Assembly: GCA_030123625.1 (NCBI GenBank)
Contig: CP126121.1
Span: 2,396,179 to 2,460,178, forward strand
Reading direction: 5' to 3'
Length of the DNA stretch: 64,000 nucleotides
DNA from: Nitrospira sp.
Lineage (GTDB): Bacteria; Nitrospirota; Nitrospiria; Nitrospirales; Nitrospiraceae
This document shows, piece after piece, positions 1-64,000 of this stretch. Position 1 is the first letter of the stretch. Each line of letters begins with the position of its first letter. Both the position numbers and the translations under genes were made by a program. The notes below the pieces were generated by a model. It was not told the DNA's origin. It did not search any database and was given only the letters and a program-made list of their open reading frames with translations.

Positions 1-1776
1 GTGGAAAAATTTCCCCTCCGGCTCATGGTCGCCATGGATGCGGATTTTGCCGACCTCTTCGAAGCGCGGGGTCGACAGCGGCCTCGTCGCGGATGGAAGC
101 TGAACACCGTTCGATCGAAGACCGGACTGGTGCTTGGATATAAAGGGCTCGATGAGATCGTCCGTCGGACTTCCATCAAATGCTCTCCGACGCCGAAGCG
201 GGTCACGTCCGATGGGTTGAAGATCGAGGCGAACATTCCTCCACACGCCGACATGGCGTGGGAGATCTCGATTTCCTGCGAAATCAAGCAACGGCGGAGT
301 CGGACGTTTCTCTCCTACGACCGTGCCCATGGGGAAGCCTTTCGCGCGTTACAGAAAGCCAAATCCTCCGATGCTCATATCTACACGTCGAATGAACAAT
401 TCAATCACTGGTTGAACCGGTCGATGGCCGATCTCCACATGTTGGTCTCGGAGACACCGCAGGGACTCTATCCCTATGCCGGCGTGCCCTGGTTCAGCGT
501 CCCGTTCGGGCGAGACGGGATTATTACCGCATTGCAAATGCTGTGGATGAATCCCGCTCTCGCCCGTGGCGTTCTCGGCTTTCTGGCCGCGACTCAGGCG
601 ACGGAGAATCGGCCGGAACAGGATGCGGAGGTCGGCAAGATTTTGCACGAGACGCGGCAGGGCGAGATGGCGGCACTCGGGGAAATTCCGTTCGGCAGAT
701 ACTACGGGAGTGTCGACGCCACGCCGTTGTTCATCGTGCTGGCGGGCGCATATTACGAACGGAGCGGCGATCGCGGATTTCTTACGGCGCTCTGGCCGCA
801 CATTCAGCTGGCCCTGCAGTGGATCGATCAGTACGGCGATCCGACCGGTATGGGTTTCACGACCTACGCTCGGCGGACCGACAAGGGACTGGTGCATCAA
901 GGATGGAAGGACTCTCACGATGCCGTTTTCCATGCCGACGGGACGGCTGCCGAAGGGCCGATTGCGCTCTGCGAGGTCCAGGCGTACGTCTATCGAGCCA
1001 AACGAACGGCGGCGGACCTGGCTCGGATTTTGGGGGATTCCGATCACGCCGATCGATTGCTGAAAGAAGCGGACTCACTTCGCGATCGATTCGAGCGGGC
1101 GTTCTGGTGCAAGGAACTGGACTCGTATGCCCTTGCGTTGGACGGGAAGGGACGGCCTTGCCGCGTACGTTCCTCAAACGCCGGCCATTGTCTCTACGGC
1201 GGCATTGCCGAGAAGGAGCGCGGGGTACGTACGGCACGCGCACTGTTGAGCGAAGGGTGTTTCAGCGGATGGGGTATCCGCACGATCGCGACCTCTGAGG
1301 CACGGTACAACCCGATGTCCTACCATAACGGGTCGGTGTGGCCTCACGATAACGCCATCATCGCGGCCGGCATGGCGGCGTACGGCTATAAGCAAGGAGC
1401 GATGAAGGTCTTGACGGGTATCTTCGACGCCAGCCTCTTTATCGAACTCCATCGGCTGCCCGAATTGTTCTGTGGATTTTCTCGGCGGGCGGGGGAAAGC
1501 CCCACGCTCTATCCGACGGCCTGTTCACCGCAAGCGTGGGCGGCCGGTGCCGGCTTCCTGCTGCTCCAAGCCTGTCTGGGCTTACGAATCGACGCCCCGC
1601 ATCGTCTGGTGAGTTTCGATCGTCCCGTGTTGCCGCCTTTCCTTGAACGGGTCGAGATTCGGAATCTCTCCGTCGGAACCGCCCGTCTCGACCTCGTGCT
1701 TGACCGCCATGAGAATGAAGTCGCCTTGAGAGCGGCCCGCCGCGTCGGCGAGGTGGAAGTCGTGCTTACCATGTAA
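1..1776 (+). CDS. Amylo-alpha-1,6-glucosidase (bacterial glycogen debranching enzyme), 5' end outside the window
   Basis: This encodes 591 residues that end in a normal TAA. The bulk matches the (alpha/alpha)6-barrel catalytic domain of bacterial GDE/amylo-1,6-glucosidases: the segments PWFSVPFGRDG, YGSVDATPLF, QGWKDSHDAV, SYHNGSVWPHDNA and PTACSPQAWA are typical of the family. It would hydrolyse alpha-1,6 branch points of glycogen-like glucans or related oligosaccharides in the cytoplasm. The first 100 residues look like the end of the beta-rich N-terminal domain, and relatives are about 700 aa, so I think the true start lies left of the window; the GTG at base 1 is only the edge. It converges with the hybrid kinase 58 bp downstream. 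Confidence 0.85.
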   Translation: MEKFPLRLMVAMDADFADLFEARGRQRPRRGWKLNTVRSKTGLVLGYKGLDEIVRRTSIKCSPTPKRVTSDGLKIEANIPPHADMAWEISISCEIKQRRSRTFLSYDRAHGEAFRALQKAKSSDAHIYTSNEQFNHWLNRSMADLHMLVSETPQGLYPYAGVPWFSVPFGRDGIITALQMLWMNPALARGVLGFLAATQATENRPEQDAEVGKILHETRQGEMAALGEIPFGRYYGSVDATPLFIVLAGAYYERSGDRGFLTALWPHIQLALQWIDQYGDPTGMGFTTYARRTDKGLVHQGWKDSHDAVFHADGTAAEGPIALCEVQAYVYRAKRTAADLARILGDSDHADRLLKEADSLRDRFERAFWCKELDSYALALDGKGRPCRVRSSNAGHCLYGGIAEKERGVRTARALLSEGCFSGWGIRTIATSEARYNPMSYHNGSVWPHDNAIIAAGMAAYGYKQGAMKVLTGIFDASLFIELHRLPELFCGFSRRAGESPTLYPTACSPQAWAAGAGFLLLQACLGLRIDAPHRLVSFDRPVLPPFLERVEIRNLSVGTARLDLVLDRHENEVALRAARRVGEVEVVLTM

Positions 1777-1834
1777 ATGGCTTCGAAATCCCGTTCGCGA
1801 TGAGTTCTTCGATGAGCTCGACAAGCTCAACGGA

Positions 1835-4800
1835 TTATCGCGGTACTTGAAGCGTAGCGGCTGGAGGTTCACGTAATCGTTCATCGCGGCATTTGACGAT
1901 CATGGCGATGAGCTCTTCCGCGGCCCATTCCTTGGACAACAGCGTCTCGGCACCCGCTGAAACCATCTCGCGTTTCATGTGCTCTTCCGTGTGGACAGAA
2001 AGCCCGATCACCACCGTCTGCGGATGAAGTGTTTTGAAGCGCTTCGTCGCTTCGATGCCGTCCATGTCTGGCAGATTGATGTCCGTGACGACCACGTCGG
2101 GGACCAAGTTCGCAGCCAGCATCAGCGCTTCCTCGCACGTGCCTGCCTCGCCGACGACGCGGATTCGATCGTCCGAGGCCAAGAGATCCCGCAACCCCTG
2201 ACGCACCGGCTTGTGGTCGTCCACCAGAAGAACACGGATGACCGCTTGCTTCGGAAGTGCTGAGTGCTGAGTCCTGAGTGCCGAGCTTTGCATTTCCGGC
2301 AACTTAGGACTCAGCACTTTTGTCTCAGCACTCTTTGTCAACGGCAGCCTCAGTGTGACCGTCGTGCCTTGACCAGGCCGAGATTCCACATCGACTCGGC
2401 CGCCCATCGCTCGAAAACGTTCCCGCACGCTGATGAGTCCCAGATGGCCGGGCTGAGCGGAGCGTTGCAATGCATCCGGACTCAATCCCTTGCCGTGATC
2501 CGTCACGGCAACCCGCAAGGAGTTATCCTGGTCCGGCGTCACGGTCACCGTCGCCTGGTCGACACCCGCGTGTTTCATCACGTTGAACAGCAGCTCGCGC
2601 ACCGCTTGAAACACCACGACCGACTGTTCTTCAGGCAACGGGATGGAGGCACAATCCACCTGCACATCCACCTTGAACCCGTCCTTTGCAAATCGCTCAG
2701 CCAGCCACTTCAGCGCGATGGGCAAACCGGAATCTTCGAGCGACGGAGGACTCAGCTCGGCGATCAGGGTGCGCGTATAGGTCAACGCCTCTTGAAACAC
2801 CTTGCCCAAATCCTGCAAGAGGCCCGTGCTTGCCGGATTGGGTGGAACCTGCTTCTCCAGCATGCCGGTTTTCATCTGGCCCACGACGAGCATCTGCGCC
2901 AGATAGTCATGCAGCTCACGGGCCAGCTTACGACGCTCCTGTTGCTCGGTCAGGCTCAGTTGCGAGGTCATCTTCATCAACCGAGCTTGCGTCGCCAGCA
3001 ACTCTTCAGTCCGCTCTTGCACGCGGGTCCCCAGCTCATCCTTCCACCGGCGCAGTTCCTCTTCCTGCCGTTTGCGGTCGGTGATGTCGCGCGCCACCTT
3101 GGACGCCCCGATAATTCGACCTTCGTCATCCTTGATGGGGGACACGGTCAGGGAGATATCCAACAATGTGCCGTCCTTGCGGCGCCGAACGGTCTCATAA
3201 TGCTCGATCGACTCTCCGCGCCTGATGCGGGCGAGGATTTCCGGCTCTTCATTCATGCGTTCCAATGGCATGAGCATCGTGACCGACCGACCGATCGCCT
3301 CCTGCTCGGTGTAACCGAACAGGCGTTCGGCTCCGCGATTCCAACTCATAATGATACCGTTCAGATCTTTACTGATGATGGCGTCGTCGGAATACGTCAC
3401 GATCGCAGCCAAGCGCGCTTGCGCCTGCTGGGCCTCGCGCAGGTCGGTAATGTCGGTATTCGTGCCGAACCAGCGGGTAATGTTGCCGTCGGCGTCTCGG
3501 ATCGGCACCGCTCTGGAAAGGAACCATCGATATTGTCCGTCGCGTCCCCGCAACGGGAACGTATCCTCCCAAATTTCACCGGTATCCCATGACCGTTGAA
3601 TGCGGGCGACGACACGATCGACATGATCCGGATGATGAACCGCTTTCCACCCCCATCCCTGCATCTGCTCCAACGTCGTGCCTGTGTAGTCGAACCAGCG
3701 TCGGTTGTACCAGAAGATCCAGCCCTTGGGGTCCGCCATCCAGGCGAACTGCAACAGGTTGTCCGCCATGTCGCGGAACCGGGCTTCGCTGTCCTTCAGT
3801 GCCTCTTCATACCGTTGACGTTCGGAGAGATCGTAAAAATGGCACACCACGCCCCACCGTCCGTCGGGCAGCATGAGACGTTCGATTTTCCAATCATATG
3901 ATTCCACTTCACCGCTGTCGCGTCGCCGCTCGACGGTGGCGGGTGCATGGTACGGCTCACCGGTTTCCAACGTGTGTCGGAACAGACCGATGGCCTCGCC
4001 GGAGAACGGTTCCGGCCAAATATGACGCAGGACATCGGCAAAATCCCGCCCCAGCAGAGGCCGGACATTTTGAAACACCTTCCGGGCTCCGGCACTCACC
4101 TGGACCAGGCGAAAGTCCGCGTTGACCACGTACACCCCGAAAGGGGACTGTTCGACGAGATGGCGGAACGTATCGCGAGCCGCGCGCAGATCTTGCTCCA
4201 CCCGCTCGCTCTCGGTGATATCGCGATTCGTCTCCAACACGTAGAAGCGGCCGTCGGCGTCGACAATCAGCTGATGACGGGCGGAGACAATGACCTCCCG
4301 GCCGTCCTTGGTGCGATGACGGAGCTCTCCCTCCCATCGACTGTGCCGGCGCAGGGCAGATTCGATGTCGGGCCATGGAACCGGATGGATGGTCTGGAGC
4401 AACTCATGAGCGGCGCGACCGACGGCTTCGCTCTCGGTGAACCCGTAGAGTTCTTCTGCGCCTCGATTCCAGCTCACGATCGTGCCGTCGAGCCGCCACA
4501 CGAGAATGGCGTCGTGAGAGAGTCGCAATAATTGCGCCTGCCGCGCCATCGCCTCTTCCGCCTGCTTGCGCGCCGTGATGTCTCGTTTCACCTCGGCGTA
4601 ACACAGGACTTCTCTTTTGTCGTCGTAAATGCCGAAGGCCGACAGGGCGATATCGATCCATCGCCCGTCTTTCCGACGCGATCGCACCTCTCCCTGGAAA
4701 CGTCCGGTCTCGGTCAATTCCTTCGCCATTCTTTGGAAGACCTCTTCTCCAAGATGGAGAGCCGGTGTCCGGCCGATCAAATCCTCGTCCGAGTAGCCCA

Positions 4801-4942
4801 GCATGATGCGATGCGCCGGATTTTGTTCGATGTACGTGGCCTCCCTGTCGATGATCGCAATGCCGTCGGTTGCATTGGCGAAGATTGCGCGGTAGGGCGC
4901 GAGGTTGGCACCCGGCGGACGAGGATTGGAAGAGGGTGACAT
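1835..4942 (-). CDS. Hybrid sensor histidine kinase with five PAS domains and C-terminal receiver
   Basis: A 1035-residue protein with no membrane segment, so probably cytoplasmic. Five PAS/PAC units run from about residue 15 to 650 (several with GRDxxDxxR-like turns and WNRGAEELYG-type cores). Then come a HisKA_3 dimerisation/phosphoacceptor helix (RKLARELHDYLAQML, NarX/DegS type), an HATPase_c domain (VTDHGKGL, HLGLISVRERF), and a receiver domain starting IRVLLVDDHKPVRQGL with phosphoacceptor Asp in VVTDINLPDMDG. The receiver resembles NarL/FixJ receivers but no HTH follows, so output passes to another protein. The linker before the receiver is short and encoded by an unusual hairpin repeat (2263-2318). 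The signal is unknown; multiple PAS domains suggest redox or small-molecule sensing. Confidence 0.9.
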   Translation of the reverse strand: MSPSSNPRPPGANLAPYRAIFANATDGIAIIDREATYIEQNPAHRIMLGYSDEDLIGRTPALHLGEEVFQRMAKELTETGRFQGEVRSRRKDGRWIDIALSAFGIYDDKREVLCYAEVKRDITARKQAEEAMARQAQLLRLSHDAILVWRLDGTIVSWNRGAEELYGFTESEAVGRAAHELLQTIHPVPWPDIESALRRHSRWEGELRHRTKDGREVIVSARHQLIVDADGRFYVLETNRDITESERVEQDLRAARDTFRHLVEQSPFGVYVVNADFRLVQVSAGARKVFQNVRPLLGRDFADVLRHIWPEPFSGEAIGLFRHTLETGEPYHAPATVERRRDSGEVESYDWKIERLMLPDGRWGVVCHFYDLSERQRYEEALKDSEARFRDMADNLLQFAWMADPKGWIFWYNRRWFDYTGTTLEQMQGWGWKAVHHPDHVDRVVARIQRSWDTGEIWEDTFPLRGRDGQYRWFLSRAVPIRDADGNITRWFGTNTDITDLREAQQAQARLAAIVTYSDDAIISKDLNGIIMSWNRGAERLFGYTEQEAIGRSVTMLMPLERMNEEPEILARIRRGESIEHYETVRRRKDGTLLDISLTVSPIKDDEGRIIGASKVARDITDRKRQEEELRRWKDELGTRVQERTEELLATQARLMKMTSQLSLTEQQERRKLARELHDYLAQMLVVGQMKTGMLEKQVPPNPASTGLLQDLGKVFQEALTYTRTLIAELSPPSLEDSGLPIALKWLAERFAKDGFKVDVQVDCASIPLPEEQSVVVFQAVRELLFNVMKHAGVDQATVTVTPDQDNSLRVAVTDHGKGLSPDALQRSAQPGHLGLISVRERFRAMGGRVDVESRPGQGTTVTLRLPLTKSAETKVLSPKLPEMQSSALRTQHSALPKQAVIRVLLVDDHKPVRQGLRDLLASDDRIRVVGEAGTCEEALMLAANLVPDVVVTDINLPDMDGIEATKRFKTLHPQTVVIGLSVHTEEHMKREMVSAGAETLLSKEWAAEELIAMIVKCRDERLREPPAATLQVPR
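2263..2318. repeat. Inverted repeat inside the hybrid kinase gene, at the kinase-receiver linker
   Basis: AGTGCTGAGTCCT at 2263-2275 is repeated as its exact complement AGGACTCAGCACT at 2306-2318 (13-bp arms, 30-nt loop). A further partial GTGCTGA/CTCAGCAC pair flanks each arm (2256-2262 and 2324-2333). In the protein this is the stretch between HATPase and receiver, rich in S, L and Q. It looks like an inserted intergenic-type repeat that stayed in frame. Confidence 0.7.
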
Positions 4943-5049
4943 GGGCTTCTTTGACCTTACGATCTTATGAAGTCCCCTAATCTCTTACGGCATGCTTTGG
5001 GGAAAGATCAATACCGTATTACGGAGCGATTGATTCTCGCCCGGCTCCT

Positions 5050-5226
5050 TTACGATTTTGGGATGGCATTGACCGATGTGGTCAACTGTCTGAGTTCGTC
5101 CAAATAATAGATGATCAGGTGACGCTCGTCCTCGCTTAACGGTTCATCACCGGTCGCCATGTGAAGTGAAAGGAGTTTCTCGCATGACCGCGCGAAGTCT
5201 CGAACCTCTTTCCGCAGCGGAATCAT
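5050..5226 (-). CDS. Small uncharacterised protein, 58 aa
   Basis: Read on the minus strand: start ATG at 5226, an ideal AGGAGG Shine-Dalgarno seven bases upstream, stop TAA at 5050. The protein begins MIPLRKEVRDFARSCEKLL and ends NAIPKS; it is charged, predicted helical, and has no signal peptide or membrane segment. The middle (GDEPLSEDERHLIIYYLDEL) is acidic. I do not recognise a family. It lies between the start of the hybrid kinase (same strand, 107 bp further on) and the divergent Crp-like genes, so it could be the first gene of the kinase transcript. Support rests on the ribosome binding site and amino-acid composition. Confidence 0.6.
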   Translation of the reverse strand: MIPLRKEVRDFARSCEKLLSLHMATGDEPLSEDERHLIIYYLDELRQLTTSVNAIPKS

Positions 5227-5670
5227 TGGTTTCCTCCTGATCAGAGAATCCAGGCCTGTCCCGCCTTGTTGCCTCGACCGCCGTTACATCAATACTCTCG
5301 TTGTGAAGGATAGGTATTTTTATAGGGCCTTACCCCGGGGGTTGCCATACTACTCTTATTGTCCCGCGAGAGTCTGTCGCCTAGGCGACAAAAGACACCC
5401 CTATGCACCGGCCACTGAAACGTACCCCGATGACGGGAACGGTATTCTTCAAAGATGTCTATTGTGAATTAAGAAAGCCTATCAATCGATCCGCTTGGCT
5501 AATCTGCTTGGCAGATAAATTCAAGTTTTATGGAGTCAATCACCGTCGGCATGACGCAAGAATAATTAGTTCATGTCACGACTTCATGTGGGAATGAACA
5601 ATGTCTGCCAGACGACAGAATCCACGAACGTTCTGGGCTATTCTCGCCGTTCTGCAAGGGAGAAGCCTTA
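5227..5670. other. Intergenic region upstream of the Crp/Fnr-like pair
   Basis: 444 bp between the divergent 58-aa ORF and the first Crp-like gene. It holds one clear 16-bp palindrome (5375-5390) and otherwise A/T-rich sequence (5440-5600) suited to promoters. I see no convincing further gene: open frames here lack ribosome binding sites and recognisable composition. Confidence 0.5.
5375..5390. promoter_or_regulatory. Perfect 16-bp palindrome, candidate operator
   Basis: TGTCGCCTAGGCGACA reads the same on both strands. It lies about 280 bp upstream of the first Crp/Fnr-like gene and 150 bp upstream of the 58-aa ORF. Related CCTAGG-centred sites occur at 7944-7959, 27879-27894 and, weakly, 34325-34340. 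It has the size and symmetry of a dimeric HTH regulator site; which protein binds is unknown. Confidence 0.5.
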
Positions 5671-6396
5671 GTGGATGTCGCGCGATATGCCCGGAACAAT
5701 TCGGTATTGCAATACATTCCGCTCGACGACTTCTCCAAGCTCATCCCGCACATGCAAATTCGGGAGGTCGATGCCAAAGAAGTGCTGCACCAGGCCGGTG
5801 AGCCCGTTCGGTTCATCTACTTTCCCATCACGGCCCTCATGTCCATGCTCATGCCGACTTCGGACGGCTCGACGGTGGAGTTGACCATGGTCGGGCGTGA
5901 AGGCTTCACCGGCATGAGCGCCCTTCTGAACAACGTGGCGACCCGCGAGCATGGCGCATTGACGAAAGTCATGACCGTTATTCCGGGGTCGGTGGTTCGA
6001 ATGAAGAGCGAGGCGTTTATCACCGCCGCCGATTCGAGCTTGTCGGTCGCTCGCTCCTTGCACCGATATTTGAGTCTGCTGTTCATTGAACTGGCGCTCT
6101 CGGTGACATGCAATCGACTGCATTCTTTGGAGCAGCGATGCGCGCGCTGGTTGTTGACCGCGATGGATAAAAGCGGCACGACAGAAATCCCGGTGACCCA
6201 GGAAATGCTGGCGGGCATTTTGGGCGTGTATCGCCAGAGCATCGTGCAGGTCCTCAATGATTTCGAAACGGCGGGATTGATTCAGCGCGGTCGGGGAGCC
6301 ATCCGGGTAGAAACTCGGGAGCGTCTGGTGGCGATCGTCTGTGAATGCTACCTCATCGGAAGAAAAAGAACCTTGGGGCGCCAGGCCGGTACGTAA
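5671..6396 (+). CDS. Crp/Fnr-family transcriptional regulator (first of a tandem pair)
   Basis: 241 residues: an N-terminal cyclic-nucleotide-binding-like beta-roll (about 10-130) and a C-terminal winged helix (about 160-225; recognition region VTQEMLAGILGVYRQSIVQVL). The usual cAMP pocket signature (R-S/T pair) is not visible and there is no N-terminal Cys cluster, so neither a cAMP nor an Fnr iron-sulphur sensor is supported. The start is a GTG with GGGAG eight bases upstream. It belongs to the Crp-like type in which SLEQRCARWLL precedes the HTH. The second paralogue begins 67 bp downstream on the same strand; both may share a promoter. Target genes are unknown. Confidence 0.85.
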   Translation: MDVARYARNNSVLQYIPLDDFSKLIPHMQIREVDAKEVLHQAGEPVRFIYFPITALMSMLMPTSDGSTVELTMVGREGFTGMSALLNNVATREHGALTKVMTVIPGSVVRMKSEAFITAADSSLSVARSLHRYLSLLFIELALSVTCNRLHSLEQRCARWLLTAMDKSGTTEIPVTQEMLAGILGVYRQSIVQVLNDFETAGLIQRGRGAIRVETRERLVAIVCECYLIGRKRTLGRQAGT

Positions 6397-6463
6397 AGTT
6401 TCTCCTCCTCACCTGGGGCATACCCTAGTAAAAGCTCTCTCTCATGTTGTACGCTCTTGTGCC

Positions 6464-7183
6464 ATGACTTCGGAATTCGACCGGCATCAGCTCCTGACCA
6501 TGCTTCCTGTCGCCGAAAAGCAGACGTTGAGTCCGCACGTCAAACTCATCATGCTGTATACGAAAGAGGAACTGAACCTCGTCGGCAGTCCGTTGCGGCG
6601 CCTGTACTTTCCGCTTGACGCCGCCATCAGCGTGATGGATATGGAGCAAAGCGGCCGTGTGCTTGAGGTGGCGGTCGTCGGAAAGGAAGGGTGTTTCTGT
6701 CCGGATGTGTTGAACGGAGTGACGGCTTCACCCACGCATACCATCGTGCAGATCGGCGGCGCGAGCTTGTGTGTGGATACGGCCGTACTCGCCGGCCTGC
6801 TTCCCGCCTTGCCCGTATTTACCAGGATGGTTCGGCGTTGTAGCGCCCTGCTGTTCCGCCATGCGGTGATTTCCGTCGGCTGCAGTCAATGGCACTCCGT
6901 CGAGCAACGGTTGGCTCGGTGGCTGTTGGCGCACCATTATCGGACAGGCGAGATCGTGTTCCCGTTCACCCATGAATTCCTTGCCGATCAACTGGGATCC
7001 CAACGGGTCACGGTGACGGAAGCGCTGTCGGCGTTTCAACGCAACGACATGGTCCGGTATAGCTACGGTAAAGTGGAATTGGTCAACATTGGAAAACTGA
7101 AAGATGTGAGCTGTGAGTGTTATGAGCTTGCTACGCAAGCCATTGAAGACTATCTCCTCGATATTCGGTCTTATAAGATGTGA
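6464..7183 (+). CDS. Crp/Fnr-family transcriptional regulator (second of a tandem pair)
   Basis: 239 residues from ATG 6464, a start that matches the length of the upstream paralogue (241 aa); the frame is open further upstream but that part would overlap the first gene. Layout is the same: beta-roll, long dimer helix, HTH with FTHEFLADQLGSQRVTVTEAL. The segment HSVEQRLARWLL aligns with the same region of the first gene, but the rest has diverged (LEVAVVGKEGCFCPDV versus TVELTMVGREGFTGMS), so the duplication is old. The cysteine-containing GCFCPD turn is peculiar to this copy. Ligand and targets are unknown. Confidence 0.85.
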   Translation: MTSEFDRHQLLTMLPVAEKQTLSPHVKLIMLYTKEELNLVGSPLRRLYFPLDAAISVMDMEQSGRVLEVAVVGKEGCFCPDVLNGVTASPTHTIVQIGGASLCVDTAVLAGLLPALPVFTRMVRRCSALLFRHAVISVGCSQWHSVEQRLARWLLAHHYRTGEIVFPFTHEFLADQLGSQRVTVTEALSAFQRNDMVRYSYGKVELVNIGKLKDVSCECYELATQAIEDYLLDIRSYKM

Positions 7184-7233
7184 TCGTTTTTTACTAACGG
7201 TCTGTCGACCATCAGTGCAGTTATAAGAGCAGT

Positions 7234-7278
7234 CCCGGCGACGCGCGCGCGTCGCCGGGTGCCTGCCGTTACGGCAGG
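7234..7278 (+). terminator. Two stem-loops downstream of the Crp-like pair
   Basis: A perfect 26-bp GC-only palindrome (7234-7259; arms CCCGGCGAC/GTCGCCGGG) is followed by a second hairpin, CCTGCCG-TTA-CGGCAGG (7262-7278). They lie 50-95 bp after the second regulator and before the convergent DUF1328 gene. No U-tract follows on either strand, so a bidirectional or Rho-assisted 3' end is only a likely reading. Confidence 0.5.
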
Positions 7279-7327
7279 GAAGGACTACACCACGACAATA
7301 TTCTCGGCGCCATCTTATTCCATATTG

Positions 7328-7492
7328 TCAGGCAACCGGCTTCCGACCGGTGAAGAAGCCGATCAGCGCCAAGATGATAAAAATAACGAACAACGCATAC
7401 GCAATGCTCGTTGCTGTCCCGGCGACTCCCGATAATCCGAGCACGCCCGCGATAATCGCGATGACCAAGAATGTAACCGCCCAGCTCAGCAT
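7328..7492 (-). CDS. DUF1328 family small membrane protein, 54 aa
   Basis: Minus-strand ATG at 7492 with AGGAGG upstream, stop at 7328. The protein begins [20 protein letters not shown] and ends FFTGRKPVA; it has two membrane helices separated by a short [10 protein letters not shown] turn, the standard DUF1328 (YtjA) pattern and length. Members are inner-membrane proteins of unknown biochemical role, often near stress genes; here the CsbD stress protein is the next gene upstream (7589-7813). Confidence 0.85.
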
Positions 7493-7588
7493 AGTAGCCT
7501 CCTCGGTTCAGTACTGATTGACCTTCGACGGTATTGTCATTATTGGTCAACCCGACTTTTAGGGCCTTCAAATCAGGACGGACCGACC

Positions 7589-7813
7589 TTATCTCTGCGG
7601 TCCGGACTGGGCGGTACTCTGCTTCTCAAACCAGTCCTTCGTCCACTTCATGACCTCTTCCTTCTTGTCACCGTAACGCTCCTGCACTCGCCCGATAAAC
7701 TTGTCATAGTTCCCTTCGGCCTCCGTCATATCGTCATCCGTCAGCTTGCCCCACTGACGTTTGGCTTCTCCCTTGAACTGAGCCCACTTCCCTTTAAATT
7801 GCTCTGCATTCAT
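7589..7813 (-). CDS. CsbD family stress protein
   Basis: 74 residues from the ATG at 7813, chosen because GAGGAG sits seven to eight bases upstream; an in-frame start 33 bases earlier is possible but lacks a site. The sequence MNAEQFKGKWAQFKGEAKRQ and the following DDDMTEAEGNYDKFIGRVQE are diagnostic of CsbD. CsbD proteins are small hydrophilic helical proteins induced by general stress; no enzymatic role is known. A CCTAGG palindrome lies 131 bp upstream (7944-7959). Confidence 0.9.
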   Translation of the reverse strand: MNAEQFKGKWAQFKGEAKRQWGKLTDDDMTEAEGNYDKFIGRVQERYGDKKEEVMKWTKDWFEKQSTAQSGPQR

Positions 7814-7943
7814 GTCTCGCTCCTCTCTTGTTATCCGATTGATCAACCTATCGGCACTATGACTGTGAACAATGACACATCTTATGAAGTGAGCTTTCTT
7901 CTTCCAGCTCCACCAATGCTATTTAACTCTTAGGACATTCCCA

Positions 7944-7959
7944 GGTCACCTAGGTAATT
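7944..7959. promoter_or_regulatory. CCTAGG-centred imperfect palindrome upstream of csbD
   Basis: GGTCACCTAGGTAATT; one half-site (GTCACC) matches the TGTCGCC half of the palindrome at 5375, and its complement (AATTACCTAGGTGACC) closely matches the site at 27879. It is placed upstream of the minus-strand csbD gene. Candidate operator only. Confidence 0.35.
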
Positions 7960-8071
7960 CCCTGGGTTCATCTATGCCGCCGAATCCGGAGCGGTACGTA
8001 TGACTCCGATGGGCGGTCGATTCGGGGTGAGCTTTCGGAAGCGGGATGATCGGCGTCGATCCGCCCTCTCC

Positions 8072-10588
8072 TCATCCATTTCGATAAAAACGCCGTTTCA
8101 CGAATTCAGCCGTCGCGATATAGCCCGCTAGGATCGCGGCCAACAGCAGGAGAAAAGACGGCGGCATCGGAGTTAATCCGAGCGTCGCGGCGATCGGCAG
8201 GTAGGGCAGGAGAAGCGTTGTCCCCCCGACGGCGAGGGTAGCCATGGCAAGATGCGGTCCCGGCGTGCTGGTGAAAAAGGTCCGCCTCGTGCGAATGACT
8301 AAGACGATGGCCGAGGCGGAGATGACCGACTCCACGAACCATCCGGTCCTGAATTGTTCCTCCGAAGCGTGGAGCACGAACAGCAACGCGCCAAACGTCA
8401 CATAATCAAAAAGCGAACTGACGAACCCGAACGTGAGCATGAATTTTCGGATGAATCCGATGTCCCAGCGCTTCGGCTGATCGATCAACTCATGATCGAC
8501 GCGGTCGGTCGCAATGGTCATTTCGGGGATGTCGGTCAACAGGTTCGTTAAGAGAATTTGCTTCGGCAAAAGCGGAAGAAACGGCAGGAACAGGGACGCA
8601 CCGGCCATGCTGAACATATTGCCGAAGTTGGCGCTGGTCGCCATGAACACATACTTGAGCGTGTTGGCGAACGTCGTTCGTCCTTGCCGGACTCCGTCTA
8701 TGAGTACGGCAAGATTTTTTTCCAGCAGCACAATGTCGGCGGCATCTTTTGCCGCATCGACGGCGCTGTCGACGGAAATGCCGACATCCGCCGCGTGCAA
8801 AGCCGGTGCGTCGTTGATGCCGTCGCCTATGTACCCTACGACGTTGCCCGCCCGTTTCAGCGCGCGAATGATTCGGTCCTTTTGATTCGGTTCCACTTCC
8901 GCAAACACGTCGATGTCATTGACTCTCCTGGCGAGCGCGTCGTCCGTCATTCGGCGAAGGTCCTGTCCCGTCAGCACACGCCCATGGTCGACACCGGCTT
9001 GCTTCCCGACATGGGCCGCAACCAACCGGTGATCTCCCGTGATGATCTTGAGCACGACCCCCAGCCGCCTCAAGGAAGCGACCGTATCAGCCATGTCGGC
9101 TTTGATGGGGTCGGAGAAGACTAATAGGCCGAGGAATACCATCTTCTCTTCATGGTCTTTGCCGATCTGCGACGTGCGGCTCATGTCACGATAGGCCAGG
9201 CCGAGCGTGCGAAATCCCTCTTCGTTGAGACCTTGATACAGTCCTCGGATCTCTTCCAGGCGCACCGTAATGGGAACGGAATTCCCCTCGGAGTCTTCCA
9301 CATGCGAGCACACCGCCAGCACCTGCTCGACGGCCCCTTTGGTGATCAGCACATGGTACGACGGGGTGGCGGCCAGGATGGACAGCCGTTTGCGCACGAA
9401 ATCGTACGGCACTTCGTCGAGCTTCTTGTACACGGATAGGTCGTACGCGCACTGTGTCCTGATGGCGTGATCCAGGGGGTTGATGAAGCCGGTCTCGTAG
9501 GCGGCGTTGAGATAGGCGTGCAGGCGGACGCGATCGCTCGGGGCGCCGTTGAGATCCACGGCCGCATGCAAGCGCATGACGCCCTCGGTCAGCGTCCCCG
9601 TCTTGTCCGAACAGAGCACGTTCATGCTCCCGACATTTTCGATGGATGCGAGCCGCTTGACGATGACCTTCTGTTGAGCCATCCGTTTCGCGCCGTGAGA
9701 AAGATTCACGCTGATGATGGCGGGCAACAGCTGCGGCGTGAGTCCCACGGCAAGCGCCATCGAAAACAAAAAGGAGTCCAGCACCGGGCGATGGAGAAAC
9801 ACGTTGATCGCGAAGATCGCCAAGACAAGCAGCAAGGTCACTTCCATCAATAAGTAACCGAATCGATGCATCCCCCTTTCGAAGTCGGTTTCAGGGGGTC
9901 GGAGCATGGCGTGATGGGTCAGACGACCGAACTCCGTCTCCTTGCCGATAGAGAGGACCACGGCCTTGCCATGGCCGCTCACCACATGGCTTCCCATAAA
10001 GACGCTGTTGGTTCTCCGGCCCAAAGGGGTCGCTTCGGACAACACGCCGATATGTTTTTCCGTGGGAAAACTTTCGCCGGTCAAAGCCGCTTCATCGACG
10101 AAGAGGTCCTTGGTCTCAAGAAGCAGACCGTCTCCCGGTATGCTGGAACCGGCCGTAAGATCGACGATATCGCCTGGTACGATGTCGTGGAGAGGGACTT
10201 CCACCTTTTGCCCGTCCCGCCACGCCTCCGTTGTAACATGGACCAGGGCAAGCAATGCCGACACGGCTTGCACCGCCCCGTGCTCTTGCCAGAATCCGAG
10301 CAAGGCGCTCATGACGATGATCGCCAAAATGATGGCCGCGTCGGTCGAATCGGACAGGAAGAGGGAGATCAAGGCGGCGGCGATTAGTATCAGAATGATC
10401 GGACTGCGGAACTGCGCCGCCAGGATCGTCAGGGGATGAGTGTCACGATGAGGCTTGATCCGGGACGAAGAGTACGAGGCTTGCCTCGTTCGCGCCTCAT
10501 CCGCCGTCAGGCCGTCCGGCTTCGTCTCTGCATGGCGAAGCGCCTCCTCGACTGGCATGCTCCAGAATGCGTGGATTCGCCTTTCCAT
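8072..10588 (-). CDS. mgtA: P-type ATPase, type IIIB Mg2+-transporter-like (MgtA/MgtB)
   Basis: 838 residues with the P-type hallmarks: TGES actuator motif (EAALTGESF), phosphorylation site DKTGTLT (CSDKTGTLTEG), and GDGINDAPAL hinge. The membrane segment MALAVGLTPQLLPAII followed by SVNLSHGAKRMAQQKV is the MgtA-type signature, pointing to Mg2+ (or Ni2+/Co2+) import at the inner membrane. It is somewhat short for MgtA (about 900 aa) with a reduced N-terminus. No Mg-riboswitch-like leader is evident; the start lies 14 bp after the stop of the MacB-type permease with no clear ribosome binding site, so it is probably the last gene of that transcript. Confidence 0.8.
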   Translation of the reverse strand: MERRIHAFWSMPVEEALRHAETKPDGLTADEARTRQASYSSSRIKPHRDTHPLTILAAQFRSPIILILIAAALISLFLSDSTDAAIILAIIVMSALLGFWQEHGAVQAVSALLALVHVTTEAWRDGQKVEVPLHDIVPGDIVDLTAGSSIPGDGLLLETKDLFVDEAALTGESFPTEKHIGVLSEATPLGRRTNSVFMGSHVVSGHGKAVVLSIGKETEFGRLTHHAMLRPPETDFERGMHRFGYLLMEVTLLLVLAIFAINVFLHRPVLDSFLFSMALAVGLTPQLLPAIISVNLSHGAKRMAQQKVIVKRLASIENVGSMNVLCSDKTGTLTEGVMRLHAAVDLNGAPSDRVRLHAYLNAAYETGFINPLDHAIRTQCAYDLSVYKKLDEVPYDFVRKRLSILAATPSYHVLITKGAVEQVLAVCSHVEDSEGNSVPITVRLEEIRGLYQGLNEEGFRTLGLAYRDMSRTSQIGKDHEEKMVFLGLLVFSDPIKADMADTVASLRRLGVVLKIITGDHRLVAAHVGKQAGVDHGRVLTGQDLRRMTDDALARRVNDIDVFAEVEPNQKDRIIRALKRAGNVVGYIGDGINDAPALHAADVGISVDSAVDAAKDAADIVLLEKNLAVLIDGVRQGRTTFANTLKYVFMATSANFGNMFSMAGASLFLPFLPLLPKQILLTNLLTDIPEMTIATDRVDHELIDQPKRWDIGFIRKFMLTFGFVSSLFDYVTFGALLFVLHASEEQFRTGWFVESVISASAIVLVIRTRRTFFTSTPGPHLAMATLAVGGTTLLLPYLPIAATLGLTPMPPSFLLLLAAILAGYIATAEFVKRRFYRNG

Positions 10589-10602
10589 ATGCTTCGGCTC
10601 GA

Positions 10603-11835
10603 TTATTCGTAGCGCAGCGCCTCGATGGGGTTCAGTTTCGAGGCTTTATTGGCCGGATAGAGCCCGAAAAAGACGCCGACGGCCAAGGAAAACAAAAAGG
10701 CGGCCGCGACGGCGGGCACGTTGACGATCGTCGGCCAGCCGATGACGTGAGTCAGCAACCTGGCGCTGCCTATGCCGAACGCCACTCCCAGCACTCCGCC
10801 GATCGCCGTCATGATGATCGCCTCGATCAAAAACTGCAGCAAGATATGCGCACGTTTCGCGCCGACGGCCATGCGCAGGCCGATCTCTTTCGTCCGTTCC
10901 GTCACCGAGACCAGCAGAATGTTCATGATGCCGATGCCGCCGACGAACAGTGAAATGGATGCGATGCCCATCAACATGAGCATCATGGTCCGACTGGCGC
11001 TGGCCATGGTCTTGGCGAGATCTTCCATCGTTCGGATGGTAAAGTCATCCTCTTCGGAGGAATGCAGCCGATGTCGCGCGCGCAGCAAATCCTTGATGTC
11101 GTCCACCGCCGCCGGGATGTCATGGCGGCTCTGCATGGCGACGATAATGATCCCTACCGTCCCCAAGAACTGCGTGCCGAGTACCTTGCGCTCCGCCGTC
11201 GTAAAGGGCAGGATCACGATGTCGTCCTGATCCTGCCCTGAGACGGACTGACCTTTCGGGGCCAAAATCCCGATGACGCGCAACGGCACATTTCTGATGC
11301 GGATTTCTCCCCCGACGATGTCCTCACCGATTTCAAAGAGATTTTGAGCCGCGGTTTTGCCCAGCACCGCGACCTTCGCGGCCGAATCCATATCCGACTG
11401 GGTGAAAAAGTTTCCCTCGGCCACCGGCCAATTCCGAATATCCTGAAATTCCGGAGTGGTGCCCAGAACCGCCGTGCTCCAGTTTTTATTTTCCCGGATG
11501 ACTTGAAGGACTGAACGAGTCGCGTACATGACGCCGGCGACCCCTACGGCTTTCTTCTCAATGTCCTGCGCGTCATCGACGGTCAGGGTTGAGACGGAGC
11601 CGAGACCGCCGCGAACGCCGCCGACGGTGGTTGCGCCGGGGACGATGATGAGGACGTTGGTGCCGAGACTTGAGATTTCAGCCTGGACGGAGGCCGTCGC
11701 GCCCTGACCCAGCCCGACCATGGCCACGACCGCGCCGATTCCGATGATGATGCCCAGCATGGTCAATCCGGCGCGCATGGGATTACGCCGGAGAACGCGG
11801 AACGCGGAAAGAACGGTGAGCCACAAAAAAGACAT
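10603..11835 (-). CDS. MacB-type ABC transporter permease (FtsX-like), stand-alone
   Basis: 410 residues: an N-terminal membrane helix (RAGLTMLGIIIGIGAVVAMV), a large periplasmic MacB_PCD domain (about 45-260), then three membrane helices of the FtsX domain (about 285-405) ending in YPANKASKLNPIEALRYE, the usual end of MacB/LolCE permeases. It transmits ATP-driven movement to a periplasmic adaptor rather than forming a channel. The MacA-like adaptor is the gene just upstream, but the ATP-binding subunit that normally lies between or beside them is absent here, and this protein has no NBD fused. Confidence 0.85.
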   Translation of the reverse strand: MSFLWLTVLSAFRVLRRNPMRAGLTMLGIIIGIGAVVAMVGLGQGATASVQAEISSLGTNVLIIVPGATTVGGVRGGLGSVSTLTVDDAQDIEKKAVGVAGVMYATRSVLQVIRENKNWSTAVLGTTPEFQDIRNWPVAEGNFFTQSDMDSAAKVAVLGKTAAQNLFEIGEDIVGGEIRIRNVPLRVIGILAPKGQSVSGQDQDDIVILPFTTAERKVLGTQFLGTVGIIIVAMQSRHDIPAAVDDIKDLLRARHRLHSSEEDDFTIRTMEDLAKTMASASRTMMLMLMGIASISLFVGGIGIMNILLVSVTERTKEIGLRMAVGAKRAHILLQFLIEAIIMTAIGGVLGVAFGIGSARLLTHVIGWPTIVNVPAVAAAFLFSLAVGVFFGLYPANKASKLNPIEALRYE

Positions 11836-11861
11836 TGACCTCGGTTGATGGGGTTTATTTT

Positions 11862-11920
11862 GTTTGTTTGGTTTACTCGGTTAGGACAAACACGACACAA
11901 ACCGGATGAACCAAACAAAC
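11862..11920. repeat. Inverted repeat between adaptor and permease genes
   Basis: GTTTGTTTGGTT (11862-11873) and its exact complement AACCAAACAAAC (11909-11920) can form a 12-bp stem in the 91-bp gap between the MacA-like and MacB-like genes. It could attenuate the downstream permease or protect an mRNA end. A shorter AAACCG/CGGTTT pair followed by a T-run overlaps the right arm and would act on the plus strand, where no gene needs it. Confidence 0.5.
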
Positions 11921-11926
11921 GGTTTT

Positions 11927-13258
11927 TTATCTCATGCCTCGACCCGGTTCGAATCCCGGCGGCAACTTCTTTTGGGCCTGCTCTTCTTCCGATTCAATGC
12001 CGACGATGAGGCGATCTCCTGGATTCAACGAGCTCCCCACGATCTCGGTGGAAAGAGAATCGGCAATCCCGGTCGTCACCTCCACTTGGCGCGGCTGATT
12101 GTTTTGATCGAGCACCCAGACCCTTGAGGTTTTCTTGTCGATGGGGACGTTGGGCATCCGAAATCGGAGCGCGCCGTTCGGCACACGCAAGGGGTTGTCT
12201 TTTTGCGCCGTGACGATGGTGACATTCGCCGTCATGCCCGGCTTCAGTTTCAAGTCCGGATTGCTCACCGTGATGACGACATCATAGGTGACGACGTTCT
12301 GAATGTTGATGGGAGCGTTGCGGACCTGTGTCACCACGCCTTCGAAGAATTGCTTGGGATAAGCGTCCACGCGGAAGTGGGCTTCCGTCCCTTCCCGGAC
12401 GCCCCCGATGTCCGATTCGCTGACGTTCGCATTGACCTGCATCCGAGTGAGGTCTTGAGCGATCACGAAGAGGATCGGGGTTTGGAAGGCCGCCGCCAAC
12501 GTTTGGCCGACATCCACGTTCCTGGACACCACGATGCCGTCCACCGGGGAGTAGATCGTCGTATACCCGAGGTCCAATTCCGCCGAAGCCAGCGCCGCCT
12601 GGGCCTGATCCAACTGGGCTTGCAGCACCTCGACATTGGCCGCCGCGTCTCGATAATTCGTGTCGGCGAGATCCACGTCCGCCTGCGAGACGTAGGCCTG
12701 CGGCCGCAGCGCCGCCATGCGGTCGAACTCTCGTTTGCGCTGCGTGGCAAGCACTTTGGCTTTTGCAAGGTTCCCTTTGGCGCTTTTCACGGCGGCACGC
12801 GCTTGGCTCAAACGGGCCTTGAACGGCTTTTGATCGATCTGCGCCAGCACCTGTCCCTTTATGACTTGCGAGTTGAAGTCCGCGAAGAGTTGAGAGACCT
12901 TGCCGGAAACCTGACTGCCGACCTGCACCGAGACGACCGGATTGATCGTGCCTGTCGCGGTCACGATCGCGGTGATCGGTCCCCGGTCGACGACGGCGGT
13001 CTTGTATTGAACGGGCGGAGCACCGGAGATTCCCCAGTACCATAGACCTCCTCCGACGATGGCGAGGACTATGGCCGTTCCGATGAGCCAGGGCAGACGC
13101 GATCGTTTCGATCCTGTGGGAAACACGACGATTGAAGTCGGTGCTTTCTCTTCAGGCATGGATGGGGGTCGATGAGGCGCCGGTGTCACGGGGACGTGAG
13201 CCGGAACGATTTCAGTCCCGGAAGCATGGTGAGTGGGGTCCTGATGATGGTCGGTCAT
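11927..13258 (-). CDS. Periplasmic adaptor protein, MacA/HlyD (RND-MFP) family
   Basis: 443 residues: cytoplasmic N-terminus with a Pro/His-rich stretch, one membrane anchor (SRLPWLIGTAIVLAIVGGGLWYW), then lipoyl half-motifs around a coiled-coil hairpin (about 140-240, SQARAAVKSAKGNLAKAKVL) and beta-barrel domains; the phrase TATGTINPVVSVQVGSQVSG is typical of MacA. It bridges an inner-membrane permease to an outer-membrane channel. Its ATG overlaps the stop of the upstream P-type ATPase by four bases (ATGA), so the two are translationally coupled. The C-terminus ends in a Gly/Arg-rich tail. Confidence 0.88.
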   Translation of the reverse strand: MTDHHQDPTHHASGTEIVPAHVPVTPAPHRPPSMPEEKAPTSIVVFPTGSKRSRLPWLIGTAIVLAIVGGGLWYWGISGAPPVQYKTAVVDRGPITAIVTATGTINPVVSVQVGSQVSGKVSQLFADFNSQVIKGQVLAQIDQKPFKARLSQARAAVKSAKGNLAKAKVLATQRKREFDRMAALRPQAYVSQADVDLADTNYRDAAANVEVLQAQLDQAQAALASAELDLGYTTIYSPVDGIVVSRNVDVGQTLAAAFQTPILFVIAQDLTRMQVNANVSESDIGGVREGTEAHFRVDAYPKQFFEGVVTQVRNAPINIQNVVTYDVVITVSNPDLKLKPGMTANVTIVTAQKDNPLRVPNGALRFRMPNVPIDKKTSRVWVLDQNNQPRQVEVTTGIADSLSTEIVGSSLNPGDRLIVGIESEEEQAQKKLPPGFEPGRGMR

Positions 13259-16056
13259 GATGTGGGGGCCATTCCGGCATTCATCCGGCGATGGCGCCTG
13301 TTCACGATTATCTTACGCCCTTCCTCGGCCAGCAACAGTACCACGGCCCCTAGCGCGAGCGGGCCATAGATCCAGAGCGGCAAAGGACTGGTTCCGAAGA
13401 TGTCGTTTCCGACCGGCGTATAGGTAATGAGCGTCAGGAGAATCAGCTCCGTGACGATTCCCCACACGATCAGCGGATTCGTGAACCATCCGAGCCGCCT
13501 GATGGAGAGACGATCCGAACGGCAGGCAAACACATTCGCGACCTGAGCCAGGACGATTCCGACGAAGGTCACGGTTGTGGCTTCTCTATATAAAGGAGCG
13601 GACCAATCCAGGGGAGTACCCCAGGTCCACCCTTGACTGGAGAGATAGAGGAAGAACCCGCCCATCGTGATCATGGCTTCGATGGCTCCGAGGAACAGAT
13701 ACGTCCGCAATAAAATAGGAAGATTCAGAAGTCGTTCGGTCCGAGGACGCGGTGGAACATCCATGACGCCGGCAAGGGGTCGCTCGGTGCCGAGGGCTAG
13801 AGCGGGAATCATGTCGGTTCCCAGATCCACCGCCAGAACTTGTGGGATCGTCAGAGCCAGCGGTATCCCGATGAAACCGTAGCCGAGGTAAGGCACCACT
13901 TCCGGCACATTGCTGGCCAGCACATAGCTGGTGAATTTGCGGATGTTGTCATAGACCGTTCGCCCTTCTTCAATGGCGTTCACGATCGTCGCGAAGTTGT
14001 CGTCGAGGAGAATGATGTCCGCGATTTCTTTCGCCACGTCCGTCCCGGCAATACCCATCGCGACGCCGATGTCGGCCTTCTTGAGGGCCGGGGCGTCGTT
14101 GACGCCGTCACCCGTGACGGCGACCACTGCTCCCATCTCTTTGAGGATGGAGACGATCCGCATCTTGTGCCGAGGCGCCATGCGGGCGAAGACCGGATCC
14201 GGTTCGTTGAGGTGGGACGGCGTCAGCAGCCGTTGAAGAGTTTCATCGTTCATGGTATCGAGCTGCGCTCCCTCGATGACCGGGACAAACGTCGTCGGCG
14301 GGGGCGCGGTGACTTGATTCGGCGCGAGACCGATTTTTCGTGCAACGGCCAGCGCCGTGAGCGGATGGTCGCCCGTGATCATGATGACTCGAACGCCGGC
14401 TTGCCGGCACTTGACGATCGCCTGCGGCACCTCACGATGCGGAGGGTCCATCATGGCCACCAAGCCCAGAAACGTCAGGTCGGTTTCGATCGTCTCCACT
14501 TCGATGTGCTCGGGTTGGTGGGCGACATCCCTCATGGCCACGGCGAGCACCCGATAGGCTTGTTCGGCGAAGAGACGGCTTTGGTTCAGAATGCGTGTGC
14601 GTTCGTCCGACGTCAGGGGTTTGATGTCATCATGGAGCCGGATGCTCGTGCAAGACGCCAGCACGGACTCCGGCGCACCCTTGGTGAACGCCACGAGCCG
14701 TCCGTCGGCCCAATGCAGGGTGCTCATCCGCTTCCGGTCGGCGTCGAAGGCGAGCTCTCCCATGCGTCGTAAGGGCGGCCGGTGGGCCAACCCGTGCTCG
14801 ACGGCAAATTCCAGGAGGGCGACCTCCGTGGGGTCGCCGGTGACGACGGTGTGTCCGTCCGGCCGGCGGACTCGTTTGGCATTGTGGCAGTGGAGGAGCG
14901 CATCAAAAAAGGGCCGCCATCGTTCGGCGTCCGCCGTGCTGACCAACCGTCCACGGGCGAAGAAACAGCTCTCCCGCGATTCAATGATGAGGTCATCGGC
15001 ATAGAAGCGGTCCACCTTCATGCGGTTTTCCGTCAATGTTCCGGTCTTATCCGTGCAAATCACGGTGGTACACCCGAGGGCCTCAACGGACGGTAAATGC
15101 TTGACCAACGCGCGGCGTTTGGCCATGCGTTGACTGCTCAGGGCAAGGGCGAGCGTGACGGTCGGGAGCAGTCCCTCGGGGACGTTCGCCACGATGATCC
15201 CGATGCCGAAGATGGCGCTGATCCAGAAGCCGAGTCCCGTCCAGAGGCCGATCACAAAAAATGCGGCTCCTATCGTCAACGATATCGCGGCGACGGTGCG
15301 AGTGACCGTGATGATTTCTTTCTGAAGAGGACTGAGGCCGGTCTCGATCGTTGTCGTGAGATCGGCGATCTTGCCGAATTCCGTGCGCATGCCTGTGGCG
15401 AACACGACGGCCTGTCCATGCCCCGATAGGATCGTGGTCCCGGCGAAGACCAGATTCGGCAGGTCGAGCCGGTGCCCGTCCTCCGTGGCTTCGGCAGTCC
15501 GTCGTTTCGGTTTCGATTCGCCGGTCAATGCGGCGTTATCCACCCGCATCCCGATGGCCTCGATCAGACGCGCATCCGCCGGAACCCGCTCGCCCTCTTC
15601 CAAGATGAGCACATCGCCCGGCACAATGTCGCTGCGCGCCGTTTCGACCCATTGCCCGCCTCGTCTGACCCAGGCTTTGTCCGGTAAGAGACGGTGGAGA
15701 GCTTGCACGGCCCGCTCCGCCCTGTATTCCTGGAAGAAGGCAAAGCCGGCATTGATCACGATCACTCCCAGAATCGCCCAGCCCAACGTCGCCATGCCTT
15801 CACCGGGCCGCATGAAGTCCGCCGCAAAGGACAAGCCTGCGGCGATCCAGAGCAGGACGGCAAGGAAGTGGGTGAAATGACGAACGAGCCCGCGAAGAAG
15901 CGAGAAATGGCTCGGTTCGCTGAGAATGTTGCGTCCGTATCGAGCCAGCCGTCGCTGCGTCTCGTTCGGCGAGAGGCCGCCGCTGCCGCTTTCCAGTCTC
16001 TTCAGGACTTCCTCGGCCGAAAGCCGGTGGATGTCGTGGTAGACGAAGTCAGGCAC
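13255..16056 (-). CDS. Cation-transporting P-type ATPase resembling type IIC (Na+,K+-ATPase-like)
   Basis: 933 residues: cation-ATPase N-terminal domain, TGES (NAALTGESKPKRR), DKTGTLTENRM, GDGVNDAPALK, and about ten membrane helices. The ion-pathway segments ANVPEGLLPTVTLALA (M4), SNVPEVVPYL (M5) and AVDLGTDMIPALALGTERP (M6) match the Na,K/H,K-ATPase pattern (NVPEGLL, SNIPEITPFL, DLGTDMVPA) better than SERCA (IPEGLPA). It therefore probably exchanges Na+ or H+ for K+ at the inner membrane; calcium is the alternative. The start overlaps the end of the universal stress gene by eight bases, and its stop overlaps the adaptor start. Confidence 0.85.
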   Translation of the reverse strand: MPDFVYHDIHRLSAEEVLKRLESGSGGLSPNETQRRLARYGRNILSEPSHFSLLRGLVRHFTHFLAVLLWIAAGLSFAADFMRPGEGMATLGWAILGVIVINAGFAFFQEYRAERAVQALHRLLPDKAWVRRGGQWVETARSDIVPGDVLILEEGERVPADARLIEAIGMRVDNAALTGESKPKRRTAEATEDGHRLDLPNLVFAGTTILSGHGQAVVFATGMRTEFGKIADLTTTIETGLSPLQKEIITVTRTVAAISLTIGAAFFVIGLWTGLGFWISAIFGIGIIVANVPEGLLPTVTLALALSSQRMAKRRALVKHLPSVEALGCTTVICTDKTGTLTENRMKVDRFYADDLIIESRESCFFARGRLVSTADAERWRPFFDALLHCHNAKRVRRPDGHTVVTGDPTEVALLEFAVEHGLAHRPPLRRMGELAFDADRKRMSTLHWADGRLVAFTKGAPESVLASCTSIRLHDDIKPLTSDERTRILNQSRLFAEQAYRVLAVAMRDVAHQPEHIEVETIETDLTFLGLVAMMDPPHREVPQAIVKCRQAGVRVIMITGDHPLTALAVARKIGLAPNQVTAPPPTTFVPVIEGAQLDTMNDETLQRLLTPSHLNEPDPVFARMAPRHKMRIVSILKEMGAVVAVTGDGVNDAPALKKADIGVAMGIAGTDVAKEIADIILLDDNFATIVNAIEEGRTVYDNIRKFTSYVLASNVPEVVPYLGYGFIGIPLALTIPQVLAVDLGTDMIPALALGTERPLAGVMDVPPRPRTERLLNLPILLRTYLFLGAIEAMITMGGFFLYLSSQGWTWGTPLDWSAPLYREATTVTFVGIVLAQVANVFACRSDRLSIRRLGWFTNPLIVWGIVTELILLTLITYTPVGNDIFGTSPLPLWIYGPLALGAVVLLLAEEGRKIIVNRRHRRMNAGMAPTS

Positions 16057-16954
16057 GCGCGCCTCGCACGATCAGGACCGAACAGGGTGCGTGTCTCAAC
16101 AGACTTTCGGACACACTTCCGAGATAAAGCCGCTCGCTCTTCGTCAAATCGCGGGAGCCCATCACCAGCAGCTGGTCATGGTGGGTCTCGACATATTTCA
16201 CGATCGTGTCGATCACATGGCCCATTTGCACCTGGGTGACGACCGAAAAACCGCCTTTTATGAACTCGTCCCGCAGGGTATTGACCAACGTGGCGGCCCG
16301 TTCCATGACCGGTCGTTTCAATTCCGCCAGTTGCGGTTCGGAGAGGTAGCGCGCAGCGAAGTCCGTGACGGGACTTTCCACCGATGTCAGGACCGTGACC
16401 GTAGCGGATTCCGGGAGAATGCGGGACCGAAGAAATCGGGCGGCGGCGCGTGACGCTCTGGAGCCATCCACGGCGAGGACGACACTGGGCAGTTTGGTCA
16501 GAGGTTGCTTCACGACCAACAGGGGACAGGAAGCTATCGCTGCCACCCTTCGAGAGACACTGCCCAACAAGAATCCTGGAATGTCGCTCAGGCCGCGCGA
16601 TCCCATTAAGATGAGGTCTGCCTTCAGTCGCCGGGCTGTTTTCGCAATGGTCTGGGCGGTCGGGCCATGCGTGAGAATGGTCTGGAATGTTGTGCGTGGT
16701 CCGGTTACCGCCTGTCCGAGGGCGAGCCGGGCCGATCGTGCCGCGTCGCGCAGCACGATGGTACCGGCCTTCTCCATGGCGGCAAGGGCGCGCTTCACTG
16801 CGACGGGGTTCTTGTTCTTGGCGGCCCGGAGCGTCGGTTGGTCCACGATGTGCAGAAGCACCACATGCTCCGGCTCTCGACCGGCAAGGGCCTCAAGTGC
16901 TTGTATTCCCCACTGTGAGTGTTCCGACCCATCGACCGCACATACGATCCGCAT
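16049..16954 (-). CDS. Universal stress protein with two UspA domains
   Basis: 301 residues made of two Usp folds (about 1-150 and 158-300). Each carries the ATP-binding type glycine motif: LMGSRGLSDIPGFLLGSVS in the first and VMGSRDLTKSERLYLGSVS in the second. Such proteins bind ATP and adjust survival under stress. Start ATG 16954 has AAGGAGA upstream. It is the first gene of the minus-strand run that continues into the P-type ATPase, adaptor, permease and MgtA-like genes; a sigma-54-like sequence lies 59-74 bp upstream. Confidence 0.9.
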   Translation of the reverse strand: MRIVCAVDGSEHSQWGIQALEALAGREPEHVVLLHIVDQPTLRAAKNKNPVAVKRALAAMEKAGTIVLRDAARSARLALGQAVTGPRTTFQTILTHGPTAQTIAKTARRLKADLILMGSRGLSDIPGFLLGSVSRRVAAIASCPLLVVKQPLTKLPSVVLAVDGSRASRAAARFLRSRILPESATVTVLTSVESPVTDFAARYLSEPQLAELKRPVMERAATLVNTLRDEFIKGGFSVVTQVQMGHVIDTIVKYVETHHDQLLVMGSRDLTKSERLYLGSVSESLLRHAPCSVLIVRGARA

Positions 16955-17273
16955 AACGGCTCTCCTTCCGTATAGACCGTGACTCGGGGGGAATCGTTTC
17001 GGGTATCAGTTCTGCATTGGATATGCCTGTAGTATGGAAAGAAGGGAGAGAAAAATGAGTCGTCTTTCGAAGGGTTACGGACGCTCTCTGTGTTGGAATC
17101 CAGGGGAATATTGCGGCGTTTTGCAGCAGGGACACGTAGCCGGCTGTGGTGATTCGCGCCAGTCGACCGAGTATCCTTACTTGAAAAATACTCTTCAACT
17201 CGCCGATGAAAGACAAGTTGTCTCAGCAGCGAAGATGTGGGCAGCGAAGTGTGACGATCGGTAAGGAGGGAAG
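16955..17273. other. Divergent promoter region between universal stress gene and CBS genes
   Basis: 319 bp without a supported gene. The minus strand carries a possible sigma-54 element (17013-17028). The plus-strand half contains a short TTGAA/TTCAA pair near 17182-17199 and ends with AAGGAGG before the CBS gene. An open plus-strand frame at 17034-17264 has no ribosome binding site or recognisable composition. Confidence 0.5.
17013..17028 (-). promoter_or_regulatory. Possible sigma-54 promoter for the universal stress gene run
   Basis: On the minus strand AGGCATATCCAATGCA keeps GG and GC ten bases apart and matches TGGCAC-N5-TTGCA at most positions. It is about 60 bp upstream of the universal stress protein start. 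GG-N10-GC is common by chance in GC-rich DNA, so this is a weak call. Confidence 0.3.
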
Positions 17274-17729
17274 ATGCCAAAAACAAAGAGGGGCAACAAG
17301 AGGGACAAGGTGATCAAGGTCAGAGACTTTGATTCCATGACCGTCGGCCAGGTGATGGAGAAAGAAGTGCAATTCGTGCGTATGAGGACGAAGGGTGATG
17401 TGATTGCTTCCCTGCTCATCGAAGGATTCGGGGCTGTCCCGGTCGTAGAGAACGGGCGGAAATTGACCGGCATCGTCAGCGAACATGATTTGTTGGGAGC
17501 CGTCGACGACGGCCACCGGCTCGGTGCCGTTGCGGCGAAGGACATCATGACGGCCAACCCTTACTCGGTCAGACCGGAAACGACGCTCGGAACCTTGGTG
17601 CATGTGCTGCGGGCAAGCGATCTCATTCGTGTCCCGGTCGTGGACGCCAAGGATAGACTGGTCGGCATCATCGCAAGGCGCGATGTGTTGAGGACGTATC
17701 TCGCCACCGGGGGAAAACGACAACAGTGA
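17274..17729 (+). CDS. CBS-domain pair protein
   Basis: 151 residues with a basic N-terminal tail (about 1-18) and two CBS motifs: TVGQVMEKEVQFVRM (about 22-78) and VAAKDIMTANPYSVR (about 85-145, ending VVDAKDRLVGIIARRDVL). Stand-alone CBS pairs bind adenosyl nucleotides and act as energy or redox sensors for partner proteins. A strong GGAGG precedes the ATG. It is followed seven bases later by a second CBS-pair gene, with which it shares the phrase VGI(I/L)ARRD and which is probably a paralogue in the same operon. Confidence 0.88.
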   Translation: MPKTKRGNKRDKVIKVRDFDSMTVGQVMEKEVQFVRMRTKGDVIASLLIEGFGAVPVVENGRKLTGIVSEHDLLGAVDDGHRLGAVAAKDIMTANPYSVRPETTLGTLVHVLRASDLIRVPVVDAKDRLVGIIARRDVLRTYLATGGKRQQ

Positions 17730-17736
17730 GGACTCT

Positions 17737-18171
17737 ATGAGACAAACCGAGTTCTTCATGAAAGCGACGGATCCGAAGACCTTGACCGTCGGACAGTTGA
17801 TGCAGGATGCGGTCACGCGATGCACGGCGCGCACCGACGCCTCGACGATCGCCCACATGATGACGCACCGGAACTTCGGGAGCCTTCCGGTTGTGGAAGA
17901 GGACGGCACACTGGTCGGGATCGTGACGGAATACGATCTCCTGCAGGCCATGCTCGATGGGCGCGATCTTCGGAAAGTGCTTGCCACGGAAATCATGTCC
18001 GCCCATCCCGTGACTGTGACGGAGGACCAGACACTCGCCCAAGTGGCTGATTTGTTCCAGGACCGCTATCTTACCCGAGTCCCGGTGGTCCGAAACAACA
18101 AGCTGGTCGGGATTCTGGCGCGGCGGGATTTGCTGTTCGGATACATGAGAGCGTCGCAATATTGGTCGTGA
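17737..18171 (+). CDS. CBS-domain pair protein (second of two)
   Basis: 144 residues, two CBS motifs: TVGQLMQDAVTRCTA (about 14-70; GSLPVVEEDGTLVGIVTEYD) and VLATEIMSAHPVTVT (about 78-135; TRVPVVRNNKLVGILARRD). No other domain. It lies seven bases after the first CBS gene and presumably forms a heteromer or works in parallel with it. Downstream is a 217-bp stretch with no recognisable gene before the cupredoxin. Confidence 0.88.
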   Translation: MRQTEFFMKATDPKTLTVGQLMQDAVTRCTARTDASTIAHMMTHRNFGSLPVVEEDGTLVGIVTEYDLLQAMLDGRDLRKVLATEIMSAHPVTVTEDQTLAQVADLFQDRYLTRVPVVRNNKLVGILARRDLLFGYMRASQYWS

Positions 18172-18388
18172 GAATCGACGAAGCGCGAATATGAGTACGG
18201 CGCGCTTCGTTTTGCCCTCCCGATTGTCTCCGGTGAAGCCATGCACCAACATCGAGGGAGAGTTCCGCCAGCTGTGGCGCATCGTCCACCATACTTTAAC
18301 CGCTGCCTTGCCGAACGCGCATGGCACTGAAGGAAGATGTGAAGATATACGCAGCCACGCGATAGCCCGCATGGGGCAGTGACGAAGA

Positions 18389-18922
18389 ATGATGAGTGTC
18401 ATGAGAAGCAAGGGACTCTTGCCGGTCTTCCCCTGGATGTATTTGATTGCCGCGCTTGCATCGTGCATTGATGTGCTCGGCCTACCCGAGGCTCATGCCA
18501 AGGAGTTCTGGTTTGAAGCGCAGGAGCTGGGTAAGGAGAAGGGTGTTTTCGAGATGGGGGAAACGGAAATCTGGCTCCCTACCGCTGTGGTCATCGACCA
18601 GAAAGAGGATCTCAATGAACCCTTATGGTTTGTCGTTCAAAATTCAACCGGCATCGATCACGAATTCGCGGTAGGGGGGCTTTTCATGCTGGTACCGGAA
18701 GAAGAGGCGATCCCCGAGATAAAGTTGGATCCTGAATCCGCAGGGCTGCTCCCCAGAAGCATCTCGGTGCCGCTTCACATCGGGGTGAGGGCGGGAGAGA
18801 CGAAGAAAGTTCAGGTTGCGCCGCGTGGGTTGGTCGGTGAGGAAAACTTGGGGGCTCGATATCAGTACTTTTGTCCCAAACACAAGGATATCCGAGTCAG
18901 CGGGTTCATCTATGTGGACTAG
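18389..18922 (+). CDS. Periplasmic cupredoxin-like protein
   Basis: 177 residues. An N-terminal hydrophobic stretch (about 8-30) ending near EAHA is a probable signal peptide. The mature domain has the late cupredoxin pattern: His91 in GIDHEFAVGG, then Cys162 and His165 in YFCPKHKDIRVSGFIYVD; these would be copper ligands. The fourth ligand is not certain. Cupredoxins shuttle electrons between periplasmic enzymes. Several in-frame ATGs occur at the start (18389, 18392, 18401). It is convergent with the NDH-2 gene. Confidence 0.75.
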   Translation: MMSVMRSKGLLPVFPWMYLIAALASCIDVLGLPEAHAKEFWFEAQELGKEKGVFEMGETEIWLPTAVVIDQKEDLNEPLWFVVQNSTGIDHEFAVGGLFMLVPEEEAIPEIKLDPESAGLLPRSISVPLHIGVRAGETKKVQVAPRGLVGEENLGARYQYFCPKHKDIRVSGFIYVD

Positions 18923-19049
18923 GCGGATCACATCAGCACCCTCCAATATTCAGCGGAACGACAATGGAGCGACTTGTTCCTGCAAGGATGTCCCGCGTTC
19001 AGCGCATCGACCCGCCTCACAATAGGCTCAGCTCCGCTGAGATTTCAAA

Positions 19050-19129
19050 GCTTCATGGGCCCTCCTTGTTGTTTGACATCTGTTCAGATCGTTTCAACGG
19101 GAGTTGTATTATGTCATCGGTTTCGTATT
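19050..19129 (-). repeat. Degenerate second copy of the DUF2934/NDH-2 leader
   Basis: On the minus strand this 80-bp stretch aligns with the leader at 20914-20996 at about three quarters of positions, including a conserved TTGAAA and the ribosome binding site AAGGAGG followed by CCCATGAAGC. Here the start codon leads into ATGAAGCTTTGA, a three-codon dead end. It lies just downstream of the NDH-2 stop, so the NDH-2 and DUF2934 genes are bracketed by direct copies. Confidence 0.65.
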
Positions 19130-19175
19130 TCTTATTAAGGAACAGCTTAAATGAGTCTGACCATCACGGCTGTCT

Positions 19176-20594
19176 CTATATAGGGGAGTCGCTATCAGGG
19201 CGCAAGCCGTATCGCGGAGGACCGTGCGAGGCTTCGTTCTCAGTTGCCGGCAGTCCGAAGTCCGAGTGGATGATGAGTGGCTTGAAGGATTCGGTAGGTT
19301 TCGGTCGGTTGGCTGCCGCGTGCGGGATACGGGAGCGCTTTGTTCGAAAGTGGACCAGATCCTTCGAAAAGAGCACATCAAGAGTCCAGTCCATGGCCAC
19401 GAGCAATTTCTTTTCAAAGCGAGGCAGCTTCAGCAAGTAAATCGTCCGCCACAGCCACCAGGCGATGAAGCCTGAGAAGTTCACGCCGAGAATGTTCGCG
19501 ACGCCGGTCCGTCTCCCGATGGGAGCCAGGAGTCCGAGCGTCGAGTAGAGGAACGGTCTCATCTGGTCGCCTCGCAGGGTGGCCAGGATATTCTGGGCTG
19601 CGACTCTCCCTTCGCGCAGCGCATGTTGCGCGGTCGGGGGGTGGGATCCACCGGTCTTGCGATCCGGCACGAGCGCACAGTCGCCGAAGGCCCAGAGACC
19701 AGGCCATCCGGGCACTTCCAGGTACTCGTTGACAAGCACCCGGCCCTTCGTTTTCGGGCAGGGCAAGGTGTCCAAGAGGGCGTGCGGGCGGGTGCCGGCG
19801 GTCCAGACCAGCGTATTGGTCGGCACCGTCGTCCCATCGCTGAACGTGACGTCGCGGTCGGTCACGGCGGTGACTTTACAGCTCGCATGGATTTCCACCT
19901 TCTGCTCGATGAGTTTGCGCTGCGCGTAGGCACCGAGCTTCTCCCCCAGTTCCGGCAAAATGAATTTCCCCGCGCTGACCAGGATGATCCGAAGCATGTC
20001 TTCCCGCAGATGGGGAAAATACCGCAGCGCCTCCCGCAGAAAGTCATTCATGGCCGCGACGGTCTCGACCCCGGCGAAGCCGCTGCCGGCCACGACGTAA
20101 TTCAGTAAGGGCGCACGGAGCGACGCCCCACACTCAAAGTCCGCCTCTTCCAGATTCGCGATGAGGTGGTTGCGCAGCACAATCGCATCATCCAACGATT
20201 TCATGGTCAGCGCCTGGCCTGCCAAGCCTGGGATGTTGAAGAAGTTCGTGGTGGAGCCGAGGGCCAATACCAAGTGGTCGTAGGGCAGCGAGTGGCAATG
20301 TTGCTCATGCCCATGCGACAGACCGACACGTTGATGCTGGAGATCAATGGCTTCGATCTCGCCGTGAAAGAACGTCACACGACGCAGCAGCCTGCGGATC
20401 GGGCTGACGATATTGGTGATATCGAGGTCGCTTGCGGCGACTTCATGCAGCATCGGGGTGAAGAGGAAAAAGTTGTCCTGGTTGACGAGGGTCACGTCCA
20501 AGGCGGCTCCGCGCGCCAATGCGCGTTCGAACTCCAACGCGGCGTACATCCCGCCGAATCCTCCACCCAGAATCAACACGCGCGGCTTGGTCAT
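19176..20594 (-). CDS. ndh: Type II NADH dehydrogenase (NDH-2) family FAD oxidoreductase
   Basis: 472 residues from ATG 20594, chosen because AGGAGG lies seven bases upstream; a GTG six bases earlier would overlap that site. FAD Rossmann motif LILGGGFGGMYAAL at the N-terminus, NAD-binding motif VVAGSGFAGVETVAAM (about 168-184), and the flavoprotein GDCA motif (LWAFGDCALVP). The C-terminus carries an amphipathic membrane-anchoring region (FSGFIAWWLWRTIYLLKLP). It should pass electrons from NADH to quinone without pumping protons. The ATG overlaps the TGA of the upstream DUF2934 gene (ATGA). The last 40 residues are low in similarity and may be extra. Confidence 0.88.
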   Translation of the reverse strand: MTKPRVLILGGGFGGMYAALEFERALARGAALDVTLVNQDNFFLFTPMLHEVAASDLDITNIVSPIRRLLRRVTFFHGEIEAIDLQHQRVGLSHGHEQHCHSLPYDHLVLALGSTTNFFNIPGLAGQALTMKSLDDAIVLRNHLIANLEEADFECGASLRAPLLNYVVAGSGFAGVETVAAMNDFLREALRYFPHLREDMLRIILVSAGKFILPELGEKLGAYAQRKLIEQKVEIHASCKVTAVTDRDVTFSDGTTVPTNTLVWTAGTRPHALLDTLPCPKTKGRVLVNEYLEVPGWPGLWAFGDCALVPDRKTGGSHPPTAQHALREGRVAAQNILATLRGDQMRPFLYSTLGLLAPIGRRTGVANILGVNFSGFIAWWLWRTIYLLKLPRFEKKLLVAMDWTLDVLFSKDLVHFRTKRSRIPHAAANRPKPTESFKPLIIHSDFGLPATENEASHGPPRYGLRPDSDSPI

Positions 20595-20920
20595 GCCCAC
20601 ACCTCCTCATTGCTGTTGAGTTCCAAGATCAGTTCGCCTACCAGCCTCCTGAGTCGGGCGTTCTCGCGCTTCAGGCGGGCTTCGCGTTCGGTTCGTTGAG
20701 CGACCTCACACGTCTTCGGAACGTCGACGAGAAGGATCTGTTGCTCCGCGGCCAACCAATCGTCCAAGGCGTGGCCGTCTTGCCGCCCACGCCGCTCATA
20801 TAGCGCGAAGGCCACTGCTGCTATACACCGGTGGAGCTGATCGCCTGATCCGTTCGGGCTGTCGGTCGCCGCAGGTGCGGTACGAGCATCGCGTTCCTGG
20901 ATCAAATTGTTAGGCTTCAT
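20591..20920 (-). CDS. DUF2934 domain protein with C-terminal coiled coil
   Basis: 109 residues from ATG 20920, with AAGGAGG six to seven bases upstream. The core IAAVAFALYERRGRQDGHAL followed by DDWLAAEQQIL is a DUF2934 domain (about 30-66). The rest (REARLKRENARLRRLVGELI) is a heptad-like coiled coil reminiscent of the end of IS3-type OrfA proteins, but there is no HTH, so this is probably only compositional similarity. The gene overlaps the NDH-2 start by four bases, implying coupled expression. DUF2934 has no known biochemical function. Confidence 0.75.
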   Translation of the reverse strand: MKPNNLIQERDARTAPAATDSPNGSGDQLHRCIAAVAFALYERRGRQDGHALDDWLAAEQQILLVDVPKTCEVAQRTEREARLKRENARLRRLVGELILELNSNEEVWA

Positions 20921-20996
20921 GGGTCCCTCCTTGTAGATTTGACGTCCGTTCAGTGATTGTTTCAACGGAGTTGTGTGACGTCACAGCTTACGTATT
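20914..20996 (-). promoter_or_regulatory. Leader of the DUF2934-NDH-2 pair, with 12-bp palindrome
   Basis: Upstream of the minus-strand start at 20920. It contains the perfect palindrome TGTGACGTCACA (20974-20985), a TTGAAA that could serve as a -35 element, and AAGGAGG. A degenerate copy lies at 19050-19129, downstream of NDH-2. The palindrome is CRP-like in sequence (TGTGA/TCACA) but with a two-base rather than six-base centre. Confidence 0.5.
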
Positions 20997-21013
20997 GGTA
21001 CGACGAATACCTG

Positions 21014-21376
21014 CTATCGTGCCGGTCGATCGAAATGTCTTCTCATGTCTTCCGACTCATGACCGGATCGCAATCGCGCCGGACCGGGGCCGGATTCCGG
21101 CCCCAGCAGACCTGACCCAGGGCCGATGGACGGAGACAGGGGAAATGTCGGTGAGCCAAGATCCGGGCTTCGTGGCGGAATATGCGAGTCCGGGAGGGCG
21201 CTTGGGACACGTGACGTACCCGATCCGCCGTGAGCGTTCGGACTGTCCATGATATCGGGTGATCCAGCGGGGTTTGTTCGACGATGGCCGTATAAGTCAG
21301 GACCTTGACCGTACACGACGGCACCATACGCCAGAAGGATCGCGGCCAACATCGATCCGAGGAGGATATCCTTCAT
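21014..21376 (-). CDS. Small exported Pro/Gly/Ser-rich protein
   Basis: 120 residues from ATG 21376 (GAGGGAG upstream). A clear signal peptide, MKDILLGSMLAAILLAYGAV with cleavage probably after VYGQG, is followed by a low-complexity mature part rich in P, G, S and H (GSPTFPLSPSIGPGSGLLGP). No domain is recognised. It starts 38 bp after the adaptor stop and is probably the last gene of the efflux operon. Confidence 0.6.
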   Translation of the reverse strand: MKDILLGSMLAAILLAYGAVVYGQGPDLYGHRRTNPAGSPDIMDSPNAHGGSGTSRVPSALPDSHIPPRSPDLGSPTFPLSPSIGPGSGLLGPESGPGPARLRSGHESEDMRRHFDRPAR

Positions 21377-21414
21377 CGTCCACTCCCTCTTGTTCCCTCG
21401 TCGAACGCGACGGT

Positions 21415-22734
21415 TCATTCGAAGAGATTTGAAATAGTCGTATCCGTTTTCCAGGCCCTTCGCTTCTCGCCCGCCGGCTCGCGACCATCCTCAAACGTGT
21501 TTCGGCGCCTCGTTTCGTCGCTTGGCTTCAACAAGGATGAAGAGCTGCCGGACACCAGATGGGTCCTCATGACTTCTTGTGCCAAGGAGTCCGCGCTGAT
21601 GAATTCGTTATCGTAGACGTCGGTCTGATATTCCTCGGTGTCGGCTTTCGCCAGAGACGACCAGACGGATTGACCGACATCGTTGACGCGGATTTTTGTG
21701 ACCGTCGAGAGGCCGGGCCTGACGGGATGCTCGCGCAGTTCCTCGGCCTCCAGCGCGATCCGTACCGGCACCCGTTCCGTGATGTGGATAAAGTTACCGG
21801 TGGAGTTGTCCGGCGGCAACAGCGCGAACGGGCTTCCGGTGCCGGGCACCAAGCCTTCCACCGTGCCGCGAAACGTATGTTTGCCGCCGTAGAGATCCAC
21901 GCGCACTTCGGCCGTCTGGCCAGGCCGAATGTCCACCAAGTCGGTTTCGCGCAAGTTGGCTTCCACCCAGAGATGGTCCAGCGGAACGATCGTCATGAGA
22001 TTCGTGCCCGGCTTGACCCGGTCGCCGACCTGCGCCTTCCGTTTGGCCACGTATCCGGACGTCGGCGCTCGGATCTGCTGCCGCGTATATTCGAGATGGG
22101 CGTCGATGAACTCATGTTTCGCCAGTTCGACCGCCGGATGTTCCATCACGGTCGTGCCGCCGATCCGAGCGTCGAGCGCGTCGTATTCGGCCTGTGTTTC
22201 CCGCACATCGGCTTCCAATGCCTGCAAGTGATCCAGCGCATTCTGCAGAATCTGCTTCGACACGGCTCCGCTGGGCACCCCTCGGCGGTATCGATCGATG
22301 TCGTGACGGATCACATCGTGCCTGGCCCTGCGAGCCGCCAATTTTTCCGCCAGTTGCCGTTGCGTAAAAAAGAGCGAGTTGATGTGGCGGACCGCCTCGC
22401 CGAGTCGACCGCGCGCACGTCCCAGCGCCGCCGAGGCTTCATGCTCATCGAGACGGACCAACACATCGCCTCGATTTACGAACTGAGTCTCCTCGAACAG
22501 CACCTGCGTGATGATGCCGCTGGCCTGTGCCGTGACCGGCACGAGATTGCCGGTCACATAGGCATTGTCGGTTTGAATCCAATGCCGGGCCGTCGTCCAC
22601 CAATATCCGCCATAGACCAAGCCCGCAAGGCTCAGCACGAGCGCCACGATCAACAGCCGCCGGTTGCGCTGCGCGTGCAGCGACTCTTCAACCAGCTGCG
22701 GCGACGGCGGGAGAATGGAATGGGTCTCGCTCAT
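21415..22734 (-). CDS. EmrA-type membrane fusion protein of a drug efflux pump
   Basis: 439 residues from ATG 22734; it starts four bases after the stop of the outer-membrane channel gene. One N-terminal membrane helix (LLIVALVLSLAGLVYGGYWW), then a barrel-sandwich/lipoyl domain (TDNAYVTGNLVPVTAQASGI), long coiled-coil hairpin (about 115-215) and a beta-barrel, as in EmrA/HlyD. It links the MFS pump to the outer-membrane channel. The C-terminal 50 residues (after FISADSLAQEVM) extend beyond the usual EmrA end and are basic. Confidence 0.9.
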   Translation of the reverse strand: MSETHSILPPSPQLVEESLHAQRNRRLLIVALVLSLAGLVYGGYWWTTARHWIQTDNAYVTGNLVPVTAQASGIITQVLFEETQFVNRGDVLVRLDEHEASAALGRARGRLGEAVRHINSLFFTQRQLAEKLAARRARHDVIRHDIDRYRRGVPSGAVSKQILQNALDHLQALEADVRETQAEYDALDARIGGTTVMEHPAVELAKHEFIDAHLEYTRQQIRAPTSGYVAKRKAQVGDRVKPGTNLMTIVPLDHLWVEANLRETDLVDIRPGQTAEVRVDLYGGKHTFRGTVEGLVPGTGSPFALLPPDNSTGNFIHITERVPVRIALEAEELREHPVRPGLSTVTKIRVNDVGQSVWSSLAKADTEEYQTDVYDNEFISADSLAQEVMRTHLVSGSSSSLLKPSDETRRRNTFEDGREPAGEKRRAWKTDTTISNLFE

Positions 22735-22738
22735 ACGG

Positions 22739-24250
22739 TCAACTCGTCGGCTCCTCCGGTTTCTTTTCGACATCGAGATTGTCGTATCCGCCGCCTAACG
22801 CCTCAATGAGATCCACCGCCGCGACCAGTTGATCGCTCTCCAGCGCCCGCAGAGCATATTCCTGTTCCAGCACCGGATAGCGATGGCGAAGGACTTCCCG
22901 ATCGTCGTCCAGTCCTGACACGACCCGCACGTTCGCGAGGCGCCAGTCCTCGGTGAGCGACGTCACCAAGCGGTGATGCGACTCCAGCATCTCGCGCGTC
23001 GACTGCCAGGCGCTCAGGCTATCCGCGACTTCCCGCAGGGCGTCGAGCAGCGTGTCGTTATACAGTTCCACCGCCGCGTCGTACTCCGCCCGGTGCACCG
23101 CCAGTTCGCCTCGCAAGCGGCCGCCTTCGAAGATCGGCAAGCGCAGGCCCGGCGCGACGCCGTAGGAAAAACTCTGTCCTGAGAACAGAAAATTGGCCAA
23201 CTTATCGGCGCCGTGGCTGGTGAACGCCAAGGCGTTGAAACCGACGAAGGCGGTCAGATCGATCGTCGGGTAGAATTGCGTCCTGGCGACCTTCACCATC
23301 CGAGCGGCGGAGTAGGCGCGATACAGCGCCGCGGCCAAATCGGGCCGGTGGACCAGCAATCCGCTCGAGAGGTGCTCAGGAACGGGCACTTGCTCAGGAA
23401 TGGTTGCGGAAGGAGCCGTGAAGAGGTGTCGACCGTCGTCCGGTCCTTTGCCCATGAGGCGAGCGAGCAAATTACGCTGGATATCCAACTGATCGTGAAC
23501 CGAGGCTTGGCGTGTGACCGCCGCTTCGTAGTCGGCGACGGCTTGTTTCACCGCTAAGTCGTTATCTAATCCAAGTTTGGACCGGGTCTCCGCGAGAATC
23601 CGAAGACGGCGGCGTAGATCGACGATGGCGTGGATCAACTCCAGTTGACGATGAAGCGCATGGCCTCGGAAGTAGGCGCGGGCGATGCCGGTGGTCAGCC
23701 GGAGTCGGACTTCAGCCCGTTCCGCTTCTTCGGCTGCCGCGTGGCCGAGCGCCGCTTCGAGCGTCGCGCGATATTTGCCCCAGAAGTCGAACTCGTACCG
23801 AAAGGTGAGGGGATTGATCATGCCGAGCAGAATTCGGGCTCCCCCGGCTTCAGGATTCAGCGCCGCGAAGACTCCGTGCTGCGAGATGCGCTCGTAGGTG
23901 AGCGACGCGTCGGCATCCAGGAAGGGAAGCAGGCGTGCGCCTTCCACACGCACCAACCCTTGCGCTTCCCGCAAGCGAGCCGAGGCCACCTTGAGCCCCG
24001 GGTTGTCGCGCAGCGCCGTCTCTATCAGTTGGTTGAGCTCGGCGTTCTGAAATTGTTCCCACCACCGGTCGTCAGGCCACTTGTGCAACCGGTTGGTCAC
24101 CTCCGCGAGGGTTTCCTGCAACTCCGGCGGCGCTATAGAGGTAGCCGGCGGATCGCCTTTCGGAATCCAACCGCAGCCGGTGATCACGAACATGACCGAC
24201 AGACAGAGGCTCGAGACGTAGGAGGAGACGGTCGAGCGGCTTTCGGTCAT
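22739..24250 (-). CDS. Outer-membrane efflux lipoprotein, NodT/OprM family
   Basis: 503 residues. Signal peptide with lipobox ITGC (MFVITGCGW), so lipidated. Two OEP repeats (about 70-260 and 280-480) with GLKVASARLREAQGL-like helices, the TolC-type channel fold. It provides the exit duct for the MFS-MFP pump encoded on either side: its start overlaps the stop of the MFS gene by four bases (ATGA) and its stop is four bases from the adaptor start. Confidence 0.92.
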   Translation of the reverse strand: MTESRSTVSSYVSSLCLSVMFVITGCGWIPKGDPPATSIAPPELQETLAEVTNRLHKWPDDRWWEQFQNAELNQLIETALRDNPGLKVASARLREAQGLVRVEGARLLPFLDADASLTYERISQHGVFAALNPEAGGARILLGMINPLTFRYEFDFWGKYRATLEAALGHAAAEEAERAEVRLRLTTGIARAYFRGHALHRQLELIHAIVDLRRRLRILAETRSKLGLDNDLAVKQAVADYEAAVTRQASVHDQLDIQRNLLARLMGKGPDDGRHLFTAPSATIPEQVPVPEHLSSGLLVHRPDLAAALYRAYSAARMVKVARTQFYPTIDLTAFVGFNALAFTSHGADKLANFLFSGQSFSYGVAPGLRLPIFEGGRLRGELAVHRAEYDAAVELYNDTLLDALREVADSLSAWQSTREMLESHHRLVTSLTEDWRLANVRVVSGLDDDREVLRHRYPVLEQEYALRALESDQLVAAVDLIEALGGGYDNLDVEKKPEEPTS

Positions 24251-25845
24251 GGTTGCTCCATTATTTCTTCCGCCTGCAACTCGCGCACGGCTTCCGCCTG
24301 CTTCAAGGCCGGCACGCGGCTGGAATGCGCGAACCAGACCAGCATCGCAATCCCCAGACAGAGAGAGCTCGACAGGAGGAACGCGTCATTCAAGGCGAGG
24401 ATGCCGGACGCCTGCTTGATCGTCAGTTGCACCTTGCGTTGAATCATGGCGGGATCGAAACCGAGTGCCTCGAGTTTAGTCGTGAACTGATTGAGCGCGT
24501 CATACGAAGCCGAGATTCTTCCGCCGAAATGGTCGCTGAGTTGCAGTTGATGAAAGGGGAGGCGGCGGAAGACGACGATCCCTTGCCAGGTGATCCCCAT
24601 CGCGCCGGCCGCGATGCGAAGAATATTGGCCGTCTCCGCGGCGCGAAGCATTTGCTCGCCGGAAAGGCCGTGCAACGTCAACACGGTCAACGGCGTGAAA
24701 AACGAGCCGAGGAAGACCCCCTCGAGCACCATCGGCCAAAAGATTTGATCGTACGAGTGGGGATCATCGAAGAGGCCGATCCAATAAAACGTGGCGGCGA
24801 ATCCCAGGCCGTTCAAGCAAGCCAGCCATCGGACATCCAGCCGTTTTGCGATTTCGTGCATCACGGCGATCATCGGCATACCGAGCAAAAGCATGGGCAG
24901 GAACACCAGACCGGCCAGCTCGGAGGAATAGCCCATCAACATCTGCAGTTGAACGACGAAGAGAGAAAGCAGTCCTTGAATCGAAAAGAAGCCCAGACCC
25001 AGACAGAGTAGGCCGACCGAGAAATTCCGATGCGCGAATAACCGAAGATCCATCGCCGGACGGCGTTCCCCGAGCTCCCAGACGATCCAGATCGGGACAG
25101 CCACGACGACGACGACCAGCATGCCGCGTAGAAGCGGATCGTCGAACCAATCAAAGTCGTTTCCTCCGTTCAAAATCGTCTGGAGGCTGCCGAAGATCAC
25201 GGCCAACAGGACAAATCCAACGAGGTCAAACGGCTCATGGCGAACATCATGACGTTTTCCATGGAACAAGGCGGCTGCCAGGGCGGCGATGAACAGCGCC
25301 AGGACGATGTTGAGATAGAACAGGGCACGCCAGTTCCAATGATCAGCAAGCCAACCGCCGGTCGCCAGTCCCAACGTAAACGGCATCAACGTGAAAAATC
25401 CCCAGATCGCCAGACCCAACGACTTCAGGTGATCGGGATACTCCTTGATCAGCAAGGATTGGCTCAGCGGCAAGGTGACACCGCCGGCAAGACCGAGAAG
25501 GACGCGAGCCGACACGAAGCCTGCAATGCCGTCGGCCGTCGCGCAGAATGCCGATGCCGCTGCGTAGGCGATGAAGGCGACGCCCAGGACGCGTGGTTCT
25601 CCATAGCGGTCGGAGAACCAGCGCGCGAGGGGAAAACCCAGGGCCAGGGCGATCATGAAATTCGTCTGCGCCCACCTCCCGAAGCTGGGCAGCACGCCGC
25701 CTAAGTTTCCCACCGCGTGCGGTTCCAGCGCCACATAGGAGCCGGCGTTGAACAGCACCACGATGTGGGCGAGGCCCAACATGAGGTTGAGAAGGATGAA
25801 GTGCCATCCGAGGCATCGGGTCTCTTGATGATCACATGTCGTCAT
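24247..25845 (-). CDS. MFS drug:H+ antiporter, DHA2/EmrB-like
   Basis: 532 residues with about 14 membrane segments. Motifs of the DHA2 family are visible: PLARWFSDRYGEPRVL near loop 2-3 and RVLLGLAGGVTLPLSQSLLI in helix 5 (motif C-like). It expels toxic compounds with proton influx and works with the EmrA-like adaptor and lipoprotein channel downstream. First gene of the operon; the sigma-54 promoter sits about 120 bp upstream. Confidence 0.9.
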   Translation of the reverse strand: MTTCDHQETRCLGWHFILLNLMLGLAHIVVLFNAGSYVALEPHAVGNLGGVLPSFGRWAQTNFMIALALGFPLARWFSDRYGEPRVLGVAFIAYAAASAFCATADGIAGFVSARVLLGLAGGVTLPLSQSLLIKEYPDHLKSLGLAIWGFFTLMPFTLGLATGGWLADHWNWRALFYLNIVLALFIAALAAALFHGKRHDVRHEPFDLVGFVLLAVIFGSLQTILNGGNDFDWFDDPLLRGMLVVVVVAVPIWIVWELGERRPAMDLRLFAHRNFSVGLLCLGLGFFSIQGLLSLFVVQLQMLMGYSSELAGLVFLPMLLLGMPMIAVMHEIAKRLDVRWLACLNGLGFAATFYWIGLFDDPHSYDQIFWPMVLEGVFLGSFFTPLTVLTLHGLSGEQMLRAAETANILRIAAGAMGITWQGIVVFRRLPFHQLQLSDHFGGRISASYDALNQFTTKLEALGFDPAMIQRKVQLTIKQASGILALNDAFLLSSSLCLGIAMLVWFAHSSRVPALKQAEAVRELQAEEIMEQP

Positions 25846-26171
25846 AAGAAGGTTCGTTCGGCGGAACGCGGTGTGCTACGGGTGCTCATCTGCTAAGGTC
25901 TCCGTACAAAGGTCATCTAAAAATGGTGAATGTGTGTAAATCAGCCTCTATCTGGAGGGGGGACCGCAAGGGTTGTGCCTATTCAAAAGCATAGTTTCAA
26001 CATACTGATATTTAAGGCGTGAGATGGGTTTTCTCCCTAAACCGCAAAGGACAATGACTGAGAGCCCACGATGTGTCGTGATTCATCGCGGACTCTACTC
26101 ACGACGGATCGAGGTCTCTGATGATGCGAAGGAAACGGAGAGGGTACGTACGGGACGGAGGTGCGAGGGCG
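25846..26171. other. Control region of the efflux operon
   Basis: 326 bp between the sigma-54 activator gene and the MFS gene, both on the minus strand. Besides the -24/-12 promoter (25966-25981) there is an inverted repeat CACGA-TGTG-TCGTG at 26067-26080, 86 bp upstream of the promoter: the right range for an enhancer-binding site. No gene is supported here. Confidence 0.5.
25966..25981 (-). promoter_or_regulatory. Sigma-54 (-24/-12) promoter of the efflux operon
   Basis: On the minus strand TAGGCACAACCCTTGC matches TGGCAC-N5-TTGC at all but the second base, with GG and GC exactly ten bases apart. Transcription would start near 25954 and give a leader of about 110 nt before the MFS start codon at 25845. 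A sigma-54 activator gene lies directly upstream, which supports the call. Confidence 0.75.
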
Positions 26172-27725
26172 TCAGTGAGCGGTCGGTCGCTTGATCCCAA
26201 GCTGCTTCATCCGGCTGCGCAGGGTACTGGGCGGGATGCCGAGACGTGCTGCTGCTCCGTCGCGACCTTCGAGGCGCCAATCGGTCAATGACAGAGTTTG
26301 GAGAATGTGTCGACGTTCGAAATCCTTGAGGTTGGACGACGGCAGACCGGTGAATGAGCGGTCCTGCAATCCCAGGAGATGGTTATCGATCCGCAAGATC
26401 GGCTCGTGTGAGAGGATCAAGGCCCGCTCGATCACATTTGCCAATTCACGGACGTTGCCCGGCCACGAGTAGCGAACCAATCGTTCTAAAGAATCGGGAT
26501 CGATCTCCGTGCACGAACGGCGGAGTTTCGCTGCGTACACTTCAAGGAAGTGTCGGGCTAACAACGGAATATCTTCCGGACGCTCGCTCAGTATGGGCAG
26601 GTGGATCGGAAACACGTTCAGACGATACAGAAGATCCGCCCGGAACGTGCCGAGCTTCACCGCTGCAGAAAGATCGCGGTTTGTGGCGGCGATGATACGA
26701 ACATCCACTCGAATGGGCTGTTTCCCGCCCAAACGATCGACCATTCCATCCTGTAAGACCCGCAGCAACTTCGCCTGTGTCTCCAGAGGCATTTCACCGA
26801 CTTCATCCAAGAACAATGTGCCTTCATGAGCCAGTTCGAATCGTCCTTCACGGGATCGGTCCGCTCCGGTAAACGCACCGCGTTCGTGGCCGAATAATTC
26901 ACTCTCGACCAGCCCGGCCGGAAAGGAGGCACAATTCACGCGAACCATGGGTTTTCGGCGGCGTGGACTCAAATCATGAATGGTTTGAGCGATCAATTCC
27001 TTGCCGGTTCCGGTCTCACCCGTCAAGAGGACGGTCGTCGACGTCGGCGCAACTCCCCGCGCGAGGGTCAAGACATGTTGAAAGACGGTACTTTCTCCCA
27101 CCAACCTGTCGATGTTTTTTGTGAGCCGCAGCTCCTCGTTCAAGTACACATTTTCCTTGGCCAATTGGTTTCGCAAGCGATCGATTTGTTCGTAGGCTTG
27201 GACGTGATCGATCGCATAGGCGATCTGCATCGCCACTTGTGTGAGGAATTCGATTTCTCCAGCATCGGGAACGCCCGATTCCCGAGTGCCGATATTGAGG
27301 ATGCCCAGGCATTGATCTTTCACGAGCAATGGAAGATTAATCATCCGTCCGAGCCCTTCTTGGACATAGAGCTTGTCTTCGGGAAAGACTTGCTCTTTCT
27401 TGAGATCAGGGCGAATGTGCAGGGTTTTGTGTTCGTAGACCCATCCCATCCCGCTTCCGTGGCGCGGGACGACGGCATCGCGGCCAAGCGCGACTTCCGG
27501 GACCGTGGTCGCGAGGACATAAAACCGGAACGCATCGGTCTGAGAATCGTACAGGGTGATCGATGCGCGGGCCCATGGGATGGCGTTGGTGATCTCCACG
27601 GTAATCGCTTCCCACAAGCTGCGCATGTCGCGCTGCGAGTTCAGCACGAGGGCGACGGACAAGAGTGCTCGATAGTTGCGTTCGATCTGATCCAATGATT
27701 TCCCTCTCTGGACGCGTTGATTCAA
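26172..27725 (-). CDS. GAF-domain sigma-54-dependent transcriptional activator
   Basis: 517 residues: an N-terminal GAF sensor domain (about 20-185), an AAA+ domain with Walker A GETGTGKE, the sigma-54-contact loop RGAFTGA, Walker B LFLDEVGEM and arginine-finger region FRADLLYRLNVFPIHLP, and a Fis-type HTH at the end (GRDGAAARLGIPPSTLRSRM). FhlA/NorR-like layout, so a small ligand or gas bound by GAF is likely to release activity. The start is a TTG and no good ribosome binding site is visible, so the exact N-terminus is uncertain. Its place upstream of a sigma-54 promoter makes the efflux operon its probable target. Confidence 0.9.
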   Translation of the reverse strand: MNQRVQRGKSLDQIERNYRALLSVALVLNSQRDMRSLWEAITVEITNAIPWARASITLYDSQTDAFRFYVLATTVPEVALGRDAVVPRHGSGMGWVYEHKTLHIRPDLKKEQVFPEDKLYVQEGLGRMINLPLLVKDQCLGILNIGTRESGVPDAGEIEFLTQVAMQIAYAIDHVQAYEQIDRLRNQLAKENVYLNEELRLTKNIDRLVGESTVFQHVLTLARGVAPTSTTVLLTGETGTGKELIAQTIHDLSPRRRKPMVRVNCASFPAGLVESELFGHERGAFTGADRSREGRFELAHEGTLFLDEVGEMPLETQAKLLRVLQDGMVDRLGGKQPIRVDVRIIAATNRDLSAAVKLGTFRADLLYRLNVFPIHLPILSERPEDIPLLARHFLEVYAAKLRRSCTEIDPDSLERLVRYSWPGNVRELANVIERALILSHEPILRIDNHLLGLQDRSFTGLPSSNLKDFERRHILQTLSLTDWRLEGRDGAAARLGIPPSTLRSRMKQLGIKRPTAH

Positions 27726-28112
27726 TCACAGAAGAACCGTCATGTCCAGGTGCCGGCGTGCGGGAGCGGATCCGAGCTTTCCGAGATCAGGCTGCTTCCA
27801 GACGGTCAATACTCGGCCCGGTCGTGGATACTGCCGTTCCGTCCGCCTTATTGCGGATGACGATCGCGGACAGGTAATCTATACCTAGGTGATTTGCTAC
27901 GTCCGCATAAGATGCCAATGTCCACTCAAGATGTCCGCATGACGTGGTAGACGATGCGACGAGCGGTGCAGGCCGACATGGTCAATATCGTTCCGGCACA
28001 TGCCATGAAGTTATTCAACCGTCGTCTTTCAAGACGGCTCGAATAGCTTTTTATCAATAACAGATGAATAACGGATGAATTATAGATGAATTACAAAGGA
28101 GGCATGGTGAAC
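27726..28112. other. Divergent intergenic region between the activator and PII-like genes
   Basis: 387 bp. Contains the CCTAGG palindrome at 27879-27894 and, near 28040-28090, an A/T-rich stretch with three repeats of GATGAAT that probably carries the promoter of the PII-like gene. A GGCACATGCCATG sequence near 27995 resembles half of a sigma-54 site but lacks the -12 GC. No gene is supported. Confidence 0.45.
27879..27894. promoter_or_regulatory. CCTAGG-centred imperfect palindrome
   Basis: CTATACCTAGGTGATT; the right half (CCTAGGTGAT) matches the complement of the csbD-upstream site (CCTAGGTGAC) and resembles the perfect palindrome at 5375. It lies 154 bp upstream of the activator start and 220 bp upstream of the PII-like start. 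Candidate operator only. Confidence 0.35.
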
Positions 28113-28421
28113 ATGACGACGCTCATCATCGTGGCCCGCGATTCGATGTTAAGTGACTTGGAAGAACTTCTACACAAGAACGGTGTCAAGGCATACACCA
28201 TACTGAACAACGTCATGGGCAAAGGGGTAACGGGAAAAGTGTACGGAACCTTCCTCAATCCTTCCATAAATACCATCATCTTTGCGGTGCTCCCACAAGA
28301 CGAGGCGGACAGGGCCATCAGCGCTCTCAATGAGCTTCACAAAAAGCGAAAGGATGCGACGCAGGGACAACAGCCTATCCCTCTCAAGGTGTTTTCGTTT
28401 CCCTGTGAAGAGCACGTGTAG
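28113..28421 (+). CDS. PII-like small regulatory protein
   Basis: 102 residues from ATG 28113 (AAAGGAGG ten bases upstream; a GTG at 28107 and an ATG at 28104 are closer to it and less likely). The pattern MTTLIIVARDSMLSDLEELL ... VTGKVYGTFLNPSINTIIFAVL fits a ferredoxin-like PII/CutA fold, but the T-loop is short and the classical PII signatures (uridylylated Tyr51, ATP-site KGR) are missing. It may be a PII-like sensor of a nucleotide or metal, partner unknown. No amtB or glnA is nearby. Confidence 0.5.
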   Translation: MTTLIIVARDSMLSDLEELLHKNGVKAYTILNNVMGKGVTGKVYGTFLNPSINTIIFAVLPQDEADRAISALNELHKKRKDATQGQQPIPLKVFSFPCEEHV

Positions 28422-28652
28422 CGTTACGGGAGACAGACGGCTCGGCAAGTGAACGTTCTTCAAGCGGGTACTCGGCGAGGATGACCGACTGACCCGGTCG
28501 CCGCAAGGCCTCGGAATTCGCGATGTGAGACGGGAGGCGGAGCGTCGAATACGGTTTGGATGTCAAATTGGTTCAACCCCTCGGCGCTGATGCCGGGTTG
28601 CATGGCTTGAATCGGCCTCATACGGCGAGGGCTGGTCGCTTTTGCGCAAAAT

Positions 28653-28886
28653 TTACGGGCTCGTTCGTAAGCCGGCAATATCCCGTAACAGGCGTGCTGA
28701 ACAAACGGCTGTACTCTCGACTGAATTGGAGGGGCTTTCATAGCCGATTTGAAAGGCCGCTGTGGTTGCATCCAGACCTTCAGCGAACATCGAGCGCCGC
28801 GCTTCATTGAGACGCGGCCACTTTTGGTATTGCAGCGGGCTCATGGCCGTCAATGTTCGGAAATGATGGTGAAGGTGGAGGGACAT
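28653..28886 (-). pseudogene. Remnant of an AraC-family regulator (C-terminal HTH only)
   Basis: The minus strand encodes LHHHFRTLTAMSPLQYQKWP then LNEARRSMFAEGLDATTAA and FQIGYESPS, which is the second half of an AraC/XylS DNA-binding domain. The expected continuation SQFSREYSRLFG appears one frame over from about 28729, so a single base has been lost there, and the frame returns later (LLRDIAGLR). No N-terminal domain exists upstream: that place is taken by the fragment at 28885-29013 on the other strand. A dead gene. Confidence 0.75.
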
Positions 28887-29013
28887 GCTCGGGACCAGGG
28901 AGAAGGAGATGATCTGGGTTGAGAATACGACCCACCGTTTCAGGGATGGCTATAACTACTTCGGAAGATATCCGGAAAAAGTCCTCGCCTTCTTCGCGAA
29001 GTATATGAAGTGA
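28885..29013 (+). pseudogene. C-terminal fragment of an alpha/beta hydrolase
   Basis: 42 codons, MLGTREKEMIWVENTTHRFR followed by DGYNYFGRYPEKVLAFFAKY, matching the end of alpha/beta-fold hydrolases of the FrsA/DUF1100-like and dienelactone-hydrolase-like kind. The catalytic core is missing and no ribosome binding site is seen. It abuts the AraC remnant head to head and marks the left border of the A/T-richer island; AraC and hydrolase genes of this kind are often neighbours, so both may come from one lost locus. Confidence 0.65.
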
Positions 29014-29113
29014 TCATTTGGATTGCGAGGGAATATCGGCGCGCTAGGCCGCTGGGGTTCTAGCTGCACATGCCGCTATGGCGCAAGAATTGACCATGGA
29101 AAACGCGGTGAAA

Positions 29114-31615
29114 TTAATCGCTGGTTTGTTGCTTTGGGTGTACGGCGGTCCTTTGCCTCATTCGATCTAAGAATGATAGTGATTCCTTCGGCCGTGAAGC
29201 GTTCTTTAGCTCGATCTGTTTAATTGCCTTCCTTGCAGCTCGCCTGACCTGTCCATCAGGATTTCGTTCTGCAGTAGTGGTGAGTAAGTCAGTTATCAAG
29301 TTAATATCAGGACTCCCCATAATAACCCCGGTGGCACATCCTCTGATCTCTTTCCTTTGATCGGATAGTGCGGCAATCAATGCACGTATGGCTTCGTCGT
29401 TGCCGATCATCTTCAGGGCGTGAGGTACATCCTTGAAGCGTACCTTATCCTGCAATAGCTCTGAAAGCTTCACCACCAAATTATTGTCCCGTTCAGCCAA
29501 GAGCGGCCAAACTTCCGAGAAAGCCGGATAAGTCATGCGTTGTAGCATCCCGGCCAGTGGGAACGTACCCATCGAACAATAACGCGCACAAAAATATTCC
29601 TGGAACAGTTGGTGATAAAACGATGCTCCTTCAGGTGTCATGGAGATGAGGCCTGTTCCCTTGGCCCATCGCCACAAATCTTCAGCGTGAGCAAGTTCTT
29701 CAATAGTAGGAGCGTCGGTGGCTTCGACTTGATTATCTGACACTTCTTCATCTCTCAAGTTAAACATCCACCTGGTCGCTTTCTCTTGGTCCACACCGCC
29801 CACATACTCTGCATCGGTCATGTTGAATGCCAGGAGAGACAGCCTGCTATTCAGTTCATTGCGTTCATCTTTGGTAAGTTCCCGACCTTCGATTTTGCGT
29901 CTGAGGGCTGTTTCGACTGTGAAAGTGAGCAGGTTCCAACGACTGGACGCAAGAGTCTTGTACTTCCTATAAAAAAGTATAGCTTGCTTTAAATAGAACG
30001 GTACGCTTACCAGACGCCTGAGCTTCTGCTGGAAGGCATCGGTGCTCTTATCTAATTCATTGAGAAAGGCTTTCGCGACGTGGTCGTCCGGAAACATACT
30101 CTTAGCAAAGTTCCTGACTTGTCCCGGATCGAGGTCTCGAAGGTGAAGATCGTTCCATTCTGGGCGACCGCCAAACTCCTTGTCTCGGCAACTGAGCACA
30201 CACCAAACTGATAGGAATTGTTTTTCATTGCCAAATGCAGCAAGGGCTTTGGCGCGAGGGTCTCCCATGAAATACCCATTTCTCTCCCGCTTAAGCTGTG
30301 GCATTTCATTCAACCCATCAAGAAGCAGTACAACCTGCCCTTTCTCCATGAGGGTAGGAAGATGCTTGGCAAGCTTCTGCGAAATAGTCTTAACATGTTC
30401 CTTCAGAAACGTTATAAAATCCATCTCGCGATCTTTCCAGTGCTTCAGAGAAACGAACACTGGAACTCGGTCTTTGTATTCCTTCGGCAATGCAGTGCGC
30501 TTATCCTCAGCGGTTTCCTGCCAAGAATGAGCGAACTGGTAGAAAAGATAGTGGAGGAGAGTTGACTTTCCTGATCCGGGTGCCCCCAACAGAACAATAC
30601 GTCCGCATGTTGCGATGTATTGTGGGATCTTTTCAATGGGGATGGTATCGCGACTACAATCCAGTGTGGGATGTTCAGGGAGGCCCGACGATGCAGGAAG
30701 GAGACCTTGCTGCTGTAACTCTTCCAACACCATCAGCTCCTTATGAAGTTGGCGGGGAAAGGGCTTCATCCTGCCAGGTTGGGTAGTGAGTGGAAAGATC
30801 TCTTCTTTACATTCTTCAAACTGTTTCTCAACCTTTTCGAGGTAACTCTTCACCAGAACAGACGAATCACACTTCCATGTAGTCAGATTATTTTTTGCGT
30901 CTCTAGCCCAGTAACACCATGGGTTCTGGCTATTTTCTCGTAGTTCGTTAAACCTGCTCCTCAGTGAATTATCCAGCGTTGCTATCTCCAATGGCAACCG
31001 ACGATTCTTGAGCTCCTCAAATAATTCTTTTGAAAATAATCCCTCGCCCTCCTCGGATTTTGCGGCTTCACCGACACTGCAGGCGAAATGGACATACTTT
31101 TCTGAGCATGTCCTCGTGCATTGCACATGAAGCGGAACTGCGGGAAATTGCTTTCCCTGTATTGTGGAATCACAAGCATCCACAAAGGCGAACAGCTTGC
31201 AGAACCCAAACTCCTCCGATCCCACATAGTCGATGAGGGCAAACAGATCCAAGCCTTGATTAAGGGTATCACTGTCGGTGAAATAGACATGCGGCTTCTG
31301 TTCGCCCTCATAGCCGTGTCCTGACCAATAGATCAGTAGGACATCGGAATCGCTGTCCTTCTGCGCACGGTCCTTGAGCGCTTTTACCGATGCCATGATT
31401 GCGCTATGGTGTGCAGTGCGATCTGAATCTGGGGGAGAGAGATGAAGGAAGATGTTCTTTTCAGCAACTTTATTATCTAAAACCCATTGGTGGAATCGTT
31501 TAGCCTCAGCAATGCATCCCGGGAGATCCCAGGACTTCCCAAGGTCATAGATTTCTATTCCGACAATAAACGCAAAGGTGTGACTTGCCGCCTGGTTCTC
31601 GCGGCTATTTGACAT
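29114..31615 (-). CDS. Caspase-like (peptidase C14) - NACHT - HEAT STAND protein, probable defence effector
   Basis: 833 residues from ATG 31615. Residues 10-200 form a caspase-like domain: catalytic dyad His100 (IYWSGHGYEG) and Cys148 (FAFVDACDS). Residues 325-500 form a NACHT NTPase: Walker A GAPGSGKST (344-352), Walker B LLLDGLNEMP (430-439), and an SCRD sensor. The helical C-terminal half has the NACHT-type FYHQLFQEYFCARY motif and ends in HEAT-like helices (about 750-815). The expected action is ligand-triggered, ATP-dependent assembly that switches on a protease. It overlaps the stop of the upstream hydrolase gene by 11 bases (ATGTCAAATAG), so the two are coupled. The region is visibly richer in A/T than its surroundings. 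Target and trigger are unknown. Confidence 0.85.
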   Translation of the reverse strand: MSNSRENQAASHTFAFIVGIEIYDLGKSWDLPGCIAEAKRFHQWVLDNKVAEKNIFLHLSPPDSDRTAHHSAIMASVKALKDRAQKDSDSDVLLIYWSGHGYEGEQKPHVYFTDSDTLNQGLDLFALIDYVGSEEFGFCKLFAFVDACDSTIQGKQFPAVPLHVQCTRTCSEKYVHFACSVGEAAKSEEGEGLFSKELFEELKNRRLPLEIATLDNSLRSRFNELRENSQNPWCYWARDAKNNLTTWKCDSSVLVKSYLEKVEKQFEECKEEIFPLTTQPGRMKPFPRQLHKELMVLEELQQQGLLPASSGLPEHPTLDCSRDTIPIEKIPQYIATCGRIVLLGAPGSGKSTLLHYLFYQFAHSWQETAEDKRTALPKEYKDRVPVFVSLKHWKDREMDFITFLKEHVKTISQKLAKHLPTLMEKGQVVLLLDGLNEMPQLKRERNGYFMGDPRAKALAAFGNEKQFLSVWCVLSCRDKEFGGRPEWNDLHLRDLDPGQVRNFAKSMFPDDHVAKAFLNELDKSTDAFQQKLRRLVSVPFYLKQAILFYRKYKTLASSRWNLLTFTVETALRRKIEGRELTKDERNELNSRLSLLAFNMTDAEYVGGVDQEKATRWMFNLRDEEVSDNQVEATDAPTIEELAHAEDLWRWAKGTGLISMTPEGASFYHQLFQEYFCARYCSMGTFPLAGMLQRMTYPAFSEVWPLLAERDNNLVVKLSELLQDKVRFKDVPHALKMIGNDEAIRALIAALSDQRKEIRGCATGVIMGSPDINLITDLLTTTAERNPDGQVRRAARKAIKQIELKNASRPKESLSFLDRMRQRTAVHPKQQTSD

Positions 31616-33065
31616 GATCTTGGATTGCCTTTCGTATAAAGTCATAGGTAATAGGTTGGTTCCAGTAAGCACTATGGGATTGTGGAAACGGTTGAAGCGA
31701 TGTCACTTCTTTATCTATGACTATGTCGCCAAAGACAGGTTGACCGACGTAGCTGAGAAAATCACGGTGGTTATATAAGTTTAGCCAAGGCGGGAAATGA
31801 TCTGGCAGCTTTACTTGCTCGTGATATTTAAGGCTGCGAAGCGCATTAATTTCGTAAAGGTAGGGTGCCTGCGATCCTACCGTAACGAGCAACGGTACGC
31901 GGTCACGCAGATTTAGCTTCATTAAAAGATCGACGGATGCGACACCCCCCAGGCTATGTGCAAGCACGACTATCGGTGGAGAAAGGCGCATTAGATGGTC
32001 ATGGATCCACCTACGGATGTCACACCCTCGACATTGATAGAGCAGAATGTCGCCTGCAATGGGTGAGGCAGTTCCCGTTACTTGCCCTCGCCGTCGTTTA
32101 GTAATCGGCGTAGCAAACATGAACGACGTTACGTAGGAGCCAACGCCAAACGCGGCAGACCCGATCCAGCCGAGTGTCTTTACGATAGGGTCAACAACCC
32201 CTTTCTCCTTCGGACCCAAAGTAGTTCGTATTTGCTCCGTCAGCTTATCCCGGAGGTCTTCGTCTATATCCTCTCGAGTCTGCTTGGCACCCTGCTCCTC
32301 TGCTAACAAAATAGCGCAAGCCACCAGCGCATTCGCAAGGGCGTCGAGATATCGGCCGACTGGATTCTCGGCCACTTCCAAGAATCTCACGTATGCGGGG
32401 TCTTTCTGGACAATGGTGCACGCTTTAATGAATAAATATGCGGGAATCTCGGCAGATGTCAGCATAGAGAGGCGTTCCTGCTCCTCCAGCGGTTGTTGTA
32501 GTTTGCCTGCTTGGCGTTGGCGTGAGAGTTCCTGCTGTTGATGTTCGAGTTCGGTCAGTCGACGTTGCCGTTCTTCAATTAGATGCTGTTCCGCTAGATG
32601 CTTCTCCGCCGGCGGAAGCTCCTTCAACTGATGTTCAAGGTCCTCTACTTGGCGTTCGAGCTTCTGTATTTGATGTTGAAGTTCCTGCAGTACCCGATTT
32701 TCTAACTGTTCTAGCCCCTTTTTAATTATCTTCTCCGGGTCTACTTCTCGTGGACTGCGACGCTTATAGGCTGTCTTATTCAGTGAGAGAAGGCGCAGTT
32801 CACAACACGGATCGGTAGCGAGCAGCATCCAGGTTTGATGTTTCGTTTCATCGTCCGTCATCTGCCTCCCACCCGTCTCAAGAAACTTCGGGACGGAAAG
32901 CAGTGGTGGGCGAGATCCTAGCCGGTCGCCCCAGTTACAACCTTCAATTATCAGGTTTTGCCATTCGGGAGTACAAAGTCCAGCTTCAATCTTCCTGAGT
33001 GTCGATTGGAATTGTGCCGACCGTACCCCTGTACCATGGACGAACAGTACTGTAACCGGCCGCAT
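31605..33065 (-). CDS. Serine alpha/beta hydrolase with internal coiled coil, partner of the caspase-NACHT protein
   Basis: 486 residues. Oxyanion-hole strand VTVLFVHGTG at the start and nucleophile elbow LAHSLGG with Ser371; Asp435 (YNHRDFLSYV) and His464 (QSHSAYW) are well placed to complete the triad. Between strand 1 and the nucleophile is a long charged coiled coil (about 110-200, Gln/Glu/Leu-rich) and a short Gly/Ala hydrophobic stretch (TLGWIGSAAFGVGSYVTSFM, about 297-316) that could sit in a membrane. It resembles lipase/esterase-type proteins (PGAP1-like fold). AAGAGGA precedes the ATG. As the first gene of a coupled pair with a caspase-NACHT protein, it may be substrate, toxin or second effector. 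Confidence 0.8.
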   Translation of the reverse strand: MRPVTVLFVHGTGVRSAQFQSTLRKIEAGLCTPEWQNLIIEGCNWGDRLGSRPPLLSVPKFLETGGRQMTDDETKHQTWMLLATDPCCELRLLSLNKTAYKRRSPREVDPEKIIKKGLEQLENRVLQELQHQIQKLERQVEDLEHQLKELPPAEKHLAEQHLIEERQRRLTELEHQQQELSRQRQAGKLQQPLEEQERLSMLTSAEIPAYLFIKACTIVQKDPAYVRFLEVAENPVGRYLDALANALVACAILLAEEQGAKQTREDIDEDLRDKLTEQIRTTLGPKEKGVVDPIVKTLGWIGSAAFGVGSYVTSFMFATPITKRRRGQVTGTASPIAGDILLYQCRGCDIRRWIHDHLMRLSPPIVVLAHSLGGVASVDLLMKLNLRDRVPLLVTVGSQAPYLYEINALRSLKYHEQVKLPDHFPPWLNLYNHRDFLSYVGQPVFGDIVIDKEVTSLQPFPQSHSAYWNQPITYDFIRKAIQDHVK

Positions 33066-33679
33066 AGATCATCCTCTTAACCAAGGGGAAACGCAAACCT
33101 TGAGACCAAACCGAGGCCGGGATTCTTCGTCAATTGCAAGGCGATGTCAAGATACTCCATTGATGTCGAGATGCTGGTTCCGTCCGAACAGATAGCGATA
33201 TTTTTCGACACGGCGAGTGAGAATAAAGATGCAGGAAATTTTGATAGGAGGTAGCGATTCAGTGTAGCGCGTATGGTCATGCGCAGCCTTTGCGAGCCGC
33301 CTTTGGAGACATGATCTTTGATATCCTGAACCTTCGAATGCAGGGCTGCCGCTGTTCGAAATGACAGATAACTATGAGGACTTCCAGAATGTTCTAGCTA
33401 CCGGAGCGCGCGTCTCAGCGCGACATTTATCGGACATCCGAGCTGGTGGGTCAGAACGTATATGCACTAGCGCACTATGGAGGATATGGAGCCTCGGCAT
33501 GATGCTGGACCCACTCCATCTCAATGAATTCACGTCTACATGAGCAGTAGCGTTCAACCCATGCTGAACGTCTTTGCTTGGTAAGAGGGTTGTTGAGCTT
33601 AAATCGAAGGCACCTATAGCAGAAAGAGGCCCTACCATACTGCCTTGGCTAAGCGATCTCTACGAGGAGCTGCTGATTC
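33066..33679. other. Region upstream of the hydrolase-caspase pair
   Basis: 614 bp with no supported gene. A minus-strand frame at 33077-33280 ends 11 bases before the hydrolase start but has no ribosome binding site and no recognisable composition; other frames are equally poor. The promoter of the pair should lie here. The base composition shifts back to GC-rich near 33680, which I take as the right island border. Confidence 0.45.
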
Positions 33680-34306
33680 TTAGGGAGGTGAGGTTATCTG
33701 TGTGCCCTCTGCCTGGCCGGTGAGGGTGGCCGAAGACTTCAGGGGCGATGCCAACGGCACTTTCAGAATGGGACACGACCCGACTCCGAAAGTCATATGA
33801 AAATCATCTTCGTCTCGTTTCTGTTCATCGTGGACCTGTCGAGTGATCACCGCCGAGAAGAATTCCGTATGCAAGTCAAGCTCCCATGCCCCGAGATAGG
33901 TACATTCTCGTGACCGAACAGTAAACGTGGCCGGCAGAGCGGCCTGCCACACTCCTTGTGCCATGTCCAGGCGTACTTCGATGAGGCGATAAGAACCGGC
34001 AGGTAATTGCACCGCGAACGGACCGTCGATGGGGAGTTCATCGATCAGGACACGTCTTCCGTGAAGTTCCTGGGTAATCAACCATTGCAAATCGAGAGGC
34101 CGGTCTTTCCCGTTTTCCCTGACGTGAATCCGTCCGAACACCAACCCGTGATCCGAATCTTTCATTGCCGCGGATCCCGGCTTCAAGGGAACCACCACAG
34201 TAGCGGCGCATCCAAACGCGAAGCCGCAACCGAGAAGAAGGGTACCGACGAGAAGACTCCTACCCGACGGATGAGCCTTCAAAGGTGTTTCGTGCCGTGC
34301 CTCCAC
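33680..34306 (-). CDS. Uncharacterised lipoprotein
   Basis: 208 residues. A signal peptide with lipobox (LLVGTLLLGCGFAFGCAATV, Cys about 33) indicates export and lipidation. The mature part has beta-type sequence with FAVQLPAGSYRLIEVRLDMA, reminiscent of carboxypeptidase-regulatory or Ig-like folds, but no family is recognised. The only upstream in-frame start is a GTG at 34306, which overlaps a GGAGG; a TTG eight codons on is the alternative. Upstream on the minus strand are a CCCTAGGG palindrome (34325-34340) and a weak GG-N10-GC sigma-54-like sequence (34362-34375). Confidence 0.65.
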   Translation of the reverse strand: MEARHETPLKAHPSGRSLLVGTLLLGCGFAFGCAATVVVPLKPGSAAMKDSDHGLVFGRIHVRENGKDRPLDLQWLITQELHGRRVLIDELPIDGPFAVQLPAGSYRLIEVRLDMAQGVWQAALPATFTVRSRECTYLGAWELDLHTEFFSAVITRQVHDEQKRDEDDFHMTFGVGSCPILKVPLASPLKSSATLTGQAEGTQITSPP

Positions 34307-34429
34307 TTCGCCAACTTATCTTCTTTGCCCCTAGGGCACTAAAAACACGTTGGTCAAGGTTGCGGCCACTGTGCCTCTTAACTGCCGAGCCGCTCCGAAT
34401 GATTAAATATGTATTGCGCCGTCTGTGGA

Positions 34430-35962
34430 TCAAGCCGATCCTGTCCGAACGGAAGCCTCCATAGCAGCTTCTGTTTTCAAACTCTGAAGATCGCGCGAGA
34501 TCGTCGCGACCGCAAGAGTCCGCCCCGCTAGTTTATATGTGACGGCACAGTCTTGTGCTTCCAGGCTTCCATCGATCTCAACCGCGTCCCATTTTTCCGC
34601 ATGACCGACATAGCTGATGGAAACGCCGTATTGCTGTGTCCAAAAGAAGGGCACGGCGTTGAATCGCTCCCTGCGCCCCAAGATATTGCGTGCCGCGACC
34701 TGACCCTGGCGTTCCGCAACGACCCAATGCTCAATGCGGACGAGTCCTCCGGAATGGGGGTCGGGCCAACGGGCGATGTCGCCCGCGGCAAAGATGCCCG
34801 GCACGCTGGTTTGGAGATATTCGTCGACCACAAGGCCGCGATCCGTTTTCAATCCGGCTTGCTCGGCAAGCGCGAGCGACGGCCGCACGCCGACTCCCAC
34901 GATAATCAGATCGGTTTCGATCGCGCCGCCGCCGCTCAGTGTTGCGTTGCGTCCGTCGATCCGAGCGACCGTTTCGCCCAAGTGAAAGACCACGCCGTTC
35001 GTCTCGTGAAGGCCGCGAATAAAACGGCCGACTTCCCGGCCCATCACCCGCTCGAGCGGCTGCTGCTCCGGCGCGACCACGTGGACGGCCACGCCTCGTG
35101 TGCGCAGGGATGCGGCGACTTCGAGTCCGATGAAACTCGCGCCGATGATGAGGACTTGTTTCGCGGACGCGGCCTTTTCGGACAGGGTCCGGCTGTCGGC
35201 AAACGTGCGAAGGTAATGGAGCTGAGCGTCGGATGCGCCGGGAATGGATAATGTGACGGGTTGGGCCCCGGTCGCGAGCAAGAGGGCGCCGAACTCGAAG
35301 GATCTGCCGTTGTCGAGCTGGAGAGATTTGCGTTTTGCGTCGAGTGATGCGACGCGTGAATTGAGGAGGAGATCGATGCGGCGCTCGCCGTAAAAATCCG
35401 GCGGTCGCAGTGGAATCCAATCCTCCTGGGCGGTCCCGGCGAGATAGTCTTTGGACAGATTCGGGCGGTCGTACGGAGCCGCATCGTCGGCGCTTATGAT
35501 GGTGACGCGCCCCTCGTACGCTTCACGCCGGAGCATCTCTGCCGCCGCAAAGCCGGCGGCGCCCCCACCGACGATCACGACGGAGGCGGGCGCTTGTTGC
35601 GGGGAAACGGATGTCCGCGCCCGACCGGGTGCAGACAGTTTTTCCCGCACGAATACGGTCTCGCCGATTCGTTCGACACGCCAGCATGGAATGGCATCGA
35701 ACGCGGGTGCACGCAATGCCTCTCCCGTACGAAGACTGAAACAGGCGTGATGCCATGGGCAGCGCAACTCGTCGCCGAGCATCAATCCTTCGATGAGCGG
35801 CCCGCTGTAGTGCGTGCATTTGGCTCCGACTGCGAAGAATTCGCCTCCGCGGCGCGCGAGGATCACGTCATCCTGGCCGATGTGACCCAGAAGCATTCCT
35901 CCGTCGGGAATACGATCTATCGAGACTCCATTGCTGAAATCCGGCCCGTTCCCGTCTTCCAT
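34430..35962 (-). CDS. Rieske-type ferredoxin fused to FAD/NAD-dependent reductase
   Basis: 510 residues. The N-terminal Rieske [2Fe-2S] domain has both ligand pairs, CTHYSGPL (Cys-x-His) and CPWHHACF (Cys-x2-His). A two-nucleotide-fold reductase follows: FAD motif VVIVGGGAAGFAAAEML (about 127-143), NAD motif VLIIGASFIGLEVAASL (about 268-284) and GIFAAGDIARW. This is the AIF3/BenD-like architecture, a soluble NAD(P)H-dependent electron carrier, partner unknown. The ATG has GGGGTGAG upstream. Stand-alone gene between a lipoprotein and the HVA1 remnant. Confidence 0.88.
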   Translation of the reverse strand: MEDGNGPDFSNGVSIDRIPDGGMLLGHIGQDDVILARRGGEFFAVGAKCTHYSGPLIEGLMLGDELRCPWHHACFSLRTGEALRAPAFDAIPCWRVERIGETVFVREKLSAPGRARTSVSPQQAPASVVIVGGGAAGFAAAEMLRREAYEGRVTIISADDAAPYDRPNLSKDYLAGTAQEDWIPLRPPDFYGERRIDLLLNSRVASLDAKRKSLQLDNGRSFEFGALLLATGAQPVTLSIPGASDAQLHYLRTFADSRTLSEKAASAKQVLIIGASFIGLEVAASLRTRGVAVHVVAPEQQPLERVMGREVGRFIRGLHETNGVVFHLGETVARIDGRNATLSGGGAIETDLIIVGVGVRPSLALAEQAGLKTDRGLVVDEYLQTSVPGIFAAGDIARWPDPHSGGLVRIEHWVVAERQGQVAARNILGRRERFNAVPFFWTQQYGVSISYVGHAEKWDAVEIDGSLEAQDCAVTYKLAGRTLAVATISRDLQSLKTEAAMEASVRTGSA

Positions 35963-36267
35963 GTCTCACCCCGTCAGAATGTTGAATAGACCCAGCGCGG
36001 TTCACTTAACTTGTACTGTAATGTGGTCTGTTGCGGCAAGCAAGAGGGCTGTGGTCTTATGGGCCGCGATATGATCGGTCTTGTCGCTTTTTGATGTGGA
36101 GAGTGAACCGGGGTAACTAGGCATTCCCCCAATGCGATGTCATGTTCAGACATACATGGGCTTATTGGGCCGACCATTATGCATGAAGGATCAGCAAATG
36201 CGTATGGATGACTGCTTCAGCGAATAGCGGAGAACGAGACCATTGAACAGGAGCAGACTTCATGAAC
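35963..36267. other. Intergenic region with HVA1 gene remnant
   Basis: 305 bp between the Rieske reductase start and the YdeP-type gene stop. It contains a near-identical copy of the end of the HVA1 gene (36056-36090) and, at 36207-36229, a 23-bp sequence shared with 62984-63006 (one mismatch). No functional gene is visible. Confidence 0.55.
36056..36090 (-). pseudogene. Remnant of an HVA1-type gene (C-terminal end)
   Basis: 35 bp identical except for one base to 47271-47305 of the intact HVA1 gene. On the minus strand it encodes KSDKTDHIAAHK, the family's conserved C-terminal motif. The rest of the gene is not recognisable here. Confidence 0.75.
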
Positions 36268-38742
36268 TCATCTCGCAACCTGCGACGATGATCGCGCGAG
36301 AGTAATCCGAACCGACTTAAACGCGGGTTGATCACTCCGGTCGTCAACGCTCCGGACTGATATGAGGACGTTGGTTTCCGGGTAATAGGCGGCCGCGCAC
36401 CGCCTGGGAATGTTGTACGGCACAACTTGAAATCGGCGTACCACTCGTTCCTCCGCTTCGAAATGACTTGTGATGTCCACCAACTGCCCCGCCTCCAACC
36501 CTCTGTCATCCATATCTTCCTGGTTGAGGAAAATGACCCGGCGACCACCATAGATTCCGCGATACCGGTCATCCAACCCATAGATCGTCGTGTTGTATTG
36601 ATCGTGACTGCGGATCGTCATCATGAGTAACTCTCCTGGCGCGAGGTCCCACTGGGGAATGGTGTGGACGGTGAAATTGGCCTTTCCTGTTTTGGTGATG
36701 AACTTGCGATCTCGTGCCGAGTTCGGCAAATAAAAGATATCTTTGCGGATGCGCTCGTTGAACCTTTCGAAACCGGGAATGACCCTGGAGATATGGTCAC
36801 GAATGCGGTCGTAGTCGGCCTCGAAGGCTGCCCAATCCACCGTGCTGCGATGACCCAAGGTGGCTTTTGCCATCCGTGCAATAATAACCGTCTCGCTGAG
36901 CAGATGTGGGGAGGCGGGCTCGAGCACACCGCGCGAGGAGCTGACGACTCCCATCTGATCCTCAACCGTCACAAATTGACCCCCCGTGGGTCTCATATCT
37001 CGGTCCGTCCGACCGAGGCACGGCAGGATCAACGATTGCTCGCCGGTGACAAGATGCCCACGGTGAAGTGTCGTCGATACCTGGGCCGTCAGTCGGCATC
37101 GACGCATGGCTTCGGCAGTGTATGCCGTATCAGGTGCGGCGGACAGAAAGTTGCCACCGAGTCCAAAGAATACTTTCACCTCGCGCTCATGCATCGCCTT
37201 GATCATATCGACCGCGTCGTAGCCATGCTTCCGCGGTGGTTTAAAGTTGAATTCACGCTCTAAGGCCTCTAAGAATTCTTCAGGTGGGCGTTCCCAAATA
37301 CCTACCGTCCGGTCACCCTGCACATTCGAATGCCCGCGCATGCAACACACACCGGCGCCGGGTTTTCCGATATGGCCGCCTAGCAACAACAGATTGACGG
37401 CCTCCTCGATGGTATCCACGCCGTTTCTGTGCTGCGAGAGCCCCATGCTCCAGCAGCAAATCATGCGCTTGGATCCTGCCACAATTTTTCCAGCCGCACG
37501 GATCTGGTCGAGAGGAACGCCGCTTCCCTCCACGACCTCATTCCAGCTGATGCGTCTGAGTTCGGCCACGACCGCATCAAATCCGGCCGTATACGTATTG
37601 ATGAATTCTCGATCGAAGACTTGCCCCGGATGCCGATCCTCTTCGTCCAGCATCTGTTTCATGATGCCCTTGAGCACCGCCATGTCACCGTTGATGCGCA
37701 CCTGCAGCAAAAGGTCCGAAAGGGCCGCGCCTTCGCCAAGGAGGGCAGGAACCATCGCCAGCGGGTCGGGGTACTCCTGTGGGTTGGGATTCTTGAAGCG
37801 CAACACTCCTATCTCCGGCAACGGATTAATTGCAATCATCTTTGCTCCCTTCCGCTTGGCATGCCAGAGTGATGTCATCATGCGGGGGTGATTGGTGCCG
37901 GGGTTCATGCCGATCAGGAGGATCGTATCCGCGAGCTCGAAGTCCTTCAGTGTGACTGTCCCCTTGCCGACGCCGATCGTTTCGGACAGCGCGGTGCCGG
38001 ACCCTTCCTGACACATGTTCGAGCAATCAGGCAGATTATTCGTGCCGAATTGGCGGGCAAACAATTGGTAGAGGAATGCCGGCTCATTGGTGATTTTGCC
38101 GGAGGTATAAAAGGAGGCTTCATCCGGAGAGCCAAGCCGATTCAACTCCTCGGCAATGAGCGCAAACGCGTCTGTCCATTCGATCGGCTCATAATGACGC
38201 CGGCCCCGTCTCAGAACCATGGGGTGGGTCAGGCGACCTTGCTGATTGAGCCAATAGTCCGATTGCGCGGCGAGTTGTTCAACGGACCAACGTCGGAAGA
38301 ATTCAGGCGTCACCCGACGAGTCGTCGCTTCCGACGCCACAGCCTTGGCCCCGTTCTCACAAAACTCCGCGCGATGCCTTTTCCCGTCCGGGCTTGCCCA
38401 CGCGCAACTCGGACAGTCGAAACCATCCTTTTGGTTTATGTTGAGGTACGTCTGGAAGCTACGCACGACCCCCATCTGATGCCATCCAAACTCCATCGTT
38501 TTAAGAACCGCCGGTATTCCCGCGGCAGCATGGGAAGCTGTCCCGCGTCTGGCCGGAACAGTTTCTTCAGGGGGTTGTGCAGACTGCAAGACAGGATCAC
38601 CATCGGCATTGGCCTTACATGTTTTGAGCATTTCCAGCCGGTCATGAGGGCTCTGCCGCCGGTGGTTGGTCCTGGGCGTATGTTGCACATCGACACGATA
38701 TCGGCTCGTCTGCTCTGCATTCGGACGCTGTTCTGTGCTCAT
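36268..38742 (-). CDS. FdhF/YdeP-family molybdopterin oxidoreductase (formate-dehydrogenase-like)
   Basis: 824 residues of the YdeP-like group of bis-MGD enzymes. N-terminal cysteine pair CPSCAW (about 118) and a later Cys in AEFCENGAKA; conserved DCSNMCQEGSGTAL, ILLIGMNPGTNHPRMM and GHSNVQGDRTVGIWERP; C-terminal MGD-binding fold with MMTIRSHDQYNTTIYGLDDRYRG written over two segments. No Tat signal is present, so it is cytoplasmic. The physiological substrate of YdeP relatives is not settled; formate oxidation and acid-stress roles have been suggested. The FdhD sulphurtransferase needed to activate such enzymes is encoded 43 bp upstream on the same strand. Confidence 0.85.
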   Translation of the reverse strand: MSTEQRPNAEQTSRYRVDVQHTPRTNHRRQSPHDRLEMLKTCKANADGDPVLQSAQPPEETVPARRGTASHAAAGIPAVLKTMEFGWHQMGVVRSFQTYLNINQKDGFDCPSCAWASPDGKRHRAEFCENGAKAVASEATTRRVTPEFFRRWSVEQLAAQSDYWLNQQGRLTHPMVLRRGRRHYEPIEWTDAFALIAEELNRLGSPDEASFYTSGKITNEPAFLYQLFARQFGTNNLPDCSNMCQEGSGTALSETIGVGKGTVTLKDFELADTILLIGMNPGTNHPRMMTSLWHAKRKGAKMIAINPLPEIGVLRFKNPNPQEYPDPLAMVPALLGEGAALSDLLLQVRINGDMAVLKGIMKQMLDEEDRHPGQVFDREFINTYTAGFDAVVAELRRISWNEVVEGSGVPLDQIRAAGKIVAGSKRMICCWSMGLSQHRNGVDTIEEAVNLLLLGGHIGKPGAGVCCMRGHSNVQGDRTVGIWERPPEEFLEALEREFNFKPPRKHGYDAVDMIKAMHEREVKVFFGLGGNFLSAAPDTAYTAEAMRRCRLTAQVSTTLHRGHLVTGEQSLILPCLGRTDRDMRPTGGQFVTVEDQMGVVSSSRGVLEPASPHLLSETVIIARMAKATLGHRSTVDWAAFEADYDRIRDHISRVIPGFERFNERIRKDIFYLPNSARDRKFITKTGKANFTVHTIPQWDLAPGELLMMTIRSHDQYNTTIYGLDDRYRGIYGGRRVIFLNQEDMDDRGLEAGQLVDITSHFEAEERVVRRFQVVPYNIPRRCAAAYYPETNVLISVRSVDDRSDQPAFKSVRITLARSSSQVAR

Positions 38743-38785
38743 GGGTCATCCTCTTTCACCTACAATCCAAATTAATACTGATCCG

Positions 38786-39679
38786 CTAATCACAGATGCG
38801 TTGAGCAGCACTGTACACGTTGAACCGTCCGTCCCGTACGAACCCGACCAGCGTCATGTTGGCATCCCGGGCCAGTTCCACCGCGAGACTCGACGGAGCA
38901 CCGACGGCGGCCAGGATCGGAGCGCCGGCTGCAATCGCCTTTTGGACCAGTTCATAGCCCACACGTCCGCTCACGAGGAGCACTCGGTCATACAAGGGGA
39001 CCATGCCATCGAGAAACTGCCGGCCTACCAGTTTGTCGAGAGCGTTATGCCGCCCGACATCTTCTTTCACATCGTGCAGCCGTCCGTCCCGGTCAAAGAG
39101 AGCCGCTGCATGCAAACCTCCCGTAGAATCGAACACCATCTGCGAGTGACGCAGCATGTCGGGAAGTTCGTGGATGATGGAGGCGGCCACGACGAAACCA
39201 TCCGGTAATCGGGTTCGGCGCAAGGCCGGCAAGGCCTCGATCGAAGCCTTTCCGCAGACACCACAGCTCGACGTAGAGAGGAAATTTCGTTCCAGACCGG
39301 TCGTGTCAATCTTCGCCTCGGACCGCAGTTCGACGCGCACGACATTCCGGAGTTGGAGCGAGCCCGCGGGAGGACCGCAGTGCTGTATGCTCTGAACGTC
39401 CTCGGGGCAACGGACGAGGCCTTCAGCAAAGAGAAAGCCGATTGCCAAGTCCGGATCGTTGCCCGGGGTGCGCATCGTCACGGAGATCGTCTTGCGTGTG
39501 CGCCGGTGTGTAGCACCGTACACAAGACGAATCTCGAGCGCCTCCTCGACCGCCAACAGATCTTGGTCGTGCAACACATCGGAGCCGCTCCAGCGCTCCA
39601 CCGCCATGTTGACCATTCGCTGTTCGACTACCGCCGACCGATCAGGATGACAGAAGCTTGTGTCATCGAGAATTCTCAT
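38786..39679 (-). CDS. fdhD: Formate dehydrogenase accessory sulphurtransferase FdhD
   Basis: 297 residues. The catalytic motif FLSTSSCGVCGKASIEAL holds the CxxC through which sulphur is passed to the molybdenum cofactor of formate dehydrogenases; other family marks are IGFLFAEGLV, DVGRHNALDKLVG and VSGRVGYELVQKA. ATG 39679 has AAGGAG eight bases upstream. It directly precedes the YdeP-type gene, its probable client. Confidence 0.93.
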   Translation of the reverse strand: MRILDDTSFCHPDRSAVVEQRMVNMAVERWSGSDVLHDQDLLAVEEALEIRLVYGATHRRTRKTISVTMRTPGNDPDLAIGFLFAEGLVRCPEDVQSIQHCGPPAGSLQLRNVVRVELRSEAKIDTTGLERNFLSTSSCGVCGKASIEALPALRRTRLPDGFVVAASIIHELPDMLRHSQMVFDSTGGLHAAALFDRDGRLHDVKEDVGRHNALDKLVGRQFLDGMVPLYDRVLLVSGRVGYELVQKAIAAGAPILAAVGAPSSLAVELARDANMTLVGFVRDGRFNVYSAAQRICD

Positions 39680-39753
39680 GGCATGCTCTCCTTGGCTACA
39701 TCTTCGATGGCACCGCAGAGAGTCGGTGTCGTTTGTTTGACCATTTCATTCTC

Positions 39754-41310
39754 TTATCGCGGCTTCGGCGTCGCGGTGATATGGCCCGGGATGTCGGGAG
39801 CCGGGGCCGGCGTCAAGCCGTTGGCGTCCCGGAAGGGATCTCCAGGCAAGCCGACGGGCGGTGGCCCACCGCTCAGGAGAAACCCCTTGATCAACACGCG
39901 GGGAATGTGCAGTTGCACCAAGCGCACGACATGGTTCTGTCGCTGCGCGAAGAAATCGTCCTGCGCCTCCAGCACCGCTTGCCAGTCCGTCCGATTCTCT
40001 TGATAACTTTTGAGCTGGGTCCTGTAACGGGTTTCGGCCTGCGGGAGAACGATGTTCTGCAGAGCCTGCACGTACTGCAGCGAGGTCAGATACATCCCGA
40101 ATGCATCAGCCAGCCGGCGCCGCAGATCCAATTGCATGCGTGTGATTTCGTACTGCGCATTTTTGAGCGCCGCCTTGGCTTGCTGAATCGTCCCCTGATT
40201 CCAATCGAAGATCGGTACGTTGATGAACGCCGTCACATTCGCCACATTCCAGGGCCCGGGTCCCGCCCGGCGCGCGCCTTCGTGATTCACTCCGCCGTCG
40301 CCTCGAATCGTGAGATTCGGAATCGGCTCGGCCTGTTCCCGCTGGACCTTGATGCGTTCGAACTTGATCAAGGCTTCCGTCTGACCGAGCTCAGGGCTCT
40401 CCTTCAGCATCCGCTCCAATTCCTTGTCGAATTCGAGCGGCGGCGTCAGGTCTGCTTCGAGGTTGTCTTCCAGCGGGCTCAGGGGAAGCGGTTTCCCGAT
40501 GGTGGTCACGAGATTCTCCCAATGCATGCGCAAACTAGTCTCCGCTTCCAGGACCTTCAGCTCCCGTTCCTGCAAGACGATCTGAAGATGCCGGACCACG
40601 GCGCCATCGACCACGCCTTTGTTGAACCCTCCCTGCGCCGTTCCGAGCTGATCCTGCGCCCATTGAAGGCGCTCCTTCTGGATATTCAAGATGCGTTGCG
40701 CGCCGAGCACGGTGAAATAGTTGATCCGCATGCTGTTGAGCACGATAAAGATTTGCTTGAGGATCTCAAATTCGGCCGCGAAGGCGCGTGCCAGGAACTT
40801 CTCGCGGCTCAGGCGCAGCTTGCCCCCGGAGACGAACGTTTGTTGGGCGTAGCCGCCGATGAAGATGGGTCCGCCGGAAGGAAGAAAGAACTGCTGACCC
40901 GAAAAACCCAGGATCGGATTGGGGAAGAGCCCGGCCTGCAAGGCCTTGGCTTCTTCCGCCTCCACATGCGCGACTGCTTGGGCAAGGGTGGGATTGAACC
41001 GAAGGACGATTCGGGCCAATTTCTCTTGAGACAACGGCGGAGCCAAGAGTGTGTTCTCCTCGATGGAATCGTCTCGTGCCGCGCGGACCTGCGAGGAGGG
41101 TGACATTGTGACGGCCGGACTATTGATGGAATTGCTACTTACTATGGGGGCGAAGGTGACCGGTCGACCTTTGACTTCATCAGTGAGGGGAGGCCCCCAC
41201 ACCACGCTCAGAATTTGGCATCCGACCAGACTACTCAAGAGGACGGCAATCGCCATGCCTGACCGGAGTCCTCTCGCATATCGGCTCTTCCCGATCCGTG
41301 GTCGCACCAT
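39754..41310 (-). CDS. TolC/CzcC-type outer-membrane channel (second of tandem pair)
   Basis: 518 residues with a lipoprotein signal (IAVLLSSLVGCQIL; Cys about 32) and OEP helices. A long central part is nearly identical to the paralogue immediately upstream (for example NYFTVLGAQRILNIQKERLQ, FPNPILGFSGQQFFLPSGGP), while the signal peptides and the first 80 residues differ. CzcC/CusC-like channels serve RND metal or drug pumps, but no RND pump or adaptor is beside it. It starts 16 bp after the paralogue's stop, so the two are one transcript. The last 30 residues are Pro-rich. Confidence 0.88.
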   Translation of the reverse strand: MVRPRIGKSRYARGLRSGMAIAVLLSSLVGCQILSVVWGPPLTDEVKGRPVTFAPIVSSNSINSPAVTMSPSSQVRAARDDSIEENTLLAPPLSQEKLARIVLRFNPTLAQAVAHVEAEEAKALQAGLFPNPILGFSGQQFFLPSGGPIFIGGYAQQTFVSGGKLRLSREKFLARAFAAEFEILKQIFIVLNSMRINYFTVLGAQRILNIQKERLQWAQDQLGTAQGGFNKGVVDGAVVRHLQIVLQERELKVLEAETSLRMHWENLVTTIGKPLPLSPLEDNLEADLTPPLEFDKELERMLKESPELGQTEALIKFERIKVQREQAEPIPNLTIRGDGGVNHEGARRAGPGPWNVANVTAFINVPIFDWNQGTIQQAKAALKNAQYEITRMQLDLRRRLADAFGMYLTSLQYVQALQNIVLPQAETRYRTQLKSYQENRTDWQAVLEAQDDFFAQRQNHVVRLVQLHIPRVLIKGFLLSGGPPPVGLPGDPFRDANGLTPAPAPDIPGHITATPKPR

Positions 41311-41326
41311 GGTTCGACTGTCACCC

Positions 41327-42889
41327 TTATCGCGGCTTCGGCGTCGCGGTGATATGGCCCGGGATGTCGGGAGCCAGGACCGGCGTCAAGCCGTTGGCGT
41401 CCCGGAAGGGATCTCCGGGCAAGCCGACAGGCGGCGGCCCACCGCTCAAGAGAAACCCCTTGATCAACACGCGGGGGATGTGCAGTTGCACCAGGCGCAC
41501 GACATGGTTCTGTCGTTGCGTGAAGAAGTCGTCCTGCGCCTCCAGCACCGCTTGCCAGTCCGCCCGATTCTCTTGATAGTTCTTGAGCTGGGTCCTGTAA
41601 CGGGCTTCGGCCTGCGGGAGCATGACATTCTGCAGAGCCTGCACGTACTGCAGCGACGTCCGATACATCCCGAACGCATCAGCCAGCCGGCGCCGCAGAT
41701 CCAATTGCATGCGTGTGATTTCGTACTGCGCATTCTTGAGCGCCGTCTTGGCTTGCAGGATCGTGCCTTGGTTCCGGTCGAAGATCGGCACGTTGATGGA
41801 CACATCCACATTGGCCACATTCCAGGGCCCGGGTCCCGCTCGGGGGGCCCCTTCGTGGTTCACACCGCCGCCAGCGACGATCGTGAGATTGGGGATCGGC
41901 TCGACCTGTTCCCGCTGGACCTTGATGCGATCGAACTTCACGAAGAGCTCCGCATGCGCCAGCTCGGGGCTTGCGTCGAGCATCCGCTCCAGTTCCTTGT
42001 CGAATTCGAGCGGCGGCGTCAGGTCTGCTTCGAGGTTGTCTTCCAGCGGGCTCAGGGGAAGCGGCTTCCCGATGGTGGTCACGAGATTCTCCCAATGCAT
42101 GCGCAAACTATTCTCCGCTTCCAGGACCTTCAGCTCACGCTCCTGCACGACGATCTGAAGGTGCCGGACCACGGCGCCATTGGCCACGCCTTTGTTGAAC
42201 CCTCCCTGCGCCGTTCCGAGCTGATCCTGCGCCCATTGAAGGCGCTCCTTCTGGATATTCAAGATGCGTTGCGCGCCGAGCACGGTGAAATAGTTGATCC
42301 GCATGCTGTTAGTCACCCTGAACATCTGCTCGAGCGCCTCGATTTCCGCCAACGAAGCGCGCATCAGGAACTTCTCGCGGCTCAGGCGCAGCTTGCCCCC
42401 CGTGATGAACTCTTGCTTCGCGAAGCCGCCGATGAAGATGGGACCGCCGGAAGGGAGAAAGAACTGCAGGCCCGAAAAACCCAGGATCGGATTGGGGAAG
42501 AGCCCGGCCTGCAAGGCCTTGGCTTCTTCCGCCTCCACGTGCCCGACCGCTTGTGCCAGCGTCGGATTGTACCGAAGCGCCAAATTGCCCAACTTCTCCA
42601 GTGTGAACGGCGGGGTCAGCAGTTCCGCTTCTTTCTGAGAATCGACCTCGCGTGCCTGCAGAATCTGTCCGGTAGGCGACTGCGCGTGCGGGCCGCCGCC
42701 GAATGTCATGGTCTGCGCTTTAGCTTTTTCATTGATGCGTGCCCCTTCCACAACGTGATGAGGGAACTGACACGCAAACATTCCGCAGAGAAGAGGTATG
42801 GTCATGAGGCCCCGTGACAGCCGGCCGATAGGCCGGCTTCCCACACTAGGGTGCAGAGTCGAGCGCCGAACGTGCGTGGACAGGGTCAT
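41327..42889 (-). CDS. TolC/CzcC-type outer-membrane channel (first of tandem pair)
   Basis: 520 residues with lipobox GMFAC (LLCGMFACQF; Cys about 40), then OEP repeats. From residue 100 to the end it is almost the same as the downstream copy, including the C-terminal phrase FLLSGGPPPVGLPGDPFRDA, so the pair arose by recent tandem duplication followed by change or exchange at the 5' ends and in a central patch (TGGKLRLSREKFLMRASLAE). Stoichiometric use with a remote pump is likely. Long antisense open frames on the plus strand are codon-bias artefacts. Confidence 0.88.
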   Translation of the reverse strand: MTLSTHVRRSTLHPSVGSRPIGRLSRGLMTIPLLCGMFACQFPHHVVEGARINEKAKAQTMTFGGGPHAQSPTGQILQAREVDSQKEAELLTPPFTLEKLGNLALRYNPTLAQAVGHVEAEEAKALQAGLFPNPILGFSGLQFFLPSGGPIFIGGFAKQEFITGGKLRLSREKFLMRASLAEIEALEQMFRVTNSMRINYFTVLGAQRILNIQKERLQWAQDQLGTAQGGFNKGVANGAVVRHLQIVVQERELKVLEAENSLRMHWENLVTTIGKPLPLSPLEDNLEADLTPPLEFDKELERMLDASPELAHAELFVKFDRIKVQREQVEPIPNLTIVAGGGVNHEGAPRAGPGPWNVANVDVSINVPIFDRNQGTILQAKTALKNAQYEITRMQLDLRRRLADAFGMYRTSLQYVQALQNVMLPQAEARYRTQLKNYQENRADWQAVLEAQDDFFTQRQNHVVRLVQLHIPRVLIKGFLLSGGPPPVGLPGDPFRDANGLTPVLAPDIPGHITATPKPR

Positions 42890-42981
42890 GATGTCCTCCC
42901 TGAAATCATTACCAAGCGTCGTGATGCTGAACAGGGGTGAGCCGAGCCTGATTCACGTCATCCGATGACCGGGGATCCATG

Positions 42982-43791
42982 CTAATACTCCTCTACGTTC
43001 CGTTCATGGGCGGGCTGCACAGGCCGAGCGTTCTCTCCGATAATGTCCGCAAACCGCTTCTGTTGATCGGCAGAAATCTGAACTGGTTGTTCCAGCAGGA
43101 TCCACTGCACTCCCTCGGTACAAGGCGGTGTGGTTAAGGAACCCTTGTACGTATAATGGTGAGTATTTGACGGGAGAATCTCTGCGACGTTTATGAAGAG
43201 CGGTGTGGACATGTCGGTCGTCGTTTCAGGCATCCAGTTCCAGATATCGGCGATCCACGGATTGGCGGCACCGAGCTCCAGAAAGACACTGACCACGACG
43301 ATATGCCCCCTGGAATCTTGATGGACCAGATGTAGCTCCATCGGGTAATGGATTCCCTCAATCTCGTGTTCACTGGGATCATGAAAGTGAAACTGCCGAA
43401 GGCGGTAGGTCCGGTCGTTCACATGCAGCACGCTGTACGATTTATAGTCCACTTGGATCGTATGGCCGTTGTTGGCGACGTGAACAGGAGTCGGTTTGTA
43501 ATCGAACGCCAACGTTTCTTGCGTATTGGAATGGTGCGGCGCATGGATATTGATGGGCGATTGCTTGGAGCCGGCTTCGCATGTCATATATTGCGGGCTC
43601 AACATGGCCCAATGTGTAGGCCCTTCGATCCCCATATAACCCCAGTGACTCCGTAGGCGACCGTCCTGTGGTGTCGTGTCTATCTTGTCCCGGTCGCCTG
43701 CCGGCTTCTCCTCGGTTGCGGCGGTGGTGCTGAACAGCAGACCCATCAGGCTGACGGCGAAATAATACGCGCGAACAGCATGCTTGATCAT
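42982..43791 (-). CDS. Alpha-class carbonic anhydrase, periplasmic
   Basis: 269 residues with an N-terminal signal peptide (cleavage near STTAATEE). Zinc ligands of the alpha class are in place: His135 and His137 (LRQFHFHDPSEHEI) and His154 (MELHLVHQDS); KQSPINI and YKGSLTTPPCTEGVQWILL are the other family marks. It interconverts CO2 and bicarbonate outside the inner membrane. The gene lies between the tandem channels and a Tat-exported molybdoenzyme on the same strand, with 126 bp to the latter. Confidence 0.95.
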   Translation of the reverse strand: MIKHAVRAYYFAVSLMGLLFSTTAATEEKPAGDRDKIDTTPQDGRLRSHWGYMGIEGPTHWAMLSPQYMTCEAGSKQSPINIHAPHHSNTQETLAFDYKPTPVHVANNGHTIQVDYKSYSVLHVNDRTYRLRQFHFHDPSEHEIEGIHYPMELHLVHQDSRGHIVVVSVFLELGAANPWIADIWNWMPETTTDMSTPLFINVAEILPSNTHHYTYKGSLTTPPCTEGVQWILLEQPVQISADQQKRFADIIGENARPVQPAHERNVEEY

Positions 43792-43917
43792 GGCGCACGT
43801 CCTTCCACTGAACCGCCGCGTCCGGGCGGCAGATGTCCTGCATCTGCCGCCTCACGCGAACGACATTCGGCCGCATGATTGGATCAATCCGATACTCGGA
43901 CCATGCATGATCGCCGA

Positions 43918-46443
43918 TTACAATTTCTTCGCTTGAACCGTCCGGTTGACCGTGCCGCCGAATTCCAGCGCGGCGAACGGCACGGTGGATGTCCCGTTCA
44001 GTTCCGCAAGCCGCGCCAGCAGCCAGGGCTCGGGCTGCCCGAAGCTCAGCCGCCGAACGGCAACGGGCGACGATTTCAGGTGCGGCTGACCGCTGATCGG
44101 GTCCTTCGCGTACCAGGTATGCTGGTTGGCTGCATTGGAACGGTGGCCGTAATGGAACGGCACGAACACTTCCCCAGGCCGGACCGTATCGACCACCATC
44201 GCCGGGCCTTCCCACCGGCCATGCGGGGATGTGATCTCGACAAGGTCACCGAGCTCGATCTTCAGGCGGCCTGCGTCGGTGGGATGAATCTCGACGTAGG
44301 CATGCGGCGCCCGTTCGTTGAGCGCCATCGCTCGGGCTGTCTTGGTACGGGTGTGGAAGTGGTAGACCACGCGCCCGGTGTTGAGCAGGAATGGGTACTC
44401 CTCAGAAGTCGGGTTCGGGTGTTGCCGCCAGTGCACCGGCTTCAGGAATGCCCTGCCTTTCGGGTCGATCTTCTCGTAGTCGCCGCGGGTGTTGTGATTG
44501 CCGGTCAAGAAATCTGCGCCGTACGTTTCGCACTCATCGATGCCGGTCCAGAATTTGAGGTCCTCATACAGGCGCTCGGAGCCGCTGGGGTGCTGTTCGT
44601 TACAGGGCCAGCGCACCGCGCCCATTTTTAGGATCAAGTCATAAGTCATCCCGGAGTAGTCGCAGGGCCGGCCTTTCGACACCTTGCGCCATTCCTCGAA
44701 CGCGTCCTTGGGCTCCTTGAACGGGATCAGCGGCGCGCCATGCCGGTCCTTGAAGCCCAGTCGGTCGGAGACTTCGACGAAGATGTCGAAATCGCTCCGT
44801 GCTTTCCCCGGTGGATCGACGGCCTTCATGAGGTAGTTGACGCTTCGGTCTGCGTTGGTGATGCAGCCCGTCTTCTCTCCCCACATCGCCGCCGGGAAGT
44901 AGATGTCGGCGAGGTCCACCGTCTCGGCATCGAAGAACGGGTCCTGGACCACCACGAAGAGCCGGCGCATGATCCGCTCGGTGCGGTTCTGATCGGGCGC
45001 GCTCACGAGCGGGTTTGTGCCGACCACCCACATGAACTCGATTTCGCCGCGCTCGGCGGCCTCGAGCATGGACACGAGGTCTTTCGGGACCTCAGGATGA
45101 AACGTGTCAAAGTCCAGTTTCCAGTGTTCGCATAGGTCGCGCATCTGCGCTGGGCTGTGGGGATTTCGATAGGCGGGATAGGAGCCGCCCGCTCCCGTCT
45201 CCCGGTTGGACATCGCCGAGGGCTGGCCTGCCATCAGCAAGGGGCCGGAGCCGGGCTTGCCGATCGCTCCCATGAGTAAATGCACCGTGTTCACCAATGA
45301 AGACGCGGCCGTGGCTTCGACGCTCTGGTAGACCCCCATCGCGGTGGTCGACACCACACGCGGGGTGCTGCCGATCCACTCGGCTGCCGTTTCAAGATCC
45401 TGCCGGGGAATGCCGCAGATTTCGGCCACGCGCTGGGGTGGATACTCGCGGACGACCGCGTCGAGCTGCTCGAACCCGACCGTGTGCTTCGCCACGAAGT
45501 CACGGTTCACCCGGCCTCGCGCAATCAGCAGATGAATGATGCCGTTCAGGAGCGCGGCGTTCGTTCCGACGCGCAATTGGAGATGCAGGTCGGCGCCCTG
45601 TCGCACGGTCGGAGACCGGCGCGGATCGGCGACGATGATACGCCCGCCGTTCTTCTGTTTCGCGGCCAGCATGCGCTCCCAGAGAACGGTGTGGACCTCG
45701 GCGACATTGTGGCCATACAGGCACAGCAGGTCGGCTTGATCCACATCGACATAGGAAGCCACGGGGCCGTCCGCACCGAAATTGGCCATGCAGCCGGTGG
45801 CGGCGGTTGCGGTGCACAGGCGTGTGTTGCCGTCGATGTTGGCCGATCGCAGGCCACCCCGCCAAATTTTCCCCAGCGTGTACAGCTCCTCGACCATCAG
45901 TTGTCCGGAATTGTAGCAGGCCAGGTTTTGGTGCCCTTTCCGCCAGGCGGCTTTGAATTGTTCGGTGAAAAAATCCATCGCTTCCGTCCAGCTCACCGGC
46001 TGCAGCGGAGCGCCTTTCGTCCGGCGGATCATCGGGGTGGTGCCACGGGCCTTCGAGTTGTTGGCGACCCAACCGTGCTCGCCCTTCGGACCGAGGTGCC
46101 CGAAATTGACCGGATGGTCTGGGTTCCCGCGGACACCCACGATCCGGCCGTCCTTCACGGCGATGTCAAGGCCGCAGCCGTTGGCGCATAACACGCAGGC
46201 CGAATGCACCCACTTGTCCGGTTCGCCTTTGATACTGAGATTGGTGTCGATCCTTGGCTGCATGTGATCCCCTCTCTTCACCGGAACGCGAAGCTCCTTC
46301 TGCTCACCAAGCTCTCTTGCTGGCGGATTCCCCGCCTTGATCACCGGCTGCTGCGCCGCCAGCGCTAAGGCCTGATCCCCAATGGCCGCAGCCGCTGCGG
46401 TCCCTGCGGAGACTTTTAGGAATTGCCGTCGTGATAAGGACAT
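43918..46443 (-). CDS. Tat-exported molybdopterin oxidoreductase (NapA/NasA-like) with a three-Cys cluster site
   Basis: 841 residues. Twin-arginine signal SRRQFLKVSAGTAAAAAIG, so periplasmic. The N-terminal Fe-S motif has Cys83, Cys86 and Cys90 (CVLCANGC), but where a fourth Cys is expected there is Gly118 (FGHLGPKGEHGW). A probable Mo-ligand Cys210 is in DGNTRLCTATAATG, followed by the MGD-binding folds and a C-terminal molydopterin-binding barrel (PHGRWEGPAMVV, PFHYGHRSNAANQHTW). The overall pattern is nearest to nitrate reductase catalytic subunits; the substrate cannot be told from sequence. No electron-transfer subunit is adjacent, although a cupredoxin and a Rieske reductase are encoded elsewhere in the window. 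Confidence 0.85.
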   Translation of the reverse strand: MSLSRRQFLKVSAGTAAAAAIGDQALALAAQQPVIKAGNPPARELGEQKELRVPVKRGDHMQPRIDTNLSIKGEPDKWVHSACVLCANGCGLDIAVKDGRIVGVRGNPDHPVNFGHLGPKGEHGWVANNSKARGTTPMIRRTKGAPLQPVSWTEAMDFFTEQFKAAWRKGHQNLACYNSGQLMVEELYTLGKIWRGGLRSANIDGNTRLCTATAATGCMANFGADGPVASYVDVDQADLLCLYGHNVAEVHTVLWERMLAAKQKNGGRIIVADPRRSPTVRQGADLHLQLRVGTNAALLNGIIHLLIARGRVNRDFVAKHTVGFEQLDAVVREYPPQRVAEICGIPRQDLETAAEWIGSTPRVVSTTAMGVYQSVEATAASSLVNTVHLLMGAIGKPGSGPLLMAGQPSAMSNRETGAGGSYPAYRNPHSPAQMRDLCEHWKLDFDTFHPEVPKDLVSMLEAAERGEIEFMWVVGTNPLVSAPDQNRTERIMRRLFVVVQDPFFDAETVDLADIYFPAAMWGEKTGCITNADRSVNYLMKAVDPPGKARSDFDIFVEVSDRLGFKDRHGAPLIPFKEPKDAFEEWRKVSKGRPCDYSGMTYDLILKMGAVRWPCNEQHPSGSERLYEDLKFWTGIDECETYGADFLTGNHNTRGDYEKIDPKGRAFLKPVHWRQHPNPTSEEYPFLLNTGRVVYHFHTRTKTARAMALNERAPHAYVEIHPTDAGRLKIELGDLVEITSPHGRWEGPAMVVDTVRPGEVFVPFHYGHRSNAANQHTWYAKDPISGQPHLKSSPVAVRRLSFGQPEPWLLARLAELNGTSTVPFAALEFGGTVNRTVQAKKL

Positions 46444-46477
46444 AACATGCCTCCTGGTTTATGAATGCATTGCACCG

Positions 46478-46762
46478 CTATTTTTCTAGAGGTGGTTCTT
46501 GCCCGGCTTGTCCACCGACTCTCTCACCGGCATCGCTCGGTACCACGGTTCCTTTTTCTAAGGGTCTTTCCAACCCGCTTTGCCCACCTATCCTCTCGGC
46601 AGGAGAGTTAGGTACAACGCTTCCCTTTTCCAGATGCTCTTTCACTCCGGCTTGTCCACCGACTCGTTTACCATGACCAAGCTTGGACGCATCTGTTGCA
46701 CACCCTCCAAGTAATGCCGCCATCAACAGGAGTCCGCATACTGAGAACCGTTGAGACCTCAT
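46478..46762 (-). CDS. Small lipoprotein with three 24-residue repeats
   Basis: 94 residues. Lipoprotein signal (LLLMAALLGGCATD; Cys about 21). The mature part is made of the unit RVGGQAG-x4-LEKG-x-VVP-x4-E repeated two and a half times (about 33-94). No family is recognised. Clean repeats in a short exported protein suggest a binding surface or a structural spacer. It lies upstream of the Tat molybdoenzyme on the same strand with 34 bp between, so it may be co-expressed. Confidence 0.6.
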   Translation of the reverse strand: MRSQRFSVCGLLLMAALLGGCATDASKLGHGKRVGGQAGVKEHLEKGSVVPNSPAERIGGQSGLERPLEKGTVVPSDAGERVGGQAGQEPPLEK

Positions 46763-46784
46763 GGATTTCCCTCCAATTATTTAT

Positions 46785-46852
46785 TATTCGCCGTACTTCT
46801 ACTCCCTCGTCATCGTGATGGCATCGTTATGGACCATACGTTTCACGTTCTC
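46785..46852 (-). pseudogene. Remnant of an hsp20 gene
   Basis: This stretch aligns base for base with 54245-54305 inside the intact hsp20 gene (shared blocks CGTCATCGTGA, ATCGT-ATGGACC and GTTTCACGTTCTC), the part coding for NVKLAVHDDVLTMTGERKY. It then jumps straight into the 203-bp repeat whose other copy lies upstream of the intact hsp20, so about 340 bp including the 5' part of the gene have been deleted. Confidence 0.6.
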
Positions 46853-46856
46853 TCAT

Positions 46857-47059
46857 GGTTCGGCCGTTCGAACCATGTCGAAGGCAAGCGGTACGTTCGG
46901 CGTGATCCTGTTACGTACTCATCATCGCTGCCGCGGACAAACTTTGAGCAACAGACGTGCCGTTCGAACAGAAGACAATATCAACGAGTTAGTAGTTTGT
47001 TTTGCCGAAGATGGACAAATTGACGAAATCGGATGGACAAATTGACCGGCGAGGCGGGA
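46857..47059. repeat. Dispersed repeat copy 1 (203 bp)
   Basis: Direct repeat of 54643-54846, by eye more than four fifths identical, with long exact blocks such as CGGCGTGATCCTGTTACGTA and GAGCAACAGACGTGC. It opens with a perfect nine-bp hairpin, CATGGTTCG-GCCGTT-CGAACCATG (46854-46877). Non-coding as far as I can see. Together with 47060-47246, where I recognise nothing, it fills the gap between the repeat lipoprotein and HVA1 genes. Confidence 0.75.
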
Positions 47060-47246
47060 AAAGGCGACGTTGATTTTTCCACCAGCACGGCATGCACCTG
47101 CACTTATTCAGCCAGGCAAACCGGTGCTGTACGTGCTTAGGAAAGGTGCCGCCGCAAGTGTTGAGAGAACTGTTTAAATGGGCACGGGCCCCGACCGAGC
47201 CAATAAAGCCGGGATGGCTACGCTCAACGTGTACTTTTTGTCCTTA

Positions 47247-47456
47247 TCAGGCATGTTCAAGAGCACTGCCCTTATGAGCCGCGATATGATCGGTCTTGTC
47301 GCTTTGGATTTCGTACTGAGGATCGTCTTCCGAGGCGTGATGCACATGGCCCTTGTAGTCAAAGTTTCTGGTGTGGATCGCGATAATGGTGCCCGACACC
47401 CGGCCCGCCTCGGAATTCCAGCTCACATGATCTCCGATCTTGAATCGCTTAGCCAT
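47247..47456 (-). CDS. HVA1/DUF2945 (hypervirulence-associated, Tudor-like) protein
   Basis: 69 residues beginning MAKRFKIGDHVSWNSEAGRV and containing SDKTDHIAAHKGSAL, the two diagnostic segments of the DUF2945/HVA1 family. It is a small SH3/Tudor-like barrel protein of unknown biochemical role. Its start overlaps the end of the DUF488 gene by eight bases, so the two are coupled. Fragments of other copies of this gene lie at 36056-36090 and 62823-62855. Confidence 0.88.
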   Translation of the reverse strand: MAKRFKIGDHVSWNSEAGRVSGTIIAIHTRNFDYKGHVHHASEDDPQYEIQSDKTDHIAAHKGSALEHA

Positions 47457-47841
47457 TTCGTGGGTCCTTCGTTTCTTCCAGAAGCACGTCTTTCAGTACG
47501 ATCGCATCGTTGTGCTTCTCATCATGGGCACTGTAGACGAGCGTGACTGTTTGTTTCTTGGCCAGAGCGCGGATGCGATCCAGTTCTTGGCTGTGCTGCC
47601 GAAGTTCGGCCCTGTAGCGGCGTTGGAACTCCGGCCAACGCTCGGGATCATGCCCGAACCATTGCCGCAACTCGGTGGTCGGGGCGATCTCCTTTATCCA
47701 TTCATCGAGAGAGGCCTTTTCTTTGCTCAGCCCTCGAGGCCAGAGTCGATCGATAAGGATCCGTGCGCCGTCGTCAGGTGAAGCCGGCTCGTACGCGCGC
47801 TTCAGCCGAAGATGCGAGACTGGAAAAGGTGGTGTTGTCAT
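47449..47841 (-). CDS. DUF488 family protein
   Basis: 130 residues: RAYEPASPDDGARILIDRLW followed by PRGLSKEKASLDEWIKEIAP is the family signature, and LVYSAHDEKHNDAIVL the C-terminal one. Start ATG 47841 has GGAGG nine bases upstream. DUF488 proteins are widespread, often in stress or uncharacterised redox contexts, with no assigned reaction. Here it is coupled to HVA1 and follows the encapsulin group with 119 bp between. Confidence 0.88.
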   Translation of the reverse strand: MTTPPFPVSHLRLKRAYEPASPDDGARILIDRLWPRGLSKEKASLDEWIKEIAPTTELRQWFGHDPERWPEFQRRYRAELRQHSQELDRIRALAKKQTVTLVYSAHDEKHNDAIVLKDVLLEETKDPRNG

Positions 47842-47960
47842 GTCGGTGTTTCCTCCTCGAACGTGACCTCCGCCCGCAAACTGTGCAGATCACGTCCAAC
47901 GGTCGTAAACACTGTTCGGCCATCATGTAAATATACTTTCCGTATGCGCTCCTTAAGATC

Positions 47961-48344
47961 TCAAATTGTTACTGGATCAACGGATCCAGCGAGCATCTCG
48001 CGGATGCCATGCTCTGCAGCTTCGTGGATCGCGGGCCAGTTGCGCCGACCTGTGGCCAGTGTCACGCGCTGGGGATCGATGTGCGTGAGGATCAAGCTCG
48101 CGTCATGAACCGTTTGGGCTTCGATGGGAACGAAGAGAGCAGCCACATCGCCATTGTATCCGGCAGAACGGTCGACCCGACCTATGGGTGTGAGGCGGCC
48201 GTAGAGCGGTTTTGCCGTATAGTGGCCCCGAAGCCGATTCTGTACCCGGAGATCGTGAAAATCGCGTCGATGCAGTCGATAACGAAAATAATAGGAAACT
48301 CGCCGAACCCGCTGTAATTCGTCGAGATCAAGATCGTCCAGCAT
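47961..48344 (-). CDS. Uncharacterised protein downstream of encapsulin
   Basis: 127 residues from ATG 48344 (GGGAG seven bases upstream). It starts MLDDLDLDELQRVRRVSYYF and is rich in Arg, His and Tyr in its first half (RYRLHRRDFHDLRVQNRLR), then contains VAALFVPIEAQTVHDASLIL. I recognise no family and no encapsulin-targeting peptide at the end (SVDPVTI). It begins 37 bp after the encapsulin gene on the same strand, so a shared transcript is likely. Confidence 0.5.
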   Translation of the reverse strand: MLDDLDLDELQRVRRVSYYFRYRLHRRDFHDLRVQNRLRGHYTAKPLYGRLTPIGRVDRSAGYNGDVAALFVPIEAQTVHDASLILTHIDPQRVTLATGRRNWPAIHEAAEHGIREMLAGSVDPVTI

Positions 48345-48381
48345 CACTTAGCTCCCAATCCCGGATGGATGTGTCCCACGT

Positions 48382-49188
48382 TTACTTTGCCCCAGGCGCC
48401 AGGACCACGGCAGCCTCGGTCGTCAGCAGTCGGAACGTGAAAGTCTCCTGCATGTACAATTCGACGATCGTCTTGGAATGGCTCACGTAACCGATAGAGA
48501 TGTCCTGCCCGATGTCTAACTCAAAATCACCGCCGCGGGTCGTCAGCACCAACCCCCCTTCGATGGCTGGAGCCCAAATGATCTCTCCATCGACAAGGTG
48601 CTGGATATGTTCAAGGAGGGGATATCCTTCATCGCTCCCTCCGCTGACGGCCTGGTACGGCTCTGCGCCCAGCAAGAGAACGTAGGGGCCATTGACGCCG
48701 ACGAGCCGCAATTGACTCACCGCCTGCGCGACCGCACCCGGATAACCCCTCACATTGGAAGGGAGCGTCACCGGCAGATTGCTGCTGCCTTGACGGACGC
48801 CCTGAATTCCAGCGGCAACATACCCATCGAAGACGGCGTAATCTTCCGCAAAGGCGATTTTGCGCGCCGCATCCTTCAGCGGCAACCAGTCCGAATCCGT
48901 TGCGCCGCGTTCCACGTCGTCAATCGCCTGGCGCGTGAGTTCGAACGGAACGCGCAATTCGACGAGCGCGTTCACCTCGCGCTGTGCAGCCTGGATCCCA
49001 TCGCCGGGTGCTTGGATCTGGTGAAGATGACCGGTGCCGACAGCCGAGAGGTCGAGGCCCTTCGGACCCTGCACGTCTACGACCCGTCGAGCCGCCAAGT
49101 GGCGCTTGAGGGTGCGAGACGCCTCCTCTTCGATTTGAGCCCAAGCTTTGTCTGAGATAGGGGCGAGTTCCCGATGGAGATTATTCAT
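48382..49188 (-). CDS. Encapsulin shell protein (HK97 fold)
   Basis: 268 residues. The N-terminus MNNLHRELAPISDKAWAQIE, the middle RRVVDVQGPKGLDLSAVGTG and the end YVSHSKTIVELYMQETFTFR are those of family 1 encapsulins, which self-assemble into icosahedral nanocompartments that hold a cargo enzyme. The start lies inside the last codons of the DyP peroxidase gene (eight-base overlap), and that peroxidase carries the matching targeting tail, so DyP is the cargo. Confidence 0.95.
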   Translation of the reverse strand: MNNLHRELAPISDKAWAQIEEEASRTLKRHLAARRVVDVQGPKGLDLSAVGTGHLHQIQAPGDGIQAAQREVNALVELRVPFELTRQAIDDVERGATDSDWLPLKDAARKIAFAEDYAVFDGYVAAGIQGVRQGSSNLPVTLPSNVRGYPGAVAQAVSQLRLVGVNGPYVLLLGAEPYQAVSGGSDEGYPLLEHIQHLVDGEIIWAPAIEGGLVLTTRGGDFELDIGQDISIGYVSHSKTIVELYMQETFTFRLLTTEAAVVLAPGAK

Positions 49189-50146
49189 ATCCTGCCTCTT
49201 GTTTCAGCGAACCAATACCGAGAGAACCGTCGTGCGGAGACACTCTCGATGTGGACCGGCCCTCCGCGTCACGCTCGTTCGAGGCCGGGCCGGCCATCGA
49301 TGGGGCCGCTTCTTCTGTCGCAACATTTTCCAGGAACGTCGCCGACGGCACAAAAAACAGCGTGCCGGTCACGGCGCGGCTGAAGTCCAGCAGCCGGTCA
49401 TAGTTGCCCGGTGGCCGACCGACGAACATGTTCACGAGCATCTGCTCGATCCTGCGTGGCGAGCGGGCATAGCCGATGAAATAGGTCCCGAATTCCCCTT
49501 TTCCCACCTCCCCGAACGGCATGTTGTCGCGCAGAATCTCCAGTTGCTTTCCGTCTTCGATAATCGTCGTCAATGCATTGTGTGCCGAGGTCGGCTTCAC
49601 GGCATCGTCGAGTTCGACGTCGGAGAGTTTGGTTCGGCCGATGATCCGCTCCTGTTCTTCAACAGGGAGCTTGTTCCAGCCCTTCACATCGTGAAGGTAC
49701 TTCTGAACGATCACGTAGCTCCCACCGGCAAACGCGGCATCCTCCCCGCCGATGATGGTGGCGTCGACAGCGGCCTGTTCCACCGGGTTCTCCGTCCCAT
49801 CGACGAATCCGATCAGGTCACGGTCATCGAAGTAATTGAAACCGTGCACCTCATCCACCGCGGACACGGCGCCGTCGAGCCGCGACATGATCTGTGTCGC
49901 CAGTTCGAAGCAGAGATCCATGCGCTTCTTGGACCGGATATGAAAGAGGATGTCACCCGGCGTTGCGACGGCGTGATGGCGGCCGTGGATCTCACGGAAC
50001 GGATGCAGGTCTTTCGGTTTTGGTTCTCCAAAGAGTCGGTCCCATGCGTCGGATCCGAACGCCATGACACATGACAGCCGCCCGTCGAGGTCACGGAAGC
50101 CCACTGCACGCAGGAGCGCGGCCAAATCACCGCACAAGGTCCGCAC
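49181..50146 (-). CDS. Encapsulin-cargo DyP-type haem peroxidase (N-terminus shortened or unclear)
   Basis: 321 residues as drawn. DyP motif GFVDG (113-117, catalytic Asp116), proximal His189 (TSAHNAL) and distal Arg228 (GYARSP). The C-terminal tail ends in DGSLGIGSLK (306-315), the encapsulin targeting peptide. Homology begins abruptly: VNPGRNNEAAVRTL is readable just before the GTG used here, but the first 30 or so residues of normal relatives (start up to ..LTVNPG) cannot be found upstream, and no good ribosome binding site fits a standard start codon; an AAGGAG at 50181-50186 precedes a non-start GTC. The enzyme uses peroxide to oxidise aromatic or dye-like substrates inside the shell. 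Confidence 0.85.
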   Translation of the reverse strand: MRTLCGDLAALLRAVGFRDLDGRLSCVMAFGSDAWDRLFGEPKPKDLHPFREIHGRHHAVATPGDILFHIRSKKRMDLCFELATQIMSRLDGAVSAVDEVHGFNYFDDRDLIGFVDGTENPVEQAAVDATIIGGEDAAFAGGSYVIVQKYLHDVKGWNKLPVEEQERIIGRTKLSDVELDDAVKPTSAHNALTTIIEDGKQLEILRDNMPFGEVGKGEFGTYFIGYARSPRRIEQMLVNMFVGRPPGNYDRLLDFSRAVTGTLFFVPSATFLENVATEEAAPSMAGPASNERDAEGRSTSRVSPHDGSLGIGSLKQEAGYE

Positions 50147-50184
50147 CGCGGCTTCATTGTTCCGTCCGGGGTTGACGTGGCTCC

Positions 50185-50289
50185 TTACTGACCCGTTCGT
50201 GGGTCCTTCGTATAACGTGCGATCACGTCGGTCGGCAAAAGCCGCCGGTCGCCGGAGTTGCGCTGTCGTTCAATGTAAGATGCCGGCAT
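50185..50289 (-). CDS. Possible 34-aa peptide between formate dehydrogenase and DyP genes
   Basis: ATG 50289 with GGAG ten bases upstream, stop TAA at 50185. It begins MPASYIERQRN and ends DPRTGQ; basic and polar, no family. It starts 16 bp after the formate dehydrogenase stop and its stop codon is directly followed by an AAGGAG, so it could be a short coupled gene or the leftover 5' end of the DyP gene in another frame. Confidence 0.3.
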   Translation of the reverse strand: MPASYIERQRNSGDRRLLPTDVIARYTKDPRTGQ

Positions 50290-50305
50290 CGCGCCCAATC
50301 TCCGA

Positions 50306-51465
50306 TCAAGTCAATTTGTAAGACTTGGCACCAGTGCCGGCGAGTCTCCCGCCGTCCACGATGAGATATTCCTCACGGATCGGGGTTCCTCCGAAATAAT
50401 TCTCCAAGATTTCCAGCGTGCCGGCGGCATACCGTGCCTGCGCGGAGAGCGACGTGCCGGATATGTGCGGCGTCATGCCGTTGAAGGGCATGCTTCGCCA
50501 GGGGTGATCCCGCGGCGCCGGTTCCGGGAACCACACGTCACCGGCATAGCCCGCGAGGTGACCGGACTCGAGCGCGCGCACCACGGCGTCACGCTCGACC
50601 AGCTTTCCCCGCGCGCAGTTGACGACATACGCACCACGCTTCATTTTGGCGAACATCTTGTCGTCGAACAGATGTTCGGTCGAGGGATAGAGCGGCACTT
50701 GGAGGTTGATGATATCGACGGCGCGGACGAGCGATTCCACGTCGGGATGGAAGGTCAGGCTCAACCCCTTCTCGATCGCCGCGTCCAGACGGTGGCGTTG
50801 AGTATAATGCAGATGCAGGTCGAAGGGTTTGAGCCTACGCAGCACCGCGAGACCAATCCTTCCCGCGCCGATCGTGCCGAAGTGCAGGCCTTCAATATCG
50901 TAACTGCGGGCGACGCAGTCGGCGATTTCCCATCCGCCGCGAACGGCGATCTCGTGCGACGGCAGATAATTGCGGACCAGCGACAGCACCATCATCACGG
51001 CATGTTCCGCCACACTGATGCTGTTGGAGCCGGTCACCTCGGCCACGGTGATGTGGGCGCGGGCGGCCGCCTCAAGATCGACGTGATCGGAGCCGATGCC
51101 GGCGGTCAATGCGAGCTTCAGCTTCCTGGCCTTGGCGATCCGTTCCTTGGTCAGATAGGCCGGCCAGAACGGCTGGGAAATGACCACTTCCGTGTCAGGA
51201 AGAAGCTTCTCGAACTCCGAGTTCGGGCCATCCTTGTCGCTGGTCACGATGAGCTCATGGCCGAGCTTCTCCAGATAGTTGCGAAGACCCAGTTCGCCTG
51301 AGACCGACCCGACGAGTTCGCCCGGTTGAAACCCCAGAGGTCCCTTCGGTGCAGGCGCGGTTTGGCCGTTGGCGTAGCTGGTGATGGTCGGGATTCATCC
51401 CGCGCATAGGTCGGCGGATATCCAGTGACCGGGTCGGGATAAAGGACACATACAATTTTCGCCAT
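50306..51465 (-). pseudogene. fdh: NAD-dependent formate dehydrogenase, interrupted by one frameshift
   Basis: The complete enzyme is readable in two frames. From ATG 51465 (AAAGGAA upstream) comes MAKIVCVLYPDPVTGYPPTY then ARD; one G is missing near 51393-51397, and the rest (GIPTITSYANGQTAPAPKGP and onwards to KSYKLT) continues in the next frame. The intact part holds the formate-binding and NAD-binding segments (GTIGAGRIGLAVLRRLKPFD, catalytic His in MTPHISGTSL, Arg in NCARGKL). It would oxidise formate to CO2 with NAD+. Sequence beyond the shift is fully conserved, so the change is recent or a sequencing error. First gene before the DyP-encapsulin pair. Confidence 0.85.
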
Positions 51466-51696
51466 GGGTATGGTTCCTTTCCTTCTCCTGGCGCACACTC
51501 TCCGGTTGCCAATGACGCGTATAAGTCACGACCTCATCTGACAAACAGTGGGCCCTCACCAGGTTTACGCCGCTAACATTTCACCCGCTTAGCCGCCTTT
51601 CTTCATCCATCGTCTGAAAATCGGGAACCGATCAATACCCCACCGTAAAGCGCTGACGGATATGTCTGGATGCTCGACTTCATCAATCATCGGCCG

Positions 51697-52266
51697 TCAG
51701 CGGATGATTTCGCGGTTATCGAGTTTCGACGGAGGCAGCCGATCCACCACCTGCAAGTGATTGATCACGTTCTTGACCCCTTGGACGCCATGAGCCGCTT
51801 TTTCAGCTGCATTCTTCGTTCGGTCGTCGAGGACATCGCCCTTGAGAGTCACCTCGCCCTGACGCACGGAGATCCGGACGGTTGGATTCTTTTCGAGCGC
51901 AGGCGTCTGCTTAAAAGCTTCCCAGACATCCCGTCTGATCTTGTAGTCCGGTGCAAGCGCCACGTCCACGATCACGCTGTTTCTCACGCTCAGCACGCCC
52001 GGTACCGTGCCGGCGATCGTCTCGGCCCAGCCTTTTTCCTCCGGACTTGCGACTTCGCCGAATAACGTGACGTTGCCCTTGTCGACCTTGACGCGCAACA
52101 CTTCCCAATTGATGCGACCGTCCTCCCGCAATTGCAGTTCGATCTTCGACCGGACCGTTTCATCGGACACATTGGATTCCGGCGCGGCAAAAAGTGCTGC
52201 CGGCGTGACAACCCCTACCCACAGTAAGACGCTCGCCCAGATCACCATCTCATTCAGCTTCCGCAT
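51697..52266 (-). CDS. Periplasmic protein with two BON domains
   Basis: 189 residues from ATG 52266 (GAGGAG upstream). Signal peptide (VIWASVLLWVGVVTPAALFA) followed by two BON domains at about 40-105 (VRSKIELQLREDGRINWEVL, NVTLFGEVASPEEK) and 112-180 (YKIRRDVWEAFKQTP, EVTLKGDVLDDRTKN). BON domains bind membrane surfaces; proteins of this kind (OsmY-like) answer envelope or osmotic stress. The hairpin array at 52336-52480 lies directly upstream. Confidence 0.88.
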   Translation of the reverse strand: MRKLNEMVIWASVLLWVGVVTPAALFAAPESNVSDETVRSKIELQLREDGRINWEVLRVKVDKGNVTLFGEVASPEEKGWAETIAGTVPGVLSVRNSVIVDVALAPDYKIRRDVWEAFKQTPALEKNPTVRISVRQGEVTLKGDVLDDRTKNAAEKAAHGVQGVKNVINHLQVVDRLPPSKLDNREIIR

Positions 52267-52335
52267 GGTTGTTCTCCTCACTGTGTCCATGAATAGTGTG
52301 TGCCTCTATAAAAACAGGTCGCTCATCAAGACACG

Positions 52336-52480
52336 GACGCCTCACGTCCCGGCGGCGTTCACGAAAGATTCGAAGACACTGGGCGCTCACTGTCTCGCGC
52401 CCGTCCACAAACACTTAAGACACCGCCGGCTCACCGACTCGCCGGCGCGCACAAACGTGGCGCTCATTATTCTTCGCGCC
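52336..52480 (-). repeat. Array of four spaced hairpins upstream of the BON gene
   Basis: Units: ACGCC/GGCGT (52337-52358), GGGCGC/GCGCCC (52381-52402), GCCGGC/GCCGGC (52425-52446), GGCGC/GCGCC (52459-52480). Every loop begins TCA and is 10-12 nt. Start-to-start spacing is 44, 44 and 34 bp, and the first three are each preceded by AAGACAC. Stem sequences differ from unit to unit but always pair. This fills the 228-bp gap between the YfdX-like and BON genes; no gene is present. Confidence 0.75.
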
Positions 52481-52494
52481 GTGCGCCTCGTCGA

Positions 52495-53181
52495 TCACGA
52501 GGCCTTCGCCGGTGCGATCTTCTTTCCGAATTTCTCGATCTCCTCTCCAACCTCCTCAATCCCTTTACCGACCTCGTCGGCTACCCAGTCTGCGCCTTTC
52601 CTCATTTTTCCGGCGAGTAGGCGTGTGCCCTTCATGGTCTTGGCCCCGGCGGCTTCCGCTTTATGTCCGGCCCAGATCAAGCCTTGGTCAAAATGCGCCG
52701 CCGCCGCTTGCAGATCCTGCCCGACCTTGCGGGCCGCTTGCTCGGCCTGGTTCGTCCAGGATTCTTTGGCCTTCAGCTGATGATGGTGGGCAAGAGCCTG
52801 GTGAGCACGAGCAAAGGCCTCATCGAGTCGCTTCACGGAGGTGATGGTGCCATGTTCGACGTCCTCCGCCAGTTTGGCCAATTCATGGCCGGATTCTTCC
52901 ATCAGTTTCTTTCCCTCCTCCGTAGCCCGGCCCGCTTCCAGTTTCAGAAAGGCCTCGCCTTTTCGGATTTCTGCGGCCGCCTTTTTCAGATCTTTTTTCA
53001 GAAAGGATTCGTGAGCTCGATGGAAATGCTCTTCCGACTCGTCATCTATGACAAGCCACACTTCCTCGTCGACAAGGAGATAGCCCTCAGGGGCTTTCGA
53101 CGGTGTTGATTCGGCTCCAGCTCCTACAGGCATCATTCCGATTGTGACCGCCATCGCAAGTCTACACAGGGTCGGACGCAT
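52495..53181 (-). CDS. Exported helical protein, YfdX-like
   Basis: 228 residues. Signal peptide MRPTLCRLAMAVTIGMMPVG with cleavage near AGAES. The mature protein is highly charged and helical (AHESFLKKDLKKAAAEIRKG, ALAHHHQLKAKESW, VGKGIEEVGEEIEKFGKKI), consistent with the YfdX family of periplasmic stress proteins, though no invariant motif decides it. GGAGG precedes the ATG. It sits among acid/heat/envelope stress genes. Confidence 0.55.
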   Translation of the reverse strand: MRPTLCRLAMAVTIGMMPVGAGAESTPSKAPEGYLLVDEEVWLVIDDESEEHFHRAHESFLKKDLKKAAAEIRKGEAFLKLEAGRATEEGKKLMEESGHELAKLAEDVEHGTITSVKRLDEAFARAHQALAHHHQLKAKESWTNQAEQAARKVGQDLQAAAAHFDQGLIWAGHKAEAAGAKTMKGTRLLAGKMRKGADWVADEVGKGIEEVGEEIEKFGKKIAPAKAS

Positions 53182-53259
53182 GATTCTCCTCCTTCCGCGC
53201 GCATGGACCGAACGCGCTTCCGTATCGGGTTAAGCTGTACCAGCCGCCCAGTGCTTCTC

Positions 53260-53919
53260 TCATCCGGATTGTCGAGTCGGCTGTTGTTCGAAAAGCGCTC
53301 TCGGCAGAGCTGCCGTCGCGCGTTCTTGAATCTCCTGTGGCGTCATTCTATGGACATTCAAGGCGAGCATGGCCAGCCAGGCGCCGTTGAAGATCATGTC
53401 GATCGCGACGAGCGTCCCGATGAGCCACAGGGCGGATTCCGGCCATTGGGCCCACACGAGAATGCCGAGCAGAAACGTGACAATCCCGCTCACGAGCAGC
53501 CATCCCCAACTCGGTGGTCGGAGGATCATGGCCCCCATGGTCCTGAACACTCCCACGACCAGAAAAAACGCGGCGAGCAAAAGCGTCAGGGATTGGGCTC
53601 CGGCCAAAGGATGCACCTCCATCAACAGACCGGTGATGACATAGAGCACGCCGATCAGGAGGTCCAAGAGGAATCCGCTCCACTTGGACGTGGATGCCTT
53701 AAAGGCGTGAACGGTCTGGAACATCCCACCGATGAGGAACGCCACTCCAAACACAAAGACGGATGCCAGCGTCGTGAGAACCGTATAGGTCAGCGCGATC
53801 GTGCCAAGTACCAGGAAGGCGATTCCCGAAGCCAGGAAATATCCCCAATGCTCGTGCACTGCCTCAAGGCCGGCAAGAATCTGATTTTTAGCACTCTCCA
53901 TGGTCGAGTCAGGGCTCAT
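53260..53919 (-). CDS. HdeD family membrane protein
   Basis: 219 residues from ATG 53919 (AGGAG six bases upstream; the ATG six bases earlier is too close to it). Six membrane helices in three pairs, with ALNVHRM and QIQ-type polar loops; LGTIALTYTVLTTLASVFVF and FLLDLLIGVLYVITGLLMEV are the standard HdeD repeats. HdeD is an inner-membrane protein linked to acid resistance, mechanism unknown. The C-terminal 25 residues are an extra soluble tail. Confidence 0.85.
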   Translation of the reverse strand: MSPDSTMESAKNQILAGLEAVHEHWGYFLASGIAFLVLGTIALTYTVLTTLASVFVFGVAFLIGGMFQTVHAFKASTSKWSGFLLDLLIGVLYVITGLLMEVHPLAGAQSLTLLLAAFFLVVGVFRTMGAMILRPPSWGWLLVSGIVTFLLGILVWAQWPESALWLIGTLVAIDMIFNGAWLAMLALNVHRMTPQEIQERATAALPRALFEQQPTRQSG

Positions 53920-53939
53920 ATGCATCTCCTCTCACTTAC

Positions 53940-53977
53940 GGGGGTCTTGGCCTCATATCATGAGGCCCCAGACCCCC
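53940..53977 (-). terminator. Long stem-loop between hsp20 and hdeD-like genes
   Basis: GGGGGTCT-x-GGCCTCAT-ATC-ATGAGGCC-xx-AGACCCCC: a 16-bp stem with one small internal bulge. It lies after the hsp20 stop and just before the ribosome binding site of the HdeD-like gene, all on the minus strand. No U-run follows, so it may shield the hsp20 mRNA end or separate the two genes. Confidence 0.55.
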
Positions 53978-54052
53978 GGTGCATGAGAACCGACGGCATT
54001 CGACGGTCCGACGGACAGCGAGTCATCTTCCCCGTCGGTTCCCCTCGTAGTC

Positions 54053-54526
54053 TCATGTAATTCTGATCTCGGTGCTCTGCGGTTTGGCTTTCTGAGATTT
54101 GGGCACGTGTACCTTCAGGACACCGTCTTTGAAGTCGGCCGTGACTTTGCCTTCGTCCGCGTCTTCGGGGAGCATGAAGTTGCGCGTAAAGCTTCCATAG
54201 GCCCGCTCGATGCGATGAACCTTTTTGTTGGTCTCTTCTTTTTCGTACTTCCGCTCTCCCGTCATCGTGAGCACATCGTCATGGACCGCCAGTTTCACGT
54301 TCTCCTTTTGAACCTCGGGCAGTTCGGCCTTAATGAGATATTCCTTGTCATCTTCCGTGATATCCACGAGCGGCACCCATGCGGCGACGGTCATTTCCTC
54401 CTTGCCGCCTTCCGAGCGAGCCGGGGAACGACCGAAGAATGAAGCCAACCGATGCTCCATCTCCTCCAGTTCTTTGATCGGATGCCAATGTGTTTTAAAC
54501 GGCTCCCAACGGGTCAGTGGGTTCAT
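54053..54526 (-). CDS. Small heat-shock protein Hsp20 (alpha-crystallin domain)
   Basis: 157 residues from ATG 54526 (AAAGGAGG upstream). N-terminus MNPLTRWEPFKTHWHPIKEL is typical of bacterial Hsp20; alpha-crystallin domain about 48-140 with DITEDDKEYLIKAELPEVQK and FKDGVLKVHVPKSQ, ending in the I-x-I motif (STEIRIT). An ATP-independent holdase for unfolding proteins. A 16-bp palindrome and a long repeat lie in its upstream region. Confidence 0.95.
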   Translation of the reverse strand: MNPLTRWEPFKTHWHPIKELEEMEHRLASFFGRSPARSEGGKEEMTVAAWVPLVDITEDDKEYLIKAELPEVQKENVKLAVHDDVLTMTGERKYEKEETNKKVHRIERAYGSFTRNFMLPEDADEGKVTADFKDGVLKVHVPKSQKAKPQSTEIRIT

Positions 54527-54567
54527 GATAAGCCCTCCTTTTTTGTGGAAATTGTTTATGCGGTCGC

Positions 54568-54583
54568 TTGTGCGTCCGCACAA
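54568..54583 (-). promoter_or_regulatory. Palindrome in the hsp20 leader
   Basis: TTGTGCG-TC-CGCACAA, a seven-bp stem with a two-base centre, 42-57 bp upstream of the hsp20 start. It could be an operator or part of a temperature-sensitive leader hairpin. It is not a CIRCE element. Confidence 0.4.
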
Positions 54584-54642
54584 CTATAAGAATTCCTCAA
54601 AAGGCGATAACTCGGGAAACACCTAGAAATTTTTTCCAACGA

Positions 54643-54846
54643 GGTTCGCCGTTTCGAACCACTCGAAGACAAACAGTCCGCTCGGCGTGATCCTGTTACG
54701 TACTCATCCGTCGCTGCTGCGGACAAACCTTGAGCAACAGACGTGCCCGTTCAAACAGAAAACAATATCATTGAGTTACGCAGGTTATTGTCTGACGATG
54801 GACAAGTTGACGAAATCGGACAGACAAATTGACCGTCGCGGCGGGA
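54643..54846. repeat. Dispersed repeat copy 2 (204 bp), upstream of hsp20
   Basis: Direct repeat of 46857-47059. The hairpin at its left end is kept with changed flanks: CGAGGTTCG pairs with CGAACC-A-CTCG (54641-54665), one bulged A, compared with CATGGTTCG/CGAACCATG in copy 1. It fills most of the gap between the histidine kinase stop and hsp20 start; no gene is visible. Confidence 0.75.
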
Positions 54847-54882
54847 ATACAACGAAGAACCGGGCGTGGGGGAAAGTCACCA

Positions 54883-56916
54883 TCAATGCGATTCGGGCAA
54901 CCAGACGGCGAACGTCGTGCCCTTGCCCGGCTCACTGTCGACCGAAATGTTGCCGCCTTGCCTGGTGACGAGCATCTGGCTGATGGAGAGGCCGAGCCCC
55001 GTGCCTTCGCGTCCCTTGGTCGTAAAGAACGAGTCGAAGATTTTCCGCATGACGTCGGGCGCCATGCCGGCACCGGTATCCGCAACTTCGATGACGACCC
55101 CCGGGCGGCCGCCTTCATCACGGTCGAACGTCCGCACGGTGAGTCGTCCGCCATCGGGCATCGCATGAACGGCATTGACTATTAGGTTAACAAGGACCTG
55201 CTGTAACTCAGTCCTGTTCATTCGGATGAGTCGCGACGCGCGATGGTCTCTTTCGACGGCAATCGTCGTCTTCTTGAACAGATGTTGGACCAGCGGCAAC
55301 GTGTCGGTGACGATCTCCGCGACGTCGTACTGTTCGGAGTAACCCGCGTATTCTTGCGGCTTCGCAAATCGAAGCAGCCTGGTGACAATTTCACCGATGC
55401 GGTACAGCTGCTCGTCTATAAGCCGAAACTCCGTCTTTGCCGATTCAGCCTTGCCGCCCATCAAGTCGCGAAGCACCTCCAAATTTCCCTGCATGACCGC
55501 GATCGGATTGTTGATCTCATGCGCCACGCCGGCGGTGATTTCGCCTATCGCGGCAAGCTTTTCCGACATAATGAGTTGTTGAGTCGTCGTCTCCAATTGT
55601 CGATTGGCTTGTTGCAGCTCGAGCGTGCGCCCTTCGACACGCTGATTGAGCTCTTCATTCCACTGGCGCAGCTGTGCGTCGCGCTCCTGGATTTGATCGA
55701 GCAGATGATCGAGGTGAAGCGCCACTCGGCCGATCTCGTCCTTACTCGCGACATGGCCGGTCCGTGCGTCAAGATCGCCGCTCTCGACCCGGGTGATCGT
55801 GCCGATCATCCGTTCAAGAGGCCTGAAGATTTCGGCGGCCCATCTCAGAAATAGTGGAACGGTCGCGGCGACTGCGAGCAGGAACGCGAGCCCTATCTCC
55901 AGCAAAGTTCGACGCTTCGCTTCGGTGAAGGGCCTCTCAAGAAACCCCGCATAGAGCATGCCGACGCGGCGATTGTGGCTGTCGAGGATCGGCTCATACC
56001 CCGAGATGTACCGGTCATTGACGACGAAGGCGCTATCGAGCCACGTTCGACCCTGTTCGAGAACGGCGCTCCGCACCTCCGCCGAGACGCGCGTCCCAAT
56101 GGCCCGTCGAGTGTCGAACAAGCGCACATTGGTGCTGATGCGAACGTCATCGAGGAACAGCGTGACTGTCCCCTGGCTGCCCTCGGGCAGACCGGAGTCG
56201 TGATAGATGAGATCATTGATCGTGTCGACAAAACCAAGGTTTTGATTCAACAGGATGCCGCCGACCAAGGCGGCGCGCCGCCCGTCAGGCAATGTCAGCG
56301 TGCTGGCGGACTGGAGGACCAGACCGCGCGCTTCCTCTGTGCGAGTGGTGGGGACGCTGCCGACGGTCGAAACGATTTCAATTCGCGCCCGTTGAGCGAG
56401 TTCGGGCGATATCGCGGAAAGCTCCGCCTGCTCGAACACGTCGATGCTTGTCTTTGAGCGACCGTCAAGAGCCGAGTTGAGAATGGGCCAGTTCCAACGC
56501 ATGGAACTCGAAACCATCGGATATTCGGTCGCGATGATCTGTCGGTCGTCGCCGACAAGGTAGAGGAAATCAAACCCGCGTCTCTGCGCGGTCTCTCTGA
56601 GAAGGCTTGTAAAGGCGCCGTTTGCATAATCCTGTCCCCGGAGCACCTCCTGGAATCGTGCGGAGTTCGTGACGGAAACCAGGTGTTCCTCCGAGTTTTC
56701 TAGAATGCGCGCGAGATACTGGTGAGCGATGGTCAAATCATCGTTCACCTTGGAGACCAGCGTTGCATCAAACTTGGCGTTCCAACGAGAGATGCTGATC
56801 CCAAGCAGCAGAGGTGGAATCACGAGCATCGGCAGGAGTGCGATCGTGAGCAGACGGTGGCGGACCGAATGCCGGCTTCTCCAAGGCCACAGTCCTATAT
56901 CCGCCAACTTGCGCAT
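54883..56916 (-). CDS. Membrane sensor histidine kinase (Cache-type sensor, HAMP, HisKA, HATPase)
   Basis: 677 residues. Membrane helices at about 23-43 and 338-360 enclose a 290-residue extracytoplasmic sensor of Cache type ([40 protein letters not shown]). HAMP about 360-412; HisKA with phospho-His in [14 protein letters not shown]; HATPase with [21 protein letters not shown] and [12 protein letters not shown]. NtrB-like kinase expected to phosphorylate the sigma-54 response regulator encoded just upstream, whose end it overlaps by 22 bases. Confidence 0.9.
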
Positions 56917-58284
56917 TTGCGGTCGATCGTCTTGCGTGAGATGCCGAGTCGCCGCGCGGCTTCCTCGCGATCTCCCCCCGTCTTACGGAGCATGGACAGG
57001 ATGTGACGTCGTTCCACCTCGGCCAGACTGTCCTCTTCTTCTTTGTCGCCATCATCGACGGATCGCTCGAAATCTTCCGGAAAGGCGCCGAGAATCACTG
57101 TTCGTTCGATCAGATTACGCAATTCCCGGATATTCCCGGGCCAGTCATACCGCGCGAGGGAGGCGCGTACTCTCTCGTCGATCGTGACGGGAGGCATGCC
57201 CAGCTGTTGAGCAATCTCGCTCATGAACAGCGCGGCGAGTTGCTGAACGTCGTCCCCGCGATCCCTCAGCGGCGGCAGATGAACCTGCATGACATTGATG
57301 CGGAAATAGAGATCAGCCCGGAAGGTACCCGCCTCGACGCGGCTTTGCAGAGCGGCATTCGTCGCAAAGATGAAACGAGCGTCAAAGGGAATCTCGCGCT
57401 CCGAGCCGACCGGTCGGACGCGGCGATCCTCCAGCACGCGCAGCAGCTTGCTTTGCAGCATGTAGGGCAATTCACCGATCTCATCGAGAAAGATGGTGCC
57501 GCCCTGCGCATACATGAACAGACCCTCACGCGCCCTGCCGGCGCCGGTGAACGCTCCCTTCACATGGCCGAACAGTTCGCTTTCGATCATGTCCGGCGGG
57601 ATCGCACCGCAGTTGACGGGCACGAAGAGCTCATCGGCCCGATTGGAGAGCGAATGGAGCGCGCGCGGCGACCTCCTTGCCGGTCCCAGACTGGCCGGTA
57701 AATAATACAGAGGTCGGCAATGGAGCCACGCGCGCGATGGTCTCGCGCACCTGTTGGATCGCCACGGAATCGCCGAACAATTTGCTTCGCATGAAGATTT
57801 GATGTTGAGCCGACTTCAGTTCGTGGCGCAGCACGTAATTCTCGCGCTGCAGCCGAGTCCGATCAAGACAACGCGCCACGGCGTTGAACAATTGATTGGA
57901 TCGAAACGGCTTGAGGACGAAGTCGACCACGCCGGCACGCAGAGCCTCTATGGCGGTCTCCAGATCGGCATAGGCCGTCATCAAGATCACATCGGCGAAG
58001 ATGCCGCTCGCCCGCTGTTTGGCGAGCCAATCGAGACCGTTTTCCCCCGGCATCACGTTATCGAGGATTACGACATCGAAATGCTGAGCGTCGAGCTTGC
58101 GCGACGCTTCCTTCGTATCAGACGCCTCCTGGATCGCCTGACAGCGTGGCCCGAGCGTCTTGAGCAGGAAGTTCCGCATCCCCGGCTCATCATCAACGAC
58201 CAGAATCGACGCTTGGGCCAACCATGGCCCGAATTCAGGGTCGACCACAGGCTCAACGACTTCGCGGATTGAATCCATCGACAT
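56895..58284 (-). pseudogene. NtrC-family sigma-54 response regulator, split by a two-base loss in a GC run
   Basis: From ATG 58284: receiver domain (SILVVDDEPGMRNFLL, phospho-Asp in VVILDNVMPGENG) and the start of the AAA+ domain with Walker [13 protein letters not shown]. In the alternating run GCGCGCGC (57659-57666) two bases are missing relative to the expected [13 protein letters not shown], and the remaining AAA+ ([27 protein letters not shown]) and Fis-type HTH ([17 protein letters not shown]) continue in the next frame to 56895. Restored length is about 463 aa, normal for the family. Everything after the shift is well conserved, so it is recent, phase-variable or an error. Confidence 0.85.
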
Positions 58285-58547
58285 TTAAGTCTCTCCCGAC
58301 GTCGGCCACGAAAAAGACGGCAAACACAGGACCGGCGGCTAGCGTATCACATCAAGCCGAAGGCGGGGAAATTCTGCTTGCGCTGCGACGTGCCGGTGGC
58401 ACAGTGGGCACCAAGCTGGAAGGATGTATTGGGGCTTGTCGTTCACTGAGATAATGGGAGAGGTGAGGAAGCTTTTACCGGTAAGTGAGAAAATTCTCAG
58501 TAGCGCACTTTGAACATACGACTGTGTTAGGAATGGCAAGAATCGTG

Positions 58548-58576
58548 TTGACAAGTGTAAGGTAACGGGCTACGGT
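58548..58576 (+). promoter_or_regulatory. Sigma-70-type promoter of higBA
   Basis: TTGACA at 58548-58553 and TACGGT at 58571-58576, spaced 17 bp. The higB ATG follows only seven bases after the -10 box, so the toxin transcript would start at or next to the start codon and be nearly leaderless. The remaining 58285-58547 holds nothing I recognise. Confidence 0.6.
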
Positions 58577-58582
58577 CCTTCG

Positions 58583-58873
58583 ATGAAGATACGGAACTTT
58601 GTGCATAAGGGGCTGAAGCGTCTCTACAGCGAAGATAGCGGACGCGGCGTTCCACCCGACACTGTGGACAAGTTACGGAAGATGTTCGCCTTTATGGACG
58701 ATATGCAAGATCCCGACGAACTGCGGGTGCTCCCAGCATGGAAAGTCCATACCTTGACCGGCGACCGCAAGGGGACGTGGAGCCTGAGTGTCACCCGTAA
58801 CCGGCGGCTGACATTCCGCATCGACCATGCAGAGAGAGAAATTTTCGACGTGAATTTAGAGGACTACCATTAG
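58583..58873 (+). CDS. higB: HigB/RelE-type toxin
   Basis: 96 residues: [20 protein letters not shown] at the start, [20 protein letters not shown] with [11 protein letters not shown] near the end, the layout of HigB ribosome-dependent mRNA interferases. It cleaves mRNA in the translating ribosome unless bound by the antitoxin encoded 17 bp downstream. The toxin-first order is characteristic of higBA. Confidence 0.92.
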
Positions 58874-58890
58874 AAGAGGAGAAACAGTAT

Positions 58891-59190
58891 ATGGCTATGA
58901 AGAATCCGCCACACCCTGGAGAGTTTATCCGCACCGAGCTGGTAGAGCCTGCGGGATTGTCAGTAACGGCAGCCGCCAAAGCTCTTTGCGTGTCGCGCCC
59001 AACCCTGTCCAGTCTGCTCAATGGCAAGGCCGACTTGTCGGGAGAGATGGCGTTGCGGCTGGAAAAGGCATTCGGTGTGAAGATGGACACCCTCATGCGG
59101 ATGCAGGTGTCCTATGACATCGCCCAGACCCGCAAGCGAGCAAAGCATGTGCATGTGCGGCGGCTCTCATTGTCCGCTGTTCACTCGTAA
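58891..59190 (+). CDS. higA: HigA antitoxin (XRE/HTH)
   Basis: 99 residues: [20 protein letters not shown] then [20 protein letters not shown] forms the HTH, typical of HigA. AGGAG lies nine bases before the ATG. It neutralises HigB and represses the pair. The last ten residues ([10 protein letters not shown]) differ from usual HigA ends, and the next sequence is a broken resolvase, so the 3' end may have been joined to foreign DNA. Confidence 0.9.
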
Positions 59191-59216
59191 GAGCCCTGTC
59201 TCATAAACACATGTGT

Positions 59217-59569
59217 GTGAAAGACCCCATCAATACCGCTACGCTGCTGCGCGATCGCGGAGTGGAGCTGTGCTCACTCACCGAACAAATCGACACCACC
59301 TCACCAGCGGAAAATTCACTTTTCATTTGTTCGCCGCTCTTGCCGAGTTTGAACGGGATTTAATCCGGCAGCGGGTGAATGCGGGGCTGAGAGCCGCACG
59401 GGCACGAGGCAGGCTCGGAGGAAGAAAACCGAAATTGAAACAGAGCGACATTGAAAAAGCGCGGGTGCTGCTCTCATCCGGTAAGTACAGCATGGGAAAA
59501 GTCGCCAAGGAATTACAGGTCAGCTATACGACGCTGTGGCGGGCAGTCGGAAAGGTAGCAGTTGGGTGA
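59217..59569 (+). pseudogene. Serine recombinase (resolvase) fragment
   Basis: The first frame reads KDPINTATLLRDRGVELCSL then TEQIDTTSPA; one G is lost near 59309-59314 and the next frame continues GKFTFHLFAALAEFERDLIR to a normal HTH end (KELQVSYTTLWRAVGK). The catalytic N-terminal 65 or so residues with the active Ser are absent. A truncated and frameshifted resolvase, different from the intact one at 61197-61745. Confidence 0.8.
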
Positions 59570-59608
59570 TTGGCTTACGGCGCTGCGATTTTAGAGGCTT
59601 TTCAAACT

Positions 59609-60451
59609 TCACACTGCCTGAGCCTGTGAAGCAAGGCGTATGAGCAAGTCGGTTTGCTTATGCGGTCTGACGGATGGCGGGAGAAGCTCCGCGATCTCGG
59701 GAACGGGAACGTTGGCGAGTTCGCGGGGTTCCAGCTTGTGAAGCCCGCCGCCATAAACCCGTCCTTCACCGAGCAAGCGCGAGGGCGTTATCTGGTTTAA
59801 GAGTTGCCAGACACGGGGAAGAAGGGATTTATCCTGCGCCAGTGCACGAAGCAGAATGGGAGTCGGATACATCGCAAGATACACATTGGCGACCGTGGCG
59901 CGGGAGTTGTTGAGGATAAAGCGGAACGGTTTACCGCTCTTGGCATCGGAACGACCGAGATAAGTGCAGACGATAGGGGCGGGGGGTCGGTTCTCCTGTG
60001 CGTACCATAGGGCGCGATGCTGGCAGAGATAGCGTTTATTAATGTCGGTTTGCTTTCCCTCCTTGAGATACTGGTAAAGCGTTGGAAAGCGGCGTTTGAT
60101 TTCATCCTCGGGCAGTTTGGTATCAAGAAGGTAGCGGGCACGTTCAATTTTAGGGTTGCCGTTGCGGTCTGCGGTGATTTCATTTTCAGTTAGGTAGCGT
60201 GGGCTTGGCAGAATCGGAGTGAATAGTTCCATCGGAAGCTGGCGAGCCTTAATTTCTTCTTCGCTGAGAATAAAAAACTCGTTGTTGCCAGTCGCCAGCC
60301 CGCGCTTAATCTGAAAAAAATCCGAGAGGGTAGGAACTCCTGTTTGGGTTCGGATGTCGGCAAACCAGCGTGAGGGAGGATGCCCGTCAACTCCGATAAA
60401 CCTCTTGAGTGGAAAGCTGACATTGCCAAGTCCGTTGATGGTTTCACACAA
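59609..60451 (-). pseudogene. C-terminal fragment of an Eco57I-type restriction-modification methylase
   Basis: 280 codons: IKRGLATGNNEFFILSEEEI, LLDTKLPEDEIKRRFP, YLGRSDAKSGKPFRFILNNS and ITPSRLLGEGRVYGGGLHKL are the target-recognition and tail region of type IIG/Eco57I-like enzymes. The methylase motifs (NPPY) and nuclease are missing; the frame opens just after a stop, with only a TTG as start. Its 5' side has been cut off where the HEPN-like gene begins on the other strand. Confidence 0.75.
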
Positions 60452-60489
60452 GAAGACCGGTTCTTCTGGTCGTTCTCAAGGCAGACGAC

Positions 60490-61110
60490 TTGAAAGCTAT
60501 AGATGAATATTATCAAGACCTGCTGGGATTAACAGGAAACGCTTCGTCACGAAATAAATATACGGAGACATTGAAGGCTTTGAAGAAAGCACTCGGTGAT
60601 TTGGAACGAGAGAAAGTTATCGAGCTGGCAAAGATGCCAATAGAAAATTCTTCGGATGTAGCGCCTGTATTCAACGGGATTACCGGAGATGATGAGATGC
60701 AGCGGATTCTCGTAAACCGCTGGAATGAGTGTGCAGGGTGCATTCAAAACGCTTTCCCATTAGCGAGCATTGTCATGATTGGCGGGCTACTAGAGGCATT
60801 GCTGATTGCCCGCGTGAACCAACTCGACGATAAAGCACCTGTATTCAAGGCAGCCGCCGCGCCGAAAGATAAGGCGGGGAATACATTTCATCTTCGTGAT
60901 TGGACGTTGACGCACTACATAGATGTGGCGTGCGAGCTAAGGTGGATTTCTGAAACCCACAAAGATGTAAGCGTGATTTTAAGGGATTATAGAAATTACA
61001 TTCACCCGCACAAAGAGCATCAACACAAAAGAAAAATCGAGCCGAGGGATGCTGAGCTGTTATGGAATGTTGGAAAAACAATGATGCGTGAGCTACTAAA
61101 AGTGATTTGA
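60490..61110 (+). CDS. Uncharacterised protein with HEPN-like motif
   Basis: 206 residues (TTG 60490; ATG 60502 possible, neither with a strong ribosome binding site). All helical; a charged N-terminal half and a C-terminal half with VILRDYRNYIHPHKEHQHKR, in which R-x4-N-Y-I-H fits the R-x4-6-H motif of HEPN RNase-like domains. A central hydrophobic helix (ASIVMIGGLLEALLIARVNQ) is common in such proteins. HEPN proteins often act in defence or toxin-antitoxin systems. The gene is next to restriction-modification and toxin-antitoxin remnants. Confidence 0.55.
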   Translation: MKAIDEYYQDLLGLTGNASSRNKYTETLKALKKALGDLEREKVIELAKMPIENSSDVAPVFNGITGDDEMQRILVNRWNECAGCIQNAFPLASIVMIGGLLEALLIARVNQLDDKAPVFKAAAAPKDKAGNTFHLRDWTLTHYIDVACELRWISETHKDVSVILRDYRNYIHPHKEHQHKRKIEPRDAELLWNVGKTMMRELLKVI

Positions 61111-61196
61111 GGAAGGGCGGCTGTCCGGCGGCTACAATTCTCTCTATCTTTCCCTCCTGTTACGTGGCTCTGTGCTCGCTTGAGCGTACATACGTT

Positions 61197-61745
61197 TCAA
61201 GCCTGCAATGCCCTCCAGAGGGTAGAACGGTTTACGGAAAGCAACGCGGCAACTTCGCTGGATGTTGTGCCGTCACTGAGGAGCTTACGGGCATGGTCAA
61301 GCTGGGCGGCAGATAGTTTCGGCTTGGCTCCAAATTTAACCCCGCGCCGTCGTGCTGCCTGTTGTCCGGCTTTGGTGCGCTCCACGATCAAGCCGCGTTC
61401 CAGTTCGGCCAGTAACGCCACCATATGCAACATGGCTTTCCCGAGCGGATGGGTCGTATCTATCTGCTCGGTCAGGCTCTGGAACTGTACGCCTCGGCTG
61501 GTGAGGTCGTGCAGGGTGTTCACCACATCGCGCACGCTGCGCCCCAGCCGGTCTAGTTTCCACACTATCAGCATGTCGCCATGTTCCAGTTGTTTTAAAC
61601 AACGGAGCAGGGCAGGGCGGTTTAATGTCGCGCCGCTTTTGCCTTCATCAACAAAGGTTTTCTTGCAGCCCGCCCGTTTCAGCGCGGCAAGTTGCAGGTC
61701 GGTGTTCTGGTCATCAGTAGAGACGCGGGCGTATCCGTATTTCAT
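61197..61745 (-). CDS. Tn3-type resolvase/invertase (serine recombinase)
   Basis: 182 residues: catalytic domain KYGYARVSTDDQNTDLQLAA (active Ser in RVSTDDQ), DMLIVWKLDRLGRSVRDVVN and an HTH end (TTSSEVAALLSVNRSTLWRA). Complete and intact. It cuts and rejoins DNA at paired res-like sites. It begins 18 bp after the parE stop on the same strand, so a parDE-resolvase operon is likely, as on transposons and plasmids. No transposase is seen. Confidence 0.92.
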   Translation of the reverse strand: MKYGYARVSTDDQNTDLQLAALKRAGCKKTFVDEGKSGATLNRPALLRCLKQLEHGDMLIVWKLDRLGRSVRDVVNTLHDLTSRGVQFQSLTEQIDTTHPLGKAMLHMVALLAELERGLIVERTKAGQQAARRRGVKFGAKPKLSAAQLDHARKLLSDGTTSSEVAALLSVNRSTLWRALQA

Positions 61746-61763
61746 AAAAGCTTCCTTGTTGCG

Positions 61764-62072
61764 TCAGTGAACAAACCCGCCTTGTTCAGCGATGGCGGCA
61801 ACGTCCCGCGCACCATGAAGAACCCGGACAACGATTAGTGTTCGCTTGGTGACTTGGTAGTAAATGGCGTAGGGATGGTGAAACGTGACTCGCAAGCCCG
61901 TACCGAGTTGGTCGCGGGTTGTGCCCATCAGCGGAGACTGCCGCACTACATCTATCGTCTTAATAATCCGGTCAAGGTAACGGGTTGCGGTCGTTTCACT
62001 CACTTCGGTCGCAATGTATCCCCAGATTTCCGCAAGGTCGGCTTCCGCTGCGTCGGTGAGGTGGAGGGTCAA
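61764..62072 (-). CDS. parE: ParE/RelE-type toxin
   Basis: 102 residues: LTDAAEADLAEIWGYIATEV, SPLMGTTRDQLGTGLRVTFH and YAIYYQVTKRTLIVVRVLHG are the ParE core. Poisons DNA gyrase in well-studied relatives. Its ATG overlaps the parD stop by four bases. Confidence 0.92.
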   Translation of the reverse strand: MTLHLTDAAEADLAEIWGYIATEVSETTATRYLDRIIKTIDVVRQSPLMGTTRDQLGTGLRVTFHHPYAIYYQVTKRTLIVVRVLHGARDVAAIAEQGGFVH

Positions 62073-62344
62073 GGCTTGGCTGATAACTTCCTCCCTCTGG
62101 CAATAATGCGCTTTTTATCAAACTGACGTACCCGGCCAGCAGCAATATCGGCTAATCCCTTATCGATGTCGGCTTTCAGTGCCGCGAATTCCTGAGACTG
62201 AAATGCCCGGCGTTGTTTCCATTCGCGCACGGCTTCGCGCACTACTTCACTGGTAGAGGCATAGTCTCCATCATCAACCGCTGCTTTGATAACCGCTGCC
62301 ATGTCAGTGGGCATGGTGATGGTCATGCGTTCAATACTCGCCAT
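62069..62344 (-). CDS. parD: ParD-type antitoxin
   Basis: 91 residues from ATG 62344, chosen because GGAGG lies just upstream; a start 30 bases earlier would run through the operator. N-terminal ribbon-helix-helix (RMTITMPTDMAAVIKAAVDD, DYASTSEVVREAVREWKQR) and a toxin-binding tail ending in SAKP. Binds and neutralises ParE and represses its own promoter. Confidence 0.9.
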   Translation of the reverse strand: MASIERMTITMPTDMAAVIKAAVDDGDYASTSEVVREAVREWKQRRAFQSQEFAALKADIDKGLADIAAGRVRQFDKKRIIARGRKLSAKP

Positions 62345-62356
62345 AGCATCCTCCGT

Positions 62357-62386
62357 GTATGATTCATTAATCATACTTTATCATAC
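62357..62386 (-). promoter_or_regulatory. parDE operator: GTATGAT repeats
   Basis: GTATGAT (62357-62363), its complement ATCATAC (62370-62376) and a further ATCATAC (62380-62386) lie just upstream of parD. A palindrome plus one extra half-site is usual for ribbon-helix-helix autorepression. Confidence 0.65.
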
Positions 62387-63022
62387 TATTCTGCTAAGGC
62401 AATCGGAGATTTCACGCGGAGAATGTGCAACAGACTTCTGCAACAGTCAAGGAGTAGATTTTATGCGGGTTCGGGAAGTGTTGCAGAAGTTACCACTTAT
62501 GAAACAGGCGATGAGGGATAAATGGCCGAAAGTGGTATCGTAAGATGGTACCACTTCGGCGGGATGTGGAGAGACGTTACAATACTTCCGGTTGGCCATT
62601 ACCCTAAAGACGGCACTATTTTTTCTGGCCGATAGAATATAGACCGCGATAAGTCATGCGCCAAACAGCCAAATTGCACTGGGAATGGGCATGCCAGAAA
62701 GTTCGGGTCATGTTGCATCACATCTTGTTCGTGTCTGGCTGAGCCTTCCTGCCAGACTTCTTCCGTCACCGCCTTGAGCGTATCTAAAGAAAATTCTTTC
62801 CTGCCGCTCGCTGCGTAACCGTATAGTCGAAGCTTCTGGTGTGGACCGCGATAATACTAGCGCGCCTAGCTTGATGTCCAAAGTTGAATAAGAATAGGAG
62901 CCAAGGCCTTACTTTGCGGAAGAGGTAGAGCGTAGTATGAATGGCTCAAGAATTGCGCGTGAAGAATCAAGCAGGTCGGCGTAGATGACTGCTTCAGCGA
63001 ACAGCGAATAAGGAGGCCGATT
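62387..63022. other. Right flank of the mosaic island
   Basis: 636 bp without a supported gene. It includes an imperfect hairpin (62526-62559; CCGAAAGTGGTATC against GATGGTACCACTTCGG), a remnant of HVA1 (62823-62855), and the 23-bp sequence at 62984-63006 shared with 36207-36229, directly before the ribosome binding site AAGGAGG of the isochorismatase-family gene. Confidence 0.5.
62823..62855 (-). pseudogene. Remnant of an HVA1-type gene (middle part)
   Basis: 33 bp matching 47355-47387 of the intact HVA1 gene with four mismatches; on the minus strand it reads IIAVHTRSFDYT. Neither end of the gene survives here. Confidence 0.7.
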
Positions 63023-63862
63023 ATGGCGAGGAAGGAACTCCATGAAGCAGGCTCTTTCGTCACAGACGGTGAGGATATGAGCAAGACCCATCCTTCGCGG
63101 CGGGAAATTCTGGCTCGGGGAAGCAAGATGGCGCTCGGCATGGGGGTTGCGACCCTGCTTGGCAACGTCGGAATTTTCCAAGAGCAATCCTATGGAATGG
63201 ATCGATCTACACCCAATCTCCTCGATTCACTGGCGCCCGCCCGCACGGCCTTGCTGGTGATCGACATGCAGCGGGACTTTCTCCTACCGGAGGGTTACGC
63301 GGCGCAGGCAGGGCTCGACATTGCGCCGTTGGTCGCGACCATCCGTCCGATCGAAAAGCTGCTTGCCGTGGGGCGAAAAGCCGGACTGCTGATCGTGCAT
63401 ACCCGCGAAGGCCATGTGCCGGACCTGTCCGATTGTCCGCCATACAAACTGGAGCGGAGTCGAAGGGCCGGTGCGGAAATCGGTTCGAAAGGTCCGCTCG
63501 GTCGTCTGTTGGTGCGGGGTGAAGTCGGGCACGATTTCGTGGAGACCTTACGTCCCTTGGAACGGGAGATCGTTATCGACAAGCCCGGCTATAGCGCGTT
63601 CGCTCACACCGGATTACCACAAGTGCTGGCGAAACACGGCATTAAAACACTCATTTTAACGGGCGTCACCACGGAGGTGTGCGTCAGCTCCACGTTACGC
63701 GCTGCAATCGACCTTGGGTACCGCTGTATCACGGTGAGTGATGCCTGCGCTTCGGGAAATCCCGCCCTGCACAAAGCTGCATTGGCTATGATCGGCGTGG
63801 AAGGCGGCATCTTCGGCGAAGTCGCCACAACCTCAGAGGTCATTGAGCGATTCACCCGCTGA
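63023..63862 (+). CDS. Isochorismatase-family cysteine hydrolase with Tat-like leader
   Basis: 279 residues. The N-terminal 60 residues hold a twin-arginine-like stretch (SRREILARGSKMALGMGVAT), implying export. Catalytic domain about 70-275: Asp in LLVIDMQRDFLLPE, Lys in IDKPGYSAF, nucleophile Cys in GVTTEVCVSSTLRAAIDLGY, the Asp-Lys-Cys triad of biuret hydrolase, nicotinamidase and isochorismatase relatives. Substrate not assignable. AAGGAGG precedes the ATG. An in-frame ATG 18 codons on is possible. Confidence 0.88.
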   Translation: MARKELHEAGSFVTDGEDMSKTHPSRREILARGSKMALGMGVATLLGNVGIFQEQSYGMDRSTPNLLDSLAPARTALLVIDMQRDFLLPEGYAAQAGLDIAPLVATIRPIEKLLAVGRKAGLLIVHTREGHVPDLSDCPPYKLERSRRAGAEIGSKGPLGRLLVRGEVGHDFVETLRPLEREIVIDKPGYSAFAHTGLPQVLAKHGIKTLILTGVTTEVCVSSTLRAAIDLGYRCITVSDACASGNPALHKAALAMIGVEGGIFGEVATTSEVIERFTR

Positions 63863-63893
63863 TAGAGATCCTTGGTGACCGAACCGAACCACA

Positions 63894-64000
63894 TCAATCC
63901 GCATCTCGCTGAATCGTCGAGGCATAGCCGTCTTCCGACACATAGGCTTTGACCTGATCGCCGATCGTCACGCGATCCATCTTGGTATGATCGTCGACGC
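63894..64000 (-). CDS. C-terminal end of a small protein, cut by the window edge
   Basis: The last 35 codons read HTKMDRVTIGDQVKAYVSED then GYASTIQRDAD and a TGA at 63894. The beta-type pattern with MDRVTIGDQV resembles small periplasmic OB-fold/DUF proteins that end in a similar ...VTxLQR tail, but too little is present to name it. It converges with the isochorismatase-family gene. Confidence 0.5.
   Translation of the reverse strand, partial: VDDHTKMDRVTIGDQVKAYVSEDGYASTIQRDAD

Follow-up and report, generated by a model that had tools for sequence, protein, structure and literature searches.

A four-hairpin array in Nitrospira is probably a partly deleted nest of a dispersed, REP-like repeat unit

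Hairpins that follow one another at regular distances, with stems that differ in sequence and still pair, raise the question of whether structure is maintained for a purpose at the place where they are found. Such an array of four hairpins lies between two co-directional minus-strand genes in a stretch of 64,000 nucleotides of a Nitrospira chromosome (hereafter the window). A preliminary description of this DNA took the changing stems as a sign of selection on structure, in RNA or as cruciform DNA. Our results confirm the array itself, which is real; it is not a device specific to this locus. Its features and those of its neighbours are collected in Table 1. One neighbour encodes a BON-domain protein. 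The other, encoding 228 amino acids, had been labeled YfdX-like, a label without support, as no Pfam or NCBIfam family matched at cut-off; homologs of this gene (E<=1e-20) were found only in the genomes G016 and G001 besides its own when 76 genomes were searched.

Table 1. Coordinates of the array, its neighbours and related elements (window positions unless G000:C1, the genome's own chromosome, is given)
Feature	Position	Strand	Details
BON-domain protein gene	51697..52290	-	Pfam BON 2.3e-27; downstream in transcription, outside the repeat
Whole feature	52328-52490		Array extent after correction
Unit a, outermost, fore-part only	52328..52362	+	Covariance model; homology to genome copies
Unit a, parts	52328-52334; 52336-52341 / 52351-52356		AAGACAC; H1 arms GACGCC / GGCGGC
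Unit a, opening arm GTTCAC	52357-52362	+	No closing arm in the window
Linker GAAAGATTCG	52363..52372	+	From opening arm of a to unit b
Unit b, middle, fore-part only	52373..52408	+	Covariance model
Unit b, parts	52373-52379; 52381-52386 / 52397-52402		AAGACAC; H1 arms GGGCGC / GCGCCC
Unit b, opening arm GTCCAC	52403-52408	+	No closing arm here; GTGGAC arm survives in G001
Unit c, inner, complete	52417..52490	+	AAGACAC (from 52417), H1, H2 and CTC; covariance model E 2e-24
H1 of unit c	52425..52446	+	GCCGGC 52425-52430 / GCCGGC 52441-52446; loop TCACCGACTC
H2 of unit c	52447..52486	+	Outer stem GCGCAC 52447-52452 / GTGCGC 52481-52486
H2 of unit c, interior	52459-52463 / 52476-52480		Internal AAACGT; inner stem GGCGC / GCGCC; loop TCATTATTCTTC
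CTC end of unit c	52487..52489	+	Constant right junction in the family
228-aa protein gene	52495..53181	-	Stop codon ~5 nt from the repeat
MITE-2 copies	G000:C1 133153, 1164510, 1262723, 2463516, 2891355, 2995190, 3460568
IS110-interrupted units	G000:C1 686583, 3976045, 4672915	-, +, +

All four hairpins were present when the sequence was checked, with small corrections to extent and spacing. TCA opens every loop and AAGACAC precedes the first three hairpins, as had been described. The stems start at 52336, 52381, 52425 and 52459, so that the second and third intervals are 44 and 34 bp as first given and the first is 45 rather than 44. The fourth hairpin had been described too short: its inner stem was correct, whereas the outer stem around it had been missed. 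At the first position there is indeed a hairpin, for which homology with other family members indicates the arms listed in Table 1, with one A-G mismatch; the ACGCC/GGCGT originally proposed is an alternative pairing. Fold energies were ordinary (z of -1.27 and -1.72 for RNA of the plus and minus strand and -1.15 for DNA), which rules out unusual stability as the mark of the array. Tandem repeat and direct repeat finders did not see it, and there was no direct repeat family in 52100-52700. An Rfam search of the window gave no match at gathering score, the nearby matches being at chance level only. A covariance model of the repeat family, in contrast, recognized three units in the array (E of 2e-24, 8e-6 and 0.089) and nothing beyond them in the 64 kb at E<=10. 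The reality of the array is based on this model and on repetition elsewhere; thermodynamics alone would not single it out. Elsewhere in the window, motif matches recur identically on both strands at ~39928 and ~41501, a distance of 1573 bases, which suggests that ~0.7 kb or more has been duplicated with little change.

When the own genome (4,691,675 bases) was searched with 235 bases around the array, 45 BLAST matches were obtained, the array included. Thirty own-genome copies were aligned over a common unit of ~74 nt (training alignment A1), which consists, in this order, of AAGACAC, a first hairpin (H1) with a 6-bp stem and the loop TCACC..CTC, a second hairpin (H2) with a two-part stem, and CTC. 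H2 has a 6-bp outer stem, an internal AAACGT, an inner stem of 5-7 bp and a TTATTC loop. Left to itself, RNAalifold arrived at this structure and gave 11 of 17 pairs with two-sided changes; with the structure specified by hand they were seen at 13 of 19 pairs (67 cells versus 19.9 after shuffling), and the covariation score was 0.364 compared with 0.120 for shuffled and at most 0.074 for slid alignments. The 97 distinct copies from other species displayed the same covariation (0.359 versus 0.108), in an alignment that was fitted to the model and therefore leans towards it. Covariance model R1, built from the aligned copies, gave 78 clear matches when run on the own genome, of which 74 had E<1e-8. 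Because A1 includes the full unit at 52417, the score of that unit is partly by construction, whereas ~48 copies outside A1 are independent matches. The outer stems of H2 fall into discrete, paired types (GCGCAC/GTGCGC, GTCCAC/GTGGAC, GTCCGC/GCGGAC and GTTCAC/GTGAAC). CTC stands at the right end of 67 of the 78 own copies and of 80 of the 104 copies elsewhere, and TCACC, AAACGT and TTATTC in the loops and linker are conserved besides the stems. The unit, which begins with AAGACAC and ends with CTC, has no terminal inverted repeats and no visible target site duplication. It is, like REPs, a short extragenic palindrome in many copies, 58 of 62 clusters lying between open reading frames by rough gene calls.

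The compensatory change in the paired stems is thus real at the level of the family. It was not acquired in the array: the stem differences there, first read as local compensatory mutations, are pre-existing variants of a dispersed family, and in paralogous repeats compensatory changes alone do not prove function at a locus. The array resembles a CRISPR in its regular spacing at first sight. However, the early judgment that it is none was sound, since the repeats differ, unique spacers are lacking and units of the same kind are scattered over the chromosome.

Comparison of orthologous sites revealed how changeable these units are. At the window locus the own genome has the full stack, G001 a deletion chimera that lacks one H1 and has an H2 joining GCGCAC to GTGGAC, and G016 a 13-nt remnant only, GTCGCGGACCTCG; the right arms differ in all three (GTGCGC, GTGGAC and GCGGAC, respectively). 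Loss of the stems in close homologs was among the outcomes that the preliminary description had itself named as speaking against a local function, and both genomes that share the 228-aa gene have lost them. The array can be explained without any function for the genes beside it. Site 1283574 occurs in three states: without any miniature inverted-repeat element (MITE) in one relative (L175), with a bare MITE in another (L219) and, in the own genome, with a MITE that carries a unit plus one more hairpin module. Here the unit replaces ~9 nt of an otherwise alike MITE. The flanks of site 1323097 are kept in three genomes and the inner modules differ; at site 6838 the number of modules differs across three genomes. 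Variation of unit number between related genomes, one of the checks suggested at the outset, is therefore seen at the window locus and at other orthologous sites.

A covariance-model search of relatives, also suggested then, found similar units in 24 of 79 congeneric genomes, with 1 to 62 copies in each of these (by the model under a strict filter) and a patchy distribution. Records with the H1 pattern were named Nitrospira or Nitrospirae, N. moscoviensis and N. defluvii included. The one exception was a contig filed as Planctomycetaceae (L137, JAHBXU010000001.1), which carries the same two units as the Nitrospira contig L166 and is probably misbinned.

The contexts of the copies were read from 339 kb of genome stretches, with classes assigned by sequence patterns. 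More than half of the own copies (44 of 78) sit at two fixed points, both bulges, of one foldback element, MITE-1, and 7 in a second, MITE-2. The loops of other units hold further copies, 12 in H2 and 2 in H1. The right flank is of a different kind in the remaining 13, which include the window copy and three that an insertion sequence has interrupted. MITE-1 has terminal inverted repeats (CAGGATGTTGAAAAAG / CTTTTTGAACATCCTG; 93 matches versus none in the control), no open reading frame and many copies, as expected of a MITE. It occurs in a bare form of 124 bp and in forms of 191, 233 and 296 bp with one or two units and further hairpins. The bare form was identified in 70 of 76 congeneric genomes; it is nearly genus-wide and the unit is not, so that the unit looks like the later invader. 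Bare copies (for example, G000:C1 1280573-1280696) often have CTAG or CTAA in front, with no visible target duplication, and the ends of MITE-1 resemble a two-way terminator. A hairpin followed by GGGGNGGGNGGGTGAGAA, possibly quadruplex-forming, makes up a second module type in MITE-1 (for example, L089:4752-4984), inserted at its tip and close to its right end. MITE-2 has the ends GCCCGCATTATTCATGA / TCATGAATAATGCGGGC and carries one unit at the same place per copy. To the left of the array, CATGAATAGTG was considered as a MITE-2 end and dropped because it belongs to the ordinary 5' sequence of the BON gene, a stretch that is kept in G016 and almost entirely in G001.

In every host the right junction falls at CTC (GCTC^AGAGGC, GCTC^GCTGCGG, GCTC^ATTATTC and CTC^GCGCCC), and the left junction is variable, with ~6 to 36 nt of host replaced. 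The opening and closing arms of the outer unit still pair around an inserted one: the distance is 97 nt for GTCCAC/GTGGAC at 760327 and 104 nt for GTCCGC/GCGGAC at 1031968, compared with 28 nt normally. Taken together, this is a dispersed, structured and self-nesting repeat unit that differs between related genomes. The unit is also a preferred target of IS110: three own-genome units are interrupted by an IS110-family element (DEDD_Tnp_IS110 2.6e-23), each time at the same H2-loop base, and a relative ~74% alike (L123:968-2080) is found at a unit in another Nitrospira.

In our view, the array probably represents three nested copies, in part deleted, of a dispersed element of Nitrospira that is REP-like and non-autonomous. 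Spread would involve a single strand of the unit that folds, either on the lagging strand or at forks that have stalled. A candidate recombinase supplied in trans would join this strand to a target hairpin at a CTC that lies in an unpaired loop or bulge, and in this way hairpins would come to grow inside hairpins. At the window, units a, b and c would have been stacked and the outer closing arms deleted afterwards, those of a and b possibly by deletions between short repeats such as CCTC. The order is the same in a nested copy at 760325-760443, which has a single fore-part, a linker of the same type (AAAGATTCG) and, after the inner unit, the closing arm GTGGAC. With the closing arms absent in the window, we infer the nest of three from such other loci, as the simplest account. 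Gene conversion among copies probably helps to swap and replace modules, and many of the copies in MITE-1 may go back to a small number of insertions, later carried along by the MITE. Against a mobile unit stands the fact that no mobilizing enzyme was found among the Y1_Tnp genes and the MITE-1 inverted-repeat pairs examined, none of which enclosed a transposase. Nor did we see a site that was cleanly empty of the unit alone; the one in G016 retains its 13-nt remnant. A bolder form of the same reading, which we offer quite tentatively, is a hyperparasitic hairpin element that joins at CTC in other hairpins and its own, producing tree-like nests by means of a recombinase other than Y1/RAYT.

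The strongest rival is passive spread, in which the unit hitch-hikes in MITEs bearing terminal inverted repeats and is moved by gene conversion, slippage or template switching in palindromes, processes that would also make stems match without selection. Hairpin-templated correction can yield two-sided changes mechanically. The variable left junction and the replaced host bases are unusual for precise transposition and fit gene conversion or template switching, and passive spread explains this junction well. The majority of copies lie within MITE-1; the short replacement at 1283574 is what conversion would give, and the exchange of modules between kept flanks at 1323097 points the same way. However, units are also found outside recognized MITE ends (in the window, at 760370, at 2212782 and at others), and the same right end occurs in two unrelated MITEs and in the loops of other units, hosts for which passive spread accounts less well. 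It remains a minority reading in our assessment, with a real but limited chance of being correct.

Mobilization by a RAYT (TnpA-REP) tyrosine transposase, as in classical REP/REPIN systems, would suit short extragenic palindromes in many copies, and REP dimers inserted in palindromes have been described; REP insertions in palindromes are on record for A. variabilis, T. roseum and H. neapolitanus (PMC3733652). The own genome has four Y1_Tnp genes (G000:C1 2748658, 2750791, 4298909(-) and 71233(-)), which share the short ends GGGTCAGATCTTGTAT ... ACAAGACCTGACCCT; a decayed miniature copy lies beside the one at 4298909. However, no unit flanks any of the four, the nearest being ~1 kb off and beyond another gene. 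At least one of them has a C-terminal helix-turn-helix region, and by eye they look like a TnpA-REP subclass of the kind reported without REPs (PMC6006769). The consensus and the alignment of 30 copies have no GTAG/CGTC tag at the stem end, G031 has 11 units and no Y1_Tnp match at 1e-5, and the numbers of units and Y1 genes were hardly related across 76 genomes (rho 0.19, p 0.10, uncorrected for relatedness). RAYT is thus unlikely to be the mobilizer.

Equally improbable is a functional RNA, that is, an array co-transcribed with the minus-strand genes as a processing, stabilizing or attenuating element between them. Its position between two co-directional genes would suit such a role, and the comparable BOX repeats are transcribed and can alter expression (PMC3049150). 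In contrast, the orientation of genes around the units (31 co-directional, 10 convergent and 10 divergent sites, by rough calls of a simple codon-usage script) revealed no strand preference, with 14 sense and 17 antisense units at the co-directional sites. Nor is there a terminator-like site; fold energy is unremarkable, Rfam gave no match, the structure is lost at the window locus in G001 and G016, and units elsewhere have many unrelated neighbours. Enterobacterial REPs bind gyrase, IHF or Pol I, and the letters conserved in loops and linker would fit a candidate protein-binding or cruciform DNA site, which the patchy occurrence in the genus and the loss at the window locus make very improbable.

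Among known systems, REP, BIME and REPIN elements are likewise short extragenic hairpins in tens of copies, composite, patchy between relatives, inserted inside palindromes (PMC3733652) and targeted by IS110-family elements (PMC1525189). The Nitrospira unit differs in that its two hairpins are unlike and in direct order, the GTAG/CGTC tag is missing, no RAYT partner was found, and copies are nested instead of standing head to head. BOX of Streptococcus pneumoniae, together with RUP and SPRITE, shares modular hairpins, a strain-variable number of modules and mutual insertion (PMC3049150); compared by description, the tandem B modules of BOX are enclosed by fixed A and C ends, and terminal inverted repeats with target site duplications are present, whereas the Nitrospira modules are lodged in one another's loops and the unit lacks terminal inverted repeats. 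MITE-1 and MITE-2, which carry the unit, are non-autonomous, intergenic and foldback as it is, but the unit lacks their inverted-repeat ends and the near genus-wide occurrence of MITE-1. A partial search of the literature found no description of such a repeat family in Nitrospira; the available parts of a survey that lists N. moscoviensis palindromes do not define this family (PMC12306157).

Nitrospira are ecologically important nitrifiers, and the repeat family accounts for sequence differences between their related genomes at many intergenic sites, which makes the unit sites ready-made loci for strain typing. Nested, loop-targeted repeats without RAYT would also offer a test of whether REP-like elements spread by another enzyme or by recombination alone.
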